Assembly (NCBI RefSeq): GCF_000685315.1
Contig: NZ_ARYM01000014.1
Coordinates: forward strand, 1-64,000
Length of the DNA stretch: 64,000 nucleotides
From: Hyphomonas polymorpha PS728
GTDB lineage: Bacteria > Pseudomonadota > Alphaproteobacteria > Caulobacterales > Hyphomonadaceae
Reading direction: 5' to 3'
The notes under the pieces are model-generated. The model was not told the DNA's origin and made no database searches. It worked only from the letters and a program-made list of their open reading frames with translations. Numbering within the stretch: the stretch's first letter is position 1; the number at the start of each line of letters is the position of its first letter. Below are positions 1 to 64,000 of this stretch, piece by piece. A program made the position numbers and the translations under genes.

Positions 1-23
1 TCCGGCAAACCCGGCGCGGTTCA

Positions 24-1088
24 ATGTCTAAAGTCATCGACGTGCAACCGTCATTTCAGTTTGCGACTGCAAAGGCACAACATACGTTACGCGAGACTCC
101 GGCCGGTCGCCATACCATTAAAGCTACATTCTTTGAAACGGATCGTAGAATCAGTGTGCTAACAATTCAAAAGTTCAACTCAGCATCCGGCGCCAGTAGA
201 GAGTTTTCTTTCTCTTTCGTTGGTTCAGAAATACGAGAACTTAAAGAATTTTTGGCCGGAGTCGAAACGGTCGCTGTGGACGATCCTCGAAAGCGACACA
301 TCCAAGACGAAGAGTTACATGAAATTGTTTTAAACCGTGCCCAGATCAATCGACTGGTTTCAACAGACGAAGGCTTAGTCATTGACATTCTGAAAAACGC
401 CAATCTCCGTCGGGATTTTGTCGCCGTGCGATACAGGCAGGAGCAATTGAGTATTTTTGAAAAGTTGCTTGAAGACGGCACGTTCTTTGAACAAAAGATG
501 GAGCAACACAAGGCCGATAAACCAGAACGACTATGGCAAAAATTCTTTGAACTGAATACTTGGATATTTGGCTACGGCCTTTCGTATCAATTCTTAAGCG
601 GACTTGATAAAAAGAAACTTGAGCAAGCAGTCAGCGGGTATGATTTGAGTGGTCACGGCAAGATCGCTGACGCTGTTATGAAGACTCGAGGAATCATAAA
701 TTCGCTCTGCTTTGTTGAGGTAAAAACCCACAAAACTGAACTACTAAGCGCTGACTCTAAAAGGTCAGGGGTGTGGCATCCAAGTTCGAACCTAACAGCG
801 GCGGTAGCTCAGATTCACGTGACCGTGCAATCGGCACTTGAGACACTTCAGGATATTGTGAGACCAAAGGAGAAGAACGGCGATCCGACCGGCGAACAGC
901 TTTTCAATATAGCGCCCAGTTCTTTCTTGGTTGTTGGAAGCCTCGCTCAGTTCCAATCCGAAAATGGTACAAACGTCGATAAATTCAAATCATTTGAATT
1001 ATACCGTCGCAACCTAAATGCACCGGAAGTGATCACTTTTGACGAACTGTATGAACGAGCGAGATTTATAGTAAGCCAAAGCAAGTGA
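24..1088 (+). CDS. sduA: Shedu-type anti-phage defence nuclease (SduA, DUF4263)
   Basis: A 354-residue protein whose C-terminal half (about residues 165-350) matches the DUF4263/Shedu nuclease domain. It starts with an ERLWQKFFE..TWIFGYGL-like stretch near residue 168. The PD-(D/E)XK catalytic set is visible: D216 in KIADAV, then E232-V-K234 in CFVEVKTHK. The N-terminal half (1-160) is the variable part seen in Shedu proteins and probably senses the trigger. Shedu is a single-gene defence system, so no partner is required. The gene is visibly richer in A+T than the rest of the window and lies at the tRNA-proximal end of an island, which fits horizontal transfer. The ATG at 24 is the first in-frame one; an upstream start outside the window is possible. 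Confidence 0.82.
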   Translation: MSKVIDVQPSFQFATAKAQHTLRETPAGRHTIKATFFETDRRISVLTIQKFNSASGASREFSFSFVGSEIRELKEFLAGVETVAVDDPRKRHIQDEELHEIVLNRAQINRLVSTDEGLVIDILKNANLRRDFVAVRYRQEQLSIFEKLLEDGTFFEQKMEQHKADKPERLWQKFFELNTWIFGYGLSYQFLSGLDKKKLEQAVSGYDLSGHGKIADAVMKTRGIINSLCFVEVKTHKTELLSADSKRSGVWHPSSNLTAAVAQIHVTVQSALETLQDIVRPKEKNGDPTGEQLFNIAPSSFLVVGSLAQFQSENGTNVDKFKSFELYRRNLNAPEVITFDELYERARFIVSQSK

Positions 1089-1179
1089 GGCTTATCTGCT
1101 TGCGATTATGGCCGCAGCCCAAAACCTTGGCATGTCGCTTGCTAGGCGAGTCTTTATGGAAAATCCAATGGTGCCTTAA

Positions 1180-1701
1180 ATGAGCGAAGCAGCAGAACTA
1201 CAGGGCCTTATGCAGCGTCTTATCGCTTTGCGCGCTCGATCCACGCCGATTGCAGATGCTGAAGTCGTGCCGGAGGGTGTGAAGGAAGTATTTTTAGGCC
1301 TTGTCCGCGTGCTGTATCATGAGGCGCCAAATGTTAAGGGCGTACCACTCGCGATTGAAGTTCTAGAAGGCGGAGCTGCCTATCTTCGCTTCCGAGTATT
1401 CTGCGATTCCGACGGCGGAAATCCCGATGTAAAATATTGGGAACGCGCCTCATGGGAACATGACATTCCCTCTCCGGAAGAAGGAAATGGGGCCGTTTGG
1501 GCTAAAACGCGAAAAGCGCTTGCCGACAGGGACGCTAAAGCGCTTCGTGAATGTTATGTGGCCGCTGGCCCGAACCTGGATGACTTCATAGATTTTATCA
1601 GCGACTGCACTGGCGAAGATTATTCCGACATCCTTGAAACGAACGATGCTGAAAAAGTGCTGGATGAGATTCTGGCTCGCTTAAAGAAGCCTCCGAAATG
1701 A
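1180..1701 (+). CDS. hypothetical protein coupled to AlpA-like gene
   Basis: A 173-residue soluble, acidic protein that I do not recognise. It has no signal peptide or membrane segment. The C-terminal third is rich in Asp/Glu (about residues 125-165) and the middle has a W-rich stretch around YWERASWEHD. Its stop overlaps the start of the next gene by 4 bases (ATGA), so the two are probably translated together. It lies in the island between the Shedu gene and the AlpA-like gene. It might be a DNA-binding partner, a small defence component or island cargo; nothing in the sequence decides between these. Confidence 0.6.
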   Translation: MSEAAELQGLMQRLIALRARSTPIADAEVVPEGVKEVFLGLVRVLYHEAPNVKGVPLAIEVLEGGAAYLRFRVFCDSDGGNPDVKYWERASWEHDIPSPEEGNGAVWAKTRKALADRDAKALRECYVAAGPNLDDFIDFISDCTGEDYSDILETNDAEKVLDEILARLKKPPK

Positions 1702-1916
1702 CCCGCCTCATTCGCCTTCCTGAAGTTCGGCGCCTCACTTCACTTTCGAAGACTGAGATTGCCCGGCGCATGCGCGAAGGCGAATTCCCGCCAAATCACA
1801 AGCTGGGATCGCGAACAGTGGTCTGGCGCGAAGACGAAGTGGCAGCATGGATTGACCGCGCTACCGCGCCTCCGAAAAAGAGTCCTAGGGACCGAGCCGG
1901 GGACCTTTTGTCATAA
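1698..1916 (+). CDS. AlpA-family helix-turn-helix regulator
   Basis: A 72-residue protein with the AlpA/excisionase-like winged-helix layout: an N-terminal LPEVRRLTSLSKTEIARRMREG helix-turn-helix, then GSRTVVWREDEVAAWID near residues 37-53. AlpA proteins control integrase and excision genes of prophages and islands. The gene overlaps the upstream unknown gene by 4 bases and ends only 22 bases before the 3' end of a tRNA-Leu, the usual place for island recombination genes. No integrase is seen in the window, so it would have to lie to the left. Confidence 0.8.
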   Translation: MTRLIRLPEVRRLTSLSKTEIARRMREGEFPPNHKLGSRTVVWREDEVAAWIDRATAPPKKSPRDRAGDLLS

Positions 1917-1919
1917 TAC

Positions 1920-1933
1920 CCTGTAATTACAGG
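1920..1933. repeat. 14-bp perfect palindrome beside the tRNA-Leu 3' end
   Basis: CCTGTAATTACAGG is a perfect inverted repeat between the AlpA-like stop codon and the CCA end of the tRNA-Leu. It is not followed by a T tract, so it is a poor intrinsic terminator. Its place at the presumed island junction suggests a binding site for AlpA or for recombination proteins, but this is inference. Confidence 0.5.
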
Positions 1934-1938
1934 CTATA

Positions 1939-2023
1939 TGGTGCGGATGAAAGGACTCGAACCTTCACACCTTGCGGCGCTGGAACCTAAATCCAGTGCG
2001 TCTACCAATTCCGCCACATCCGC
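1939..2023 (-). tRNA. tRNA-Leu (anticodon TAG)
   Basis: Read on the minus strand, the sequence starts GCGGATGTGGCGGAATTGG and ends with a pairing acceptor arm followed by an encoded CCA. The anticodon arm CTGGATTTAGGTTCCAG carries TAG. The long variable arm (GCGCCGCAAGGTGT) is that of a class II leucine tRNA. The T arm contains GGTTCGAGTCC. The 3' end faces the Shedu/AlpA genes, so it is the likely integration site of the island on the left. Confidence 0.96.
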
Positions 2024-2168
2024 GTGTGGCCGCTTCCTACGCTACGGCGGCGCGGCCTGCAACCGGCCTTCTGAAGTGCCGCAGGGGGGCTTAAAATGCC
2101 GGATCAAACCACCCGTCGGCGGCTCCGGCTAAGGATAATGTCAGCACAAGGAGCAATATCGCTCGCCA

Positions 2169-3899
2169 TCAATCCTGGCAGGTACAGATAGCGCCGCCGT
2201 ACCGGTCCGGGCCGTAGCCTGCGATCTCCTGCGGCTCGGCGCAGGAGATTGCCTCGGCGGGCTGATACCGGATGTCCAGCCCGGCTTCCCGCATCAGGTA
2301 TATCCGTGAGTGCGCCATGTCCGGATAGACGCAGTAGCGTCCCCCGGCTGCCGCCATGGCGTTTATCTGGGCATTGACTTCGGCGTCACGTTGGGCGGCC
2401 AGCCGAGCGCCCGCTGCTCCCACGATCAGGCTGTTGAACAGCATCAATGCCAAGATCAGGCCGCCGAGGATTTGTGCGGCGCGGCTGTTTGCGGCCAGCG
2501 CTGCCGCAGTGATCGCCACCGGTACGAACCAGAATTGCGGCACATAGCGCGCCCACCAGTTCTGCGGCATCACGATCACCGAGAGTATCATCATGGCACT
2601 GATCACCAGCAGCCAGAGGGTTGTCTCGCTGCGCCAGCGCGGGCGAACGACCAGAGCAAGAGCGGCCGCGATCGACAGCAGGAAAATGCCCGAGAAAAAC
2701 GGCCCGAAGCCGGACAGGCGAACGTCCACGCCGCCTGCAGCGCGCAGTTCCTGCGGGGAGATGGAGAGGGGAAACTTCAGCTGCGGCGTTGTCGCATATC
2801 CAGAATGTGTTTCCGAGAAGAGAGAGTAGAAGAAACGTTCGGCTGCGGACATTCCCTCGAGAACTTCCGGCGTATTGTCGAGCGCGGGCCCTTCGCCGGT
2901 CATGATGTCGACCGCGTTTGGACCCATGATGGGGTGGAAGATGTGTCCTTGATCAAGGAAGTTCTGCATGTAGGGCGACCAGCCAAGCAAGACGACGGCC
3001 ACAAAGGCAGAAGCAAACAGCCCCGCCGCAAGCGCTGCCGCCCGGCGGAGGCCCCGCTGGAAGAAGATGCCGGCGCAGGCAAATCCGCAGAGGATCACGA
3101 ACATCGGAATGGCGGAAAATTTCAGGTTCAGGGCGAGTAGAAGTGTGATGAGCGCGGTAGCCAGAGCCAGCTTGTCGTCATATCGCGCCCACATCATGAT
3201 CGACACGGTGAATATCAGGATGCAGACGCCCAAGAGTCCGTCATTCATCGCCGTAAACAGCTGAGAGAGGACGATAGGGTTGAGCGAGACCACTGCGGTG
3301 AGCAGCGCTGCGACGAGCCATGAGAACCCCGCGCGGAAAAGTGCGCCCCCCAGCACTGCGGCGCCGGCAAGCAGAACAAGCAGATTGAGCACCTTGCCCA
3401 TTGCCAACGGAAACCCCGCCGTCATCAGCAGCGCGGCGAAATCCCACCCGCCGCGCGGATAGTGGATGGCCCACAAGGTAATCGGATCGCTAATCACCGC
3501 TGGCTCGGCGTTGCCATGCAGAGGGTTCCAGCCCTGAGCGAGGGCATAGATCGCCTGGAAATGATAATGCTGACCATCCATCGACGTATCGTGAACCAGC
3601 CCCGTCACAATCAGCGCGACGACAATGAGGCCCACCGAGACAAGCGGCGCAAAGCGCCAGCGGCCGGAGAGAAAAAACCGGGGCAGGTAGAGCCCTCCAG
3701 CAAGCGAAGCACCCAAGATGACCCAGGCCACCGGCGCGGAAAGTGCGCTGCCCGCTGTCAGCCATAAGGTCGTCAGGATGAATGCCAGCACCGGGAAGAA
3801 CAGCAGCGGCGTGCCGATTTCCCAGAGAATGGCCGATTGCGTCCCTTTCCGGTCGTCACTCGCATGATCGTATGGGCTGAGGAGTAGATGAGCGATCAT
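2169..3899 (-). CDS. polytopic membrane protein, GT-C glycosyltransferase-like
   Basis: A 576-residue protein with about eleven or twelve hydrophobic segments from residue 25 to about 495 and a soluble C-terminal tail with several cysteines. The first long loop, near residues 103-125, carries an acidic/aromatic motif (HDTSMDGQHYHFQAI...GWNP). This is the arrangement of GT-C enzymes, in which acidic residues in the first periplasmic loop bind a polyprenyl-phosphate sugar. I do not recognise the exact family. It stands alone, divergent from the first GT87 gene. No clear ribosome-binding site precedes the ATG, so the start is uncertain. Confidence 0.6.
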   Translation of the reverse strand: MIAHLLLSPYDHASDDRKGTQSAILWEIGTPLLFFPVLAFILTTLWLTAGSALSAPVAWVILGASLAGGLYLPRFFLSGRWRFAPLVSVGLIVVALIVTGLVHDTSMDGQHYHFQAIYALAQGWNPLHGNAEPAVISDPITLWAIHYPRGGWDFAALLMTAGFPLAMGKVLNLLVLLAGAAVLGGALFRAGFSWLVAALLTAVVSLNPIVLSQLFTAMNDGLLGVCILIFTVSIMMWARYDDKLALATALITLLLALNLKFSAIPMFVILCGFACAGIFFQRGLRRAAALAAGLFASAFVAVVLLGWSPYMQNFLDQGHIFHPIMGPNAVDIMTGEGPALDNTPEVLEGMSAAERFFYSLFSETHSGYATTPQLKFPLSISPQELRAAGGVDVRLSGFGPFFSGIFLLSIAAALALVVRPRWRSETTLWLLVISAMMILSVIVMPQNWWARYVPQFWFVPVAITAAALAANSRAAQILGGLILALMLFNSLIVGAAGARLAAQRDAEVNAQINAMAAAGGRYCVYPDMAHSRIYLMREAGLDIRYQPAEAISCAEPQEIAGYGPDRYGGAICTCQD

Positions 3900-4288
3900 G
3901 GCAGGGGCACACTGGATTGTTGAACCGGATCAGGCTTCGCGGGCAGGCGCCGCAGCGGGCAGGGATGCAATCTGCGTGCAAGATCAGCAGATCGGCTGGC
4001 GGAAATTTCCATCCGTCCTGAATGATCAGCAAATGATAGCAGTCTCAAAACCGGCGCCCCCGAAACGCAAAATCTGGCATGCGAAAGGACGCGCCGTCAA
4101 TCTGTGCCCGCCACCACAAAGGGAACCTTGGAAACGGCTGCGCCGCTGCAGTTTGTGGCCGATTTTACTGGGCATTCCTGCACATGCTCGCGGCGCGGCC
4201 GTGTGCATGAAAATTAGGCCGGAAGGGCATGTTCTGCTGGCATTCTGATTTCTTTGCGATATTTGGTTCAGACTGGACGGGGACACAA
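3900..4288. other. 389-bp divergent intergenic region
   Basis: The region separates two divergent membrane-glycosyltransferase genes. Open frames run through it on both strands, but they lack ribosome-binding sites and recognisable protein features, so I call no gene. It probably holds the promoters of both neighbours. I see no clear repeat, riboswitch or operator in it. Confidence 0.5.
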
Positions 4289-5674
4289 ATGTCGAATTTG
4301 CGCTCAAAGGCTGTTGCAGGCCGTCTGTCTGCATTCGTGGCTGGTTCGCCGAGAACCGCCGCCGCGCTGGCCGTGTACGCGCTTCTGGCTTGTGTCCTGC
4401 TGATTCATATTATGCTTGCCCTGGCCGGCCAGCAGTCTGGCGCGTGGATTTTACGCGGTATCGTGTCGAGTGAAACTCTGGAGGCTGCGGACTCCTGGAA
4501 TGTGATGATCGTGGCCCTCGAATGGCTGGACACGCATCCGGCTGCCGATGGCAGCCTCTATCGCGAAGTATTCTTCGAGCAGCAGCATAAATTCCAGTAT
4601 GCGCCCACAAGCCTGGTGCCCCTCGATGCCCTGCGACTGATGGGGTTCGAGCTTACGCCGCTGCTCCTCAACAATTTGAACCGCCTGATATTGCTCGCAT
4701 CGGCCCTGGGCGTGGGCGCGCTGTGTTGGCTTTTGCCGGAGCGCCTGATCAAAGGCCCGCTTGACGCCGACACGCGCCGCGCACGGCTGCTTTTGGCCGT
4801 GGCGGCGCCGGGCGCGGCGCTGCTCTTCTTTCCGTTGATCTATGGCTATCATATCGGCCAGCTGCAGGTGTGGATTAACGCGCTGTTCGTGGCCGCCTGC
4901 ATCGCCTGGGTAAGTGGTCACCGCGCCACCACAGGCGTGCTCATTGGGCTCGTCTGTATGCTGAAACCGCAATTCGGCCTGTTCCTCATCTGGGGCGCGC
5001 TCCGGCGTGAGTGGCGTTTCACCATTGCCCTCCTGGCAACCGGCACGCTGGGTCTTGCGCTGTCCGTTGTCCTCTACGGCTTCGGCAACCATCTCGCCTA
5101 TCTGGAGGTGCTCTCCTTCCTCTCCAGGCATGGCGAATCTTATTGGGCAAACCAATCTGCCAACGGCCTGATGCAGCGCATCTTCCAGAATGGCGAAATC
5201 CATGATTTCGGCGGCGATGCATTCCCTCCGTTCCATGCAGTCATTTACGCCGTCTCCATGCTGGTGACCGTTGCTTTCCTCGCCGGCATTTTCCGGTTAC
5301 GGCGCGCGGAAGGGGAAGGCGTCCCCTTCTTCGACTTCATGCTGGCGGCGCTGGTGTTCACCGCGGCCTCGCCCATCGCCTGGGAACACCATTACGGTAT
5401 TCTGGCGCCCATATTTGCCGTCATGGCCTCGGTGTGGATACTGGCTGCGCCGCGCAGCGGTCGTGGCTGGCTCGGTCTGGCGCTGTGCCTGGCTTTCCTG
5501 ATTGCGGCGCTTCCCCTGTGGGCGCTCCAATATGCACCCGGCTTGCTGCACCTGCTGATGTCGCATCTCTATTTCGCCGCGCTGTTCGCGCTGGCCGCTC
5601 TTTGGGGGCTGGTCAGAGGCCGCTGGGGTCTGCCGCCCGGCGATACTCCGCTCGCCGCTGGGGAAGCAGCGTGA
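4289..5674 (+). CDS. GT87/DUF2029 membrane glycosyltransferase
   Basis: A 461-residue polytopic protein matching the DUF2029/GT87 family, polyprenyl-phosphate-sugar-dependent enzymes of the GT-C fold (the mycobacterial members are alpha-mannosyl and arabinosyl transferases). Visible features are an early periplasmic loop with acidic residues, the GVLIGLVCMLKPQFGLFLIWG segment typical of the family, and about ten membrane helices. The ATG at 4289 is chosen because GGGGA lies 6 bases before it; an earlier in-frame ATG at 4229 has no such site. It is followed at 91 bases by a second family member. The sugar and acceptor cannot be read from the sequence. Confidence 0.75.
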   Translation: MSNLRSKAVAGRLSAFVAGSPRTAAALAVYALLACVLLIHIMLALAGQQSGAWILRGIVSSETLEAADSWNVMIVALEWLDTHPAADGSLYREVFFEQQHKFQYAPTSLVPLDALRLMGFELTPLLLNNLNRLILLASALGVGALCWLLPERLIKGPLDADTRRARLLLAVAAPGAALLFFPLIYGYHIGQLQVWINALFVAACIAWVSGHRATTGVLIGLVCMLKPQFGLFLIWGALRREWRFTIALLATGTLGLALSVVLYGFGNHLAYLEVLSFLSRHGESYWANQSANGLMQRIFQNGEIHDFGGDAFPPFHAVIYAVSMLVTVAFLAGIFRLRRAEGEGVPFFDFMLAALVFTAASPIAWEHHYGILAPIFAVMASVWILAAPRSGRGWLGLALCLAFLIAALPLWALQYAPGLLHLLMSHLYFAALFALAALWGLVRGRWGLPPGDTPLAAGEAA

Positions 5675-5765
5675 TATTTCTCTCCTTGCGCGCGTTCCGC
5701 GCAGCTTTTGGAGCACAACCGGGCTACTGCCGGGTTGAACTGAAGGACTCTCCGGTGGAGCAGAT

Positions 5766-7055
5766 ATGCAATCGCTGATCATAAACGGGCTGCATCTCGC
5801 AGGGGCGATTGGCGGCTTTCTCGTAATCTACCGGCTCGCAGGCTCGGCCCAGATGTCGCGTTTCATGTGGCCATTCACGCTCCTGTGGGGCGCTGTGATG
5901 GCGGCGTTCATCTTTCTGGTCACGCAGCCAACGCTGGAGTTCATCTTCTGGGACTTCCGGTACTGCTACTGGCTGGCCGGCAACCTCATCTGGCAGGGCC
6001 CACCAGCGCTGATGAGCTCCTATGACGATGTGCTGTTCGTCAATATTCCGATCGTCGCCTATCTCTTCGCGCCGTTTGGATTGTTGCCGCCTTTGGCGGC
6101 GTCGATTGTCTTTACACTGCTCGGTCTTGCTGCTGCCTGGGCCATCTGGCGGCTGCTGGTGCAAATGTTCGCGCTCGATCCGCGGGAAAGCGCGCTGCTC
6201 TGCTTTGCGCTCTGTGTCTATGGTCCGCTCATCTATGTGCTCAAGGTCGGCAACACATCGCATTTCATGCTGCTGCTGTTGCTCGGCGGTCTGATGATGG
6301 CCCGGTCGGGAAAGGATGTTTCCGCTGGCGTGTTGTTCGGGATCGCTGCGGTCATCAAGCCGTCGCTGCTGCTGATCGGCGTACTTTACTTCCTGCGGGG
6401 GCGTTGGCTGGTCGTCGCGGGCGGGGCAGCCGTGGTTATTAGTTCCCTGACTCTGTCATTGCTGATCTTCGGATGGGACATGCACGTCTACTGGTATGAG
6501 ACCACAATCCAGCCTTTCACGTCCAATCCCGTGCTCGCCAGCGCCAATCAGGCAGTGGGCGGCATGGTCGCGCGGTTTGAATCCGGTGGTGCGGACTGGC
6601 AGGATTTCAGCCCCTACATCCTGTCCCCCGTCAGCAAGCTGATCGCGCAGGGCCTGACGCTGACGATTATTGCCGGCATGCTCTATGCGGTCTGGCGTTC
6701 GGGCCGAATTTTCCGCCTGTCCAATCAGGATATGGAGCTGGAAGTCCTGATGATCCTCGCCCTCGGCCTGTCCGTCTCGGCGTTGTCTTGGGCGCACTAT
6801 CATATCTGGGCGTTGCCGGCGCTTGTTTTGCTTTGGGCCCGGTCGCGTCCCGGCGGACCGCTCGCGCGGCTGCGCTGGCCGCTGATTGCGACTTATGCCC
6901 TGCTGGCGGGCGCCGTCTTTGTGAGCCATTCGATGACATTGGGGCGGTTCGGACCGGTTTCCAACTTCATCGTTTCACACTGGCTGTGGGGCGCGCTCGC
7001 CACGCTGATCCTGCTCGCGATCGTCAGGGCGCAGCGAACGCCGCCGGCCGGCTGA
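5766..7055 (+). CDS. GT87/DUF2029 membrane glycosyltransferase
   Basis: A 429-residue polytopic protein of the same DUF2029/GT87 family as the gene before it. The signature GVLFGIAAVIKPSLLLIGVLYFLRGRW lies near residues 190-220, and the first loop has FWDFRYCYWLAGNL. A GTGGAG ribosome-binding site precedes the ATG. The two GT87 genes are in the same direction and probably form an operon. This gene ends one base before the stop codon of the convergent SDR gene, so there is no terminator spacer between the glycosyltransferase pair and the acylation operon. Confidence 0.78.
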   Translation: MQSLIINGLHLAGAIGGFLVIYRLAGSAQMSRFMWPFTLLWGAVMAAFIFLVTQPTLEFIFWDFRYCYWLAGNLIWQGPPALMSSYDDVLFVNIPIVAYLFAPFGLLPPLAASIVFTLLGLAAAWAIWRLLVQMFALDPRESALLCFALCVYGPLIYVLKVGNTSHFMLLLLLGGLMMARSGKDVSAGVLFGIAAVIKPSLLLIGVLYFLRGRWLVVAGGAAVVISSLTLSLLIFGWDMHVYWYETTIQPFTSNPVLASANQAVGGMVARFESGGADWQDFSPYILSPVSKLIAQGLTLTIIAGMLYAVWRSGRIFRLSNQDMELEVLMILALGLSVSALSWAHYHIWALPALVLLWARSRPGGPLARLRWPLIATYALLAGAVFVSHSMTLGRFGPVSNFIVSHWLWGALATLILLAIVRAQRTPPAG

Positions 7056-7820
7056 TCAGCAGGAAACGCCGCCGTCCACCAGGATCGTCTGCCCGGTAAT
7101 CATGCGCGCGCCGTCCGACAGCAGGAAACGCACCAGATTGGTCACGTCCTCGTCTTCGGCCAGCATGCCCAGCGGGGTGCGGTTGACGATCTGGTTCAGC
7201 TGAACCGGTGTGAGTACGGACGACATTTCCGTCAGCACATAGCCCGGCGCCACCGAGTTCACGGTAATCTTCCGGCGGCCAAGTTCACGCGCCAGCGCGC
7301 GGGTGAGGCCGTCCATACCGGCCTTGGAGGCCGAATAGGCGCTCATGCCATTATAGCCACGGCTGCCGATGATGGAGGAGATGTTGATGATGCGTCCGCC
7401 CTTGTTGGCGCGCAGCATGTATTCTGATGCAGCGCGGGCCGCCTGAATGGCGCCGAACAGGTTCACCTTGAGGATCTTTTCGGTCTCGCGGTTCGGGAAG
7501 GAGGCGAGAATGCCCGTCTGCGCGACGCCGGCATTATTCACAAGGCCCCACAGATTGTCCTTGCCCGCCCATTCAACGGCTGCATTGACGAATGCATCCA
7601 CCTGATCGGCTTCGCCCACTTCACAGCGGCTCCAGAAGAAGCGCGACCCGTATTCCGGATGCGCTGCCAAGGCTTCGATGTTGGCAGACTTTGAGCGCGA
7701 ACAGGTCGAGATGTGATACCCGTCTGCCAGCAGGCTTGCGATCATTGCCGCGCCGAGACCCCGGCTGCCGCCGGTCACGATCACATGGCGTGAGTTGAGA
7801 GAGGGCGCGGAGCCAGTCAT
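7056..7820 (-). CDS. SDR-family oxidoreductase, FabG-like
   Basis: A 254-residue short-chain dehydrogenase/reductase. The cofactor motif T16GGSRGLG23, the NNAG motif and the catalytic Ser...YSASK set are all present, and the length is that of classical SDRs such as 3-oxoacyl-ACP reductase. The start is placed at 7820, four bases after the stop of the ANL ligase; an ATG at 7862 lies inside that gene. It is the last gene of the MBOAT-SGNH-ACP-ligase operon. Its place beside an acyl carrier protein suggests it reduces a 3-oxoacyl group to a 3-hydroxyacyl group, which would define the group transferred by the cassette. That step is inference. Confidence 0.8.
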   Translation of the reverse strand: MTGSAPSLNSRHVIVTGGSRGLGAAMIASLLADGYHISTCSRSKSANIEALAAHPEYGSRFFWSRCEVGEADQVDAFVNAAVEWAGKDNLWGLVNNAGVAQTGILASFPNRETEKILKVNLFGAIQAARAASEYMLRANKGGRIINISSIIGSRGYNGMSAYSASKAGMDGLTRALARELGRRKITVNSVAPGYVLTEMSSVLTPVQLNQIVNRTPLGMLAEDEDVTNLVRFLLSDGARMITGQTILVDGGVSC

Positions 7821-7824
7821 GTTC

Positions 7825-9123
7825 TTAGCCTTTCTTGCCGGATTCGCGCACGGCGATGGCATCCACCACCTTGAAGGCGCGCGGCACCTGATATTGAGCG
7901 AGATTTTCGCGGCAGGCCGCCAGGATGGCGCTGCGTGTTTCGGCAGGGTCGAGCCCTGGTTCGATCACCACATCGGCAGCCACAAGCTGGCCGCTGATCG
8001 GGTTGGCCACGCCATAGACATGCGCCTCCATCACACCGGGCTGCTTTAGAAGGAACTGCTCCACCATCAGCGGATAAACCTTGGAACCAGCCACATTGAT
8101 CGTGCTGTCGTCCCGGCCAACGATGAAGGCGCGGTCGCCGCGGATCTCCACGCGGTCGGCCGTCGCCAGCCAGCCATCATCGAGACGCGGCTGGGCCGTG
8201 TCGGAAACATACCCACCCATCGCATTGGGCGTGCGGATATGCAGGAACCCGTCACGCACGCGCATCGTCACGCCCTGCGTTTCCGTGTCCAGCCATTCGG
8301 CGGGGAAGCCTTCGCGCCCGTCGTGTACGGAGAATACGACGCCCGCCTCGGTTGAGGCATAGATATGCGTCACCCGGGCATCGGGGAAAGCCTTGCGGAT
8401 ACGGTCCAGGGTCGACTGGTCCGCCGCTTCGCCCCCCAGGGTGATCTGGCGCAGGGTGAGATCGCCGGGGCGCACCACCATAAGGAAAGCGCGCCAGAAA
8501 GTCGGCGTGGCAGAAATCTGGGTAACACCGTTGGCCTTGGCCGCTTCAAGGAAACCGGCAGGCGTGCGCTCGTCGGGCGCCACGACAACGCCGCGCCCCA
8601 CCACGGCGGTGAGCTGCACCTGCACACCGGCAAAGCCCGTTGGCTGATAGGTGAGGAGCCATTTTGCGCCGCGATTGCCCGGATGCATGGCCGCTTTGGC
8701 GCGGCTCATCAGGGCGCTCAGGCTATGGGACGCAATCTTTGGCGCGCCGGTCGTGCCCGATGTCATCATGAAGATGCGGGCACTGGCAGCGTCGGCCGGC
8801 GTTTCGCCGGTGAGTTTGTCGCCAGCAGACACGACCATCTGTACGCCGAACTTCTTCACCACAGCGTCGATATGCGCCTCGGGAAGGTTGGTGTGTGCGA
8901 TGAACAGGTCCGCGCCCGTGCGGCTGGCCGCATCAATGGCACGGAGGATGTGGAACGGGTCGTCAGACCGCACCATCAGACGCGAAACGTCCGCTTCGCC
9001 CATCGCTGCCACCAGGCTCTCCGCCGCACGCGCAAGATTCCCGCGGCTCAACATGCCGCGGGCATTTGCGATCAGCGGAGCGGTGTCACTCGTGTCGAGT
9101 CCGAAGGCGCCGGCAGCAATCAT
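7825..9123 (-). CDS. ANL-superfamily acyl-activating ligase (DltA-like role)
   Basis: A 432-residue AMP-forming ligase. The phosphate-binding loop T121SGTTGAPK129, the YASTE motif at 255-259, the ATP-ribose Asp in TADR near 323 and the hinge GRDD near 337-340 are all present. The catalytic lysine of motif A10 is K430 in RESGKKG, almost the last residue. The region before the P-loop is shorter than in most family members (about 120 residues), so the N-terminal subdomain is reduced. It overlaps the ACP gene by 4 bases, so it most likely loads an acid onto that carrier, as DltA does for DltC. The substrate is unknown. Confidence 0.85.
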   Translation of the reverse strand: MIAAGAFGLDTSDTAPLIANARGMLSRGNLARAAESLVAAMGEADVSRLMVRSDDPFHILRAIDAASRTGADLFIAHTNLPEAHIDAVVKKFGVQMVVSAGDKLTGETPADAASARIFMMTSGTTGAPKIASHSLSALMSRAKAAMHPGNRGAKWLLTYQPTGFAGVQVQLTAVVGRGVVVAPDERTPAGFLEAAKANGVTQISATPTFWRAFLMVVRPGDLTLRQITLGGEAADQSTLDRIRKAFPDARVTHIYASTEAGVVFSVHDGREGFPAEWLDTETQGVTMRVRDGFLHIRTPNAMGGYVSDTAQPRLDDGWLATADRVEIRGDRAFIVGRDDSTINVAGSKVYPLMVEQFLLKQPGVMEAHVYGVANPISGQLVAADVVIEPGLDPAETRSAILAACRENLAQYQVPRAFKVVDAIAVRESGKKG

Positions 9124-9365
9124 TTTGCGTAGAGCTTCGCAAGTTCGCCGACGGTGCGGAATTCGATGAAGCCTTCTGCGAAGGGGTCATGGCCGACCAC
9201 GTCTTCCAGTTCGCGCACCAGCATGGCGAGGTCGAGAGAGTCGATGCTGATCGCACCGCCGAGCAGTTCTGTCTCCGGCTCAATGGTTGCGGCCTTCACG
9301 CCTTTGTCTTCCAGCATGCGCTGAACGATCGAGGTGATGTGTTCGAGAACCTGTGCTTCGGTCAT
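9120..9365 (-). CDS. acyl carrier protein (DltC-like role)
   Basis: An 81-residue carrier protein with the phosphopantetheine attachment site at S43 in IDSLDLAML, near the usual position, within a predominantly acidic four-helix sequence. A strong AAGGAG site precedes the ATG at 9365. The gene overlaps both neighbours by 4 bases (ATGA), so it is translated with the SGNH protein and the ligase. It is a dedicated carrier rather than the housekeeping AcpP, because it sits in the acylation operon away from fatty-acid genes. It must be activated by a phosphopantetheinyl transferase; one of Sfp type is encoded at 35125. Confidence 0.9.
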   Translation of the reverse strand: MTEAQVLEHITSIVQRMLEDKGVKAATIEPETELLGGAISIDSLDLAMLVRELEDVVGHDPFAEGFIEFRTVGELAKLYAK

Positions 9366-10450
9366 GGTTGTGTCTCCTTGGAAGATTGTGAGGGTTGGCT
9401 GCCGCACATCGCGTCTTCGCCAAATTGGGTGAGGATATCATCTGCCAGCATCTTGGAACGGATCGGGCGCCCGTTCTCGTTGAGGTGATAGACGGTGTCA
9501 AAGTGCAGCTTTTTGTCGAACCGGAAACCGCTGGCCGGGCGGGGGATCAGAAACTCCGGCACGGTGGCCATCTCGGCATTCAGCCGGTCGATCTCCTTGC
9601 TGTGGCGATCATAGAAATCGTCCAGCAGGGGCGTCCAGGAAATCATCACGCGCACGCCGCGTGCGTCCATGTCGCGAACGAACTGCCGCATCATTGGAAT
9701 GATTTCCTGATCCATCGGGATGCTGGAAATGTCCATCGCATCGATTGGTTCATGCGGCCAGTTAACGCCTACATGTCCGACCAGGTCGCCATTGCGGGTG
9801 AAGTTGCGTGCGCTCTCGATGTCGAGAATATCAACCTCAGTCCACGGCGCATCTGGTTCGGCGCCCAGCATATAGGTGAAGTTGTCATAGGTCTCGCCCA
9901 TTATGCGCAGCACCTTCTGCTGGGCAATGAAGGGAAACCGGCTCATCGCGGAGAGCTTCTGATAGGGGGTCAGGAATTTGAATACGCGCGGATTGGCCTT
10001 GGAAACCGTCAGCAAGTCGGTATTCGTTCCGTTCACAGACTTGTAGTAGCTGTCATACTCCCAGGCGATGACGACGAGATCGCCCGGCTTGAGATAGGGT
10101 TTCACTTCTTCCAGCATGAAGCGGACGCCAAAATAGCCGTTCATGCCCATATTGACGACCGGGCAATGGGTGGCCGCTTCTATCACCGTGCTGTCGGTGC
10201 CGTAGGAAACATTGGAGCCGCCCACGAGAACGATCTTTTTGGGAACATCCATCTCCAGCAGGTCGTGCTTCAGATTGGACGCCTGCGCATAGTCGCCATC
10301 ATCGGGTACGAGAACCGCAATTGCCACGGTCGTTGCAAAGGCTGCGGCGACCAGGAGAGCGGCCGGCAGGAAAAATCCGATCACGGCGAAGCGGCTGGGC
10401 TTCGCCTTGCCAGCTTCCGTCTGCTCGGGGGAGGGAGGGGCGGTGTCCAT
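9362..10450 (-). CDS. membrane-anchored SGNH-like protein (DltD-like role)
   Basis: A 362-residue protein with one N-terminal membrane helix (about residues 16-42) and a large domain that would face the periplasm. The candidate nucleophile is S79 in LVGGSNVSYGTD, the block I of SGNH hydrolases. A candidate late block is D318...H322 in FDTVYHLNENG. DltD, AlgX and AlgJ proteins have this layout and pass or accept acyl groups beside an MBOAT protein. It starts one base after the MBOAT stop and overlaps the ACP start by 4 bases. An ATG at 10528 lies inside the MBOAT gene and is rejected as the start. Confidence 0.72.
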   Translation of the reverse strand: MDTAPPSPEQTEAGKAKPSRFAVIGFFLPAALLVAAAFATTVAIAVLVPDDGDYAQASNLKHDLLEMDVPKKIVLVGGSNVSYGTDSTVIEAATHCPVVNMGMNGYFGVRFMLEEVKPYLKPGDLVVIAWEYDSYYKSVNGTNTDLLTVSKANPRVFKFLTPYQKLSAMSRFPFIAQQKVLRIMGETYDNFTYMLGAEPDAPWTEVDILDIESARNFTRNGDLVGHVGVNWPHEPIDAMDISSIPMDQEIIPMMRQFVRDMDARGVRVMISWTPLLDDFYDRHSKEIDRLNAEMATVPEFLIPRPASGFRFDKKLHFDTVYHLNENGRPIRSKMLADDILTQFGEDAMCGSQPSQSSKETQP

Positions 10451-10451
10451 A

Positions 10452-11921
10452 TCAGAACCTGAAGTAGATGAAGGCAATTTGAGACCCGTAGAAGGCGCCC
10501 AGCAGAACCACTGCCAGCGTGCCGACATAATAAAGACTCCAGCGCATCCAGACCGGGCGGCTATTGATGGCTTCGCGCATGTTGATCCGCCCCTGCAGCA
10601 CTTCGGCGCCCATCACCACGGCAATGCCGATCAGCGCCAGGAAGAACTCGTTCCGGTTCGCGCCAACCACTGACAGCAGATTGGCCTTGAAGTCGCCCCA
10701 GCCGGTGCCAAGGCTGCCTACCATGTGCAGGGCGTCCTCCATCGTTGGTGCGCGGAAGAAGATGTAGGCAAAACAGACCAGCGAGAAGGTCACGGTAATC
10801 TTCAGCGCCCGGTAAAGGTTGGGCCGGTCAACCAGCTTCACTGTGCGGGCGAAATTGTTCCAGCGCTTCTGAAGCAGCAGGGACACCACGATATACCCGC
10901 CATGCAGCGCGCCCCAGACCACATAGGTCCATGCAGCGCCATGCCACAGGCCGCTCACCACGAAGGTGATGAACATGGCGTAGAGCATCAGGTTGAACAG
11001 CTTGATCTTGAACGTCTTCTGCCGGGTAATCGGCGTGAAGATGTAATCGGTCAGCCAGGAGGTCAGCGAGATGTGCCAGCGCTTCCAGAAATCCTGGATA
11101 GAGGTGGCGAAATAGGGCCGGTTGAAGTTCTGCGTCAGCCGGTAGCCAAAGATCAGGCCGATGCCGAGCGCAATATCAGTGTAGCCTGAGAAGTCGCAGT
11201 AAAGCTGGAAGGCATAAAGCCAGGTGGCAAAGGCGATCTGCACGCCATTGGCCGCGTCGGGATTGTCATAGATGGCGTTGACGAAAGGCGCGATCCGGTC
11301 GGCCACGAACACTTTCTTGAACACGCCCCAAAGGATCAGCTGCAGGCCCAGCATGGCCTGCGTCCGGTCAAATGCGGGATGGGCGTGGATCTGCGGCAGC
11401 AGGTTTTTCGCCCGCTCGATCGGGCCGGCCACCAGCTTGGGGAAGAAGGTCACATACAGCGCAAAGGCGCCAAATTCCCGCTCTGCCTTCTGCTGGCCGC
11501 GAAAGATGTCGACCAGATAGGAAATCAGCTGGAAGGTGTAGAAAGAGATACCGATCGGAAGCAGCCACTGCAATTCGGGAACGGGATACTCAACATGCGC
11601 CATGCCGAGGATCGAGCGCAGCGTCTCGTTCAGGAAGGGCGTGTATTTGAAAACGACCAGGTTCGCCGTCAGCAGCACGACGCCCAGCGCCATGATCTTC
11701 TGCTTGGCTTTCTTGTCCGGCACCGCCTCAATCCTTTGGCCCAGCCAGAAAGAGAGGCCGGTGGCCGCCAGAATTTGCACCAGGAAAATGGGTTCAGCGA
11801 GGCCGTAGAAGAACAGGCTGGCCGCCAGCAGCCAGATCCATCGCGCGCGTACCGGCAGCAGGAAGTGAACAACCGTCACCACCGCCAGGAAAATCACAAA
11901 CTGCGTCGAAATGAACGCCAC
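10452..11921 (-). CDS. MBOAT-family membrane O-acyltransferase (DltB/AlgI-like)
   Basis: A 489-residue polytopic protein with the full MBOAT pattern: LLPIGISFYTFQLISYLVDI, FFPKLVAGPIERA, FSGYTDIALGIG, FWKRWHISLTSWLTDYIF, and the catalytic H327 in SGLWHGAAW. MBOAT proteins of this branch carry an acyl group across the inner membrane and add it to an extracytoplasmic sugar or polymer. It is the first gene of a five-gene operon continued by the SGNH protein, carrier protein, ligase and reductase. AlgI would use a cytoplasmic donor without a dedicated carrier; the ACP and ligase here argue for DltB-like use of a carrier-bound acyl group. Confidence 0.88.
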   Translation of the reverse strand: MAFISTQFVIFLAVVTVVHFLLPVRARWIWLLAASLFFYGLAEPIFLVQILAATGLSFWLGQRIEAVPDKKAKQKIMALGVVLLTANLVVFKYTPFLNETLRSILGMAHVEYPVPELQWLLPIGISFYTFQLISYLVDIFRGQQKAEREFGAFALYVTFFPKLVAGPIERAKNLLPQIHAHPAFDRTQAMLGLQLILWGVFKKVFVADRIAPFVNAIYDNPDAANGVQIAFATWLYAFQLYCDFSGYTDIALGIGLIFGYRLTQNFNRPYFATSIQDFWKRWHISLTSWLTDYIFTPITRQKTFKIKLFNLMLYAMFITFVVSGLWHGAAWTYVVWGALHGGYIVVSLLLQKRWNNFARTVKLVDRPNLYRALKITVTFSLVCFAYIFFRAPTMEDALHMVGSLGTGWGDFKANLLSVVGANRNEFFLALIGIAVVMGAEVLQGRINMREAINSRPVWMRWSLYYVGTLAVVLLGAFYGSQIAFIYFRF

Positions 11922-12072
11922 AGCGCCCCACCCCTATTCTACAATATTACATAGGCGGCGCCGGTGAGACGCCCCCCAAGGTCCCTTGCAAGTCCAGTGC
12001 CGCAAAAGCGGGGTACTGACAATCATATTCCAGCCTCTCCCGCCGCTACGGCAACTGCTGCCCAAATCCGCC

Positions 12073-12465
12073 TCAGCGGAACGTGAACAGCTTGTGCCCG
12101 AAGAAATTAACTACCGCGCCGATGCCGATGCCTGCCATGTGCGACGCGCCAGGCGCATAATGCCGGTAGGCCTCCGGCCACCACGGCCCGCTGCTCAGCA
12201 CAAGCGCGGCCAGTACGGTCACCACGCCGGCAACGATGTTGACCCCGATAAAATCACGGATCTGCAGCCACAGCGGCCGGGTCGATCCCTGAAACACCAG
12301 GCTGCGATACAGAATAAAGCCTGCCACCATGCCAATCGCCGTCGCTGCCGTCACGGCGGCCGCATAGGTCATGAACATAGACAGAGGAAACCTGACGATC
12401 CAGTTCAGCAGGGCGGCTGAGCCGCCCGCCAGCAGAAACCGGACCCGCTCGTCCCGCAACAACAT
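12073..12465 (-). CDS. GtrA-like membrane protein
   Basis: A 130-residue protein with four membrane helices and the GtrA-family opening FLLAGGSAALLNWIVRF, ending in GAVVNFFGHKLFTFR, also typical. GtrA proteins are thought to move or present polyprenyl-phosphate-linked sugars. The start at 12465 lies two bases after the stop of the HAD-UbiA gene, so the two are coupled. In mycobacteria a GtrA protein (Rv3789) lies in the arabinan locus with the UbiA-type phosphoribosyltransferase, which supports a joint role here. Confidence 0.83.
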   Translation of the reverse strand: MLLRDERVRFLLAGGSAALLNWIVRFPLSMFMTYAAAVTAATAIGMVAGFILYRSLVFQGSTRPLWLQIRDFIGVNIVAGVVTVLAALVLSSGPWWPEAYRHYAPGASHMAGIGIGAVVNFFGHKLFTFR

Positions 12466-12467
12466 GA

Positions 12468-13943
12468 TCAAAGCGGCACTCCGAACCAGGCCAGGAAGAA
12501 ACAGACGGCCGCCAGCGCCGCATAGGCAAGGCACACCCGGTCCTTGACCACGAACACCACCGGATCGTCATCCAGGTCGCCGCGCTGGCACACCACCCAG
12601 ATGCGGCTGGAGATCAGGAAGATCAGCGGCGGCAAGGCCCACAACCAGTCGCCCACCTTGATGAAGCTCTGCTGGTGCGCGTCCTCGATGATGTAGAGAA
12701 CCATGATGACCACGGCAGCAATCGAGCTTGCGATGCCGGCCGCCAGTACCAGCGGCAGGTCGGACGCGCGATAGCCCCGCCCGCTCACCCAGTTACCGCC
12801 CTTTTCGATAACGCGGGCAATCTCGGTGTGGCGTTTGGCAAAGGCCAGTGAGGTGAAGAAGAACATCGCGAAGACAAACAGCCAGGGCGAGGGCTCTGCG
12901 GCCACCGCCACCATGCCCACGACCAGCCGCAGCGTGAAAAGGCTGGCGAGGGTGAAGGCATCATGGATCACCTTGCGCTTCAGCCAGAGGGAATAGGTGA
13001 GGGTAACGACAACGTAGATCAGCACCCATTGCAGCACCGCCAGCCCGGCCATCAGCGCCAGCGCCAATCCGGCCACAAAGCAGATCAGCGCGCCGAAGAT
13101 ACCGGCCGGCAGCGACAGCGTGCCGCTGGCAAACGGCCGCAGCCGTTTGGACCAGTGCTGCCGGTCGTCCTGCAGATCCCAGATATCGTTGAACACATAG
13201 GTCGCAGACGCGGTGAGCGAGAGCGCAAAGAAGGCCAGGATCAGAGGAAGGATGGAGGAAGGCTCGATGATCTTGCCCGAAAGCACTGCCGGCACGACCA
13301 CCAGAACGTTCTTTGCCCACTGGTGCGGGCGCAGGCATTTGATGAAAGCTTTCAGCACGGTGGGGCGCGGAATGACCTGAACAACATTCGCGCTCTTGCG
13401 CGCCTTGCTGACGGTGCCGCGCGAGGCGCCCACCACAATGGCGTTGCGGGCGCGCTTCCAGACTTCAAGATCGGCCCGGCTGTCGCCCGCATAATCAAAG
13501 CCTTCGGGAAACCGCTTCATCAACGCTTCGGCTTTTGTCTTGCCCTTGAGGTTCACACCGGCTTCGGTCGCCAGAACTTCGGAGATGAATGGAAACTTTT
13601 CCAGGAACAGCTTTGCCGTCTCGGTATGGGCGGCGGTTGCCAGAACAACCTTCCGGCCCTTGTCCGCCTCCTGCTGCGCCAGCGCGACAACCTCTTCATT
13701 GACGGGCAGGAGTTCCGGGTTCACCGGCACAGCGGCGGCAAGGCGCTCCTTCAGCGTCACGCGGCCGGCCATCACCCAGCCAATCAGCTGGAAGATCGAG
13801 AAGGGATTGCGGCGCACGAAGGCCAGCATCTGCTCGATCAGGGAATCGGTGCGGATCAGCGTCTCATCCAGGTCCAGAACCAGCGGAACGGGATCTGCCC
13901 CACCGGGGGTGGCGATTGTTACGGGGGTGCCGTTATCGATCAT
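12468..13943 (-). CDS. HAD phosphatase-UbiA prenyltransferase fusion
   Basis: A 491-residue two-domain protein. Residues 18-200 are a HAD hydrolase with motif I D24-L-D26-E-T. Residues from about 205 onward are a UbiA-family membrane enzyme with RPHQWAKNVLV and, near residue 250, NDIWDLQDDRQ followed by KRLRP. These motifs are closest to decaprenyl-phosphate phosphoribosyltransferases (Rv3806c type) rather than to ubiquinone or haem enzymes. I infer it makes polyprenyl-phosphoribose 5-phosphate and removes the 5-phosphate with its own HAD domain. The start at 13943 is the ATG just before the HAD domain. No DprE1/DprE2 epimerase genes are nearby. Confidence 0.75.
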   Translation of the reverse strand: MIDNGTPVTIATPGGADPVPLVLDLDETLIRTDSLIEQMLAFVRRNPFSIFQLIGWVMAGRVTLKERLAAAVPVNPELLPVNEEVVALAQQEADKGRKVVLATAAHTETAKLFLEKFPFISEVLATEAGVNLKGKTKAEALMKRFPEGFDYAGDSRADLEVWKRARNAIVVGASRGTVSKARKSANVVQVIPRPTVLKAFIKCLRPHQWAKNVLVVVPAVLSGKIIEPSSILPLILAFFALSLTASATYVFNDIWDLQDDRQHWSKRLRPFASGTLSLPAGIFGALICFVAGLALALMAGLAVLQWVLIYVVVTLTYSLWLKRKVIHDAFTLASLFTLRLVVGMVAVAAEPSPWLFVFAMFFFTSLAFAKRHTEIARVIEKGGNWVSGRGYRASDLPLVLAAGIASSIAAVVIMVLYIIEDAHQQSFIKVGDWLWALPPLIFLISSRIWVVCQRGDLDDDPVVFVVKDRVCLAYAALAAVCFFLAWFGVPL

Positions 13944-14439
13944 GGCTCTGTCATCTTCCTGAGCGTGTATGTGCTGGCGCTGCAACGGAGTGTGCCAGTG
14001 CCGGACGGCTGGCCTCTAAGGTTGCATGAAACGCATAAAACAAGGTGAAGGCTGCCAGCCTCTCGGCCAGTCCCGCGTCAGGGCGCGCAAGGCTGAATGG
14101 CCCATCTGAATGCATCGTCCACCCTCTTGGTACGCGCCTGCCGCCATCGGTCCCCGCAGGCAACGATAATCCGCGACTGTTACAGCAATTAATGTGCCAT
14201 CCGGGGGAGGGGATTAAGCATTCACCGCAGAAATCCGCTTCCCCCTTCTTCCAGACGCCTCTTCGTCACCCTTCGGGGGCCTTTCCGCAGCGTCATAATC
14301 AGGCACTGCATATCCCGTGAAGCTGGCGTGGACAGGGCCTTGTGCCTGTGACATAAGCCGCCGCTTCAGGCAGGATCAGCAGGCTCCGGGCGCGCATTCT
14401 GGCGTGCGCCGCGCCGCCCAATAGACGGAAGAATGTCCC
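13944..14439. other. 496-bp intergenic region upstream of tig and ubiA
   Basis: The region lies between the divergent HAD-UbiA and trigger factor genes. Short frames in it have no ribosome-binding sites or recognisable features. It should contain promoters for both genes. A GGAAGAA site precedes the tig ATG. I see no tRNA, riboswitch or strong terminator. Confidence 0.5.
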
Positions 14440-15777
14440 ATGGAAGTGACACAGACCAAGGCAGAAGGTCTTAGCCGCACCTTTGCGGTCAAGGTGCCGG
14501 TCAGCGAGCTGCAGGCGAAACTCGATGCCCGCATCGAGGAAGTGCGCCCGCAAATGCGCCTCAAGGGCTTCCGCCCTGGCAAGGTACCGGCAGCACATGT
14601 GCGCAAGATGTATGGCCGCGACCTTATGGGCGAAGTGATCGACAAGCTGGTCAACGAGACCAACCAGAAGGCTCTTGAGGAAAATTCGCTGCGCCCCGCT
14701 GGCCAGCCTAACGTCCATATGGAAGCTGACATCGAGAAAGTCGTCAGCGGCCAGGCCGACCTGTCCTACCACATGCACGTTGACGTGATGCCGGAATTCA
14801 CCCCGGTGGATGTCTCAACGCTCACGATCGAGCGCCCGGTTGCCGAGATCGCCGACGAGCAGATCGAGGAAGCCCTCAAGCGCATCGCCGAGCAGAACAC
14901 CAAGTTCGAAGCCCGCCCGGAAGGCGAAGTCTCCCAGGACGGAGACGCCGTGATCGTGGATTTCGTCGGCAAGATCGACGGCGACGCCTTCGAGGGCGGC
15001 ACGGCTGAGCAGCAGGCCGTCGTGCTCGGCTCCAACCGCTTCATCCCCGGCTTCGAAGAGCAACTCTTCGGCGTCAAGGCTGGCGACGAGAAAGAGCTGA
15101 ACGTTTCCTTCCCGGAAGACTATCCGGCGGCAGAACTTGCCGGCAAAGCGGCCATCTTCGAAACCAAGGTTCACGAAGTCCGCGCCCCGCAGACCCCGGA
15201 AATCAACGACGAGTTCGCCACCGGCCTCGGCCTTGAAAGCCTGGAGCAGCTGCGCGGCCTCGTGAAAGACCAGCTGCAGAACGAGCACAATGTCGCTTCG
15301 CGCTCCAAGGCCAAGCGCGACCTGCTCGACAAGCTCGACGCGGCCCACGACTTCGACCTGCCGCCCGGCATGGTCAACATGGAGTTCGAGCAGATCTGGC
15401 AACAGCTTCAGCGTGAAATGGACGCTGGCCGCGTTTCCGATGAGGAGAAGGCGAAGCCGGAAGACGAGCTGAAGGCCGAATACCGCAAGATCGCCGAGCG
15501 GCGCGTGCGCCTGGGCCTCGTGCTCGCGGAGGTCGGCCGTCTGGCAGACGTGCGGATTTCCGAGGCGGAAGTGAACCAGGCCCTCATCCGCGAAGCCCGC
15601 CAGTATCCGGGCCAGGAGCGGGAAGTGGTCCAGTTCTTCCAGAAGAATCCCGGCGCCATGGCCCAGCTGCGCGCCCCGATCTATGAGGACAAGGTCGTCG
15701 ACCACATCCTCGAGACTGCAAAAGTTGAGGATAAGACAGTTACCCGCGAGGAACTGTTCAAGGAAGACGAAGAGTAA
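14440..15777 (+). CDS. tig: trigger factor, ribosome-bound chaperone
   Basis: A 445-residue protein with the three trigger factor domains. The N-terminal ribosome-binding domain contains GFRPGKVPA (about residues 45-53), the contact with ribosomal protein uL23. A central FKBP-type peptidyl-prolyl isomerase domain includes DGDAVIVDFVGKIDG and GSNRFIPGFEEQL, and a long helical C-terminal chaperone domain ends in a very acidic tail. The length is normal. It is followed by an intrinsic terminator and so is probably monocistronic; clpP is not next to it, as it often is elsewhere. Confidence 0.97.
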   Translation: MEVTQTKAEGLSRTFAVKVPVSELQAKLDARIEEVRPQMRLKGFRPGKVPAAHVRKMYGRDLMGEVIDKLVNETNQKALEENSLRPAGQPNVHMEADIEKVVSGQADLSYHMHVDVMPEFTPVDVSTLTIERPVAEIADEQIEEALKRIAEQNTKFEARPEGEVSQDGDAVIVDFVGKIDGDAFEGGTAEQQAVVLGSNRFIPGFEEQLFGVKAGDEKELNVSFPEDYPAAELAGKAAIFETKVHEVRAPQTPEINDEFATGLGLESLEQLRGLVKDQLQNEHNVASRSKAKRDLLDKLDAAHDFDLPPGMVNMEFEQIWQQLQREMDAGRVSDEEKAKPEDELKAEYRKIAERRVRLGLVLAEVGRLADVRISEAEVNQALIREARQYPGQEREVVQFFQKNPGAMAQLRAPIYEDKVVDHILETAKVEDKTVTREELFKEDEE

Positions 15778-15803
15778 GTTCTTTCCTTACAAGGTACTTC
15801 CAG

Positions 15804-15836
15804 CCGGCCGGTCGAAAGACCGGCCGGTTTTGTTTT
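15804..15836 (+). terminator. intrinsic terminator of tig
   Basis: A perfect 10-bp GC-rich stem (CCGGCCGGTC / GACCGGCCGG) closed by a GAAA tetraloop is followed by TTTTGTTTT. It lies 27 bases after the tig stop codon. Confidence 0.9.
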
Positions 15837-15931
15837 GCGCGGGGTTCTTTCCGTTCGGTCATTTTGGTAAACGGCTGTTAACCGGCTTCGGAGAGGTTGC
15901 CGGTATATTTTGACCGGGATTCCATTAACCT

Positions 15932-17095
15932 ATGAGCGTCCAGAGCCTCCGCCCTCAACTCACCCAGCAGGACATTCACCGGCTGATGAAAGGCGAGTCG
16001 CCCGAGCAACGTGCCTCGGTCGCCCACCGGCTGTGCCGCCGCATTGGTCTGGATGTGCTCAGCGATGCCGAGAAGCAGTACGCTCAGGAAATCATAAAGA
16101 TCCTCGCTGCCGATGCCGCAGATCTTGTCCGTCGTACTCTAGCGGTCACGCTGCGCTCCTCGCCTATCCTGCCGCGCGAGATCGCCCTGAAGCTCGCTCG
16201 CGACATTGAAGCCGTCGCCATCCCGATCCTCGAAGAGTCCCCGGTCTTCACCGAGGAAGACCTTGTGGAGCTCGTCCTGTCGGTCACCGCCGCCAAGCAG
16301 GCCGCCATTGCCGGTCGCGAGGGGCTTTCGATCACCGTGTCCGAAGTCATCTCCGAACACGGCGCCGTCGAGGCGGTCCGCGCCCTTGCCGAAAATTCGA
16401 CCGCCGAGTGGAGCGACAAGGCCTATACCGACGCGCTTTCCCGCTTTGGCTCCGACGAGACCGTTCAGGCCGGCCTCATCCGCCGCGACTTCATCCCCGT
16501 TCACATCGCCGAGAAGATGGTCTCCCTGGTCTCCGGAAACCTGTTCGACATGCTGGTCAACCGGCACGAACTGCCTGCCCAGCTGGCCATCGACCTGGCC
16601 GCCAGTGCCCGCGAGCGTGCGACGATCGATCTGGTTGAGCAGGCGGGGCGTTCGCATGATCTGCCGCGCTTCGTCTCTCAGCTGAACCTCAACGGCCGGC
16701 TCACCCATTCACTGATCATGCGTGCGCTTTGCTGCGGTCAGATGCCGTTCGTGGAACATGCCCTGTCTGAGCTGTCCGGCGTGGCGCACCAGCGCGTCTG
16801 GCTGATGATCCATGATGCCGGCCCGCTGGGGCTACAGGCCGTGTTCGATCATGCCGGCCTGCCGCGCAAGATGCTCGCGGCCTTCAAGGCAGCGGTCAAC
16901 GTCTATCATGAAACCGAACATGATGGCGGCCCGAACGACCGCGCAAGGTTCCGTGCCCGGATGATCGAACGCGTGCTCACCCAGTTCCAGGCCATCCCCA
17001 AGGATGACCTCGACTATCTGCTGGACAAGCTCGACTTCTATTCGGAAATGGCCGCGCGCGAGGAGATCGGCGTCACGGGAACGGACGGCGCTTAA
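15932..17095 (+). CDS. DUF2336 protein
   Basis: A 387-residue soluble, largely helical protein of the DUF2336 family, which is common in alphaproteobacteria and has no settled function. The sequence reads as repeated helical hairpins similar to HEAT-type repeats (for example LVRRTLAVTLRSSPILPREIALKLARDI). There is no membrane segment or enzyme motif. It is convergent with the degenerate EAL gene; the stop codons of the two share the palindrome TTAA at 17092-17095. A scaffold or regulatory binding role is plausible from the fold alone. Confidence 0.8.
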   Translation: MSVQSLRPQLTQQDIHRLMKGESPEQRASVAHRLCRRIGLDVLSDAEKQYAQEIIKILAADAADLVRRTLAVTLRSSPILPREIALKLARDIEAVAIPILEESPVFTEEDLVELVLSVTAAKQAAIAGREGLSITVSEVISEHGAVEAVRALAENSTAEWSDKAYTDALSRFGSDETVQAGLIRRDFIPVHIAEKMVSLVSGNLFDMLVNRHELPAQLAIDLAASARERATIDLVEQAGRSHDLPRFVSQLNLNGRLTHSLIMRALCCGQMPFVEHALSELSGVAHQRVWLMIHDAGPLGLQAVFDHAGLPRKMLAAFKAAVNVYHETEHDGGPNDRARFRARMIERVLTQFQAIPKDDLDYLLDKLDFYSEMAAREEIGVTGTDGA

Positions 17096-17766
17096 GCGTC
17101 CGCCCTCGGAGCAATGGCCCCGGCAACACCGGTGTCTTCCAGGAAATCACCATCCCGCCAGCTGGCATTGTCGGCAACGACCAGGATGCCGCTCTCCTTG
17201 GCAATCAGCACAACTTCCTGAAGATCGGCAGACGTTTCCAGCGCATCTGCGTCTACACGGATGGTGTCGATCAGAAGGCGCAGCCCCTCGCTGAGCCCGC
17301 AATGCCAGGAGCGGCGCATATCAATGCCAACGCGGAAGCCGGCCTTGCGCAGGCGCGCCACGCGGCTCGTGCTGTCGGCGGCATCGGCGGCAAAGGCCGC
17401 ATCGGAAAACATCAGGCAGAATTCCTGCTGACACATCGTCGTGCGGCGCACGGCGGCGTCGCAGGCGACGGCGGTATTCACATTTGCCAGCGCCGCCATC
17501 GGGGCGGGCACCAGGATCGGCCGCGCCATCGCGCCATCGGCGCAGGCGGCAGACGCCACACGCACCAGCCGGTCGGCCAGCCATTTGGCCGGGTCGGTCT
17601 CGGCAGCCACGGTGGCCGGGCCAAAGCTGACGCGCTCCTCGAACTCCACCGCTTCTTCCGCCGCCATCCCCAGGCTGTCACCGGCCAGCAGATGCACGAC
17701 CGGCAGAAAGCGGACACGGCTCTGCTCAAGGCGGGGTGAGGCGGCATGGATATTGAGGGAAGTCAT
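17092..17766 (-). CDS. degenerate EAL-like domain protein
   Basis: A 224-residue protein whose second half follows the end of an EAL (c-di-GMP phosphodiesterase) barrel: LRKAGFRVGIDMRRSWHCGLSEG, then LLIDTIRVDADAL, then ESGILVVADNASWRD and a closing GVAGAIAPRADA. The EAL triplet and the metal-binding Glu/Asp residues of active enzymes are not visible at the expected places. It is therefore probably a non-catalytic c-di-GMP binder or interaction module. It starts with MTSLNI at 17766, divergent from the Nudix gene. The assignment rests on pattern similarity and is moderate. Confidence 0.6.
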   Translation of the reverse strand: MTSLNIHAASPRLEQSRVRFLPVVHLLAGDSLGMAAEEAVEFEERVSFGPATVAAETDPAKWLADRLVRVASAACADGAMARPILVPAPMAALANVNTAVACDAAVRRTTMCQQEFCLMFSDAAFAADAADSTSRVARLRKAGFRVGIDMRRSWHCGLSEGLRLLIDTIRVDADALETSADLQEVVLIAKESGILVVADNASWRDGDFLEDTGVAGAIAPRADA

Positions 17767-17880
17767 GCGGGCGTCTCCGAAACAGTTTCTTGGCTATTGC
17801 CTTCCCTAACGGAGCAAGCTGAACATCACGCGGAAGAGACCCGGCGAATTTGCCGGAAATTGCATATAAAGAGGCATCAA

Positions 17881-18687
17881 ATGACCGCCCAAACCCCGCC
17901 GGACGCCCGCCTGTCAGCGACAATTCTTCTTTTGCGAGAAGGTATTAGCGCGCCGGAAGTGCTGATGGTGAAGCGCCATTACGAGATCGACTTTGCCGCC
18001 GGCGCATTGGTGTTTCCGGGCGGAAAAGCCGCTTCCAGCGATACCGATCCGGGCTGGGACGCGTATACAGACGGCGATTACGGCCCCATCCAGCAGGACG
18101 CCCGCATCGCCGCCATCCGTGAGGCGTATGAGGAATCCGGCATCCTTCTGGCGCGCCATCGCAAGGCGCGTGGGGAAGGGGCGCCGCTGGTGGGGGCAGA
18201 CATTGCCGACAAGCTGGCGCCTTACCGGGCTGGGGTGGACCGGGGTGAAATCCCGTTCCTTGATCTCGTGCGCGAACACGATCTTACCCTGGCGCTCGAC
18301 CGGCTCATCCATTTCGGCCACTGGATCACGCCGGTGATGATGCCCAAACGCTTCGACACGCATTTCTATGTTGCGCCGGCGCCCAGCGGCCAGATCGCCG
18401 CCCATGATGGCCGTGAAACCACCGATGCCGTCTGGCTGTCGGCCTCAGATGCCCTGGCGCAGGAAATGGCCGGGCAGGCCACCATCATCTTCCCGACACG
18501 GATGAACCTGGTGAAGCTTTCCCGTGCTGCCTCGCTGGAAGATGCCCGTCAGCGGTTTGCAGCTGAGCCCGTGATCACGGTATTGCCGCGCCCCGGCAAG
18601 ACGGAGACGGGTGATCCCTGCCTCTTCATTCCGGAAGAAGCCGGCTACGGTCAGACGGTCGAGCTGCTCTCGAAAGTGAAAGTCTAG
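17881..18687 (+). CDS. Nudix hydrolase with expanded Nudix box
   Basis: A 268-residue hydrolase. The Nudix box is present but split: FPGGKA near residues 44-49 is separated from REAYEESGILL by about 25 residues (expected spacing is much less). A similar insertion is known in NUDT19-type coenzyme A/acyl-CoA diphosphatases, so a CoA ester is a reasonable substrate guess. The start at 17881 is chosen because the domain begins right after it; an upstream ATG at 17746 lies inside the divergent gene. The stop overlaps the convergent Hpt gene by 4 bases. Confidence 0.8.
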   Translation: MTAQTPPDARLSATILLLREGISAPEVLMVKRHYEIDFAAGALVFPGGKAASSDTDPGWDAYTDGDYGPIQQDARIAAIREAYEESGILLARHRKARGEGAPLVGADIADKLAPYRAGVDRGEIPFLDLVREHDLTLALDRLIHFGHWITPVMMPKRFDTHFYVAPAPSGQIAAHDGRETTDAVWLSASDALAQEMAGQATIIFPTRMNLVKLSRAASLEDARQRFAAEPVITVLPRPGKTETGDPCLFIPEEAGYGQTVELLSKVKV

Positions 18688-19268
18688 CCTGCGTTTCCAA
18701 CCTTGAGGGCAACGCGGCGCTCAAGGGCTTCGCACACGGCATCGGCAACCGATTCTGACCCCTCGCCCTGCGGGCCGGCCGCCACGGCGGCGCGGCAGGC
18801 TTCGATGTGCAGATTGATCAGCGCACTGTTCTCGCCGGCCCGCGTGCCGGTCAGCAAATCGCACAGCGATCCACAAAGGCGTGAGACGGCCGGGTAGCCA
18901 TAGGAGGTTGCCGCCCCGCGGATATTGTGGGCGCAGGTATAGAGCGTGCGGTAGTCGTCGGCGGTGGCATGCGGCTTCTGGGCAATGCGCCAGGCGTCGC
19001 GCATCTTTTCCAGATCATTGCGCATCCAGCCCTCAAATTCTTCGGTCAGGGCGTCCAGGGCTTCTTCGGCCTGGGTCACCATCTCCTGTGGGTCGGCCAC
19101 AAATACCGGTTCCGGCGGGGTGATGGCTGCAGGGGCCATCTCTTCGTGCGCCGGCGTTGTGGCAGAGGCGGGCCGGATCACACGGGAAATGTCGGGCGCG
19201 ACAACGGTCTGCGCCGGTTTGCGGTTAAACTTGGCGGTATCCAGTTTCTTGAGGAACTTGCCCAGCAT
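18684..19268 (-). CDS. histidine phosphotransfer (Hpt) domain protein
   Basis: A 194-residue protein. Residues 1-75 are a low-complexity Pro/Ala-rich region; the rest is a four-helix Hpt domain with the phospho-acceptor His in TCAHNIRGAATSYGYP. Hpt proteins pass phosphate between hybrid histidine kinases and response regulators. The start at 19268 is preceded by a purine-rich GGGGTGGAG site. No kinase is nearby, so its partners must be elsewhere. The neighbouring NAD kinase gene is in the same direction but 80 bases upstream. Confidence 0.82.
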   Translation of the reverse strand: MLGKFLKKLDTAKFNRKPAQTVVAPDISRVIRPASATTPAHEEMAPAAITPPEPVFVADPQEMVTQAEEALDALTEEFEGWMRNDLEKMRDAWRIAQKPHATADDYRTLYTCAHNIRGAATSYGYPAVSRLCGSLCDLLTGTRAGENSALINLHIEACRAAVAAGPQGEGSESVADAVCEALERRVALKVGNAG

Positions 19269-19348
19269 CACTCCACCCCTCGTTTCTGAAGGATCGTGAT
19301 TAACCAACAAAATTTAACATTCGCCTGACGCAAGGCGTTGAAATTACC

Positions 19349-20116
19349 TCAGAAAGCAAACTGTTCGCGCAAAATGCGCTCGTCGAGCGCATGGCCGGGG
19401 TCAAACAGCACCTTCAGCGTCCTGGCCGGATCGGTTTCCACTGTCACCTTGGCAATATTGCGCACTTCCTCATTGTCGGCCGAGGCAGAGACCGGGCGGC
19501 GGTCGGGATGGATCACTTCAATGTCCACCTTGGCCTCGGCTTTGAGCAGCGCCCCGCGCCAGCGCCGGGGGCGGAACGCGCTCACCGGCGTCAGCGCCAG
19601 CAGTTTCGCGCCGATCGGCAGGATCGGTCCATGGGCCGAAAGGTTGTAGGCGGTTGACCCGGCAGGCGTCGCCACCATCAACCCGTCACAGACGAGTTCT
19701 TCCATACGCACCCGCCCGTCGACGACGATCTTGAGGCGCGCCGATTGCGCCGTCTGGCGCAGCAGGGAAACCTCATTGATCGCCATGGCCCGGTGAACCT
19801 TGCCGTCCAGATCGGTCGCCGCCATCCGCAGCGGCGAGAGCGTCGCCCGCTCGGCCGCCTCGATCCGCTCGATCAGGCCGTCCGCGCGGTAGTCGTTCAT
19901 CAGGAAGCCCACTGTGCCCAGATGCATCCCGTAGACAGCCTTGCCGTCATCAAAGCGCCGGCGCAGCGTATCCAGCATCGCGCCATCCCCGCCGAGAGCG
20001 ACGATGACCTCAGCCTCTTCCTCGGAATAATGGCCGTATTTGTCGCGCAGAAGCGGCAGCACCTGCTGCGCCTCTGGCCGTTTTGAAGCATAAAAAGCGA
20101 TACGCAGCGATGTCAT
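19349..20116 (-). CDS. nadK: NAD kinase
   Basis: A 255-residue ATP-NAD kinase. The diagnostic GGDG motif lies in VALGGDGAMLDTLRR, and the second conserved block TPAGSTAYNLSAHGPILPIG is intact. The size is normal. It makes NADP in the cytoplasm. The ATG at 20116 is favoured because the conserved IAFYAS strand begins 6 residues later; an ATG at 20146 is possible. Confidence 0.95.
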   Translation of the reverse strand: MTSLRIAFYASKRPEAQQVLPLLRDKYGHYSEEEAEVIVALGGDGAMLDTLRRRFDDGKAVYGMHLGTVGFLMNDYRADGLIERIEAAERATLSPLRMAATDLDGKVHRAMAINEVSLLRQTAQSARLKIVVDGRVRMEELVCDGLMVATPAGSTAYNLSAHGPILPIGAKLLALTPVSAFRPRRWRGALLKAEAKVDIEVIHPDRRPVSASADNEEVRNIAKVTVETDPARTLKVLFDPGHALDERILREQFAF

Positions 20117-20314
20117 GCGGCGGCATGTGGGAATGTTTTGCCCCACCCGTCAAGGCAGGCCGGATATGTCCGCGCAGAGCTTCCCTTGCGGCAAAACGTG
20201 ACGCCAGCGTCATCTGAATCTGGCGCTCAGGCCCAAACTCGTTTACTTTCGGCTCTGGAAACGCACAAAACCGCCTATAAGAACGCAAGACACGCATCCA
20301 GGGAGAAGACCACC

Positions 20315-21106
20315 ATGGCCGATGGCGCAGGCAAGATTGATATCCGCAATTCCGTCAGTGAAGCCGAATGGAAGGCGCGCGTCGATCTCGCTGCGCTCTA
20401 CCGTCTCACCGCGCTTTACGGCTGGGATGACATGATCTTCACCCACATTTCCCACCGCGTTCCTGGCCCGGAGCATCACTTCCTGATCAATCCCTATGGC
20501 TATTTCTTCGAGGAAATCACCGCTTCCTCGCTGGTGAAGGTCGATCTGGACGGCAACATCGTTCAGGAAACCGATGCGATGATCAATCCGGCTGGCTTCA
20601 CCATCCATTCGGCCATCCATGCGGCCCGCGAAGATGCGCATGTCGTGATGCACGTCCATACAGATCAGGGCGTTGCTGTCTCGGCGCAGAAGGAAGGCCT
20701 CCTCCCGCTCAGCCAGACGGCCATGGTCGTGCGTGAAGATGTCGCTTATCATGATTATGAGGGCATCGCCCTTGATCTGGACGAGCGTGAGCGCCTGGTG
20801 CGCGACCTCGGCCCCAAGAAGCATTCGATGATCCTGCGCAACCACGGCACGCTGACCTGCGGCGCCACAGCGGCCATCACCTTCACCCGCATGTTCTTCC
20901 TGGAGCGCGCCTGTAACATGCAGATCATGGCGCTTTCGGCTGGACGCGACGGCGTGCTGGAGTGCGATGGCGGCCTCCAGCAGAAGGTGGCCGGGCAGGG
21001 CGGCATGACCGAACACAGCAACGGAATGTCCACCCTGACCGAAAAGCTCGTCTGGCCCGCGCTGCTGCGCAAGCTGGACCGGGATCTGCCCGGTTATGCC
21101 GCATAG
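20315..21106 (+). CDS. class II aldolase/adducin family protein
   Basis: A 263-residue protein with the zinc-binding pattern of class II aldolases: MHVHTDQG near residue 110, and RNHGTLTCG near residue 180 supplying further histidines. The family includes fuculose- and ribulose-phosphate aldolases and epimerases, but adducin-like members such as this one are often of unknown substrate. The start at 20315 has GGGAGAAG upstream; the frame is open for 59 codons before it but without a good site. It stands between nadK (divergent) and hemA. Confidence 0.8.
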   Translation: MADGAGKIDIRNSVSEAEWKARVDLAALYRLTALYGWDDMIFTHISHRVPGPEHHFLINPYGYFFEEITASSLVKVDLDGNIVQETDAMINPAGFTIHSAIHAAREDAHVVMHVHTDQGVAVSAQKEGLLPLSQTAMVVREDVAYHDYEGIALDLDERERLVRDLGPKKHSMILRNHGTLTCGATAAITFTRMFFLERACNMQIMALSAGRDGVLECDGGLQQKVAGQGGMTEHSNGMSTLTEKLVWPALLRKLDRDLPGYAA

Positions 21107-21195
21107 GTATTTTTACGGGTTCGCCTAAATAGGTCGCCGGACTAAGCCTCCGGTACCCAATTAAGCATGGTCAGTCGCAGAGAGTTCAGAGCGCC

Positions 21196-22413
21196 ATGAA
21201 GCATCTCAAAGCCTTCGAAGACGCCCTTGGCGCCATCCACAGTGAAGGACGCTACCGGGTTTTCATCGACCTGCACCGTCACAAGGGCCGTTTTCCGAAA
21301 GCCACCGCCCGGTTTGAGGATGGCGAGCGGGAAGTCACCATCTGGTGCTCGAACGACTATCTCGGCATGGGTCAGGATGATGATGTCATCAATTCCATGC
21401 ACGAAGCCATCGACAGCTTCGGCGCTGGCTCGGGCGGCACCCGCAACATCTCCGGCACCACCCGCTTCCACGTCGATCTGGAGCGCGAACTGGCAGATCT
21501 GCACGGCAAGGAATCGGCGCTGCTGTTCACCTCCGGCTATGTTTCGAACGACGCGACCCTGTCGACGCTCGGCAAGATCCTGCCCAACCTGATCATCTAT
21601 TCCGATCAGCTGAACCACGCCTCGATGATCGAGGGCATCCGCCGCTCGGGCGCCGAATACCGCGTCTTCCGGCACAATGATGTCGACCATCTGCGCGCCC
21701 TGATTGAGAATGACGATGCAGACCGTCCCAAGCTGATCGCCTTCGAAAGCGTGTATTCGATGGATGGGGATTTCGGCCGGATGCAGGAAATCTGCGACCT
21801 CGCCGAGGAATTCAACGCGCTGACCTATCTCGACGAAGTCCATGCCGTTGGCCTTTACGGCCAGCAGGGCGCCGGTGTTGCCGAAATGCTTGGCCTGGGC
21901 GACCGGATCGACATCATCGAAGGCACGCTGGCCAAGGGGTATGGCGTGATGGGCGGCTATATCGCCAGCCACGCCACCGTGATCGATGCCATTCGCTCCA
22001 TGGCGTCCGGCTTCATTTTCAGCACCTCTACCTGTCCGGTCATGGCGGCCGGTGCTCTCGCCAGCATCCGCAAGCTGCGCACCGATGAAGGCCGCCGTCT
22101 GCGCGCCGTCCACCAGGCCAAGGCGCTCGAGTTGAAGCAGAAGTTCCGCGATGCCGGCCTGCCGGTCATGGATTCGCCCTCCCACATCGTCCCGCTGCTG
22201 GTGGGGGATCCGGAGCGCTGCAAGGCCCTGTCCGACACGCTGCTCTTCGACTTCGGCATCTACGTCCAGCCGATCAACTATCCCACCGTCCCGCGGGGCA
22301 CGGAGCGTCTGCGCTTCACGCCCAGCCCGGTGCATGATGAAGTGATGATGGATGAGCTGGTCGCCGCCATCCTCGCGGTCTGGAAACAGCTGGGGCTCGA
22401 TAAGGCGGCCTGA
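21196..22413 (+). CDS. hemA: 5-aminolevulinate synthase
   Basis: A 405-residue PLP enzyme that condenses glycine and succinyl-CoA, the first step of tetrapyrrole synthesis by the C4 route of alphaproteobacteria. Seen are [30 protein letters not shown], the [10 protein letters not shown] strand, and the PLP lysine in [13 protein letters not shown]. The length is normal. A hairpin terminator follows in the convergent spacer before mucR. Confidence 0.96.
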
Positions 22414-22474
22414 GGGCGCAGCCTGTCCGAAATTGTCCGGTTTTGTCCGCGCGATGACCGGAAAACGCGTCAAG

Positions 22475-22497
22475 ATGGCCCGGTTTTGCCGGGCCAT
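22475..22497. terminator. hairpin between convergent hemA and mucR
   Basis: A perfect 9-bp stem (ATGGCCCGG / CCGGGCCAT) with a 5-base TTTTG loop lies between two convergent stop codons. The T tract after it is weak on both strands, so it may act as a bidirectional terminator of modest strength. Confidence 0.55.
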
Positions 22498-22509
22498 TTG
22501 CTTGTAAAG

Positions 22510-22908
22510 TCAGCGTTTTTTGCCCAACCCAATTTGCTTGGCATGTTTGGAACGAAGTTTGGCATAATTCGGCGCCACCATCGGGTAATCGACCGGCAGG
22601 CCCCATTTGGCGCGGTATTCTTCCGGGGTCATGTCATAGCGCGTGCGCAGGTAGCGCTTCAGCATCTTCAGCTTCGCGCCGTCTTCCAGGCAGACCAGAT
22701 ATTCTGCCGTCACCGACTTGTTGACCGGAACCGCCGGCTCCAGCTGCACGACCGGGGCAGGGGCTGCAGATGAAAGACTGGTAATCGTCGCGTGAATACT
22801 TCTGATCAGCTCTGGAAGTTGTGCCGACTGAAGGGAATTATTCGCCACATACGATGAGACAATCTCAACCGTCATTTCCAAAGCGTCGATATCTTCCGGA
22901 TCAGTCAT
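22510..22908 (-). CDS. mucR: MucR/Ros-family transcriptional regulator
   Basis: A 132-residue protein. Residues from about 70 onward carry the MucR DNA-binding block: YLVCLEDGAKLKMLKRYL, then MTPEEYRAKWGLPVDYPMVAPNYAKLRS. These regulators bind AT-rich promoters and act as global silencers in alphaproteobacteria. The start at 22908 (MTDPED) is more typical of the family than the ATG at 22953. The upstream 220 bp are distinctly AT-rich, which suits self-regulation as described for MucR proteins. Confidence 0.9.
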   Translation of the reverse strand: MTDPEDIDALEMTVEIVSSYVANNSLQSAQLPELIRSIHATITSLSSAAPAPVVQLEPAVPVNKSVTAEYLVCLEDGAKLKMLKRYLRTRYDMTPEEYRAKWGLPVDYPMVAPNYAKLRSKHAKQIGLGKKR

Positions 22909-23129
22909 TCGCCCACCCCATCCATCCTGTAATCGTTGCTGCGATTCTCGCAATTCTTAGCTTGTCTAAGTATAATCGCGATAGTCCGTAAAGTATCGAG
23001 CTAAATTTTTCATCGCAGCGGCGAGGTTTCTTCTATTCTAGTTGAAACTCTGCAGAACTTCGAGTCGCAGTTGCCCCGGTCGGCTGCACGGCGTAAACAG
23101 CGCCCAGACCGTCATATAGGAGGCTCCCC

Positions 23130-24437
23130 ATGGCAGATTCGGCGCATGTTCCTGAAACGCTGGCTGGCGGATTCTTCTCGGCCGGTCTGGCTGAGCGCGA
23201 TCCCGAGCTGGCAGCGGCCATGGCGAAGGAAGCCGCCCGCCAGCAGCATCAGATCGAGCTGATCGCTTCGGAGAACATCGTCTCCCGCGCCGTCCTTGAG
23301 GCGCAGGGCTCGATCCTCACCAACAAGTATGCCGAAGGCTATCCCGGCAAGCGCTACTATGGCGGCTGTGAATTCGTGGACATTGCCGAGGAACTGGCAA
23401 TCGAGCGCGCCAAGAAGCTGTTCAATTGCGGCTTTGCCAACGTCCAGCCCAATTCCGGCAGCCAGGCCAATCAGGGCGTCTTCCAGGCGGTGCTGAAACC
23501 CGGCGACACCATCCTCGGCATGAGCCTCGCCGCGGGCGGCCACCTGACCCATGGCGCCAAGCCCAACCAGTCGGGCAAATGGTTCAACGCCGTCCAGTAT
23601 GGTGTGCGTCCGGACGATCACCTGATCGACTTTGAAGAGGTCGAGCGCCTTGCCCGCGCCCACCGCCCGCAGATGATCATCGCCGGCGGCTCAGCCTATC
23701 CGCGCCAGATCGATTTCAAGCGTTTCCGTGAGATCGCCGATGATGTCGGCGCCATCTTCCTGGTCGACATGGCCCACTTTGCCGGCCTCGTTGCCGGCGG
23801 GGTCCACCCCAACCCGCTCGACCATTGCCACATCGCCACCACCACCACGCACAAGACCTTGCGCGGCCCGCGCGGCGGCATGATCCTGACAAATGACGAA
23901 GCGCTGGCGAAGAAAATCAACTCCGCAATTTTCCCCGGCATCCAGGGCGGACCGCTGATGCATGTCATCGCCGGCAAGGCAGTCGCCTTCGGTGAGGCGC
24001 TGATGCCCGAGTTCCAGGCCTATGCTGAACAGGTCGTCTCCAACGCCCGCGCCATGGCCGCAGCCTGCCGCACCGCTGGCCTCGACGTCGTCTCCGGCGG
24101 CACCGATACCCACCTCGCCCTGGTCGACCTGCGCCCGAAAGGCGTCACCGGCAAGGATGCCGAAGCCGCGCTCGAGCGCGCCTTCATCACCTGCAACAAG
24201 AACGGCATCCCGTTCGATCCCGCGCCGCCGACCGTCACCTCGGGCATCCGCGTTGGCTCGCCTGCGGGCACCACGCGCGGCTTCCGCGAGGCCGAGTTCA
24301 TCCAGATCGGCACCTGGATTGGCGAAATCGTCGAAGCCCTCGCGGGCGGCAACAGCGAAGCTGTCGAAACGCGGGTCCGTGAAGAGGTGAAGGCGCTGAC
24401 AGCGCGCTTCCCCATCTATGAGGGGCTGGGAGCCTGA
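23130..24437 (+). CDS. glyA: serine hydroxymethyltransferase
   Basis: A 435-residue PLP enzyme interconverting serine and glycine with tetrahydrofolate. The PLP lysine lies in [14 protein letters not shown], and [18 protein letters not shown] and [14 protein letters not shown] are typical. A strong AGGAGG site precedes the ATG. It heads the glyA-nrdR-rib-nusB cluster, a gene order common in alphaproteobacteria. I see no riboswitch in the 220 bp before it. Confidence 0.97.
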
Positions 24438-24443
24438 TCCGTC

Positions 24444-24926
24444 TTGCGGTGTCCATTCTGCGGTTCTGACAATACGTCCGTAAAAGACAGCCGAGCTGCT
24501 GAAGACGATACCGCTGTGCGCCGCCGCCGCGTCTGCGAAAGCTGCGGCGCGCGCTTCACCACATTCGAGCGGGTGCAGTTGCGCGAGATCATGGTGGTCA
24601 AGCGTGACAGCAAGCGCGTCCCGTTTGACCGGGAGCGGCTGGCCCGCTCCATCACAATCGCCCTGCGCAAGCGCCCGGTAGACCGCGAGCAGATCGACCA
24701 GATGGTTTCCGGCATCCTCCGCAAGCTGGAGAGCACTGGCGAGCAGGAAGTCACTTCCAACGATGTCGGCGAGCTGGCCATGGATGCCCTGAAACGGGTT
24801 GATCCGGTCGGCTATGTCCGCTTCGCCTCCGTTTACCGGGATTTCAAAGACCCGAGCGACTTCGCCCAGTTCATCGACAAGGCCGCCCTTGACGATGAAG
24901 ACGAAGACGACGCGCCCGGAAAATGA
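24444..24926 (+). CDS. nrdR: NrdR, repressor of ribonucleotide reductase genes
   Basis: A 160-residue regulator with an N-terminal zinc ribbon (CPFC at residues 3-6 and CESC further on) and a C-terminal ATP-cone domain ([19 protein letters not shown]). It binds dATP/ATP and represses nrd operons. The start must be the TTG at 24444: the zinc ribbon begins at once after it and no ATG or GTG is available. It lies six bases after the glyA stop, so it is translated from the glyA message. The TTG may keep its level low. Confidence 0.94.
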
Positions 24927-25576
24927 AAAACCTCCGCATCACCCTGAAGATTGCGTCCTCTCTGGATGGGCGCATCGCGCTGGCCGATGGCACAAGCCAA
25001 TGGATCACCTCCAGCGCATCGCGGGCGCGGGGCCACCAGATGCGCGCCGAAAATGACGCCATCATGGTCGGCATCGGCACCGTGCTGGCCGATGATCCGC
25101 TGCTGACGGCCCGCACCGTGCCGCTGCCCGCGCGCCAGCCGGTGCGCATCGTGGCGGACTCGCGCGGCCGTCTGCCGCCTGCGTCGCGTCTTGCCCAGTC
25201 CCTTGATCTTGGCCGGGTCGTTGCCGTCACCAGCGGTCAGGCCACCGAAACTGCCATCCCCGCCGGGGTCGACATCTGGCGCTGTGGCAATGGCGTGCGC
25301 ATGGATGTGGCCGAATTTGTCCGCCGCGCTGAGGCCGAAGGCCTGCGCACGCTCCTCATCGAGGGTGGCAGCACGCTGGCCGCCACCTTCATCCGCGCCG
25401 GCTTCGTTGACGAAATCGCCTGGTTCCGCGCGCCCATCCTCATTGGCGGGGAAGGCCTTCCCGCCCTTGGCGCCCTCGGTCTCACGGATCTCAAATCTGC
25501 GACCCGCTGGCGCCCTATCGCAACGGAACGGATTGGGGATGACGTTCTCGACACTTATGTTCGCTCTGAGCAATAG
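24923..25576 (+). CDS. ribD: riboflavin-specific reductase (RibD C-terminal domain only)
   Basis: A 217-residue protein matching the reductase half of RibD, which reduces the ribosylamino-pyrimidine intermediate with NADPH. Seen are [40 protein letters not shown] and [21 protein letters not shown]. The N-terminal zinc deaminase domain of the usual fused RibD (with its HAE and PCxxxG motifs) is absent, and the gene starts inside the nrdR stop with a 4-base overlap, so nothing was lost at a frameshift here. A separate deaminase must be encoded elsewhere. Confidence 0.88.
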
Positions 25577-25594
25577 GCCCCAGGATAAGAAATC

Positions 25595-26218
25595 ATGTTT
25601 ACTGGCCTCGTCACCGATGTCGGCACTGTCCGCAAAGCGGAGCACCGCAACGGCCTCACCCGGTTTGAAGTCGAAAGCGGCTATCCGCTTGCTGAAATTG
25701 CCATGGGTGCTTCCATCCTGCATTCCGGCGTCTGCCTGACCGTGGTGGACAAGGGGGAGGGCGCACGCGGCGCCTGGTTTGCGGTGGAGGCTGTGCCTGA
25801 AACCCTGTCGAAAACCATCCTCGGCGGCTGGCAGCAAGGCACGCGCGTCAACCTCGAACAGAGCCTGAAGCTTGGCGAGGAACTTGGCGGCCATTTCGTG
25901 TTCGGCCATGTGGACGGCGTCGGTGAGATCGTCTCGGTCGCGCCTGAGGGGCAGTCCTTCCGCGTCACCATTCGCCCGCCTGCCGCCATTGCGCGCTATT
26001 TCGCCACCAAGGGCTCCGCCGCGGTCGACGGCGTCTCGCTCACCGTGGCCGCTGCCTTGCCGAATGGCGACTTCCAGGTCGCCATCATCCCGCACACCTG
26101 GGAAGTCACCACCCTCAGCGCCCTCCAGGCCGGCACGAAGGTAAATCTCGAAATTGATATGCTTGCGCGCTATGTGGCCCGCATGATCGGCGCAGATGCG
26201 CCAAAGGGAGCTGAATAA
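25595..26218 (+). CDS. ribE: riboflavin synthase, alpha subunit
   Basis: A 207-residue protein that dismutates two lumazines to riboflavin. It begins MFTGLV as the family does, and the two lumazine-binding repeats are visible (residues 1-95, containing GVCLTV, and 96-200, containing DGVSLTV). The next gene starts within its stop codon (TAATG). It is the third gene of the riboflavin cluster. Confidence 0.96.
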   Translation: MFTGLVTDVGTVRKAEHRNGLTRFEVESGYPLAEIAMGASILHSGVCLTVVDKGEGARGAWFAVEAVPETLSKTILGGWQQGTRVNLEQSLKLGEELGGHFVFGHVDGVGEIVSVAPEGQSFRVTIRPPAAIARYFATKGSAAVDGVSLTVAAALPNGDFQVAIIPHTWEVTTLSALQAGTKVNLEIDMLARYVARMIGADAPKGAE

Positions 26219-27345
26219 TGAGCAGCGAGTTCACCGCCGCCATCTCCTCGATTGAGGAAATCATCGAAGACGCCCGCAACGGGCGCATGTTCATCCTGGT
26301 CGATGCCGAAGACCGCGAGAATGAGGGCGACCTCATCATCCCGGCCACCTTCGCCACGCCGGAGGCCGTCAACTTCATGGCCAAGCATGGCCGCGGCCTC
26401 ATCTGTCTCGCCATGACGCAGGAGCGCGCCCACACGCTCGCGCTGGACATGATGACCCGCAACAACCGCGAAAGCATGGGCACGGCCTTCACCGTCTCCA
26501 TCGAAGCGAAGGAAGGCGTCACCACGGGTATTTCCGCACATGACCGTGCCCGGACGATTGCCGTCGCCATTGATCCGACCAAGGATCATGATGACATCGT
26601 CACCCCCGGCCACATCTTCCCGCTGATCGCCAAAGAAGGCGGCACGCTCGTCCGCGCCGGCCACACGGAGGCCGCTGTCGATATCTCCCGCATGGCCGGC
26701 CTTTTCCCGGCGGGCGTCATCTGCGAAATCATGAATGACGACGGCACCATGGCCCGCCTGCCGGAGCTGATCGCCTTCGCCCAGCTGCACAATCTCAAGA
26801 TTGGCACCATCGCCGACCTGATCGCCTGGCGCCGTCAGAACGACCGCTTCCTGGAGCGCCGCATCGAGGCCCCGCTGGAATCCGATTATGGCAGCGGCTT
26901 CCGCACCGTCTGTTTCCGCAACACGATGGACAATTCCGAGCATATCGCCATCGTCCATGGCGACATCAAGCCGGATGCCACCACCCTCGTCCGCGTCCAC
27001 CGCACAGACATCCTGGCCGACATTCTCGGTGAGAAGGGCCCCCGGTCCGGCCTCGTCTCCCGCGCCATGCGCCTGATCGCGAGCGATCCCAATCCGGGCG
27101 TCGTGGTCTTCGTCAACACAATGCAGCCGGGCTCTCTTGCAGAGCGTCTCGGCCTGAAATCCGCGGCCCCGCGTGATCCGTCCGCACCTCTCAGAGAGTA
27201 CGGCATCGGGGCTCAGATCCTGCGCGAACTCGGCGTCCGACGCATGGTATACCTGTCCGATACACAGCCCACCCGCCTAGCAGGGCTTGACGGATACGGT
27301 CTGACAATAGAGGGCTGGCGCCGCCTGAACGAGGAGAACACCTGA
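26218..27345 (+). CDS. ribB: DHBP synthase with degenerate GTP cyclohydrolase II-like domain (RibBX)
   Basis: A 375-residue protein. Residues 1-205 are 3,4-dihydroxy-2-butanone-4-phosphate synthase with D29AEDRENEGDL and the HTEAAVD block intact. Residues 212-375 align with GTP cyclohydrolase II but lack its zinc-binding C-X10-C-X-C set (only one Cys, in TVCFRN) and its catalytic region. This is the RibBX architecture known in Proteobacteria, in which the second domain no longer makes the pathway's first intermediate. GTP cyclohydrolase II must therefore come from another gene. Confidence 0.9.
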   Translation: MSSEFTAAISSIEEIIEDARNGRMFILVDAEDRENEGDLIIPATFATPEAVNFMAKHGRGLICLAMTQERAHTLALDMMTRNNRESMGTAFTVSIEAKEGVTTGISAHDRARTIAVAIDPTKDHDDIVTPGHIFPLIAKEGGTLVRAGHTEAAVDISRMAGLFPAGVICEIMNDDGTMARLPELIAFAQLHNLKIGTIADLIAWRRQNDRFLERRIEAPLESDYGSGFRTVCFRNTMDNSEHIAIVHGDIKPDATTLVRVHRTDILADILGEKGPRSGLVSRAMRLIASDPNPGVVVFVNTMQPGSLAERLGLKSAAPRDPSAPLREYGIGAQILRELGVRRMVYLSDTQPTRLAGLDGYGLTIEGWRRLNEENT

Positions 27346-27773
27346 TGGCCGACCGCGTCCTCATCGCGATTTCGCGCTATTACAAGCATATCAGTGACGA
27401 GCTGGAAGCCGGGGCGATGGAAGTGCTCGAAGCTGCCGGCGCGAAGGTCACCGTCATGGAAGTGCCGGGCGCTTTTGAAATCCCCGGCCTGATCGCCATG
27501 TCGGCCGATTCCGGCCGGTTTGACGGCGCCGTGGCGCTGGGCTGCGTCATTCGCGGCGAAACCAGCCATTATGACTATGTCTGCGGCGAGAGCGCGCGCG
27601 GCCTCATGGACCTCATCGTCCAGCGCCGCCAGGCCATCGGCTATGGCATCCTCACCGTGGAAAACGAAGCGCAGGCCCTTGCCCGCGCAGATCGCAAGCG
27701 CAAGAACAAGGGCGCGGAAGCGGCCAATGCCTGCCTTGCCATGATTAAGTTCCGCAAAGAGCTGATCCGCTGA
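27345..27773 (+). CDS. ribH: 6,7-dimethyl-8-ribityllumazine synthase
   Basis: A 142-residue lumazine synthase. GAFEIPG, the GCVIRGET...YDYV active-site segment and the G-I-LTVE strand are present. The length is normal for the icosahedral or pentameric enzyme. The ATG overlaps the ribBX stop by one base (TGATG), and the nusB ATG follows in the same way. Confidence 0.96.
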   Translation: MADRVLIAISRYYKHISDELEAGAMEVLEAAGAKVTVMEVPGAFEIPGLIAMSADSGRFDGAVALGCVIRGETSHYDYVCGESARGLMDLIVQRRQAIGYGILTVENEAQALARADRKRKNKGAEAANACLAMIKFRKELIR

Positions 27774-28237
27774 TGACTCAGAAGATGCCCTTCGATGTCA
27801 CACGCGCGCGCCGCGCCGGCGCGCGTCTTGCGGCTGTGCAGGCACTTTACGAAATGGAGCAGACGGAGAAATCCGCCCGCGCCACCATCCGCGACTTCAT
27901 AGAAGACCGTCTGGGCATCGGCCCGGACGGCCTGCCCGTGGAGGAGGCGGATCCGGACCTTTTCAAATCCATCGTCAATGCCGTGGTCGAACATCAGGCG
28001 AAGATCGACACGGCAATCCTCGCGCGCCTCGCCGAAGGCTGGAAACTCACCCGCCTCGACGCCACTATGCGCGCCCTCCTGCGCGCCGGCGCGGCCGAAT
28101 TCATCGCCCATCCGGAACTCTCCGACGCGGTGATCCTCGACGAATACGTCTCCCTCGCGCACGATTTCTTCGACGAAGGCGACGCGAAGTTTGCCAACGC
28201 CGTCCTGCAGAACATGGGCCGCGACCTGCGCAGCTGA
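27773..28237 (+). CDS. nusB: transcription antitermination factor NusB
   Basis: A 154-residue all-helical protein with ARLAAVQALYEME at the start and EYVSLAHDF...KFANAVL near the end, both standard for NusB. It binds boxA RNA with NusE in rRNA antitermination. Its position directly after ribH is conserved in many bacteria. It closes the operon; thiL, often next, is absent and a repeat-filled spacer follows. Confidence 0.96.
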   Translation: MTQKMPFDVTRARRAGARLAAVQALYEMEQTEKSARATIRDFIEDRLGIGPDGLPVEEADPDLFKSIVNAVVEHQAKIDTAILARLAEGWKLTRLDATMRALLRAGAAEFIAHPELSDAVILDEYVSLAHDFFDEGDAKFANAVLQNMGRDLRS

Positions 28238-28262
28238 TAGCCTCCGCCTCAAACTCAACGCT

Positions 28263-28286
28263 CATCCTGAGCGAAGTCGAAGGATG
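28263..28286. repeat. REP-like imperfect palindrome
   Basis: CATCCTGAGCGAAGTCGAAGGATG has 6-bp inverted ends (CATCCT / AGGATG). Closely similar sequences occur as dispersed extragenic repeats in many Proteobacteria. It is the first of three hairpins in the spacer after nusB. Confidence 0.65.
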
Positions 28287-28310
28287 GCCAGACAGAGCTG
28301 CCTCAAGCCC

Positions 28311-28344
28311 CGGCTCGTTCTTCGGCTTCGCTCATGATGAGCCG
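28311..28344. repeat. inverted repeat in the nusB spacer
   Basis: CGGCTC at 28311 pairs with GAGCCG at 28339 around a loop that contains TTCTTCGGCTTCGCT. It follows the first element by 24 bases and may be part of the same repeat cluster. Confidence 0.45.
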
Positions 28345-28390
28345 TCCGGGCAGCCAAATCTCCTCAGTATACGTCACCCCGTATCCGTAG

Positions 28391-28418
28391 GGCGGGTTAG
28401 CGAAATGCGTAACCCGCC
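28391..28418. repeat. GGCGGGTTA...TAACCCGCC extragenic palindrome
   Basis: A perfect 9-bp inverted repeat with a 10-base spacer. The same core is a familiar dispersed extragenic palindrome in bacterial genomes. It ends just before the stop of the convergent epoxide hydrolase gene and could also help to end transcription there. Confidence 0.65.
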
Positions 28419-28423
28419 AAGCT

Positions 28424-29593
28424 TCACCCCACCTCCCGCGCCCAGGCCCGCACATCCTCCACATAAATCTCCGGCGCTTCCATCGCGGCGAAATGCCCGC
28501 CGCGCGGCATGTCCGTCCACCGAACAATATTATACGCCCGGTCGGCCCAGCTTCTCGGCGGCGCCACGATGTAGCGCTCGCCGGGATAGCTCGCAAAAGC
28601 CGTCGGCGTTTCGCAGCGTTCGCCCTCGGGCAGGCCATTGCCGCCTTGCTGGAAGAGGGCATTATAATACCATACGCTCGTCGCAATCGCGTCATTCACC
28701 AGATAGATCATCACATTCGTCAGCAGCTGGTCGCGCGTGTAAACCTCAAACAGGCCGCGCTGCGTAAGATCGCTCCAGCCGTGAAACTTCTCCAGAATCC
28801 ACGCCGCCGTCCCCATCGGTGAGTCCATCAGCGCCATCGCCAGCGTCTGCGGCTTGGTCGCCTGCTGCATGAGGTAGGCGCCTTCCATCTGCATCATCAT
28901 CTGAGAATGCTGCAGCCACTGCGTTTCCTCCGCCGTCTGAGGAACCGCTGGCGTCGGCCGGAAGCCCATCATGTTGAGATGGATCGCCTTCGCCCCGCCC
29001 TTGCCATCGCGCAGCCCATGGTTCTTGCCAATCCAGGACGTGACCATCGAGCCCCAATCTCCGCCCTGCGCCAGATAGGTGGGGTAGCCCAGCACCTCCC
29101 GCATCAGCTTGTCCCACATTGCCGCCGTCGCCCGCTGGCCCAGCGGTGAGGCAGGCTTGCCCGAAAAGCCATAGCCGGGCAGGGACGGGATGATCAGGTC
29201 AAACGCATCTTCCGATTTCCCTCCGTGTTCGGATGGGTAGGCGAGCGGCCCGATCGCCTGCCAGAGCTCATAGATGCTGCCCGGCCAGCCATGGGTGATC
29301 AGCAGCGGGCGCTTGCCCTTCGCCTCGCCCACCACATGCACGAAATGGATCGGCAGCCCGTCCACCTCGGCGATGAACTGCGGCCAACGGTTCAGCTCTG
29401 CCTCCGCCGCCCGCCAGTCATACTGGTCCAGCCAGTAGCGCTGGATGTCCTGCATCACCGGTGTCGACATGCCATAGGCAAAGCCCTGCTCATTGGCCGG
29501 GGCAGGGAACCACTTATAGCGCGCCACGCCCGCCCGGATTTCGGCGAGCTTGGCATCCGGAACATTGACCTTGAACGGTGTCGGCACGGACAT
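28424..29593 (-). CDS. epoxide hydrolase, EHN family
   Basis: A 389-residue alpha/beta hydrolase. Residues 1-110 are the EHN domain that wraps the catalytic core in microsomal-type epoxide hydrolases. Next come the oxyanion motif HGWPGS and the nucleophile Asp in QGGDWGS; the late His lies in the DMPRGGHFAAMEAPE region. It opens epoxides to diols or acts on related esters. It is single, with its own spacer on both sides. The CYP153 P450 at 37231 could produce epoxides, but the genes are 8 kb apart. Confidence 0.88.
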   Translation of the reverse strand: MSVPTPFKVNVPDAKLAEIRAGVARYKWFPAPANEQGFAYGMSTPVMQDIQRYWLDQYDWRAAEAELNRWPQFIAEVDGLPIHFVHVVGEAKGKRPLLITHGWPGSIYELWQAIGPLAYPSEHGGKSEDAFDLIIPSLPGYGFSGKPASPLGQRATAAMWDKLMREVLGYPTYLAQGGDWGSMVTSWIGKNHGLRDGKGGAKAIHLNMMGFRPTPAVPQTAEETQWLQHSQMMMQMEGAYLMQQATKPQTLAMALMDSPMGTAAWILEKFHGWSDLTQRGLFEVYTRDQLLTNVMIYLVNDAIATSVWYYNALFQQGGNGLPEGERCETPTAFASYPGERYIVAPPRSWADRAYNIVRWTDMPRGGHFAAMEAPEIYVEDVRAWAREVG

Positions 29594-29690
29594 GGTATCT
29601 CCCCCTCATCTTGTTGACGGTGAGACTAGCGCACCCGCGCCCCCAGTCTAAGCCATCCCCCAGCGGCAGGCGCGCACCTTCGGAAAACGC

Positions 29691-29717
29691 AAAAAACTCC
29701 AACGCCGTTGGAGTTTT
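29691..29717 (-). terminator. intrinsic terminator of erpA
   Basis: On the minus strand an ACTCCAACGGCGTTGGAGT hairpin is followed by six T. It lies 45 bases after the erpA stop. Further copies of the half-site CGTTGGAG lie at 29727-29734 and (as GGTTGGAG) at 29739-29746; the same motif recurs at 47110-47137. Confidence 0.8.
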
Positions 29718-29761
29718 CGCCCTCGCCGTTGGAGGAATGGTTGGAGTTTTTTAGAGGTTTT

Positions 29762-30109
29762 TCAGACCGAAAAACTGGTCCCGCAACCGCAGGCGGCGGT
29801 GGCGTTCGGGTTCTTGATCTTGAACGCCGCGCCGATCAGTTCGGTCGAAAAATCGATCTCCGACCCCTGCAGGAACTCAAGGCTCATCTCGTCGATCAGC
29901 ACACGTGCCCCGTCGCGTTCAATCACCAGATCGTCCGCATTGGCCGCAGGCGCGAAGTCAAACTTGTAGGAGAAGCCGGAACATCCGCCCCCCTCCACAG
30001 AGACGCGCAGAAAGGCGGCGCCGTCCTGTTTGGCGAGAATCGCGTTAATCCGCTTCGCAGCTGAAGCAGTCAGGGTCACATCCGGGGCAGTGGTCTCGGT
30101 CATGGGCAT
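29762..30109 (-). CDS. erpA: iron-sulfur cluster insertion protein ErpA/IscA type
   Basis: A 115-residue A-type carrier. The three conserved cysteines are present: one in GGGCSGFSY and two in the C-terminal ACGCGTSF. It delivers Fe-S clusters to target enzymes. Its start lies only 21 bases from that of divergent dgt, so each promoter must overlap the other gene. ATGs at 30109 and 30103 are both possible and neither has a well-placed ribosome-binding site. The neighbour dgt is the usual partner of erpA in alphaproteobacteria. Confidence 0.92.
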   Translation of the reverse strand: MPMTETTAPDVTLTASAAKRINAILAKQDGAAFLRVSVEGGGCSGFSYKFDFAPAANADDLVIERDGARVLIDEMSLEFLQGSEIDFSTELIGAAFKIKNPNATAACGCGTSFSV

Positions 30110-30130
30110 AAGATAAGGACGAATTCCTTG

Positions 30131-31303
30131 ATGGAAAAGAGAGCCCCTTACGCAACACGTCACGAAGATAGCCGGGGGCGCTATTTTGAGGAGGCACCTT
30201 CGGCCACGCGGACCCCGTTCCAGCGGGACAGGGACCGGATTATCCACGCCACGGCCTTTCGCCGCCTGAAGCAGAAAACCCAGGTTTTTGTTGCCCATGA
30301 GGGTGATCACTTCCGCACGCGCCTGACGCACTCCCTTGAAGTTGCTCAGATTTCCCGGTCGATCGCGCGCACGTTGGGGCTGGATGAAGACCTCGCCGAA
30401 ACCCTCGCCCTCAGCCATGATCTCGGCCATCCGCCGTTCGGCCATGCGGGGGAAGACCAGCTCGACGCCTGTATGGCGCCCTATGAAGGCTTTGATCACA
30501 ATGCGCAGTCGCTGCGCATCGTCACCCGGCTGGAGCGCCGCTATCCCCTGTTCAACGGGTTGAATTTGACCTGGGAGACGCTGGAAGGGCTCGTCAAGCA
30601 TAATGGCCCGCTGACCGGGCCGGACACCCCCATCACGGCCCTCCCCATTGCGTTCAGGGACTTTCCTCACCTCGAAGACTTGGAGCTCGACCAGTTTGCC
30701 GGCCCCGAAGCCCAGGTCGCGGCCCTGTCAGACGACATTGCCTACAACAACCACGACATCGACGATGGCATCGCCGCGGGCCTGTTCACTGTCGATGATC
30801 TGATGGAACTCCCTGTAGTTGGGGATATTTTTCGCGGTGTTCGGATGGAATACCGTGATCTGGACGACCGGATGGTCACCTATGAAGCTGTCCGCCGCCT
30901 GATTGGCCTGTGGATTAACGATCTGGTGGACGAGACCCGGTCCCGCGTCAAACGCCTCAAGCCCCAGTCTGCCGCCGAAGTGCGGGCGCTGGGCGAGCCG
31001 CTGATCGGCTTCTCTGAGGCCCTCGAAGGCCCGCAGCGCGCCCTGCGGACGTTCCTTTATTCCCGCATGTACAAGCATTACCGGGTCAACCGGATGCGCT
31101 CGAAGGCCAAGCGCGTGCTGGCAGACCTGTTCGAGGTGTTCCTGAACGAGCCGCAAACCCTGCCGCCGCCTTGGAACGCCGCCGCCATCAGGGAAGAAGG
31201 CATCGGCAGGGCCCGCATCGTGTGTGATTACATGGCGGGAATGACCGATACCTATGCCCTGGAAGAGTATCGCCGGCTGTTTGATACAAGCGCGCTTACC
31301 TAG
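30131..31303 (+). CDS. dgt: deoxyguanosinetriphosphate triphosphohydrolase-like protein
   Basis: A 390-residue HD-domain enzyme. The metal site is seen as RLTHSLEVAQI (first His) and SHDLGHPPFGH (His-Asp pair), with a later Asp in LSDDIAYNNHDIDDG. The family removes triphosphate from dNTPs. AAGGA at 30115 is 11 bases before the ATG at 30131 and 8 before a TTG at 30128, so the TTG may also be used. In many alphaproteobacteria argS follows; here a SPOR protein gene does. Confidence 0.92.
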   Translation: MEKRAPYATRHEDSRGRYFEEAPSATRTPFQRDRDRIIHATAFRRLKQKTQVFVAHEGDHFRTRLTHSLEVAQISRSIARTLGLDEDLAETLALSHDLGHPPFGHAGEDQLDACMAPYEGFDHNAQSLRIVTRLERRYPLFNGLNLTWETLEGLVKHNGPLTGPDTPITALPIAFRDFPHLEDLELDQFAGPEAQVAALSDDIAYNNHDIDDGIAAGLFTVDDLMELPVVGDIFRGVRMEYRDLDDRMVTYEAVRRLIGLWINDLVDETRSRVKRLKPQSAAEVRALGEPLIGFSEALEGPQRALRTFLYSRMYKHYRVNRMRSKAKRVLADLFEVFLNEPQTLPPPWNAAAIREEGIGRARIVCDYMAGMTDTYALEEYRRLFDTSALT

Positions 31304-31419
31304 CGGAAAAGGGCAGCGGGAAACGGCATTTCCACCGGGTGAAAGGGCCTCTCTTCAAGGCTCGTTAAGGAAGCTCCCTTAAAAATTAACCTACGTGAAT
31401 GATTCCAAGGAGTTCTCCC

Positions 31420-32238
31420 ATGAGCCGATCGGACATGGCAGGCCGTGAAAACCCGTTTGAAGACGACTATCGTGGCTTTGATGTGCGCGAGGATGAAGCC
31501 GCGCGCGGACCCCTTATCCTCACCCTTGCGATTGGCGTGCTGCTGATTTTCGGCGGCGTTGTCTGGAATACCTACCGGCAGGGCGTGCGCCCCGCCACCG
31601 ATGGCCTGCCCAGCGTGATCGCCGAGGCCCAGCCCTTCAAACAGCTGCCCGCCGACCCCGGCGGCAATCCGGTGAAATACACCGACAAGCAGTTCTACGA
31701 CGCCATGGACGCTTCGCAGCGGTCCGAAGCCGATATGAAGCTCGCCTCTGCCACCACGCCTGCAACTGGCGCCCTTGCGGGTGGCCCGCCGGCTGATCTG
31801 CGCCCGGTTCCATCCGAAACCCTGGCCGAAGAGGCCGTCACCGCGGCGCCTACGCCGCAGCCCCTGCCGGTCACGGATCTGCCTTTGCCGGGCTCGGAAG
31901 CCAAGCAGCCGATTTCGGCCGTCTCAATCAAGCCGCCGGAGCCCATCGCGCCGCTGTCCTCGCAAGCGCGCTTCACCTTCACCGAATCCGGGACTTTTCT
32001 GGTCCAGATCGCCGCCCTGCGCTCGGAAGAAGCAGCAGAAACTGCATGGCGGCGCGTGACCTCTTCGGCCCCGGAGCTGTATCATGGCGCCTCGAAGCGC
32101 ATTCAGCGGGCAGACCTCGGCTCTGAAGGCGTTTTCTACCGCCTCCGTGTTGGCGCCTTCGCCGAACGGTCGGAAGCTGTCGCTTTCTGCGAGGCGATCA
32201 AGGAAACCGGGGCGAACTGCATCGTGGTGACGGGATAA
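31420..32238 (+). CDS. SPOR-domain cell-division/envelope protein
   Basis: A 272-residue inner-membrane protein: a short cytoplasmic N-terminus, one helix at about residues 30-48 (LILTLAIGVLLIFGGVVW), a long Pro/Ala-rich periplasmic linker, and a C-terminal SPOR domain (FLVQIAALRSEEAAETAW...YRLRVGAFAERSEA). SPOR domains bind peptidoglycan stripped of stem peptides at division sites. AAGGAG at 31407 sets the start at 31420 rather than the ATG at 31399. nagZ follows at once, consistent with a wall-metabolism unit. Confidence 0.9.
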   Translation: MSRSDMAGRENPFEDDYRGFDVREDEAARGPLILTLAIGVLLIFGGVVWNTYRQGVRPATDGLPSVIAEAQPFKQLPADPGGNPVKYTDKQFYDAMDASQRSEADMKLASATTPATGALAGGPPADLRPVPSETLAEEAVTAAPTPQPLPVTDLPLPGSEAKQPISAVSIKPPEPIAPLSSQARFTFTESGTFLVQIAALRSEEAAETAWRRVTSSAPELYHGASKRIQRADLGSEGVFYRLRVGAFAERSEAVAFCEAIKETGANCIVVTG

Positions 32239-32242
32239 ATTG

Positions 32243-33277
32243 GTGAAAGCCTGCATTCTCAGCGTATCGGGTCCGGAGTTGACCCCCGGCGAAGCTGCGC
32301 TCTTTGCAGCTGAAAACCCGTGGGCCGTGATCCTGATGGGGCGCTCCTGCGTGTCGCGGATGCAGGTGCGCCGGCTGGTAGCAGATATCTGGACCGCCAC
32401 AGGCCGCGAAACGCTGATCTTCATCGACCAGGAAGGCGGCCGCGTGGCCCGCCTGAAGGCGCCTGAATGGCCGCTGTTCCCGCGTGGTGCCGACTATGCC
32501 GCGCTTTATCAGCAGGACAAGGCGCTCGGCCGCGAGGCCACATGGCTCGGCCACCGCCTGATCGCATCCGAGCTGGCTGCGCTTTCCATCCATGCTGATT
32601 GCTCCCCGGTCGTCGACCTGCCGGTGCCCGGCGCGCATGACGTGATCGGGGACCGGGCCTTCGGCACAGAGCCCGAGCAGGCCGCAGACCTTGCCCGCGC
32701 CGCCCTCGACGGCCTCACCGCTGGCGGCGTTGCGGGCGTCATCAAGCACATTCCCGGTCATGGCCGCTCGGTGGCTGACAGTCATTTGGAACTGCCCCGC
32801 GTGACGGCTGGTCAGAACGAACTCGCCAAGGATTTCGACGCCTTCGCCCGCGTCGCCGATGCGCCGATGGCGATGACGGCCCACATCGCCTATGAAGCCT
32901 ATGATCCCGGCAAGGCCGCCACCGTATCGAGGATCATGATTCAGGACATCATCCGGGGCCGAATCGGCTTTGATGGTCTCCTGATGACGGATGATCTGGG
33001 CATGAAGGCGTTGGGCGGCACCCTTACCGAGCGCGCAGCGGCGTCGATCGCGGCGGGCTGCGATGTGCTGCTGCACTGTTCGGGCTTCCTGAAGGAGGCC
33101 GATGCCATCCTCGCCGAGATGACCGAAGTGGCCAAGGCCGCGCCGCACCTTTCCGGCAAGGCAGCCGTGCGCGCTGCCGCGGCTGACGCCATCGCGAAGA
33201 AGGCCCAGCCTTTTGAGCCGGCGCCTGCCTGGAAGCGGTTTCATGAACTGATCCCCCCGCCGGGAGCCATGGCATGA
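32243..33277 (+). CDS. nagZ: beta-N-acetylhexosaminidase NagZ (GH3)
   Basis: A 344-residue glycoside hydrolase family 3 enzyme that removes GlcNAc from imported muropeptides in the cytoplasm. Typical blocks are FIDQEGGRVARL, KHIPGHGRSVADSHLELP (catalytic Asp-His pair) and LLMTDDLGMKAL (nucleophile Asp). The start is a GTG at 32243 or the TTG just before it; no ATG is available at the beginning of the domain. It follows the SPOR gene by 4 bases and overlaps scpA by 4. Confidence 0.94.
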   Translation: MKACILSVSGPELTPGEAALFAAENPWAVILMGRSCVSRMQVRRLVADIWTATGRETLIFIDQEGGRVARLKAPEWPLFPRGADYAALYQQDKALGREATWLGHRLIASELAALSIHADCSPVVDLPVPGAHDVIGDRAFGTEPEQAADLARAALDGLTAGGVAGVIKHIPGHGRSVADSHLELPRVTAGQNELAKDFDAFARVADAPMAMTAHIAYEAYDPGKAATVSRIMIQDIIRGRIGFDGLLMTDDLGMKALGGTLTERAAASIAAGCDVLLHCSGFLKEADAILAEMTEVAKAAPHLSGKAAVRAAAADAIAKKAQPFEPAPAWKRFHELIPPPGAMA

Positions 33278-34107
33278 GCGGCGAAACGATCTCGATTGAT
33301 GCCCTGTCTGCGGGCGCGGAAGACGCTGAAGGCGTCAACATCTTCAATGTCGAGATCGGCGGCTATGAAGGCCCGCTCCACCTGCTTCTGGAACTCGCCC
33401 GCCGCCAGAAGGTGAACCTGCTGCAGATTTCCATGCTGTGCCTGGCTGAGCAGTATCTCGCCTTTGTCGAGGATGCGCGTACGAAGCGGATCGATATTGC
33501 GGCAGACTATCTGCTGATGGCCTCCTGGCTTGCCTTCATGAAGTCGCGCCTGCTGCTGCCCAAGCCTGAAGCGCTTGAGGAAGACGAGCCGACGGGCGAG
33601 GAAATGGCCGCGCGCCTGTCCTTCCGCCTGAAACGCCTCGAAGCGATGCGCCAGGCCGTGCGAGAACTGGAAGCCGGGCCGGTTCTGGACCGCGTTGTGT
33701 TCCTGCGCGGCGAGACCGAGCAGCCCAAGGTTGTGAAGCATACGGAATATACCGCCTCGCTCTACGATCTCTCTACGGCGCTCGGCACCATCCGGGACCG
33801 CCGCGAGAAGGAGCGTCCGCATCGGATTGAGCAGCAGCTGGTCCTGCCGCTCGAACAGGCGCGCACGACGCTGCGCGGCCTGCGCGAGCAACTCGATCAA
33901 TGGGCAAGCCTGGCCGACATCCGCACCGCGATGACCGACATCAACCCCGAAGTGCCCGAACGCTCGGTGACCGCCAGCGTGTTCTCTGCTGCGCTGGAGC
34001 TGACGCGCGACGGGGAAGTGGACCTGCGGCAGGACACGCATTTCGCGCCGATCTATATGCGCCGCGTCGCCGCCCGCCCGCCGGAGCTGGCCAAGGCAAC
34101 AGCGTAG
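33274..34107 (+). CDS. scpA: segregation and condensation protein A
   Basis: A 277-residue kleisin subunit of the SMC-ScpAB complex. The N-terminal YEGPLHLLLELARRQKVNLLQISM block binds the SMC neck, and the C-terminal winged helix (about 200-270) binds the SMC head. It overlaps nagZ (ATGA) and precedes scpB by 10 bases. Confidence 0.94.
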   Translation: MSGETISIDALSAGAEDAEGVNIFNVEIGGYEGPLHLLLELARRQKVNLLQISMLCLAEQYLAFVEDARTKRIDIAADYLLMASWLAFMKSRLLLPKPEALEEDEPTGEEMAARLSFRLKRLEAMRQAVRELEAGPVLDRVVFLRGETEQPKVVKHTEYTASLYDLSTALGTIRDRREKERPHRIEQQLVLPLEQARTTLRGLREQLDQWASLADIRTAMTDINPEVPERSVTASVFSAALELTRDGEVDLRQDTHFAPIYMRRVAARPPELAKATA

Positions 34108-34117
34108 GGTGGACGCC

Positions 34118-35101
34118 ATGATTGACGACACCGCGCACACTCAAAATTCTGAAGATCCGCAGGCAGAGTTTCCTGGCCTGACGACGCCTGCCTTTGAGGG
34201 CTCCCGCGAAGAGCTGCTTGCCGAAGGCGTGCGCCGCGCGGAAGCGGTCTTGTTTGCTGCTGGCCAGCCGCTCTCGGCCGAGCAGGTGGCGCAGGTGCTG
34301 CCACAGGGCATCGAAGCTGGTGAAGTGCTGATGACGCTGCGCGGCATCTATGCAAAGCGCGGCGTGAACCTTGTTGAGGTGGCAGGGAAGTGGCGCTTCC
34401 AGACGGCGCAGGATCTTTCCTGGCTGTTCGTGGAAGAGCGTCAGGTTCAGAAAAAGCTGGGCCAGGCCGCCCTGGAAACGCTCGCCATCATCGCTTATGG
34501 CCAGCCGGTGACGCGCGCGGAGATCGAGGCCGTGCGCGGCGTCGCTGTTGCCAAGACCGTGATTGATACGCTTCTGGAAACCGGCTGGGTGCGCACGCGC
34601 GGGCGCCGCAAGACGCCGGGCCTGCCGATCTGCTATGGCACGACCGACAAGTTTCTCGAGCATTTCGGCCTCGAAAGCCTGGATACGCTGCCCGGCAAGG
34701 CTGATCTTGAAGCTGAAGGGCTGCTCTCCGATGTGATCCCGGCAGGCTTCCAGATGCCCGATGAGGAAGCGCTGACCGAAGATGATGTGCTCATCAATGA
34801 TCTGGGCGAACTGGCTGATACTGAATCTTTCGTCACGGATTTTGTGACGGAAGAAGAAGTGGCCGCCGAGGAAGGTCCGCTTGCGGAGGAAGTTGCGCCT
34901 TCTGAACCTGAGGCGTCCGATGAGGACGAGTTTGAAGAAGACGGGGCCGTCAGTGTGTTCGCCTATACCCGCGCGCCAGAGCGCACGCAGGAAGAGGTCG
35001 ACGAGTTCGACGGCGCGGACATCAAGGCGGCCGTGATGCGCCTGCGCAAGGAAACGCGCGTGCCTCAGCAGCCCATGGACACCTGGCGCGACGACGAATA
35101 G
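34118..35101 (+). CDS. scpB: segregation and condensation protein B with acidic C-terminal tail
   Basis: A 327-residue protein. Residues 25-200 hold the two winged-helix domains of ScpB (EAVLFAAGQPLSAEQVAQVLP; ETLAIIAYGQPVTRAEIEAVRGV; GRRKTPGLPICYGTT). The remaining 120 or so residues are a highly acidic extension rich in Asp/Glu (around EEVAAEEGPLAEEVAPSEPEAS), which makes it much longer than the typical 190-220 residues. The ATG at 34118 is preferred over a GTG at 34109. Confidence 0.92.
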   Translation: MIDDTAHTQNSEDPQAEFPGLTTPAFEGSREELLAEGVRRAEAVLFAAGQPLSAEQVAQVLPQGIEAGEVLMTLRGIYAKRGVNLVEVAGKWRFQTAQDLSWLFVEERQVQKKLGQAALETLAIIAYGQPVTRAEIEAVRGVAVAKTVIDTLLETGWVRTRGRRKTPGLPICYGTTDKFLEHFGLESLDTLPGKADLEAEGLLSDVIPAGFQMPDEEALTEDDVLINDLGELADTESFVTDFVTEEEVAAEEGPLAEEVAPSEPEASDEDEFEEDGAVSVFAYTRAPERTQEEVDEFDGADIKAAVMRLRKETRVPQQPMDTWRDDE

Positions 35102-35124
35102 CGCGGGCTGAAAGGAACCTTTCT

Positions 35125-35829
35125 GTGACGGCTTACGGTGACCTGTCTGTCGATGTGTGGACATGGAACCTTGATATTGATGAGGCTCTGGCGGCCAGGG
35201 TCTCCGATTGGCTGACCGCGGAGGAGCGCAAGCGCGCCGCAGCCTTCATAACACCGCAGCTTCAGCGCCGCTGGATCGCTGCGCGGGCCGGGATGAGGGG
35301 TATTCTTGCATCGGTGCTCGGTGTTGCGCCGCAAGCGCCTGTCTTTGTCCTTGGCCCTCATGGGCGCCCTGAACTGGCGGGGGGAAATAGTCCGCACTCG
35401 TTCAACCTCAGTCACAGCGATGCCCTGGCGGCCTTTTCTGTCAGCGAGGCCGCCGTCGGGGTTGATGTGGAGCGGATCAAGGCGTTGCCCGAAGGCGTGG
35501 CAGGGATGGTGTTCTCGAAGACGGAGATCGCGGCGCTGGAGGCAGCGCCGGAAGACGCCCGCGCGGTGGTTTTCTATCGCTACTGGACGGCAAAGGAAGC
35601 GGTTCTCAAAGCGCTCGGCACCGGGCTTTCGGTCTCCGGACGAAGTTTTACTATCGACATCTCCCGGCCAGAAACGCCGCGTCTTGTCTCCGCTGACTGG
35701 AAGGATGAAGACACTCAGGCCTGGCAACTCGCTGCCTTCCGCCCCGCAGAGGGATTTGCGGGCGCTGTTGCCGTCAGAACGCAGAGGCCGCTGCGCCTCA
35801 ACCTTCAGTCCTGGTCCTTCGGGGAGTAA
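35125..35829 (+). CDS. 4'-phosphopantetheinyl transferase, Sfp type
   Basis: A 234-residue enzyme that attaches phosphopantetheine from CoA to carrier proteins. The magnesium and catalytic residues are visible: D114 and E116 in VGVDVERI, and W154-TAK-E158 in YWTAKEAVLKALGTGL. Sfp-type enzymes have broad carrier specificity. It starts with GTG, with AAAGGA upstream, 23 bases after scpB, where tatA is often found in relatives. It could activate the orphan carrier protein encoded at 9120; that link is inference. Confidence 0.9.
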   Translation: MTAYGDLSVDVWTWNLDIDEALAARVSDWLTAEERKRAAAFITPQLQRRWIAARAGMRGILASVLGVAPQAPVFVLGPHGRPELAGGNSPHSFNLSHSDALAAFSVSEAAVGVDVERIKALPEGVAGMVFSKTEIAALEAAPEDARAVVFYRYWTAKEAVLKALGTGLSVSGRSFTIDISRPETPRLVSADWKDEDTQAWQLAAFRPAEGFAGAVAVRTQRPLRLNLQSWSFGE

Positions 35830-35838
35830 CGGCCCTGC

Positions 35839-36447
35839 TCAGGCCTCGGGCGGCGGAAAGCGGAAGCGCATTGGGCTGTCATAGTCGGTGCGGATTTCTT
35901 CCTCCCGCGTGCCCCCACCAATATTGTGGATGTAGAGCGCACGATCCGTAAGCGGATCATACCCTGAGAAGATCGCGATATGGGGCAGGCGCCCGCCAAG
36001 GCGCATCGTCACAAGGTCGCCCGCTTGCCAGTCTTCCCGCCGCCCCGGCGCTTCGCGTTTCAGGCCCTGCCGGGTGAAATAGCGCTCCAGATTGGGCACG
36101 CGGCGATGGTCGATGTTCCGGTCAGCGCGGGCGAGCCCCCATGTTCTCGGATAGCTTGAGAAGTTCGCTTTCATGTCCACATGCACCAGCTGCTGCAGGT
36201 CCATATCGAACGCGTCGCGATAGGCGCGGATGACAACATCCGTACACACGCCGGTTTTGCGGGGCACATCGCCGCCGGGATAGTCCAGCGTCACATACGC
36301 CGGATCGTAGCCGGTCGTCACGCCGATCTGCGTGCGGGCGGCGCGCAGCAGTTTGTCCGTCCAGTCTCGTGCCGGCTCGGCAAATCCTGCTGCAGGCAGC
36401 AAGGGCAGGGCAAGGCCCGTAGCCAGAAGGGCGCGGCGCGTGATCAT
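35839..36447 (-). CDS. DUF1287 exported protein
   Basis: A 202-residue protein with a Tat-like signal sequence (MITRRALLATGLALPLLPAAGFA) and a DUF1287 domain. GVCTDVVIRAYRDAF contains the family's Cys, and LPHIAIFSG the His, a pair typical of NlpC/P60-like folds. A periplasmic hydrolase role is likely but not proven. The start at 36447 is the ATG that opens the signal sequence; an upstream TTG is less likely. Confidence 0.8.
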   Translation of the reverse strand: MITRRALLATGLALPLLPAAGFAEPARDWTDKLLRAARTQIGVTTGYDPAYVTLDYPGGDVPRKTGVCTDVVIRAYRDAFDMDLQQLVHVDMKANFSSYPRTWGLARADRNIDHRRVPNLERYFTRQGLKREAPGRREDWQAGDLVTMRLGGRLPHIAIFSGYDPLTDRALYIHNIGGGTREEEIRTDYDSPMRFRFPPPEA

Positions 36448-36496
36448 GATACGGATCAAACCGCGCCCTTGCGGCAGGAATTAGGCGAAGGCGCGG

Positions 36497-37168
36497 CTAG
36501 AACCCGCGAAATTCGGCGACTTCTTCCAGCGGCGCGCGCTCGGCGCGCAGCGTATTGGCCTTCTCGTTCGGGTCCGGCTTGCCCACGGCCACGCCGCACC
36601 AGACCATTTCCGTCGGCCCAAGGCCGAAATGTTCTTTCAGCGTCGGGCGCAGGATGCCCCAGCATTCCTGGAAACAGGTGCCCCAGCCGCGCTCTTCAGC
36701 CAACAGGGCAAGCGTCTGCAGATACATGCCGGCATGGCCCCATTGGCCATGGCCCATCCGCTCGTCGATGACGAGGAACACCGCCACCGGTGCGCCGAAG
36801 AAACGGAAATTGTTGGCAAACCAGCGCAGGCGCCCGGCCTTGTCCTCGCGCGGAATCTCGAGGGCTTCATACAGCATCTCGCCGACGCGGCGGCGGCGCG
36901 CTTCGTGGGGTTCCCAAAGGCCCTTGGGATAGATCGGCCGGTCGGTGGGTTCGCCGGCAGGATTGGTGGCGAGCTTGGCCTGGGCGATCTCGATCACCTT
37001 GTCCTTCTCCGCGCCGGTGACGACGATGACACGCCAGGGCTGAGTATTGCCGCCCGAAGGCGCGCGCTGGGCTGTCGTCAGCCAGGCTTTGATGTCTTCC
37101 AGCGGCAGGGCATCGGGCAGGAACCCGCGCGTGGAAATCCGTTGCTCGACGGCTTGGGTAACGTCCAT
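36497..37168 (-). CDS. nitroreductase family FMN oxidoreductase
   Basis: A 223-residue flavoprotein with RISTRGFLPD at the start, AQRAPSGGNTQPWRVIVVTG (FMN contacts) near residues 33-52 and CGVAVGKPDPNEKAN near the end. It reduces nitro groups or quinones with NAD(P)H. The Shine-Dalgarno AGGAGG lies inside a perfect 26-bp palindrome 6 bases before the ATG, so translation is probably controlled by that structure. It follows the P450 gene in the same direction. Confidence 0.9.
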   Translation of the reverse strand: MDVTQAVEQRISTRGFLPDALPLEDIKAWLTTAQRAPSGGNTQPWRVIVVTGAEKDKVIEIAQAKLATNPAGEPTDRPIYPKGLWEPHEARRRRVGEMLYEALEIPREDKAGRLRWFANNFRFFGAPVAVFLVIDERMGHGQWGHAGMYLQTLALLAEERGWGTCFQECWGILRPTLKEHFGLGPTEMVWCGVAVGKPDPNEKANTLRAERAPLEEVAEFRGF

Positions 37169-37200
37169 GAAAAAACCTCCTGTCAGATCTGACAGGAGGT
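37169..37200 (-). promoter_or_regulatory. 26-bp perfect palindrome: terminator that also holds the nitroreductase ribosome-binding site
   Basis: The sequence from 37175 to 37200 is a perfect palindrome centred on AGATCT (arms ACCTCCTGTCAGA / TCTGACAGGAGGT). On the minus strand it is followed by six T and then the nitroreductase ATG. It therefore looks like an intrinsic terminator for the P450 gene, and its 3' arm contains the AGGAGG of the next gene. As DNA it could equally be a repressor operator. Confidence 0.7.
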
Positions 37201-37230
37201 CTAATCAGGTGCCGTGGCGGTCGCCAAGCC

Positions 37231-38562
37231 TTACTTCGGGTGAAGCACGACCGGCATCCAGGTGTAGCCCTTCACGAAGGCGTTCTGGTTCAGCGACGGT
37301 TCGGCCAGCACTTCGACATGCTCGAACCGCTCCATGAGCTCTTCCCAGAGAATGCGCAGCTGCAGCTCGGCCAAGCGGTTGCCCACGCAGCGGTGGATGC
37401 CGAAGCCGAAGGAGATGTGGCGGCGGGCTTCCGGACGGTCGATGATATACTCGTTCGGCTTGTCCCAGAAACGCTCGTCCCGGTTGGCCGAGGCATACCA
37501 CATGGCAACCTGGTCGCCTTTCTTGATGGTCTTGCCGTGCATCTCGACATCTTCCAGCGCGGTGCGGCGCATATAGGCGAGCGGCGTCTGCCAGCGGATC
37601 GTCTCGGAAACCATGTTCGGAATGATCGACGGATCAGCCTTCAGCTTCTCGTATTCCTTCGGGAACTTGTTGAGCGCATAGACCGAGGCGGTCATCGAGT
37701 TGCGGGTCGTGTCGTTGCCGCCCACGATCAGCAGGATGACGTTGCCGAGCAGTTCCATCGGCGTCATGTTCTTCGTCTTCTCGCCATGGGCCAGAAGGCT
37801 CATCAGGTCCGGCTTCAGCGGCTGTTGCTGGCGTTCCTGGAAGATGCCCATGAACGTCATCAGACAGTTCATCATCGTGGCTTTCCACTCTTCCTCACCG
37901 CCAGGGCAGATGTCGGGATTGTGCATGCCGGTGGCCACGTCAGACCAGTGCGTCAGGTCGCGGCGGCGCTCGAACGGATAGTCGAACAGCGTGGCCAGCA
38001 TCATCGTGGTCAGCTCAACGGAAACCTTGTCCACCCAGTCGAACGGCTCGTTGACGGGCAGGCTGTCGAGCAGACCTTGGGTGCGCGAGCGGATCAGCGG
38101 CTCGTAGACCTTCAGCATGTCCGGCGCGACGGCGGGCTGAACGGTCTTGCGCTGCTCGGAGTGGCGCGGTTCGTCCATCGCGATGAACATCGGCATTTCA
38201 AAGTCGCTGATCGGCGAGCCCAGTGTGATGCCGCCATATTCCCAGCTGGAGGAGAAGCGTTTGTGATCGGTGTCGATCGCCATCACGTCGTCATAGCGGG
38301 TGATCGACCAGAACGGGCCGGGGAAGCTGTCCGGGCAATAGTGAACCGGGTCTTCATTACGCAGGCGCTCGAAGCGGTCCCAGTATTTGCCCTGGCGCCA
38401 CAGCTCGCCATCGATCAGGTCGAGCGTCGTCAGATCGACCTCCGAAGCGGGGGGAATCTCTGCCCCGAAGCGGTAGTTGTGTGGATGGAGCGGTTCGCGC
38501 TCCGTCACCTTCGGGCGCTGAAGCGCGGGGTGATTGACGAAAGAAACGGTGTCGGCGGCCAT
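37231..38562 (-). CDS. cytochrome P450, CYP153 family (terminal alkane hydroxylase type)
   Basis: A 443-residue P450. The I-helix motif GGNDTTRNSMT, the ExxR in SETIRWQTP, and the haem-binding FGFGIHRCVGNRLAELQLR are present. The I-helix and the PLAYMRRTALEDVEM region are those of CYP153 enzymes, which hydroxylate medium-chain alkanes, fatty acids and cyclic compounds at the terminal position. The start at 38562 has GGAGG upstream. No ferredoxin or ferredoxin reductase gene is adjacent, so electrons must come from elsewhere. Confidence 0.9.
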   Translation of the reverse strand: MAADTVSFVNHPALQRPKVTEREPLHPHNYRFGAEIPPASEVDLTTLDLIDGELWRQGKYWDRFERLRNEDPVHYCPDSFPGPFWSITRYDDVMAIDTDHKRFSSSWEYGGITLGSPISDFEMPMFIAMDEPRHSEQRKTVQPAVAPDMLKVYEPLIRSRTQGLLDSLPVNEPFDWVDKVSVELTTMMLATLFDYPFERRRDLTHWSDVATGMHNPDICPGGEEEWKATMMNCLMTFMGIFQERQQQPLKPDLMSLLAHGEKTKNMTPMELLGNVILLIVGGNDTTRNSMTASVYALNKFPKEYEKLKADPSIIPNMVSETIRWQTPLAYMRRTALEDVEMHGKTIKKGDQVAMWYASANRDERFWDKPNEYIIDRPEARRHISFGFGIHRCVGNRLAELQLRILWEELMERFEHVEVLAEPSLNQNAFVKGYTWMPVVLHPK

Positions 38563-38674
38563 ATTCAATCCTCCAGGAATCCCACCCTCTTGGCGGGGCG
38601 TATCGCGTCGCTGGGGAAAGTTTTAACACAGGCTTTTTGAAAAAACCATGACGCTTGCGTCATTTTTTTGCGGT

Positions 38675-39163
38675 TCAGGCAGGATGGCGCTCGGCTCGGG
38701 CCGCCAGAAGGGCCTGGCGGAGGGCTTCGGCGAAGGAACTCCGCTCTGTCGGCGTCAGGAAACGGCCAATGATCCAGGCGGTTTTGCCATGCTCGATTCG
38801 CAGCCAGCTGGTCGGCCCGGCAGGCTCTTCCAGCTCCACCCGGGCAAAGGCAGAGGGTACTTCTGCGTGCTTTTCCCGGCCTTTGGCATCCTTGTGATGC
38901 AGGTGGATGGCTCGGGCGGTTACGGTCACGCGGGTTTCTTCCCGCTGCCGCTTGTAGGAGATGTGGAAAGCCAGCCAGATGGCGGCAATGTCCAGCCCCA
39001 TGAAGCCCAGGATAGGCCCGGCCCCCATCGACCAGAACATCAGCCCGGTCATAAAAAAGGTGAAGGCGATGGCGGCCATGGCAATGATAAAGCCCTGCCG
39101 GCTGAGCGACCGGTTGGGCGTCAGCACCGCGTCCATGTAAACCGTTTCTTCTGCGGGAAGCAT
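38675..39163 (-). CDS. DUF2244 membrane protein
   Basis: A 162-residue protein with two close membrane helices (about residues 22-65) and a soluble C-terminal domain with PTSWLRIEHGKTAWIIGRFLTP, which is typical of DUF2244. The function is unknown. It is divergent from nth, its common neighbour in alphaproteobacteria. ATGs at 39163 and 39136 are both possible; neither has a strong ribosome-binding site. Confidence 0.82.
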   Translation of the reverse strand: MLPAEETVYMDAVLTPNRSLSRQGFIIAMAAIAFTFFMTGLMFWSMGAGPILGFMGLDIAAIWLAFHISYKRQREETRVTVTARAIHLHHKDAKGREKHAEVPSAFARVELEEPAGPTSWLRIEHGKTAWIIGRFLTPTERSSFAEALRQALLAARAERHPA

Positions 39164-39208
39164 ACGTTGAAGAGATAACACGCCCTTGCGCCGGGAAAAG
39201 GGCGCTCT

Positions 39209-39973
39209 ATGCCTCACATCATGCCAGATGCTGCCAAACCCGCCAAAAAGACCGCCCGCGCCGCCCCGCGCTCGAAATTCACCCGTGCCAAGGCGGCCGA
39301 ACTGTTCGCCGCGCTGGCTGCAGACCGGCCCGATCCGCGCACCGAGCTGGAGTTCGTCAATCCGTTTACATTGCTGGTGGCCGTCGCCCTCTCGGCGCAG
39401 GCCACAGACGTTGGCGTGAACAAGGCCACGCGCAAGCTGTTTGCGGTCGCGGATACACCGGAGAAAATGCTTGCGCTGGGGGAAGCGGGCGTCGCCGGTT
39501 ACATCAAGACCATCGGGCTCTGGCGCAACAAGGCAAAGAACGTCATCGCGCTCAGCCAGAAGATCCTCGACGAGTTCGGGGGCGAGGTGCCGCGCACCCG
39601 CGATGAGCTGACCACCCTGCCGGGCGTCGGCCGCAAGACGGCGAATGTCGTGATGAACGAAGCCTTTGGCGAGCCGACCATTGCTGTCGACACCCATATT
39701 TTCCGCGTTTCCAACAGAACGGGGCTCGCGCCGGGCAAAACGCCCGATCATGTCGAGGCGGGCCTTGAGCGCATCACGCCGCTCGAATTCAAGAAGGGCG
39801 CCCATCACTGGCTGATCCTGCACGGGCGCTATGTCTGCAAGGCGCGCACACCCGAATGCTGGCATTGTGTGATCGCCGATCTCTGTGCCTTCAAGCCGAA
39901 GACGCCAGACCCGGCCGCCCGCGCGGCGCTGGGGCCGAAAAAACCCCGTAAACCACCTTCAGGCGCAATATGA
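39209..39973 (+). CDS. nth: endonuclease III
   Basis: A 254-residue DNA glycosylase/AP lyase for oxidised pyrimidines. The helix-hairpin-helix LPGVGRKTANVVMNEAFG contains the catalytic Lys, VDTHIFRVSNR the catalytic Asp, and the C-terminal CKARTPECWHCVIADLC the four Cys of the iron-sulfur cluster. A basic N-terminal extension of about 30 residues (rich in Lys, Ala, Pro) may help DNA binding. A later ATG at 39221 is possible. Confidence 0.95.
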   Translation: MPHIMPDAAKPAKKTARAAPRSKFTRAKAAELFAALAADRPDPRTELEFVNPFTLLVAVALSAQATDVGVNKATRKLFAVADTPEKMLALGEAGVAGYIKTIGLWRNKAKNVIALSQKILDEFGGEVPRTRDELTTLPGVGRKTANVVMNEAFGEPTIAVDTHIFRVSNRTGLAPGKTPDHVEAGLERITPLEFKKGAHHWLILHGRYVCKARTPECWHCVIADLCAFKPKTPDPAARAALGPKKPRKPPSGAI

Positions 39974-40034
39974 ATTGACGTTGGCGTCCGGCTCGGCAAA
40001 CCTTTTCCAAAGGGTATCGAGAGGGAAGAATGCC

Positions 40035-41705
40035 ATGCGTAACAGGCTCACCAAGGCTGGTTCCATGAAAGCGTTGGCGCTCGCCTTGCTGACCCTTGGC
40101 ATGCCCGTCTGGTTATCGGCCTGTGGAGGCGGTGGCGGTGGCAGCAGTGGGGGCGGCGCTGCTTCACCGCCACCACCGCCTCCGCCGGTTGCCGGGCCAA
40201 CCTGGACGCAGGGCGTCTATCAGCCCGCCAGCACGTTCAAGAACCGCTGCGAGGTCCGCCGCGTCGGCCGGGACATCGAAGGCAACACCTATCCCGATGT
40301 ACAGGGCACCGCGCTGGAAGAGCGTTTCTGGCTGCGCTCATGGACCAACGAGACCTATCTCTGGAACACTGAAGTAACCGACCGGAATCCGGCGAACTTC
40401 ACCAACCGGCTGGATTATTTCGCCGTGTTGCGCACCTTTGCCACCACCCCGTCGGGCAAGGAGAAAGACGATTTCCATTTCAGTGAGCCTACGGAGGAAT
40501 ATCTGGCCGCCCGCAATGCTGCGCCCACGGCGACCTACGGGGCCAGCTATATTGCGTTCTCGACAACGCCCCCGCGCGATTTCCGTATCCGGTATACAGA
40601 GCCGAACTCGCCGGCTTCCACAATGGTCAGCGGCCAACCGAATTTCGAGCGTGGCTCACGCATCCTCCGGATCAACGGCATTGATCTGGTGAGCACGAAT
40701 TCGCCCTCCGACATCAACCAGCTGAATGCTGCCCTGTTTCCGTCCACGCCCGGCCTGACGAACAGCTTCACCGTGGAAGACCCAGACGGCGCAACCCGCA
40801 CTGTGTCGCTCACATCGGTGAACCTGTCTTCCAAGCCCGTCAACCGTACCCGGATCATCAGCACGCCCACCGGCAATGTCGGGTATATCCTGTTCAACAC
40901 GTTCAGCCCCTATGCCAGTGAGCGCGACATCTACGATGCCATGGCGGCCATGCAGACGGCGGGTGTCAGCGATCTGGTGCTGGACCTGCGCTACAATGGG
41001 GGCGGCCTCCTCGCCGTGGCGTCCCAGCTCAGCTACATGATCGCCGGCGAAACACGCACGCGCAATCAGGTGTTTGAGCAGCTCCGTTTCAATGCCGCCG
41101 CCGGAAACCGCAATCCTGTAACCGGGGCAGTCAATAATCCGATCCCGTTCTATTCAACAGGCGTCGGTTTCACGGTGCCGGATGGAACGCCGCTGCCATC
41201 GCTCAACCTGCCGCGTGTCTTTGTCCTGTCTACGGGGTCCACCTGCAGCGCCAGCGAGGCTGTGGTGAACGGCCTGCGCGGCATTGGCGTGGAAGTGATC
41301 CTCATCGGCAACACCACCTGCGGAAAGCCTTTCGGTTTCTATCCCACGGACAATTGCGGCGAGACCTACTACACCATCCAGTTCCAGGGCGTGAACGGGC
41401 AGGGGTTTGGGGATTATGCCGACGGCTTCATTCCGAACAATTCGGCCGCTTCCTTTGGCGTGCGCCTTCCAGGTTGCCAGGTGAGCGACGACCTCTCGCG
41501 CGAGCTGGGCGATGAAAACGAGCGCCTGCTGGCGGCTGCGCTGAGCTATCGCGGGTCGCTGGCCTGCCCGGCGGTATCCGCTCAGGCGACCACGGCTGTG
41601 GCGAGTGCGAATGGCAGCGCTGGTTCCGGGGGCATCCCCCTGCGGCCGCCATCGCCCTCCACGCTTGAAACGAACCGCGACATGACCATGCCCCATGGCA
41701 GATAG
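40035..41705 (+). CDS. S41-family peptidase, lipoprotein
   Basis: A 556-residue lipoprotein. The signal ends in a lipobox (WLSAC, the Cys near residue 31), followed by a flexible poly-Gly, Ser and poly-Pro linker. A PDZ-like segment (RILRINGIDL) is followed by the S41 core: VLDLRYNGGGLL, the nucleophile Ser in STGSTCSASEAVVNGLRG, and the Lys in CGKPFGF. The enzyme cleaves proteins at the cell envelope. GAGGGAAG upstream and the lipobox set the start at 40035. A small lipoprotein gene follows. Confidence 0.9.
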   Translation: MRNRLTKAGSMKALALALLTLGMPVWLSACGGGGGGSSGGGAASPPPPPPPVAGPTWTQGVYQPASTFKNRCEVRRVGRDIEGNTYPDVQGTALEERFWLRSWTNETYLWNTEVTDRNPANFTNRLDYFAVLRTFATTPSGKEKDDFHFSEPTEEYLAARNAAPTATYGASYIAFSTTPPRDFRIRYTEPNSPASTMVSGQPNFERGSRILRINGIDLVSTNSPSDINQLNAALFPSTPGLTNSFTVEDPDGATRTVSLTSVNLSSKPVNRTRIISTPTGNVGYILFNTFSPYASERDIYDAMAAMQTAGVSDLVLDLRYNGGGLLAVASQLSYMIAGETRTRNQVFEQLRFNAAAGNRNPVTGAVNNPIPFYSTGVGFTVPDGTPLPSLNLPRVFVLSTGSTCSASEAVVNGLRGIGVEVILIGNTTCGKPFGFYPTDNCGETYYTIQFQGVNGQGFGDYADGFIPNNSAASFGVRLPGCQVSDDLSRELGDENERLLAAALSYRGSLACPAVSAQATTAVASANGSAGSGGIPLRPPSPSTLETNRDMTMPHGR

Positions 41706-41717
41706 GAGTTAGGTGTC

Positions 41718-42071
41718 ATGAAATACCGTGTCCTGAGTATTTCCATGCTGGCCGGCATTGCGGCCTGCCAGTCCTCGCCCCAGCCTGCGACGCTGACAGA
41801 CGCCTCTCCGGAAACCCTCTCGGTTCTGACCGGCGTTCTCGCCGCCGCGGTCGACCGCGCCCAGATCCAGCTCGGCCCCGGAGACCTGACAAAGGAGTCG
41901 GTCATTTCCGTGCTGCCCCCCAGGCCGGGGCCCCTGGAAGGCAACAGCCCCGCCATGCCGACCATCTTCGACATCGTCCTGATGGACGGGGACTGCTATG
42001 TCCGCGAACGCCAGAGCGGGGAAATGTTCCCGCTGACGGGCATTGCCTGCACGCCGGTCGAAGCGAATTAG
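41718..42071 (+). CDS. small lipoprotein, unknown function
   Basis: A 117-residue protein with a lipoprotein signal (MKYRVLSISMLAGIAAC, lipobox GIAAC). The mature part has two more Cys (near DGDCYV and GIACTP) that could form a disulfide. I do not recognise the family. It follows the S41 peptidase by 12 bases with AGGAG upstream, so the two are probably co-expressed and may act together. The stop overlaps the convergent ATP-grasp gene by 4 bases. Confidence 0.75.
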   Translation: MKYRVLSISMLAGIAACQSSPQPATLTDASPETLSVLTGVLAAAVDRAQIQLGPGDLTKESVISVLPPRPGPLEGNSPAMPTIFDIVLMDGDCYVRERQSGEMFPLTGIACTPVEAN

Positions 42072-42946
42072 GCGGCGCCGATCCGTTTCGCCACGGCCGC
42101 CGCCATCCGCTCGCCCAAGCCTGGCCCTTCCTTGGGGTAGAGGTAGGGCTCAATCACTTCCAGTTCCATCAGCAGCAAGGCGCCATCTTCCCCGCGCAGC
42201 ATGTCGACGCGGCCATAGAGCGGCGCCTCATCCAGCGCACTCAGAATGGCGCGCGCGGCAGCAAGATCGTCCGCAGACGGATGCAGCACTTCCTCCCGCC
42301 CGCCATAGCTTGACTGGATGCGATAGTCGCCCGGCTGCGCGCGCTTGATCAGCGCATGGCAGAATTCCCCGTCGATGAAGATGAAGGAAAGCTCGCCCTC
42401 CTTCTGGATCATCGGCAGGAAGGGCTGCGCCATCATCGGATGTTTCATTTGCGGGATTGCCTCGCCCCGGCTCAGCTTGTGCTGGTCCTTGGCGCCCGCG
42501 CCCACCTGCCGCTTGAACACAACCGTATCCGCGCCCAGCGCATCGAACGCGGCCTTCGCTTCGGCCTCCCCGCATGTGTCGAGCCAGAGTGTCGGGATCA
42601 GCCTGGCGCCCTTGGCTTCCAGATCGCGCAGATAGGTCTTGCGGGAATTCCAGCGCACGAGGTCTGCCGGATTATAGAGCCGCGTCTGTTTGCCGATGGC
42701 GTCCAGCGCGGCGAGGAATTCCTCGAGGCGATCCCAATAGTCCCAGGTTGTGCCGATGATGGCGGCCTCAAACTGGGTCCAGTCCACCTTCGGGTCGTCC
42801 CAGCACACATCCACCACTTCCAGGCCGCGCGCGCGGAAAGGGCTGCGCAGGGCGTCCATCATGAAGTCATGCTCGAAAGCATCCGTCCGGCGGATCATGG
42901 AGCCCGGAATGGTAACACGGCTGGCAAGATAGGCGACTTTTTTCAT
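42068..42946 (-). CDS. ATP-grasp domain protein, glutathione synthetase/RimK-like
   Basis: A 292-residue protein with an ATP-grasp layout: a preATP-grasp domain (1-95, containing GTTWDYWDRLEEF), the ATP-binding lysine region DTVVFKRQVGAGAKDQ, and the metal-binding end RVDMLRGEDGALLLMELEVIEPYLY. Members ligate a carboxylate to an amine, but the substrates of this group are not established. It is transcribed alone, divergent from the adenosine kinase gene. Confidence 0.83.
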   Translation of the reverse strand: MKKVAYLASRVTIPGSMIRRTDAFEHDFMMDALRSPFRARGLEVVDVCWDDPKVDWTQFEAAIIGTTWDYWDRLEEFLAALDAIGKQTRLYNPADLVRWNSRKTYLRDLEAKGARLIPTLWLDTCGEAEAKAAFDALGADTVVFKRQVGAGAKDQHKLSRGEAIPQMKHPMMAQPFLPMIQKEGELSFIFIDGEFCHALIKRAQPGDYRIQSSYGGREEVLHPSADDLAAARAILSALDEAPLYGRVDMLRGEDGALLLMELEVIEPYLYPKEGPGLGERMAAAVAKRIGAA

Positions 42947-43068
42947 GGGAGGGACAGATCGTTTTCGCTGGAGAAAGGGGCAGGCCCCGGCCTGCGCTGC
43001 GCTCTAGCGGCCTGCGGGTCTTGTGTCCACGGGCTGTGTCTGGCAAGGCGCGGAACGCCTGAGTTTTA

Positions 43069-44091
43069 ATGAATTTCGAGGAGCCGCCCCCAGTGACCGC
43101 AGCAAAATTCGACGTCGTCGGCCTCGGTAATGCGATCGTGGACGTTCTTGCCCGCGCAGACGATGCGTTCCTCACCCGCCATGGCATCCACAAGGACGTC
43201 ATGCAGCTGATCGAGGAACCGCGCGCCGAAGAGCTGACGGGGCTGGCAAAAGATGCGGTGATCACCTCGGGTGGCTCGGGCGCCAACACGATCGCCGGCC
43301 TCTCCAGCTTCGGCGGCAAGGCAGCCTATATCGGCAAGATCTCCAACGATGAGCTCGGCCACCAGTTCATGCGCGAGATGATGAAGGCTGGCGTGCCCTT
43401 CCACACGCGCCCGCTGGAAGAGGGCCCGGCAACGGCCCGCTCGATCATCTTCGTCACCGATGACGGCCACCGTTCCATGAACACCTTCCTCGGGGCTTCG
43501 GTCCTCTTCTCGAAGGAAGATGTCGATGCCGACCTCGTGCGCAGCGGGCAGATCCTTTATCTTGAAGGCTATCTGTTTGACCGCGACGAGGCCAAGGAAG
43601 CCTTCGTTCATGCCGCCGAGATTGCCAAGGCGGCCGGCCGCAAGGTCGCCGTCACCCTGTCCGACAAGTTCTGCGTTGACCGGCACCGGGCCAGCTTCCG
43701 CCACCTCGTGAAGGGTTTTGCCGACATCGTGTTCGCCAATGAAGCTGAGCTTCTCTCACTTTACGAAACCGAAGATTTCGATGCGGCCCTGAAGGCGCTG
43801 CACGCCGATTGTGCGGTCGCGGCGGTTACCCGGAGCGAGAAAGGCTCCATCGTGTTCGGCGATGGCGATCCGATCATGATCCCGGCTGAGCCTGTGGACG
43901 CTGTAGTCGATACCACCGGAGCGGGCGATCAGTATGCCGCTGGTTTCCTCTTTGGTGTGGCCCGCGGCCTGCCGCTCGCCACCTGCGCGCGTCTTGGCCA
44001 TATCGCGGCGGCTGAAGTGATCGGTCATATCGGCCCGCGCCCCGCCGTCTCCTACAGCGATCTGGCCGAAGCCGCCGGTATTCGGGTTTAG
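43069..44091 (+). CDS. adenosine kinase-like PfkB-family carbohydrate kinase
   Basis: A 340-residue ribokinase-fold kinase. The first PfkB signature appears as GGSGANTIAGLSSFGGKAAYIGKI and the second as DTTGAGDQYAAGFLFG with the catalytic Asp. The opening VVGLGNAIVDVLARADDAFL is that of bacterial adenosine kinases, which make AMP for purine salvage. A GTG at 43093 is an alternative start. It is followed by a HxlR regulator in the same direction. Confidence 0.88.
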   Translation: MNFEEPPPVTAAKFDVVGLGNAIVDVLARADDAFLTRHGIHKDVMQLIEEPRAEELTGLAKDAVITSGGSGANTIAGLSSFGGKAAYIGKISNDELGHQFMREMMKAGVPFHTRPLEEGPATARSIIFVTDDGHRSMNTFLGASVLFSKEDVDADLVRSGQILYLEGYLFDRDEAKEAFVHAAEIAKAAGRKVAVTLSDKFCVDRHRASFRHLVKGFADIVFANEAELLSLYETEDFDAALKALHADCAVAAVTRSEKGSIVFGDGDPIMIPAEPVDAVVDTTGAGDQYAAGFLFGVARGLPLATCARLGHIAAAEVIGHIGPRPAVSYSDLAEAAGIRV

Positions 44092-44160
44092 GGTACGGAT
44101 TATTCCTGAAACCTAGCGTTTCTTTCTGGAACTTTCGTTTATCTGCGGTACAGTTGCCGC

Positions 44161-44502
44161 ATGAAATGGTCAGAACTGAACGATAACTGGTGCCCGGTCG
44201 CGCGGACCCTGTCCGTCGTTGGAGACCGTTGGACTCTGCTGATCCTGCGGGATTGTTTCCTCGGCAAAACCAAGTTCGAGGAGTTTGCCGAGTCAGGGGG
44301 CATGACCCGGCATATCCTGGCAGACCGGCTCAAACGCCTGGTCGAAGTGGGTATCCTGGAGCGCCGCGCCTATTCCACTTCGCCAAAACGCTACGATTAT
44401 GTGCTGACCGCCAAGGGCGAGGAGCTGCGCCCCGCCCTGACGATCATGAAGGAATGGGGCAAGAAACACCTGCCCATCCGCCGCGCCGCCCTGGAAGGCT
44501 GA
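44161..44502 (+). CDS. HxlR-family transcriptional regulator
   Basis: A 113-residue winged-helix protein with the HxlR pattern: a conserved Cys in NWCPVARTL, GDRWTLLILRDCFLG, then MTRHILADRLKRLVEVGILER as recognition helix and wing. Such regulators often respond to quinones, aldehydes or thiol stress and act as dimers. No adjacent enzyme gene in the same promoter region identifies its target. Confidence 0.92.
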   Translation: MKWSELNDNWCPVARTLSVVGDRWTLLILRDCFLGKTKFEEFAESGGMTRHILADRLKRLVEVGILERRAYSTSPKRYDYVLTAKGEELRPALTIMKEWGKKHLPIRRAALEG

Positions 44503-44521
44503 CCGCCGGGGCCGCCCGGCA

Positions 44522-45640
44522 TCAAACCGGATAGCGCAGGATAGCGCCCACCGAGCGCCCGCCGGGAACTTCGCCGGCGCGCACGGCAAACACCTTGCCG
44601 CCATTGACGATCACCCGGCGCGCCACTTCATCCACCAGCCGGTAGTTGTCTGCCGTATCCGCCTTGGCGAAGGTCACATGGCCCTTGTCGTCAATCAGGC
44701 CGGGGCGGGTGTCGTTCATATCTGCAAACAGCGTGTCCACCGCTCCATAGGTCGCGGCGCGGGCCACATCGGTCAGGTCGGTTGCCGTCCGGCCGTTTGA
44801 GGAATGCTGCTCGAACACCTGCGCTGCCTTGAACAGGTCTTCAGCATACACACCATCCAGAACCGGTACGGAGAGGCGTGCCAGCTCATTGTCTTTCACG
44901 GCGTCCGGGCTGACGCGGATCTGGTCATGCGCCATCCGGTGATAGGTATTCACATGCGGATAGAGATGCGCCAGCGGATCAACAGCGGCGACGATCAGCG
45001 GCGTATCCCGTCCCGCCAGGATGGGGCGCAGGGCCGCATCAATCGCCCGCAGGTATGAGAGGTGACGGATCCGCTGTCCTTCCTCGCCATGAATCCGGGT
45101 GAAGGAAGATTTGTCGTTGATCGTCGTTTTGCCCGCATGGCTTGCCGCGTCCTTCGGCAGGCCCGGCACCTTCACCTTCTTTGCCGGCATGTCGGAAAAC
45201 ACCTGCACCAGCCGCACGCCTTTCTCAGACAGCGCCAGAACAAACGCTTCGTGCGGAAAGGTCACCGCGCGCATGAGCGGCAGCAGGTGAAACCGGTCGG
45301 CCACCTCCGTTGAGGGCGCCAGCTTGTTGGCCAGCCGGAAGCTGGTTACGCCTGAAGGGGTGGCAAATACAGCCAGGCTGTTTGCCTGCACGCGCCAGAA
45401 ATGGTCGTCCTCGGCAAGGTGCAGCAGGGCGATCTCGGCGAGGCCGACTTCCCGCTTGGCGTGGCCCGCTGCGCGCGCCTGATCGGCCGCTTCACTGATC
45501 AGATGACGGAATTTCAGCCGCGCTTCCCCAATGCGCTGGGTCAGCGGGGTCGTCGGTACATAGATGGAGATGCACACATCCCCGCGCGCGGCATTCAGCC
45601 GGGCAATATCCTGAGGGGTTGGGGTATCCACATACAGCAT
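44522..45640 (-). CDS. baeRF-like protein (bacterial eRF1-related family)
   Basis: A 372-residue soluble protein. It resembles the bacterial archaeo-eukaryotic release-factor-like (baeRF) families: an N-terminal domain beginning LYVDTPTPQDIARLNA with ISIYVPTTP, a central domain with PLIVAAVDPLAHLYPHVN, and a C-terminal L7Ae-like part ending VDEVARRVIVNGGKVFAVRAGEVPGGRSVGAILRY. Such proteins are predicted to act on stalled ribosomes or peptidyl-tRNA, but function is mostly untested. It stands alone. The family call is by pattern and is moderate. Confidence 0.55.
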   Translation of the reverse strand: MLYVDTPTPQDIARLNAARGDVCISIYVPTTPLTQRIGEARLKFRHLISEAADQARAAGHAKREVGLAEIALLHLAEDDHFWRVQANSLAVFATPSGVTSFRLANKLAPSTEVADRFHLLPLMRAVTFPHEAFVLALSEKGVRLVQVFSDMPAKKVKVPGLPKDAASHAGKTTINDKSSFTRIHGEEGQRIRHLSYLRAIDAALRPILAGRDTPLIVAAVDPLAHLYPHVNTYHRMAHDQIRVSPDAVKDNELARLSVPVLDGVYAEDLFKAAQVFEQHSSNGRTATDLTDVARAATYGAVDTLFADMNDTRPGLIDDKGHVTFAKADTADNYRLVDEVARRVIVNGGKVFAVRAGEVPGGRSVGAILRYPV

Positions 45641-45726
45641 GACAAGGCCTCCCGTTGATCTGCTTCAACGTGAGAACAGTTCATTCCGAAGGGGACGCCT
45701 CTCAATAAGGAAAACTACGGATCGGC

Positions 45727-47031
45727 CTAGAGGATAAACTTCGAGAGGTCCGCATTCCCCGCCAGCGTGCTGACTTTTTCGTCCACATAGCTCGCCGTGA
45801 TCACAAAGGTCTCGCCGGCCTTGTCCGGAGCGTCGAAGCTGATTTCATCCAGCAGGCGCTCGAGGATCGTCTGCAGGCGGCGGGCACCGATATTCTCGAT
45901 GGTCTTGTTCACCGCTTCGGCAAGGTCCGCGATCCGGTCGATGGCGGCGTCCTCAAAGGTCAGGGTCACGTTTTCGGCTGCCATCAGCGCTTCATACTGG
46001 CGGATGAGGCTCGCCTGCGGTTCCACCAGGATGCGGCGCAGGTCGTCCCGCGTCAGCGGCTCCAATTCCACCCGGATCGGCAACCGCCCCTGCAGTTCGG
46101 GCAGCAGGTCGGACGGCTTGGAAACGTGAAACGCGCCCGAAGCGATAAACAGGATATGATCGGTTTTCACCGCGCCGCGCTTGGTCGAAACGGTGGTGCC
46201 TTCGATCAGGGGCAAGAGGTCGCGCTGCACGCCTTCGCGGCTTACATCCGCGCCGCCCCGGTCCTTGCGCGCGGCAATCTTGTCGATCTCGTCGAGGAAC
46301 ACGATTCCGTCTTCCTCCACAGCCGAAACCGCCTCGCGCACGATCTGGTCTTCATCCACCAGCTTGTCGGCTTCCTCGGTCACCAGCGGCTTTGCCGCCT
46401 CGCGCACGGTCGTCCGTACACGGCGCGTGCGCCCTCCCATGGCCTTGCCCAGCATGTCGCCCAGATTGATCATGCTCATCGATCCGCCCTGTCCGGGGAT
46501 GTCCAGCATCTGCATGGGATTGTTCGTGTCGGCAAAGTCGATGTCGACTTCCTTGTCGTCCAGCTCTCCCGCGCGCAGCTTGCGGCGGAACACTTCGCGG
46601 GTAGAGGCCTGTGCTTCGGCGCCGACGAGGGCGTCCAGCAGGCGTTCCTCGGCCTTGTCGCGCGCGGCCTGTTCCACACCTGCCCGCTTCTGCTCGCGGA
46701 TCATGGAAACGGCTGCCTCCACCAGATCCCGCACGATCTGCTCCACATCCCGTCCCACATAGCCCACCTCGGTGAACTTCGTGGCTTCCACCTTCAGGAA
46801 AGGCGCATTGGCAAGGCGCGCGAGGCGGCGGGAAACCTCGGTCTTGCCCACGCCCGTCGGCCCGATCATCAGGATATTCTTGGGCGTGATCTCGCCGCGC
46901 AGGTTTTCCGGCGCCTGCTTGCGCCGCCAGCGGTTGCGCAGGGCAATGGCCACGGCGCGCTTGGCGGCGTTCTGGCCAACGATGTGGCGGTCAAGTTCGG
47001 CAACGATTTCTCGGGGCGTCAGGTGTTTCAT
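45727..47031 (-). CDS. hslU: HslU, ATPase subunit of the HslVU protease
   Basis: A 434-residue AAA+ unfoldase. Walker [16 protein letters not shown] and Walker [13 protein letters not shown] are intact, and [14 protein letters not shown] is the pore-loop region. The C-terminal Leu-rich end (DLSKFIL), which docks into HslV, is present. The start is at 47031 ([10 protein letters not shown]); the open frame to 47205 runs through the intergenic spacer and into hslV. It follows hslV by 112 bases that contain a direct repeat. Confidence 0.97.
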
Positions 47032-47109
47032 GAAGTCCGTTTCGTCTGTCTCTGCCTGGCACCTCTGAGGGCGGCGCCGAGGGAGGTTCATTGAAGAAAG
47101 AGGCGGTCT

Positions 47110-47137
47110 CGTTGGAGAAACCGTTGGAGTTTTTCGC
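47110..47137. repeat. CGTTGGAG direct repeat shared with the erpA 3' region
   Basis: CGTTGGAG occurs at 47110-47117 and 47122-47129, and the stretch CCGTTGGAGTTTTTCGCC (47121-47137) matches 29705-29721 except for one T. It lies in the hslV-hslU spacer. There is no strong hairpin here, unlike at the other site. Confidence 0.6.
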
Positions 47138-47143
47138 CAGCGC

Positions 47144-47701
47144 CTAAACGTCCAGCGTTTCCACACTGAAATGGCTGTTGGTGTAGACGCAGATATCGGC
47201 AGCAATCTGCATCGCCTTGCGGCCGATCACTTCGGCGTCATTCTCATAGTCATAGAGGCCGCGGGCCGCTGCCAGCGCATAATTGCCGCCTGAGCCAATG
47301 GACACGACCGGATGTTCCGGCTCCAGCACATCGCCCGCCCCGGTAATCACCAGCGTGCTGTGCTTGTCCGCCACGATCAGCAGGGCTTCAAGTTTCTGGA
47401 GGTATTTCTCCGTCCGCCAGTCCTTGGCCAGCTCCACAGCGGCTCGTTGCAACTGGTCGGGGAAGCGTTCCAGCTTCGCCTCCAGGCGCTCGAACAGGGT
47501 GAACGCATCGGCAGTCGCCCCGGCAAAACCGGCAAGAATCGCCCCGCCGGCAATCCGGCGCACCTTGCGGGCATTGCCCTTCATTATGGTCTGGCCCATC
47601 GACACCTGTCCGTCGCTGAGCATCACGAGTTTGCCATTCTTGCGCACGGCGAGCACCGTCGTTCCGTGCCAGATGGCCTTTGAATCCTGAGGGTTAGTCA
47701 T
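47144..47701 (-). CDS. hslV: HslV, peptidase subunit of the HslVU protease
   Basis: A 185-residue threonine peptidase. The mature N-terminal Thr lies in [13 protein letters not shown] after a short propeptide, and [14 protein letters not shown] is the late conserved block. It forms a double hexamer with HslU rings. The start at 47701 (MTNPQD) is chosen over the ATG at 47710. It is first in the hslVU operon and divergent from pstC. Confidence 0.97.
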
Positions 47702-47768
47702 CCAGAACACATGGCGTCTTTGAGGGGCGCGCGCAATAGAGGGTGACTGCGGCAGGAAATACAGAAGA

Positions 47769-47786
47769 TTGTCACATAACTGTCGC
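47769..47786 (+). promoter_or_regulatory. Pho box upstream of pstC
   Basis: TTGTCAC-ATAA-CTGTCGC has the two 7-bp repeats spaced by 4 bases of the PhoB site (consensus CTGTCAT-N4-CTGTCAT). It lies 47 bases before the pstC ATG at 47833 with a possible -10 in TTCTATTT just downstream, so PhoB, encoded in the same operon, is expected to activate it. Confidence 0.8.
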
Positions 47787-47832
47787 GGCCTTCTTCTATT
47801 TGGGGCACCGGATCACCCCCGGAAGGAAGTTC

Positions 47833-49248
47833 ATGCTTCAGCAGCTCGGTCACTTGCCCATGGGCTGGCTACTGATCGCTCTGATTGCGGTCTTTGCGTC
47901 TGTAGCGTTTTTTGTCGGCCGTATCGGCGCCGAGCGCATTCTGCTTTCCGGCGCGCCGGCGCTGCATTCCCGGCCGAATTATCATGGCTATTTCGTTGCC
48001 ATGTGGGCTGTCGTTCCGGCGGTTCTGGTGGCGCTGGCCTACGCAGTGGGCGCCGAGCCTTTTGCCCGCGGCCAGCTGACGAGCGAACTGCCACCCGCCT
48101 TTGACCTGCTCTCCGCGCCGGAGCTGCAAACCTATCTCGACTCGGTGTCTCTGGCCGCCCGTTCTTCCGATTATGCCGGAACCGATCTCGTCTTCACGGC
48201 GGTCACCAATCGTTATCTGGAGATCATCGGCGGCCTCAACATTGGCGTGCTGGCCGTGATGGGGATCAGCGCCTTCCTGGGGCTTCTGTTCGCCCGCCGC
48301 CGCCTCGCCGCCAGCTTCCGGGCCCGCTCGCTGGTCGAGCGGGGTATGGAAGGCGTGCTGTTCCTCTGCGCGGTCGTCGCCATCGCCACCACCGCCGGCA
48401 TTGTCATCTCGCTCCTCTATGAGAGCATCCAGTTCTTCAGCGTCATCCCGATCTGGGATTTCCTCTTCGGCACCCGCTGGAATGCGCAGACCGAAGCGGA
48501 GTTCGGCGCCCTGCCGCTGTTCTTCGGCACGTTCATGATCGCCCTGATCGCCATGTTCGTGGCCGCGCCCATCGGCCTCTTCTCCGCGATCTACCTCTCC
48601 GAATATGCCGGGCCCAAAGCGCGCGCCTGGATCAAGCCGATCCTCGAAATCCTCGCCGGTATCCCGACGGTGGTGTACGGCTTCTTCGCGCTGCTGGTTG
48701 TGGCGCCGGCCGTGCGATCCATCGCGCTCTGGATCAACGAGACGCTGATCAATGTCGGCCTCACCAGCGAGCCGCTGCTGGCCGCCCAGCCCACCAGCGC
48801 GCTCGCAGCCGGTCTCGTCATGGGCATCATGGTCATTCCGTTCGTCTCCTCCCTGTCGGATGACGTGATCAACGCCGTGCCGCAAACCCTGCGCGATGGC
48901 GCCTATGCCTTGGGCGCCACCAAGTCCGAAACGGTCCGCAATGTGGTCGTGCCTGCAGCGCTTCCGGGCATCATCGCCGCGCTGTTGCTGGCGGTTTCCC
49001 GCGCCATTGGCGAAACGATGATCGTCGTGATGGCGGCCGGCAAGAGCGCCCGCATCTCGATGGACCCGACCTCTGACCTCACCACCATCACCGTCCAGAT
49101 CGTCTCCCTGATGACCGGCGAAACCGGCTTTGACGATCCCAAGACACTCTCCGCCTTTGCGCTCGGCCTCGTTCTCTTCGCCGTAACGCTGCTCTTCAAC
49201 GTGATCGCCCTGCGCGTCGTCCAGAAATACCGGGAAAAGTATGACTGA
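47833..49248 (+). CDS. pstC: phosphate ABC transporter permease PstC
   Basis: A 471-residue inner-membrane permease. The C-terminal 300 residues hold the transporter core with the EAA loop (ALGATKSETVRNVVVPAALPGI). An N-terminal extension of about 160 residues with two helices makes it longer than the 319-residue E. coli protein, as in many alphaproteobacteria. GGAAGG sets the start at 47833; the frame open to 47743 crosses the Pho box. It overlaps pstA by 8 bases. The binding protein gene pstS is not in the window. Confidence 0.94.
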   Translation: MLQQLGHLPMGWLLIALIAVFASVAFFVGRIGAERILLSGAPALHSRPNYHGYFVAMWAVVPAVLVALAYAVGAEPFARGQLTSELPPAFDLLSAPELQTYLDSVSLAARSSDYAGTDLVFTAVTNRYLEIIGGLNIGVLAVMGISAFLGLLFARRRLAASFRARSLVERGMEGVLFLCAVVAIATTAGIVISLLYESIQFFSVIPIWDFLFGTRWNAQTEAEFGALPLFFGTFMIALIAMFVAAPIGLFSAIYLSEYAGPKARAWIKPILEILAGIPTVVYGFFALLVVAPAVRSIALWINETLINVGLTSEPLLAAQPTSALAAGLVMGIMVIPFVSSLSDDVINAVPQTLRDGAYALGATKSETVRNVVVPAALPGIIAALLLAVSRAIGETMIVVMAAGKSARISMDPTSDLTTITVQIVSLMTGETGFDDPKTLSAFALGLVLFAVTLLFNVIALRVVQKYREKYD

Positions 49249-50818
49249 TCCGGCCGCCTCCGCTTTCTCCACGCCTGAAGCGCTCAAGCGCCTCAAGCGC
49301 CGCCGCGCCGCCGATGTGCGCTTCCGTTACTACGGGCTCGGCGCCATTTTCCTGGCTTTGGGCGCGCTGCTGCTGCTGGTCCTGTCCATCGGCTCGCAGG
49401 CAGTCTCTGCGGCGACCTACCATGTCGTGCGCTATGACATCACGCTGGATCCGGCTGTCATCACACCGCCAGGCGAAACATCGCCCGAGGACATCGCCCG
49501 TAATGTGGATGGCTTCTGGGAGCTGGCCCGCGACAACCTCCTGACAACCTTCCCGGAGGCGGACCGTGACCGCACCAGCCGCACCGCCGTTTCCGAATTC
49601 ATCACCCGCCTGGCCGTCTTGCCGACTGCGCGTAAGGTCGCGTCCCGGCCCGAGATGGTGGGCAACGACATCACGCTCACCGCGCCGCTCAATGACGACC
49701 TTGATCTCTATCTGAAGGGCCAGGCCTTTCCGGAGCGCCGGGTGCGCATCGGAGCCATCACGGCTGTCACCGCGCAGGAGGACGGCTTCGCTGGCCTCGA
49801 AGGGCAGGGCGCGTTCGCTCCGATCCTCACGGCGCTGACATCGCTTCAGTCCGATGGCGTCAGCATGGATGAGGGCTCAATTCTGCTCACCGCGGGCGGG
49901 GCCACCGGCCGCCTGCGCGACGTTCAGGCCGGCACAGCCCGCCTCGAACTCCTCACCGGTTCGCTCGACGCCTTCCGCAATAGCCCGGCGACCGCCCGTC
50001 TCATCGCTCTGCCCGAAGCCCAGCGCGTGGTGTCCGATCAGCAGATTGCCTGGACGCTCGCCCTGAAAGAGATGGGCCGCATCTCCCGCGTGCCGCGCTG
50101 GAGCCTGCTGACCAACTCGGACTCCACCTATCCCGAACTTGCCGGCGGCCTTGCGGCGCTCGTCGGGTCGCTGTTCACGATGCTGGTTACCGCGCTCGTC
50201 GCCATTCCGATCGGTATTCTGGCTGCGGTCTATCTGGAAGAGTTTGCCCCGAAGAACCGCCTGACCGATTTCATCGAGGTCAACATCAATAACCTCGCCG
50301 CTGTGCCGTCCATTGTGTTCGGTCTGCTCGGCGCGGCGGTTTATATCAACTTCCTCGGCATGCCGCGCTCGGCCCCGCTGGTTGGCGGTCTTGTGCTGGC
50401 GCTGATGACGTTCCCGGTGGTGATCATCGCCTCGCGCGCGGCGCTGAAGGCTGTGCCGCCTTCGGTGCGCTCGGGCGCGCTGGCCATCGGCGCGTCGCAG
50501 ATGCAGACGGTGTTCCACCATGTTGTGCCGCTGGCAGCGCCAGGCATTCTCACCGGCGCCATCCTCGGCATGGCCCGCGCGCTGGGGGAAACTGCCCCGC
50601 TGCTGCTGATCGGCATGGTCGCCTTCGTCGGCGATGTGCCAACCGGGCCCACCGACGAATCCACCGTCATGCCGGTGCTGATCTTCACCTGGGCAAACAA
50701 CGCAGAGCGCGCCTGGGAACCGATGACCTCGGCGATGATTGTTGTCCTCCTTGCTGTTCTTTTGCTGATGAACGGGTTGGTGGTATTCTTGAGACGAAAG
50801 TACGAGCGGAGATGGTAA
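49241..50818 (+). CDS. pstA: phosphate ABC transporter permease PstA with DUF3333 extension
   Basis: A 525-residue permease. Residues 1-280 form an N-terminal membrane helix plus a large periplasmic region of the DUF3333 type; the transporter core follows, with the EAA loop [25 protein letters not shown]. The E. coli protein has only 296 residues. It pairs with PstC to form the channel for phosphate. Its stop overlaps pstB by 7 bases, as is usual in tightly coupled transport operons. Confidence 0.94.
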
Positions 50819-51645
50819 TGGATACCGATCACACACCACAGGCCGCCGGTTCCGTGCTGGCCCCCGCTGCCGATGCGCCCCCGGCCGCCGCCCCGCGGAT
50901 CGATTGCCGGGACATCAAGGTGTTCTATGGCGCCACCCAGGCCATCCATGGCGTATCCATGTCCTTTCCGGACCGGGCCGTCACGGCGCTCATCGGTCCC
51001 TCGGGCTGCGGCAAGTCCACCTTCCTGCGCTGCCTCAACCGCATGAACGACACCATCGAGAACTGCCGCGTCGAAGGGCAGATCCTGATGGACGGGCAGG
51101 ACATCAACGATCCCTCGATTGATGCCGTGCTGCTTCGCTCACGTGTCGGCATGGTGTTCCAGAAGCCGAACCCTTTTCCGAAATCGATTTACGACAACAT
51201 CGCCTACGGCCCCCGCATCCATGGCCTTGCCACCAGCCGGGAAGATCTTGACGCGATCGTCGAGAAATCCCTCAGCCGCGCTGGCCTGTGGGATGAGGTG
51301 AAGGACCGCCTCCAGGCGCCCGGCACCAGCCTGTCGGGCGGCCAGCAGCAGCGTCTCTGCATCGCGCGCGCCATTGCCGTGCGCCCGGAAGTCATCCTGA
51401 TGGATGAGCCTTGCTCGGCGCTTGATCCCGTGGCCACCGCCCGCATCGAGGAATTGATCGACGAGCTGCGCAAGCGCTACTGCATCGTCATCGTCACCCA
51501 CTCCATGCAGCAGGCTGCCCGCGTCAGCCAGCGTACCGCCTTCTTCCACCTCGGCAACTTGATCGAGATGGGCGAGACAGAACAGATCTTCACAAACCCC
51601 CGCGAAAAGCGCACCGAAGACTATATCACCGGCCGGTTCGGCTGA
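50812..51645 (+). CDS. pstB: phosphate ABC transporter ATPase PstB
   Basis: A 277-residue ABC ATPase with Walker [10 protein letters not shown], signature [16 protein letters not shown], Walker [14 protein letters not shown] and the switch His in VTHSMQQA. The [13 protein letters not shown] segment is specific to PstB. The ATG at 50812 lies inside pstA; a second ATG at 50818 is nearly as good. Confidence 0.97.
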
Positions 51646-51656
51646 GGGAGGAACAT

Positions 51657-52343
51657 ATGTCGGATCATATCGTCTCTGCCTATTCTGATGAGCTGGACAA
51701 GCTCTCCTCGGACATCATGCGCATGGGCGGCATCGTGGAAACGATGATCACTGACTCCTGCCGGGCGCTCAGCGCCAATGATCCCGTGCTCGCCAAGGAG
51801 GTGATCGCCCGCGACCCGCAGGTCGATGCCATCGAAGCTGAGGTGGAAAAACAGATCGTCAGCCTCATCGCGCGCCGCCAGCCGATGGGACATGACCTGC
51901 GGATGATCCTCTCGGCACTGAAGATTTCCAACGAACTGGAGCGGATCGGCGACCTGTCGAAGAATATCGCCAAGCGCGCCCTGCGCCTTGACGATCATGT
52001 CAGCATGGAGATGCGCAACGCCATCCTGCGCATGTCGCGCCCGGTGGCCCGTCAGCTCAACGAAGTGCTCGACGCGTATGCCTCCGGCAATGCCGTCCTG
52101 GCCAAGAATGTCTGGTCCAGCGATGACGACATCGACCAGCACTACAATGCGGTGTTCCGTGAAATGGTCACCTATCTCATCGAAGATCCCCGCCGCATCA
52201 GTGCCGGGGCACATATGCTCTTTATAGCGAAGAACCTGGAACGGATCGGCGACCACTGCACCAACGTGGCCGAATTCGTCTACTACCAGGCCGTGGGGGA
52301 ATACCTGTCAGCCATGGACCGGCCGAAGCTGGACCAGGTTTGA
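51657..52343 (+). CDS. phoU: phosphate signalling protein PhoU
   Basis: A 228-residue protein of two PhoU three-helix repeats. The repeated ERIGD metal-binding motif is seen in ISNELERIGDLSKNIAKRA and AKNLERIGDHCTNVAEF. It couples the Pst transporter to the PhoR-PhoB pair. It lies 11 bases after pstB with GGAGG before its ATG. Confidence 0.96.
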   Translation: MSDHIVSAYSDELDKLSSDIMRMGGIVETMITDSCRALSANDPVLAKEVIARDPQVDAIEAEVEKQIVSLIARRQPMGHDLRMILSALKISNELERIGDLSKNIAKRALRLDDHVSMEMRNAILRMSRPVARQLNEVLDAYASGNAVLAKNVWSSDDDIDQHYNAVFREMVTYLIEDPRRISAGAHMLFIAKNLERIGDHCTNVAEFVYYQAVGEYLSAMDRPKLDQV

Positions 52344-52377
52344 CGAATTTCGCTCAAACAGATTACGGAGCCCAAAG

Positions 52378-53064
52378 ATGAAACCCTACGTGCTTGTCGC
52401 AGAAGACGAAAGCGCCGTCTCCGAGCTGCTGCTCTACAACCTCAAGCGAGAGGATTATGAAGTCGCCATCGCCGCCGATGGTGAAGAAGCGCTGATGATG
52501 ATCGACGAGCGGGCGCCCGACCTGCTGCTGCTGGACTGGATGCTGCCTAAGGTGAGCGGCATCGAAATCTGCCGCCGCGTCCGCGCCACCGGCGTCAATC
52601 CGAACCTTCCGATCATCATGCTCACCGCGCGCGGCGAGGAGAGCGACCGCATCCGCGGGCTTGATACGGGGGCGGACGATTACGTCACCAAGCCCTTCTC
52701 GACGACAGAGCTGATGGCCCGCGTCCGCGCCGTGCTCCGCCGCATCCGGCCCGGCCTCAAGGAAGACCGGATCACCGTCGGTGATATCGAGATCGACCGG
52801 GTGGCCCATCGCGTCTCCCGCAATGGCGAGGATATCCACCTCGGTCCGACGGAATTCCGTCTGCTTGATTATTTCATGCAGCATCCTGGCCGCGTCTTCT
52901 CGCGCGAACAGCTTCTCGATACCGTCTGGGGCTCGGACGTTTATGTCGAGGCGCGCACGGTGGATGTACATGTCGGCCGTCTGCGCAAGGCCCTCCGTCA
53001 GGCCGGGGGAGACGATCCGATCCGGACCGTCCGCTCTGCCGGCTACGCTCTTCGCGCGGACTGA
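52378..53064 (+). CDS. phoB: phosphate response regulator PhoB
   Basis: A 228-residue OmpR-class regulator. The receiver (1-120) has the acidic pair EDE, phospho-acceptor Asp in LLLLDWMLP, and Lys in YVTKPFS. The winged helix follows (130-225), with RVFSREQLLDTVWG and VDVHVGRLRKAL. It binds Pho boxes such as that before pstC. phoR, often adjacent, is missing here. The gene ends at a shared terminator. Confidence 0.95.
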   Translation: MKPYVLVAEDESAVSELLLYNLKREDYEVAIAADGEEALMMIDERAPDLLLLDWMLPKVSGIEICRRVRATGVNPNLPIIMLTARGEESDRIRGLDTGADDYVTKPFSTTELMARVRAVLRRIRPGLKEDRITVGDIEIDRVAHRVSRNGEDIHLGPTEFRLLDYFMQHPGRVFSREQLLDTVWGSDVYVEARTVDVHVGRLRKALRQAGGDDPIRTVRSAGYALRAD

Positions 53065-53090
53065 TTTTCTGTAAGACCGGACACAAAAAG

Positions 53091-53116
53091 AAGCGGGGCG
53101 TTTCCGCCCCGCTTTT
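53091..53116. terminator. bidirectional terminator between phoB and the TonB receptor
   Basis: A perfect 10-bp stem (AAGCGGGGCG / CGCCCCGCTT) with a TTTC loop has T on its 3' side and A on its 5' side. It can end transcription of both convergent genes. Confidence 0.92.
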
Positions 53117-53140
53117 GATTCCTGCCGTGTATCCGAACTC

Positions 53141-55366
53141 TCAGAAGTTCAGGCGGATGCCAACGCCCACATAGCGGCCCGGGTTGCCACGGGCGCCGTC
53201 TGCGCCGCGATGCATGATGGCGCGCTCGTCGAACACATTGTCCACCTTGGTGTAAACTTCCACCACATCGCTGATATCATAGGAGGCCGACAGGTCCACC
53301 GTGAGCAGACTTTCCGTCCGCAGATAGGTGTCGTCGATGCCAATCCGGTCGCAGGTCGTCGTGGTGCAGGTCTCGTCGGTATAGTTCAGCGCCGCATAGA
53401 CATCCCAGCCGCCCTGATGTTCGATACCGACCTGCAGAACGCCGGTGTGCGGCGGGGTATAGTCCAGCGTGTCGCCCGCCAGAACGCCGCCTGCCGTGTC
53501 GGCGGCCCGTGTGTATTCGCCGTCGGTGTAGGTGTAGGAGAGGCGCGCCGGAATGGAGAAGCTTTCGTTCTGGAAGAGCGTGGCAAACGCGCCCAGTTCC
53601 AGGCCGTAAACTTCCTTCGCGCCGCTCTGCAGCGTCGAGCCATCCACGATCCCGCCGGGGCAGGGGTTGGCCACAAGGCAGAGGCGCAGCGCGTTGTCAT
53701 AGTCGCTGAGGAAGGCGATCGCATCGACGCCAACGGTGCCATTGCGGTAGCGCACACCGGCTTCGTAGTTGACGCTCTCTTCGCCTTTGGTGCCTTCGGC
53801 CGCGCTCGATCCGGGTGGAGCAAAGCCTTCATAGGCGCCTGCCAGAAGGGTCCAGTTTGCGTTGACGGCATAGTTCACGCCGAGGCCAACGGAGGTGTTG
53901 GTCAGGCTGTTGCGCGGCGCCGGGTTCAGCACGTTGCCAACCGTTTTGATGTCTTCATAGCGGATGACCGGCAGGAAGCTCCAATTGCCATACGAGATGC
54001 GGTCGCCCAGCCAGACAGACCAGGCCTCTGCCTCGCCCTTGTTGATGTTCGGCGTGCCAAGGCCCTGGAACACCAGCGCGCCGTTGACCTGCTGGTAGAA
54101 CTCATTGTTGGCACTGGCCACATTACGGGTTTCGTCTTCGTGGCGGCGCACGCCGAATGTCAGGTTGTGGCTTAAAGCACCGGTCTGGAACTCGCCCTCA
54201 AGCTGGGTCTGGATGCCCTGCGAGGTGAACTCCTGGAAGTTATTGCCGTAGCGCACGCCATTGGGATGGGTTGTGTTGGCGGTGCCATCGAGGATCCCCT
54301 GCAGCAGCGCGGCGTTCGTCCCGCCAGTGTTGATCGTGTCGGCCACGCTGCCGATGTTCACGCCGTTGATCTGGTTGAGACGCCGGTAGTGACGCTCCGT
54401 GTCGGTCCAGTAGGCGGTGGATTTCAGCGCCCATGCGTCGGTGAGGTCAAACTCGTGATGCAGGCTGAACCCCGTGCGGCCCCGGTTCATCTGCTCCAGT
54501 TCGGAGAGGCCATAGCGGCGGTCCGGATTGGCTTTGAAGTCGGCGTCCGTCAGGCCCAGATACGACACGTCATGGGTTTCGTCATTGTACTGGCCCTTGA
54601 ACTCCAGCCGCTGGCGCGTCCCTTCCCATTGCAGGCGCAGAATGTATTCCTCGATCTCGTTTCCGGCTGAGCGGGCAGAGCGGTCGATCTTCTGGAAGCC
54701 GTCGGTCGTGCTCTGGAAGGTCTCCACCAGGAAGCCGACCTGGCCCACCTGATCGCCATACCAGGCATGGACGCGGCCGGTATTGTTCTCGCCAAACTCG
54801 GCGCGCACAAATCCGGCGCGCTCCTCGGGGATCGCCGTTGCCAGAAGGTTCACCACACCGGTCACCGTCTGGGGCCCGTAGAGCAGGGTCTCAGGGCCTT
54901 TCAGCACTTCCACGCTGCGCATCCGCGAGATGTTGGGGAAGAAATAGGCCGACGTGTTGGCGTAAGGTGCCATCGCGGCGGGCACGCCGTCTTCCAGCAC
55001 CAGGATCCGGTCGCTGCGGCCGGAAGAGGAGGCGCGGATGCCGATCCGCGGGAAAGCGCCGAGCCCGTCCTCATCGCGCACATAAACGCCCGGAACGGCG
55101 CGCAGCACCGAGTTGATGTTGCTTGATTCGAACTTCTCCAGCTCCCGCTCGGTCAGCGTGTAGGCGGAGCCATAAGTCGATTGCGGATCTTCGATATTGC
55201 CGATCACGGTGACCGTATCGAGCACCTTCACCGCGCGCTCGGCCTCGCTCTCCTCCACCGCTTCAGCGGTGGCGGGCAGGGCAAGGGCAAACAGGGCGGC
55301 GCTGGTCAGCAGGCCAGCGCGGCGGACTAGGCGGGTGGTCGGTCGGTTCTCGTCGGCAAATTGCAC
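53141..55366 (-). CDS. TonB-dependent outer-membrane receptor, FecA-like
   Basis: A 741-residue receptor. It has a signal peptide (to about residue 36), a TonB box region near VLDTVTVIG, a plug domain (about 60-180) and a 22-strand barrel ending in aromatic RLNF. The plug (LEDGVPAAMAPYANTSAYFFP, then VEVLKGPETLLYGPQTVTGVVN) is closest to FecA-type ferric citrate receptors, but it lacks the long N-terminal signalling domain of FecA. A Fur-like inverted repeat lies 48 bases upstream. The ligand is most likely an iron chelate. Confidence 0.85.
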   Translation of the reverse strand: MQFADENRPTTRLVRRAGLLTSAALFALALPATAEAVEESEAERAVKVLDTVTVIGNIEDPQSTYGSAYTLTERELEKFESSNINSVLRAVPGVYVRDEDGLGAFPRIGIRASSSGRSDRILVLEDGVPAAMAPYANTSAYFFPNISRMRSVEVLKGPETLLYGPQTVTGVVNLLATAIPEERAGFVRAEFGENNTGRVHAWYGDQVGQVGFLVETFQSTTDGFQKIDRSARSAGNEIEEYILRLQWEGTRQRLEFKGQYNDETHDVSYLGLTDADFKANPDRRYGLSELEQMNRGRTGFSLHHEFDLTDAWALKSTAYWTDTERHYRRLNQINGVNIGSVADTINTGGTNAALLQGILDGTANTTHPNGVRYGNNFQEFTSQGIQTQLEGEFQTGALSHNLTFGVRRHEDETRNVASANNEFYQQVNGALVFQGLGTPNINKGEAEAWSVWLGDRISYGNWSFLPVIRYEDIKTVGNVLNPAPRNSLTNTSVGLGVNYAVNANWTLLAGAYEGFAPPGSSAAEGTKGEESVNYEAGVRYRNGTVGVDAIAFLSDYDNALRLCLVANPCPGGIVDGSTLQSGAKEVYGLELGAFATLFQNESFSIPARLSYTYTDGEYTRAADTAGGVLAGDTLDYTPPHTGVLQVGIEHQGGWDVYAALNYTDETCTTTTCDRIGIDDTYLRTESLLTVDLSASYDISDVVEVYTKVDNVFDERAIMHRGADGARGNPGRYVGVGIRLNF

Positions 55367-55413
55367 AGGCGGGGCTCCTTCTGGCCAGAATAACGGCTGC
55401 TCCTAAACGAGAA

Positions 55414-55428
55414 TGATTGTGCAAATCA
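55414..55428 (-). promoter_or_regulatory. Fur-like inverted repeat upstream of the receptor
   Basis: TGATT-GTGCA-AATCA is an inverted repeat in an AT-rich stretch 48 bases before the receptor ATG, inside the presumed promoter. It resembles iron boxes of alphaproteobacteria, but the match is short. Confidence 0.4.
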
Positions 55429-55607
55429 ATCGCATTTGTGTCGCGCTGTCACAATTTGCCGCTGGACTGATGCGGCCGCGCATCGCTTTGGTAGCGCCGC
55501 CGCCGCGCACGCCTTCCTGCTGCACTCAGGCGCCTTTCGCCGTCTTGCCAGCGGGAACCGCACGGTCCATGTAGCGGGGCTGTAAAAAATGCCGTGGAAC
55601 CCCCGAT

Positions 55608-56906
55608 ATGGCCCGTCATCTGAACGCATCTGAGCCCGGTTTCGAGGAGGCCCTGCGCCATTTCCTCGACGAAGACCGTGGCCAGGGCGAAGACGTTGCC
55701 GGCATCGTTGCTGCTATCATCAAGGATGTACGCCAGCGGGGCGGGGCAGCTGTGGCTGACTACACCGCGAAGTTTGACCGTCTGCAGCTCGATCCCTCGA
55801 CCCTGCAGTCGGACAATGTAAACCTCGACCTCATCGCCGCCGAGTGCCCCGCAGACCTGCGCGAGGCCATCGATTTCGCGCATGACCGTATCGCCGCCTA
55901 CCACACTGCCCAGCGCCCGGCAGACCATCGCTTCACTGATAGCGCTGGGGTCGAACTCGGCTGGCGCTGGACCGCGCTGGACTCGGTCGGCGTCTACGTT
56001 CCCGGCGGCCGGGCGAGCTACCCCTCATCCGTGCTGATGAATATTGTGCCCGCGCGCATAGCGGGGGTTGAGCGCATCGTCATGGTCGCCCCGGCGCCCG
56101 ATGGCGAGCTCGCCCCGGCCGTGGCCTATGCCGCGCTGAAGGCGGGCGCCACCGAGTTTTACCCCATCGGCGGGGCGCAGGCCGTCGCCGCGCTCGCCTA
56201 TGGCGCCGGTCCCATCGCGCCTGTGGACAAGATCGTCGGACCCGGCAACGCCTTCGTCGCCGAGGCCAAGCGCCAGGTGTTCGGCAAGGTCGGTATCGAC
56301 ACCATCGCCGGCCCTTCCGAAATCCTCGTGATCGCTGACGCCACAGCAAATCCGGACTGGGTGGCCGCAGACCTGCTCAGCCAGGCCGAGCATGATCCCT
56401 CCAGCCAGTCGATCCTCATCACGCTGGACGCCGCCCTCGGCGCGGCTGTTGAGAAGGCTGTGGATAACCAGTTGAATTCCCTGCCCACGGGTGAGCGGGC
56501 CCGCGAGGCCTGGCTCGCCCACGGCGCCGTCATCACTGCGCCGGACGCCGCCACCGCCGCCTTTGCTGCCAACATCATCGCCGCCGAGCATGTCGAGCTC
56601 TGCATCGAAGATCCTGACGCGATGCTGCCCCTGATCCGCCATGCCGGCGCGGTCTTCCTTGGCCACCACACGCCCGAGGCGCTCGGCGATTATGTCACCG
56701 GCTCCAACCACGTCCTGCCGACCAGCCGCGCCGCGCGCTTTTCCTCCGGCCTCGGACTGTATGACTTTGTGAAGCGGATGAGCATCCAGCGCGCAGGACC
56801 ACAAGGCCTCGCCGCGCTGGCGCCTGCCGCCCTGCGCCTCGCCGAAGCCGAGCGCCTCCCGGCGCATGGCCGCTCCGTTTCCATACGAACAAATCAGGGC
56901 GGCTGA
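55608..56906 (+). CDS. hisD: histidinol dehydrogenase
   Basis: A 432-residue enzyme for the last two steps of histidine synthesis. Seen are GVYVPGGRASYPSSVLMN, the NAD-binding IAGPSEILVIAD, and the zinc ligands of SQAEHDPSSQ, and the conserved end TSRAARFSSGLGLYDFVK. The length is normal. UPF0262 follows at 3 bases, which is the standard alphaproteobacterial order. Confidence 0.97.
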   Translation: MARHLNASEPGFEEALRHFLDEDRGQGEDVAGIVAAIIKDVRQRGGAAVADYTAKFDRLQLDPSTLQSDNVNLDLIAAECPADLREAIDFAHDRIAAYHTAQRPADHRFTDSAGVELGWRWTALDSVGVYVPGGRASYPSSVLMNIVPARIAGVERIVMVAPAPDGELAPAVAYAALKAGATEFYPIGGAQAVAALAYGAGPIAPVDKIVGPGNAFVAEAKRQVFGKVGIDTIAGPSEILVIADATANPDWVAADLLSQAEHDPSSQSILITLDAALGAAVEKAVDNQLNSLPTGERAREAWLAHGAVITAPDAATAAFAANIIAAEHVELCIEDPDAMLPLIRHAGAVFLGHHTPEALGDYVTGSNHVLPTSRAARFSSGLGLYDFVKRMSIQRAGPQGLAALAPAALRLAEAERLPAHGRSVSIRTNQGG

Positions 56907-56909
56907 TCC

Positions 56910-57398
56910 ATGGGCGCCAACCGGCTCGTCGCCGTCCATATTGACGAAGACACGCTCGGCGCCTCCGGCCCGGACGCGGAGCATGAGCGCCGCGTCGCTA
57001 TTTTTGACCTGATCGAGGAAAACACCTTCGGCGTCATCGGCGAGGATCGCGGGCCCTACGTCCTCGCGCTCAGCCAGCATGAGCGCCGCCTCGTCTTCGC
57101 CATCAAGACCGAGCCCGGCGAGGAAGTGCACACCTTCATTCTCTCCCTCTCACCGTTTCGCGGCGTGATCCGGGACTATTTCACCATCTGCGACAGCTAT
57201 TACGAAGCCATCCGCACGAGCACGCCCCACCAGATCGAAGCCATCGACATGGCCCGGCGCGGCATCCACAATGAAGGCTCGGAGCTTCTGAAAGAGCGTC
57301 TGGAAGGCAAGATCGACATCGACTTCCAGACAGCCCGCCGCCTCTTCACCCTCATCTGCGCCCTTCACGCCGGCCAGGGCCGCGCGCCGGGGGCGTGA
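56910..57398 (+). CDS. UPF0262 family protein
   Basis: A 162-residue protein of UPF0262, a family almost confined to alphaproteobacteria and found next to hisD. Conserved parts are [37 protein letters not shown] and [18 protein letters not shown]. The function is unknown. Its end overlaps the convergent epimerase gene by 34 bases. In relatives a phosphatase gene and infA come next; here they are displaced by an insert. Confidence 0.93.
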
Positions 57399-58357
57399 TC
57401 GGCCGCCTCCGGAAAGCAACCCATCGCGGCCAGTGTCCAGCTGAGGGCGTCTTTGATGTCCGTATGCGGTTCATGGCCCAGAAATGAGATGAGCTTGGCA
57501 TTGTCCAGTTCCGCCGTCTCCTCCCACAGATAGCGCATCTCGGCGAGTTCCCGGAAGAGGCGCACAAAAGGCGATAGCAGGATCAGGGCGGGCCAGGGCA
57601 TGCCGGTGATCTTCCCCTGTCCGCCATTGGCCGCGCGGATGGCTTCGGCAATTTCCACGCCGCGCGCAAAATAATGACCGCGGAAATGAAACCGTTCGAA
57701 AGCGGTAAGCTCCGCCTCACGGTCCAGCAGGGCAGCGGCGGCCTGGCCATAGTCGGGCAGATAAGCCCAAGCATGGCCTGCGTCCCGCTTGCCCGGATAG
57801 GTGATCTTCGTCACCGGCTTGCCCGGCGTCACCATGCCTTGCGAAAACCACGAATTTCCGGCGGAAGGGCCGAAGAAATCTCCCGAGCGCAGGATCAGCG
57901 TCCGCACGCCTTCCTGTGTGGCCGCCTCCAGCCGCTGTTCCATCTGCACACGGATACGCCCCTTGCGGGTATGCGGCCGCTGAGGCGCGTCTTCCGTCAG
58001 CAGGGGGAGGGCATCCCGGCCATAATTATAGATCGTACCCGGAAGAAAAATCCGGGCGCCGGAAATCCTTGCCGCCGCCACCGTGTTTTCCAGCATGGGC
58101 AGCACCAGCTTTGCCCAATCCTTGTAACCCGGCGGGTTCACGCCATGCACGATCACATCGGCGCCGATTGCGGCGGCGGCAACATCTGCCGCATTCAGCG
58201 CATCGCCCACCACCCATTCGGCTTGCGGCAGGCGGGCCGGAACGGGCCTGCGCGCCACGGCCCGCACCTGCCAGCCGCGCTGGATCAGCGCCCGCGCGAT
58301 CTCGTATCCAGCCCCGCCGGTCACCCCGAGTACCAGCGCCCGCTTTTCGTCCTTCAT
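57365..58357 (-). CDS. NAD-dependent epimerase/dehydratase family protein (SDR)
   Basis: A 330-residue extended SDR. The nucleotide motif is [11 protein letters not shown] near residues 11-21, and a Tyr in TIYNYGRD takes the place of the catalytic Tyr but without the usual YxxxK spacing, so it may be an atypical member. The start at 58357 has GGAGAT upstream. It is divergent from a LysR-type gene 94 bases away, which probably controls it. Confidence 0.8.
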
Positions 58358-58451
58358 GGTCCCATCTCCTTGCTCTTGGGTGAGGCAAAGGTGGCGTAGG
58401 GTAGAGATAAACGAAATTGCGATAATAAATGGATCAGATATACGCATATAT

Positions 58452-59360
58452 ATGAACTCGTCTGCGGCACCCTGGGATCATATCCGCTCTTTCCTCGCCG
58501 TTCTGGAGGAGGGCAGCCTTTCGCGTGCCGCTCGCCGCCTGTCTCTCACTCAGCCGACGCTCTCCCGGCACATCGATCAGCTTGAGGTCTCGCTGGGAGG
58601 CCCGCTGTTTACCCGTTCTCCGCGGGGTCTCATACCGACAGACAAAGCGCGGATGATTGAGCCCTATGCGCGCACGATTGCGGCCTCTGCCGCCGCCATG
58701 GTCCGGGCCGCCTCCGGTCCCTTGAGTGAGATGACCGGCGCGGTGCGTATTTCGGCCAGCGAGGTGGTCGGCATGGAATTGCTGCCAGGAATGCTGGCGC
58801 CGCTGCGCGAAGCCCATCCCGGCCTCAGCTTTGAAATCATTGCCACCAACCAGTCGAGCGACCTGCTCCGCCGCGACGCAGACATCGCCATCCGTATGGT
58901 ACGGCCCCAGCAGGCCGCGCTGCTGGCGCGAAAGGTGGGCGATGTGGAACTCGGCCTCTTCGCCCACCGGGATTATCTGGCCCGTCACGGAACCCTGAAT
59001 AGCCTGGAAGATATGGCCGGCCATGCCTTGATCGGCTTTGATCATGAAACGGTCAGTGTACAGGCCCTGCGCGCCATGGGGCTGACGCTGGACCGTGCGG
59101 ATTTTGCCTGGCGCTCTGACAGTGATCTGGTCCAACTCAAGCTGGCGCTGGCGGGCGCAGGCATCGGCGTCTGCCAGGTGGGGCTCGCCCGGCGCGCCGG
59201 TAACATGGTGCGTCTGGTTCCTGATGAGTTTTCGTTTGCCCTTGAAACCTGGGTTACCATGCATGAGGAACTCAAAGGCGTCGCCCGCATGAAGGCCACC
59301 TTTGATCATCTCGTTGAGGCGATGAGCCAGTATATCCGGGATCAGGAATGCCCAGACTGA
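58452..59360 (+). CDS. LysR-family transcriptional regulator
   Basis: A 302-residue LysR protein. The N-terminal winged helix (residues 6-65) contains EEGSLSRAARRLSLTQPTLSRHIDQLE; the rest is the ligand-binding domain. The start at 58452 puts the helix-turn-helix at its normal place. The spacer to the divergent epimerase gene is AT-rich and should hold the operator. The inducer is unknown. Confidence 0.92.
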   Translation: MNSSAAPWDHIRSFLAVLEEGSLSRAARRLSLTQPTLSRHIDQLEVSLGGPLFTRSPRGLIPTDKARMIEPYARTIAASAAAMVRAASGPLSEMTGAVRISASEVVGMELLPGMLAPLREAHPGLSFEIIATNQSSDLLRRDADIAIRMVRPQQAALLARKVGDVELGLFAHRDYLARHGTLNSLEDMAGHALIGFDHETVSVQALRAMGLTLDRADFAWRSDSDLVQLKLALAGAGIGVCQVGLARRAGNMVRLVPDEFSFALETWVTMHEELKGVARMKATFDHLVEAMSQYIRDQECPD

Positions 59361-59364
59361 ACGC

Positions 59365-60255
59365 TCACCCCAACCCGCTGCGGAACCTCCGGCTGCCGGT
59401 CAGCATGGCGCCATTGGAGAGGGTCAGTTCGAAATCGCCCGAACTCGTTGTGCGCGTTTCGCGGATGTGGTGGCGGTTGACGATCCGGGACCGGTGGATG
59501 CGCACAAAGTCCGGTTTTGCGTCCGGGCTTGTCTCGATCTGTCCGGAAATGTCCGGATTTGTCCTTGCGCTGTCACGGGCTGACAGGCGTTTTCCCCAGT
59601 CTGCCAGTGTCGCGCGCAGCAGATGGCTGCCTCCGGCCGTGTGCAGCGTCACATAGTTTCCCGCCGCTTCCAGCCACAGGATTTCGCCGGGCAGCAGGAA
59701 CAGCGTCCGCCCGCCCGCCTTCACTTCGATACGCTCCGGCCCGCGAGAGGCATCGGGAGCAGGGGCCGCCTCGCGCGCCGCCCACCAGGCATAGGCGGTG
59801 TAAACGCCCACAAAGATTCCATAAGTAATAAGGTCTTTGCGCCACTCATAGAGCAGCGTCACCCAGAGGCCACCGCTGAAAAAGTCGTACGGCCAGCCCC
59901 GCACCGCATAGGCCGCCTCCCGCGCGGGCACCATGGCGCCCACATGCGCCAGCGAAAAAGGCACGCTCAGCCCGGCATGGATCAGCAGCGCCAGCGGCAG
60001 CCTCGGCCCCAGCAGCGGCCAGCGCTTCACCGCCCACCCCACCAGCGGCGCCATCAGTACCAGCACCGCTGCGCTGGTGATCTCCCAGATAAACGGCTCC
60101 ACCGTGTGAACCGTCAGGCCGGAGCGCTGCATCTCGATCAGGTCGGACGTGGCGTTCACCAGAACAACTGGAATGGTCACCAGCGCGATGCTGGCCCAGG
60201 GGCCGAGGCGAAACCTCGGCCTGCCGCTTGCCCCGGATTGCCTGCCAGTTGTCAC
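59365..60255 (-). CDS. membrane-bound LytTR-family transcriptional regulator
   Basis: A 296-residue protein with four membrane helices in residues 20-165 and a LytTR DNA-binding domain at 185-296 (LPGEILWLEAAGNYVTLHTAGG; FVRIHRSRIVNRHHIRE). There is no receiver domain, so the membrane part may sense a signal directly. It appears to start with GTG at 60255. It is divergent from the frameshifted acyltransferase gene 111 bases away, a likely target. Confidence 0.86.
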   Translation of the reverse strand: MTTGRQSGASGRPRFRLGPWASIALVTIPVVLVNATSDLIEMQRSGLTVHTVEPFIWEITSAAVLVLMAPLVGWAVKRWPLLGPRLPLALLIHAGLSVPFSLAHVGAMVPAREAAYAVRGWPYDFFSGGLWVTLLYEWRKDLITYGIFVGVYTAYAWWAAREAAPAPDASRGPERIEVKAGGRTLFLLPGEILWLEAAGNYVTLHTAGGSHLLRATLADWGKRLSARDSARTNPDISGQIETSPDAKPDFVRIHRSRIVNRHHIRETRTTSSGDFELTLSNGAMLTGSRRFRSGLG

Positions 60256-60366
60256 AGATGCCCCTCCGTTCGTCCCACTGGAGCGCCGTTTCGAGGCATT
60301 TGCGTAGCGCCGGTACAGGGGCGGCGCAAGAAGGCGCTCAGTTCAGATCCCTCACGGAGTTCCGGC

Positions 60367-61538
60367 ATGACCCAGCGCCGATACGACCTCGACTGGCTGC
60401 GCATCGCGGCCTTCGCCATCCTCATCCTTTACCATTGCGGCATGTTCTATGTGAGCTGGGGCTGGCATGTGAAATCCAGCCATGCCGGGCCGTTGATCGA
60501 GCCGTTGATGCAGTTGGCCAATCCCTGGCGGTTGACACTCCTCTTCCTCATCTCCGGCGCGGCTACCCGCTTCATGGCCGACAAGATGGCCGCCGGCAGC
60601 TTCCTGAAGGCGCGGATGGGGCGGCTCTGGCCGCCGCTGATCCTGGCCGTACTTATCATCGTGCCGCCGCAGACTTACTACGAAGTGCTTGAACACGTTC
60701 AGGAAAATGGGTTGCCTCAGGATGTCTGGCTCGGCGATTTCTATCGCCGTTATATCACCGCCTCGGGCAACTGGTGCGACGCAGAAGGCTGCATCGTCAC
60801 GCCCACCTATAATCACATGTGGTTTGTGGCCTATCTCATCCTCTACACGCTGGCCCTGATCCCGCTCCTGCCGCTGCTGCGCCGCATTCCGGCAAGGGCG
60901 GTCACCTGGCTCCTCGCCGGGCCGGGCATCTTCCTGGCCCCCTGGGCGCTCCTGTTCGCTACCCGGGTTTTCCTGTTTCCCCTGTTCGGCGAAAGCCATG
61001 ACTTCCGGCAGGACTGGTATCTCCACACGCTCTATTTCGGCGTCTTCCTGCTGGGGTTCGGCACTGCCAAGCATCAGCCTTCTTTGACGCGGCGGTGCGC
61101 CTGCGCTGGCCCATGCTGGCGCTCACCGTGGCGGCCTGGGCCGGGCTTCAGGTCTATTACCGCACCTATACGGCCAGCGATGCCCCGCCGCCCGAAGCCC
61201 TGCGCATTCTCTCCCGCGGCATCCGCGAAGCACAGGCCTGGGCCGCCATCCTCAGCGTCATCGGCTTCTTCCACCATCACTTCCGGACGCGGGACACGCC
61301 GCTCCGGCGCACGCTCTCGCAGGCGATCTTTCCCTTCTACCTGATCCATCAGACGGTCACCGTGGTGTCAGGCCATTATCTGGATGAACTCGGCCTTCCG
61401 GTGTGGGTGGAGGCACCGCTTCTCATCGGCGCCACCGCGCTTGGCTGCTGGCTCTTTTATGACCTTGGCCGCCGTATTCCGCCGCTGCGCATCTGGATCG
61501 GTCTGCCAAGCGGAAAAGGGGCTTCGGGGGCGGCCTGA
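60367..61538 (+). pseudogene. acyltransferase 3-family membrane protein, frameshifted
   Basis: The first part (60367 to about 61076) reads as an acyltransferase 3 protein: DLDWLRIAAFAILILYHCGMF with the catalytic His, LLFLISGAATRFMA, WFVAYLILYTLALIPLL. After GFGTAKH the frame degenerates into low-complexity sequence. The expected continuation (AFFDAAVRLRWPMLALTVAAW..., ending 61538) is in the -1 frame from about 61077. One missing base near 61069-61077 explains this. It is either a true inactivating mutation or a sequencing error. The whole, if repaired, would be about 390 residues, a normal size. Confidence 0.8.
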
Positions 61539-61649
61539 GGCCCCCATGCCCTCTTCGCTTGCTGGAATCTGCTGAAAGCTGTATGGCGCGCGGCTAGTGA
61601 TGCGTGGAAAAAGCGGCGCGATCGCCGCCGCCTCAGATCTGGATAGAGA

Positions 61650-61868
61650 ATGTCAAAAGAAGAACTGATTGAATTTGAAGGCACGGTCGTCGAACTGCTG
61701 CCGAACGCCACGTTCCGGGTGAAGCTCGAGAACGACCATGAGATCATCGCCCACACCGCCGGCAAGATGCGCAAGAACCGCATCCGCGTGCTCACCGGTG
61801 ACAAGGTGATGGTGGAAATGACCCCCTACGACCTGACCAAGGGCCGTATCACCTACCGCTTCAAGTAA
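61650..61868 (+). CDS. infA: translation initiation factor IF-1
   Basis: A 72-residue S1/OB-fold protein with the standard sequence ([42 protein letters not shown]). It binds the ribosomal A site during initiation. maf follows at 6 bases. Confidence 0.98.
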
Positions 61869-61874
61869 GCCGCC

Positions 61875-62450
61875 ATGCCGGGCAGCGCGCCGCTCATTCT
61901 CGCCAGCGCGAGCCCGCGGCGTCTCGAACTCCTCGCCCAGATCGGCATTGTGCCGGATAGGGTCTCCCCCACTGACATCGACGAGACGCGCCGCAAGGAC
62001 GAATCTCCGCGCGAGCTGGCCCTGCGCCTCGCGCGCGAAAAGGCCGCGGCGTGTCCAGGCGAGGGCGCCTATGTGCTCGCCGCCGATACGGTTGTGGCCC
62101 TCGGCCAGCGCAATTTGGAAAAGGCGGCTGACGAGGCAGAGGCCGCCGCCTTCCTGCGCCTCCTCTCCGGCCGCGCACATCAGTGTATCACCGGGGTTGC
62201 CGTGCGCGCCCCCGATGGCCGCATCGCCAGCCGCGCCGTGCTTGCCCGTGTAAAGATGAAACGCCTCACGCAAGCTGAGATCGCCGCCTATGTCGCCGGC
62301 GGCGACTGGAAGGGCAAGGCGGGCGGTTATGGCATCCAGGGCGCTGCCGGCGCCTTCGTCACATCCATCAATGGCAGCTACACGGCCATCGTGGGCCTTC
62401 CCCTTTATGAAACAAAATCCCTGCTCGAAGGGCTTGGTTATCGCGCCTGA
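61875..62450 (+). CDS. maf: Maf-like nucleoside triphosphate pyrophosphatase
   Basis: A 191-residue protein that hydrolyses non-canonical or damaged dTTP/UTP. The opening LILASASPRRLELLAQIGI, the VLAADTVVALGQR strand and DWKGKAGGYGIQGAAGAFVTSINGSYTAIVGLPL are all typical of Maf. Its position after infA is conserved in alphaproteobacteria. yacG, often next, is absent. Confidence 0.93.
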   Translation: MPGSAPLILASASPRRLELLAQIGIVPDRVSPTDIDETRRKDESPRELALRLAREKAAACPGEGAYVLAADTVVALGQRNLEKAADEAEAAAFLRLLSGRAHQCITGVAVRAPDGRIASRAVLARVKMKRLTQAEIAAYVAGGDWKGKAGGYGIQGAAGAFVTSINGSYTAIVGLPLYETKSLLEGLGYRA

Positions 62451-62601
62451 TCCTGCAGCCTTGGCGGCGGAAGGCATTTTCTGCCCCGTTTTCGCCACAA
62501 GCCTGACAGCGGATTAATTCCGGTCTGGCGGAACCATTTCGGGCCCACGGGCTTTCTTTTTCATCTGATGAGCAATCCCGCTCTTGTCGATGGAGCCCGT
62601 G

Positions 62602-63282
62602 ATGAAAACACTTCTCGCCAGCTGCGCCGCCGTTGCCCTTATGGCTTCGCCAGCCTTCGCCCAATCCACCATTGATCCGCAGGTTCCGGATTCTATCCCG
62701 GCAGACCCCACGATGCCGGAAGCGTCCGACCCGATGTCGGAATTTGAGCCGCAGACGGAAGCTCTGCCTGAAGAACTTCCGCCGGAGCCGGACATGGCTG
62801 AAGAAGTCCCGCCCGTGACGCCGGATGCCGAGCCGACCATGCAGGCGGATGTTCCGCAGGAAGACGATCAAAACTATGCCGATTTCGACAGTGAGCCGGT
62901 CGTGACGGCTGAAATTGGCGACGCTGATGTCTCGCTGGAAGCATCGGTGGATGAAGCAGAGCTTCCGGAAGACTATTCGACCGACGATCTCAACTCCGTG
63001 ATGCTGGCCAAGGTCAACGACGTGAGCACCGAAATTGAGGCGCTGGACGCAGAAGCCGATGTTTGGGTGACGGCTGACGGTTCGGCTGTTGATCCGGCCT
63101 ACGCTCCGGAAGGTCAGGGCGACATGGACTACACGGCTGAAGAAGACAGCTTCGTGACGCCGGAAGCCGGTACCTCGCTGGAAACGGAAACCTACGAGTC
63201 CGAAACCTACATGACCCCGGAAAACGACATGATGATGGAAGATGAAACGTCCATCGAAGATCCGGCTGCTACCGACTACTGA
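62602..63282 (+). CDS. very acidic secreted protein, unknown
   Basis: A 226-residue protein with a 20-residue signal peptide (cleavage predicted after SPAFA). The mature part has almost no basic residues and is built of Asp, Glu, Pro, Ala and Thr, with repeated short acidic-Met/Tyr units near the C-terminus (around ETETYESETY and NDMMMEDET). No Cys remains after cleavage. It is probably disordered and could bind cations such as calcium. GGAG 8 bases upstream sets the start at 62602. It is followed by a strong terminator, so it is transcribed alone. Confidence 0.75.
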   Translation: MKTLLASCAAVALMASPAFAQSTIDPQVPDSIPADPTMPEASDPMSEFEPQTEALPEELPPEPDMAEEVPPVTPDAEPTMQADVPQEDDQNYADFDSEPVVTAEIGDADVSLEASVDEAELPEDYSTDDLNSVMLAKVNDVSTEIEALDAEADVWVTADGSAVDPAYAPEGQGDMDYTAEEDSFVTPEAGTSLETETYESETYMTPENDMMMEDETSIEDPAATDY

Positions 63283-63305
63283 TAGTCGTTGAAGTTGGAT
63301 TGAAG

Positions 63306-63336
63306 AAAGGCCGGCTCGTCAGAGCCGGCCTTTTTT
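63306..63336 (+). terminator. intrinsic terminator of the acidic protein gene
   Basis: An AAAGGCCGGCTC / GAGCCGGCCTTT stem with a GTCA loop runs into TTTTTT. It lies 24 bases after the stop codon and may also end the convergent anti-sigma-like gene. Confidence 0.92.
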
Positions 63337-63355
63337 GTTCGCAGTCGCTGAAGGC

Positions 63356-63703
63356 TCACGTCCGCTCAGTCATCGACACTGCCGCCATGGACAGCGCCGC
63401 GCCGAGGATAACCGCCAGCCACATGGGATTGCTGGCCGCCGCCTGGCTGATCTCCGTCCGGGCAAGGGCGAGGGCGGAAGTCACGGTATGATCCACCCCC
63501 ACAAAGGCCGAGAGCAGCTCTGGCAGTTGCAGCAAGGCAATCACCGCGCCCACAAAACCGAACGCGCCAACGGTCAGCCGGCGGATCATCGCCTGGCGGC
63601 GAATGCCCTTCATAACACCGGCAGTAAACGGCGCTGCTTCCAGCTGCGCGTCTTCGGCGGCAAACAGGCGGGCGAGGTCGCCATAGTTTTCTTCGTCACG
63701 CAT
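63356..63703 (-). CDS. small membrane protein, probable anti-sigma factor
   Basis: A 115-residue protein with a cytoplasmic N-terminal part, a membrane helix near residues 45-65 and another near 90-110. It lies directly after an ECF sigma factor gene in the same direction (13 bases), the usual place of an anti-sigma factor. I see no zinc-binding HxxxCxxC motif, so the class is not clear. GGAG 8 bases upstream supports the start at 63703 over 63709. Confidence 0.6.
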   Translation of the reverse strand: MRDEENYGDLARLFAAEDAQLEAAPFTAGVMKGIRRQAMIRRLTVGAFGFVGAVIALLQLPELLSAFVGVDHTVTSALALARTEISQAAASNPMWLAVILGAALSMAAVSMTERT

Positions 63704-63716
63704 CGTCATCACTCCA

Positions 63717-64000
63717 TTATGCCACATCGGCACTGGCAAGGCACGTCCGCAGTTGGGCAACGCCTCGCAAAACATGGGACTTCACGGTGCCAAGCGGCCA
63801 ACCGGTGGCTTCGGCCGCTTCGCGATGGGAAAGCCCGGCGGCAACACACAGCACCACACACACCCTCTGGGCTTCGGTCAGGCTGTCGAGAGCCCGGGCA
63901 AGATCCATGCGGTTTTCCGCTTCATTGGCAGACCGCTCGAATGGCCGGTCAAACGGGATGATCTCCGCGGTCTCGTCAAACTCGATCTCGATCTTCTGGC
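63717..64000 (-). CDS. ECF-type RNA polymerase sigma factor (truncated by window end)
   Basis: The last 94 or so codons of a sigma factor whose start lies beyond the window. Region 4 is complete: ALDSLTEAQRVCVVLCVAAGLSHREAAEATGWPLGTVKSHVLRG, with the second helix-turn-helix that reads the -35 element. Region 2 is not in the window. The coupled downstream gene is probably its anti-sigma factor. Confidence 0.88.
   Translation of the reverse strand, partial: QKIEIEFDETAEIIPFDRPFERSANEAENRMDLARALDSLTEAQRVCVVLCVAAGLSHREAAEATGWPLGTVKSHVLRGVAQLRTCLASADVA

Follow-up and report, generated by a model that had tools for sequence, protein, structure and literature searches.

A Hyphomonas operon that may couple a mupirocin-type priming cassette to MBOAT/SGNH acylation of an envelope glycan

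In Gram-positive bacteria, the Dlt system (DltABCD together with DltX) relies on a ligase-loaded carrier protein, whose acyl group, D-alanine, an MBOAT and an SGNH protein deliver outward to an envelope polymer, teichoic acid. What, then, are the same four protein types doing side by side, in company with a reductase, in Hyphomonas polymorpha PS728? The window analyzed here, 64,000 nucleotides long (positions 1 to 64,000 of contig NZ_ARYM01000014.1), carries such a set, which the first-pass annotation had described as a Dlt-like operon placing a small acyl group, perhaps 3-hydroxyacyl, on a periplasmic glycan. A ligase and a carrier protein are known to feed acyl transfer to a Gram-negative envelope in Vibrio cholerae, where AlmEFG puts glycine onto lipid A; it does so with another kind of transferase, and is by that description set apart from the Hyphomonas operon.

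The genes for the MBOAT, the SGNH protein, the acyl carrier protein (ACP), the ANL ligase and the short-chain reductase (SDR) follow one another in this order and in one direction, all full length and free of stop codons on inspection of the sequence (Table 1). Their spacing is as tight as first claimed, with junctions of +1 (MBOAT/SGNH), −4 (SGNH/ACP), −4 (ACP/ligase) and +4 bases (ligase/SDR), and the SDR stop at 7056 adjoins that of a convergent GT87 gene at 7055. When 105 Hyphomonadaceae genomes were searched, the five genes were found together, in the same order, in all six that hold the ligase, and one further metagenome-assembled genome (MAG) brings the total to seven. Ligase identity among these relatives spans 54–97%, the upper value belonging to a Hyphomonas MAG, a kinship that marks the host as Gram-negative; a gene order kept over such distances is not due to chance. 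The residues named in the first pass, Ser43 of the ACP and Lys430 of the ligase, are both invariant among them. The MBOAT subfamily, at 893–951 bits, is present in exactly the same 6/105 genomes as the ligase, the next MBOAT of the family scoring 330.

Table 1. Features of the operon and of its surroundings, in window positions.
Feature	Coordinates	Strand	Support
Polytopic membrane protein, probable GT-C	2169..3899	-	no Pfam match; synteny in near relatives L002, L003
Second GT87 glycosyltransferase	4229..5674	+	PF09594 59.6 bits
GT87 GT-C glycosyltransferase, convergent with operon	5766..7055	+	PF09594 86.1 bits; synteny
SDR reductase, TmlS/MupS kind, 254 aa, Ser-Tyr162-Lys166	7056..7820	-	43% identity to TmlS; best TmlS match
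ANL ligase, TmlQ/MupQ kind, 432 aa, Lys430	7825..9123	-	PF00501/PF13193; best TmlQ match
Acyl carrier protein, 81 aa, IDSLDLA, Ser43	9120..9365	-	PF00550 above cut-off; MacpD best PDB match
Membrane-anchored predicted periplasmic SGNH acyltransferase, 362 aa	9362..10450	-	invariant motifs, AF2 core fold
MBOAT membrane O-acyltransferase, 489 aa, GTG start	10452..11921	-	PF03062
FIYFRF C-terminal hexapeptide, MBOAT residues 484-489	10455..10472	-	invariant in 6/6; FXYXXF motif
GtrA-like flippase-type protein	12073..12534	-	PF04138 56.8 bits
HAD-UbiA fusion prenyltransferase	12468..13940	-	PF01040/PF12710; NF006088 604.7 bits, cut-off 351

The ACP, the ligase and the SDR are best understood through antibiotic biosynthesis. 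Pfam recognizes the ACP (PP-binding, 23.1 bits against a cut-off of 20.8), the ligase (AMP-binding, 82 bits; AMP-binding_C, 49.5 bits) and the SDR (adh_short, 179 bits), and in a profile search the closest PDB entry to the ACP is MacpD of mupirocin (3.8e-10). Identities to TmlQ, TmlS and TacpD, whose genes are linked on pTML1, amount to 30% for the ligase, 43% for the SDR and 35% for the ACP. In the reverse direction, TmlQ finds the operon ligase as its best match in the H. polymorpha genome (130 bits, the next at 47.8), and TmlS finds the operon SDR first among 45 matches. With held-out profiles, TmlQ scores 220 bits against the cassette profile where other ligases reach at most 97, and TmlS 273 bits where the other SDRs of the genome reach at most 191. 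A tree unites the SDR and TmlS in one clade (support 97/94), apart from the genome's other SDRs, some of which are wrong-frame ORFs that give long branches; the profile ranking and the best genome match of TmlS are independent of this tree, and the ligase tree also speaks for kinship with TmlQ. Judged by sequence, the linked ligase, ACP and SDR, each nearest to characterized members, are thus homologous to the priming cassettes of mupirocin (MupQ/MupS/MacpD) and thiomarinol (TmlQ/TmlS/TacpD). The reductase, noted in the first pass as foreign to Dlt, holds the key to this reading and is of the TmlS/MupS kind.

MupQ, MupS and MacpD have been reported to yield an omega-hydroxyacyl-ACP from a dicarboxylyl-CoA (PMC10098928), and the thiomarinol starter is 4-hydroxybutyrate (PMC4685789). 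The product of the thiomarinol and mupirocin cassettes is 4-hydroxybutyryl- or 3-hydroxypropionyl-ACP. This homology makes 3-hydroxypropionyl or 4-hydroxybutyryl the probable acyl group in Hyphomonas and lends support to the earlier choice of a hydroxyacyl group over D-alanine; with just 30% identity to TmlQ, there may have been divergence in the substrate (malonyl-CoA, succinyl-CoA or another) and even in the bis-thioester chemistry. The Hyphomonas ACP is also shorter than TacpD (81 against 111 aa), and the cassette product is predicted to reach the MBOAT instead of entering chain extension.

The export pair has its own affinities. The MBOAT, sole PF03062 match of its genome (92.3 bits, above cut-off), ends in FIYFRF, a hexapeptide invariant in 6/6 aligned members that fits the FXYXXF acyl-shuttle motif (PMC12148441), and its Tyr486 is predicted to be the acyl shuttle. 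With its shuttle peptide at the C terminus, the MBOAT is of PatA/AlgI type rather than a DltB working with DltX: the peptide is fused to the enzyme and no DltX is needed. Its AF2 model, at a pLDDT of 45, is too poor for the ACP-facing side to be read from it. No Pfam match of the SGNH protein reaches cut-off, and its AF2 model displays an SGNH core fold (VIA-align Z of ~13 to TesA and to PAF acetylhydrolase); the top ranks hold only generic SGNH hydrolases and do not separate DltD-, AlgJ- and PatB-like neighbours. The motifs GGSN, NMGMNG and D..H are invariant in seven sequences, as are S79, N104, D318 and H322, and the predicted nucleophile is Ser79 (10214-10216), with His322 and Asp318. The locus thus combines a shuttle-peptide MBOAT with a separate partner of SGNH fold bearing catalytic motifs, as in PatA/PatB and AlgI-type pairs; unlike PatA, which takes acetyl-CoA (PMC12148441), the Hyphomonas pair is accompanied by a ligase and an ACP. 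The nearest MBOATs outside the operon family (34–40% identity) have no cassette, so no second, independent pairing was found, and searches beyond Hyphomonadaceae turned up no cassette with an MBOAT at its side. It is therefore linkage and co-occurrence that point to a hand-over from ACP to MBOAT.

The surroundings suggest where the acyl group might go. A GT87 gene adjoins the operon in 7/7 genomes, and we infer that the HAD-UbiA fusion serves in the synthesis of a polyprenyl-phosphate sugar donor. At the same site, one genome (G046) has an AT3 acyltransferase and glycosyltransferases in place of the operon, and another (G067) has UbiA-GtrA-GT87 with nothing in between; acyltransferase genes are thus swapped at this position from genome to genome. 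An envelope glycan as acceptor, as put forward in the first pass, accords with this setting. An arabinan pathway, which the UbiA/GtrA/GT87 neighbours might bring to mind, is not indicated: no DprE1-like ALO protein was found in the H. polymorpha genome, and ALO presence does not track the operon.

Nor is the cassette confined to this family. It occurs in ~5% of the sampled Pseudomonadota genomes as well as in Myxococcota and Acidobacteriota, repeatedly within pseudaminic-acid (Pse) and other glycan loci and with differing acyltransferases; phage records returned only distant, generic ligases. Azospirillum brasilense Sp7 carries it in a pseudaminic-acid locus, and in a further such locus (L047) PseB, C, F, G, H and I, all above NCBIfam cut-offs, lie beside it. 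4-Hydroxybutyryl amides are known on Pse residues (PMC9912281). These loci (L047, L060 and others) share with Hyphomonas a homologous trio that presumably makes acyl-ACP within a surface-glycan locus, but have a GNAT (PseH-like) or AAC(3)-like acyltransferase, expected to be cytosolic, where Hyphomonas has an exporting MBOAT/SGNH pair.

On balance, we favour, with moderate confidence, a system in which a carrier protein feeds an MBOAT/SGNH pair that acylates an envelope glycan with an omega-hydroxyacyl group, both acyl group and acceptor being those that we infer. By homology to the characterized enzymes, the ligase would use ATP to couple the free carboxylate of malonyl- or succinyl-CoA to holo-ACP, and the SDR would reduce the CoA-thioester end to an alcohol, giving 3-hydroxypropionyl- or 4-hydroxybutyryl-ACP. 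At the cytoplasmic face, the MBOAT might then take the acyl group from the ACP onto its own Tyr486, after which the anchored SGNH protein could accept it on Ser79 and pass it to a glycan hydroxyl. The glycan, whether periplasmic, polyprenyl-linked or at the cell surface, would be the product of the adjacent GT87/UbiA/GtrA genes.

Other readings must be weighed against this one. That a true Dlt system D-alanylates a Gram-negative glycan is barely credible, even though the four protein types are those of Dlt, Dlt genes are already known in the Gram-negatives Dickeya, Pectobacterium and Photorhabdus (PMC3544676), and the MBOAT scores 184.8 bits with the NCBIfam DltB model (TIGR04091) and matches DltB structures at 1e-30 (phmmer). 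That score lies under the cut-off of 375; at E 0.001 the ligase gives no hit with the DltA model (TIGR01734), which does pick up 32 other places in the genome, weakly and below cut-off; and DltC and DltD models are absent from the NCBIfam and Pfam matches of the ACP and SGNH protein at E ≤1. Membership of the Dlt family is ruled out by these scores. In DltA an acidic residue (Asp) holds the amino group, and the A4 stretch of the operon ligase, TYQPTGFAGVQ, has none of that kind; D-alanylation would, moreover, leave the reductase unexplained. What stands of the Dlt-like label is the probable logic of a ligase loading a carrier and an MBOAT/SGNH pair exporting the acyl group. A role as starter-unit generator in a polyketide or other small-molecule pathway, very improbable in our eyes, has the mupirocin and thiomarinol homologues in its favour, along with a Burkholderia stagnalis cassette beside a PKS-sized gene of 6.3 kb, annotated as SDR family. 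The first-pass annotation had counted a ligase-carrier pair from a polyketide or siderophore pathway as evidence against its own reading, and a polyketide pathway is the ancestry of this pair but not its context: no ketosynthase was found on the contig and no PKS lies nearby, the neighbours are glycosyltransferases and GtrA/UbiA, cassettes elsewhere sit in glycan loci, and MBOAT/SGNH pairs act on envelope polymers.

The remaining two readings keep the operon in glycan acylation with other chemistry. The MBOAT/SGNH pair could be an ordinary acetyl-CoA O-acetyltransferase (PatA/PatB, AlgI-like), the trio acylating a sugar nucleotide or lipid through an unlinked acyltransferase; characterized non-Dlt pairs are indeed described as acyl-CoA users without a carrier protein (PMC12148441), and the trio does occur elsewhere without an MBOAT. 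We hold this to be improbable: the operon contains no other acyltransferase, its genes overlap by 4 bases or sit at most 4 apart, trio and MBOAT subfamily share exactly the same genomes, and the linked ACP and ligase argue against acetyl-CoA or any other acyl-CoA as donor. Somewhat less improbable, though still unlikely, is a scheme in which the ligase would activate a short free acid bearing a hydroxy or oxo group (e.g., acetoacetate or 3-hydroxybutyrate), the SDR, as an ordinary FabG-like 3-oxoacyl-ACP reductase, then providing 3-hydroxybutyryl-ACP for the MBOAT. The best NCBIfam model for the SDR is a 3-oxoacyl-ACP reductase (210.6 bits, under the cut-off of 297.75), in one case a Pse-linked PseH carries a fused MaoC-like domain, and Sinorhizobium fredii bears 3-hydroxybutyryl on pseudaminic acid (PMC3788101). 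Against this, the SDR groups with TmlS, and the Sinorhizobium plasmids of the collection searched have no match to the operon ligase, which removes S. fredii as a direct precedent for the cassette.

If an omega-hydroxyacyl donor does feed the MBOAT, the operon would break the rule that carrier proteins serve in Dlt only and acyl-CoA in other MBOAT/SGNH pairs, and would make a specific chemical prediction, 3-hydroxypropionyl or 4-hydroxybutyryl esters, whose free terminal hydroxyl could be further decorated or polymerized. The cassette would also suggest which genes stand behind the 4-hydroxybutyryl groups of some pseudaminic-acid glycans, and would offer a genome marker for finding such glycans. 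The mupirocin/thiomarinol starter cassette would then belong to a wider module that may most often serve to decorate surface sugars. We give about even chances to the whole of this picture, in which a Gram-negative MBOAT/SGNH pair, fed by an ACP, would place esters derived from malonyl- or succinyl-CoA on a surface glycan, a previously undescribed envelope modification, and an “antibiotic” cassette would be a widespread glycan-decoration module plugged into different acyltransferases.

The first-pass annotation had claimed a five-gene operon, and this is confirmed: the MBOAT, SGNH, acyl carrier protein (ACP), ligase and SDR genes are all intact, on one strand and in that order, with successive junctions of +1, -4, -4 and +4 bases. 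The SGNH protein has an AF2 model with a mean pLDDT of only 59 and a well-predicted core, which adopts the SGNH fold (VIA-align Z ~13 to TesA, PAF acetylhydrolase and acetyl esterases), and its GGSN, NMGMNG and FD..H motifs are kept across seven members. At 94-97% identity, the records closest to the ligase come from MAGs of Hyphomonas and other MAGs labelled alphaproteobacterial, and the ligase is found in 6 of 105 Hyphomonadaceae genomes. In profile searches, exactly these six carry the MBOAT subfamily at 893-951 bits; the profile was built from the operon subfamily, making such high scores partly a matter of construction, which does not apply to the empty range down to the next-scoring MBOAT at 330 bits. 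All six genomes and one more MAG (L004) hold the five genes together in unchanged order (L002 and G056 being one genome, counted once, and L003 being taken as G058), while protein identities among members fall as low as 36-56%. H. polymorpha PS728 itself has a single MBOAT, so the operon gene does not duplicate a housekeeping PatA or AlgI.

Features of the operon, its neighbour and related loci
Feature	Position	Strand	Assignment
MBOAT	11921-10452	minus	Pfam MBOAT
SGNH protein	10450-9362	minus	no family at cut-off in Pfam search; fold and motifs
ACP	9365-9120	minus	Pfam PP-binding
Ligase	9123-7825	minus	Pfam AMP-binding, AMP-binding_C
SDR	7820-7056	minus	Pfam adh_short
HAD-UbiA fusion	12468-13940	minus	NF006088
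Cassette in pseudaminic-acid loci	L047:2738-11810; L060:524-16784; also L007-L010, L049, L055, L045		

The operon had been read as Dlt-like. This interpretation finds partial support, for a probable carrier-protein logic and probable glycan acylation, but membership of Dlt is ruled out: the DltB model scores the MBOAT at 184.8 bits, below its cut-off of 375, the DltC and DltD models give no match, and the DltA model misses the ligase though it matches 32 weak places in the genome. In an alignment with DltB, His283 and His327 of the MBOAT fall on the histidines of RWH and WHG. The last residues of the MBOAT are FIYFRF in all members, in agreement with the acyl-shuttle hexapeptide FXYXXF; this hexapeptide is acylated in PatA, whereas in Dlt it is located on a separate microprotein, DltX (PMC12148441). 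Because the motif forms the MBOAT's own tail, the pair is, on its architecture, of the PatA/AlgI type. MBOAT/SGNH pathways other than Dlt are described without a carrier protein (PMC12148441); the Hyphomonas operon has one.

The ACP, ligase and SDR are homologous to a priming cassette of antibiotic pathways. Among solved structures, the ACP profile matches mupirocin MacpD best, at 3.8e-10, well ahead of the next at 8.5e-4. Ligase, SDR and ACP genes are also adjacent on the thiomarinol plasmid pTML1, where from position and size we take them to be TmlQ, TmlS and TacpD. TmlQ shares 30% identity with its operon counterpart (318 aa compared), TmlS 43% (242 aa) and TacpD 35% (78 aa). When searched in the H. 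polymorpha genome, TmlQ finds the operon ligase best (130 bits; next 47.8) and TmlS the operon SDR, best of 45 (183 bits; next 121). Cassette profiles built with both left out give TmlQ 220 bits (other tested ligases of this genome, at most 97) and TmlS 273 bits (other SDRs, at most 191). The trees concur, with clade supports of 97/94 for the SDR and 100/97 for the ligase. A bis-CoA/ACP thioester intermediate is known from mupirocin. For the thiomarinol starter, labelling points to 4-hydroxybutyrate derived from succinate (PMC4685789).

Every member has a GT87 glycosyltransferase bordering the operon, and all except L004 have UbiA nearby, in some cases together with GtrA. One genome lacking the operon (G067, L163) has UbiA, GT87 and a gene of the GtrA family side by side; in another (G046, L164), the same site, anchored on trigger factor and its neighbouring gene, is occupied by an AT3 acyltransferase and a GT2 along with a second GtrA in the operon's place. 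This exchange of acyltransferase type at one glycan locus supports glycan acylation. Relatives of the HAD-UbiA fusion occur in 35 of 105 Hyphomonadaceae (E up to 1e-40). UbiA as an arabinan-pathway marker is ruled out, since the H. polymorpha genome has no ALO (DprE1-like) protein; the fusion would give a polyprenyl-linked sugar product of some other kind. At the window's edge (24-1088, plus strand) lies a Shedu defence protein, SduA (PADLOC 482.8 bits; Pfam SduA_C 104 bits).

The cassette ligase is present in 20 of 397 other, evenly drawn Pseudomonadota genomes, with relatives in one Myxococcales and one Bryobacterales MAG (51% identity). Pseudaminic-acid (Pse) genes adjoin the cassette in 4 of the 15 phylum-level loci read (L045, L047, L049, L055), and in L047 PseB, C, F, G, H and I all exceed NCBIfam cut-offs. 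The PseH N-acyltransferase next to the L047 cassette carries a fused MaoC-like hydratase domain (L047:6685-7599). In Asticcacaulis and Azospirillum brasilense Sp7, the Pse loci also contain genes for KASIII and Rieske oxygenases, which suggests that the hydroxyacyl on Pse of the flagellum or surface is extended or oxidised; the Azospirillum locus ends with a flagellin gene. Neighbouring acyltransferases differ, being hexapeptide enzymes in Qingshengfaniella, Haematobacter and L056, and AAC(3)-like N-acyltransferases in L006 and L047. Amides of 4-hydroxybutyrate on Pse are chemically known (PMC9912281). On all this evidence, the cassette acts like a donor module serving different sugar acyltransferases. 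Not every locus fits: in six from Alphaproteobacteria (L046, L048, L051, L053, L054, L058), it lies near a second AMP-ligase of 580-600 aa or a TPP enzyme. On a Rhizobium sp. T1470 plasmid (L063:8934-15296), a related ligase and SDR stand beside a gene annotated as a CmlS-like FADH2-dependent halogenase, possibly a small-molecule cluster.

In Hyphomonas, the acyltransferase served by the cassette would be the exporting MBOAT/SGNH pair. Most likely, to judge from the homologues, ligase and SDR would produce an omega-hydroxyacyl-ACP; gene linkage suggests that the MBOAT would then shift the acyl group onto Tyr486 in its own tail, and that Ser79 of the SGNH protein would hand it to a periplasmic glycan. 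The combination appears new when judged against the open-access literature, an earlier description being possible: within MBOAT/SGNH envelope acylation, the operon joins the carrier-protein logic of Dlt with a shuttle like that of PatA and a donor cassette like that of mupirocin.
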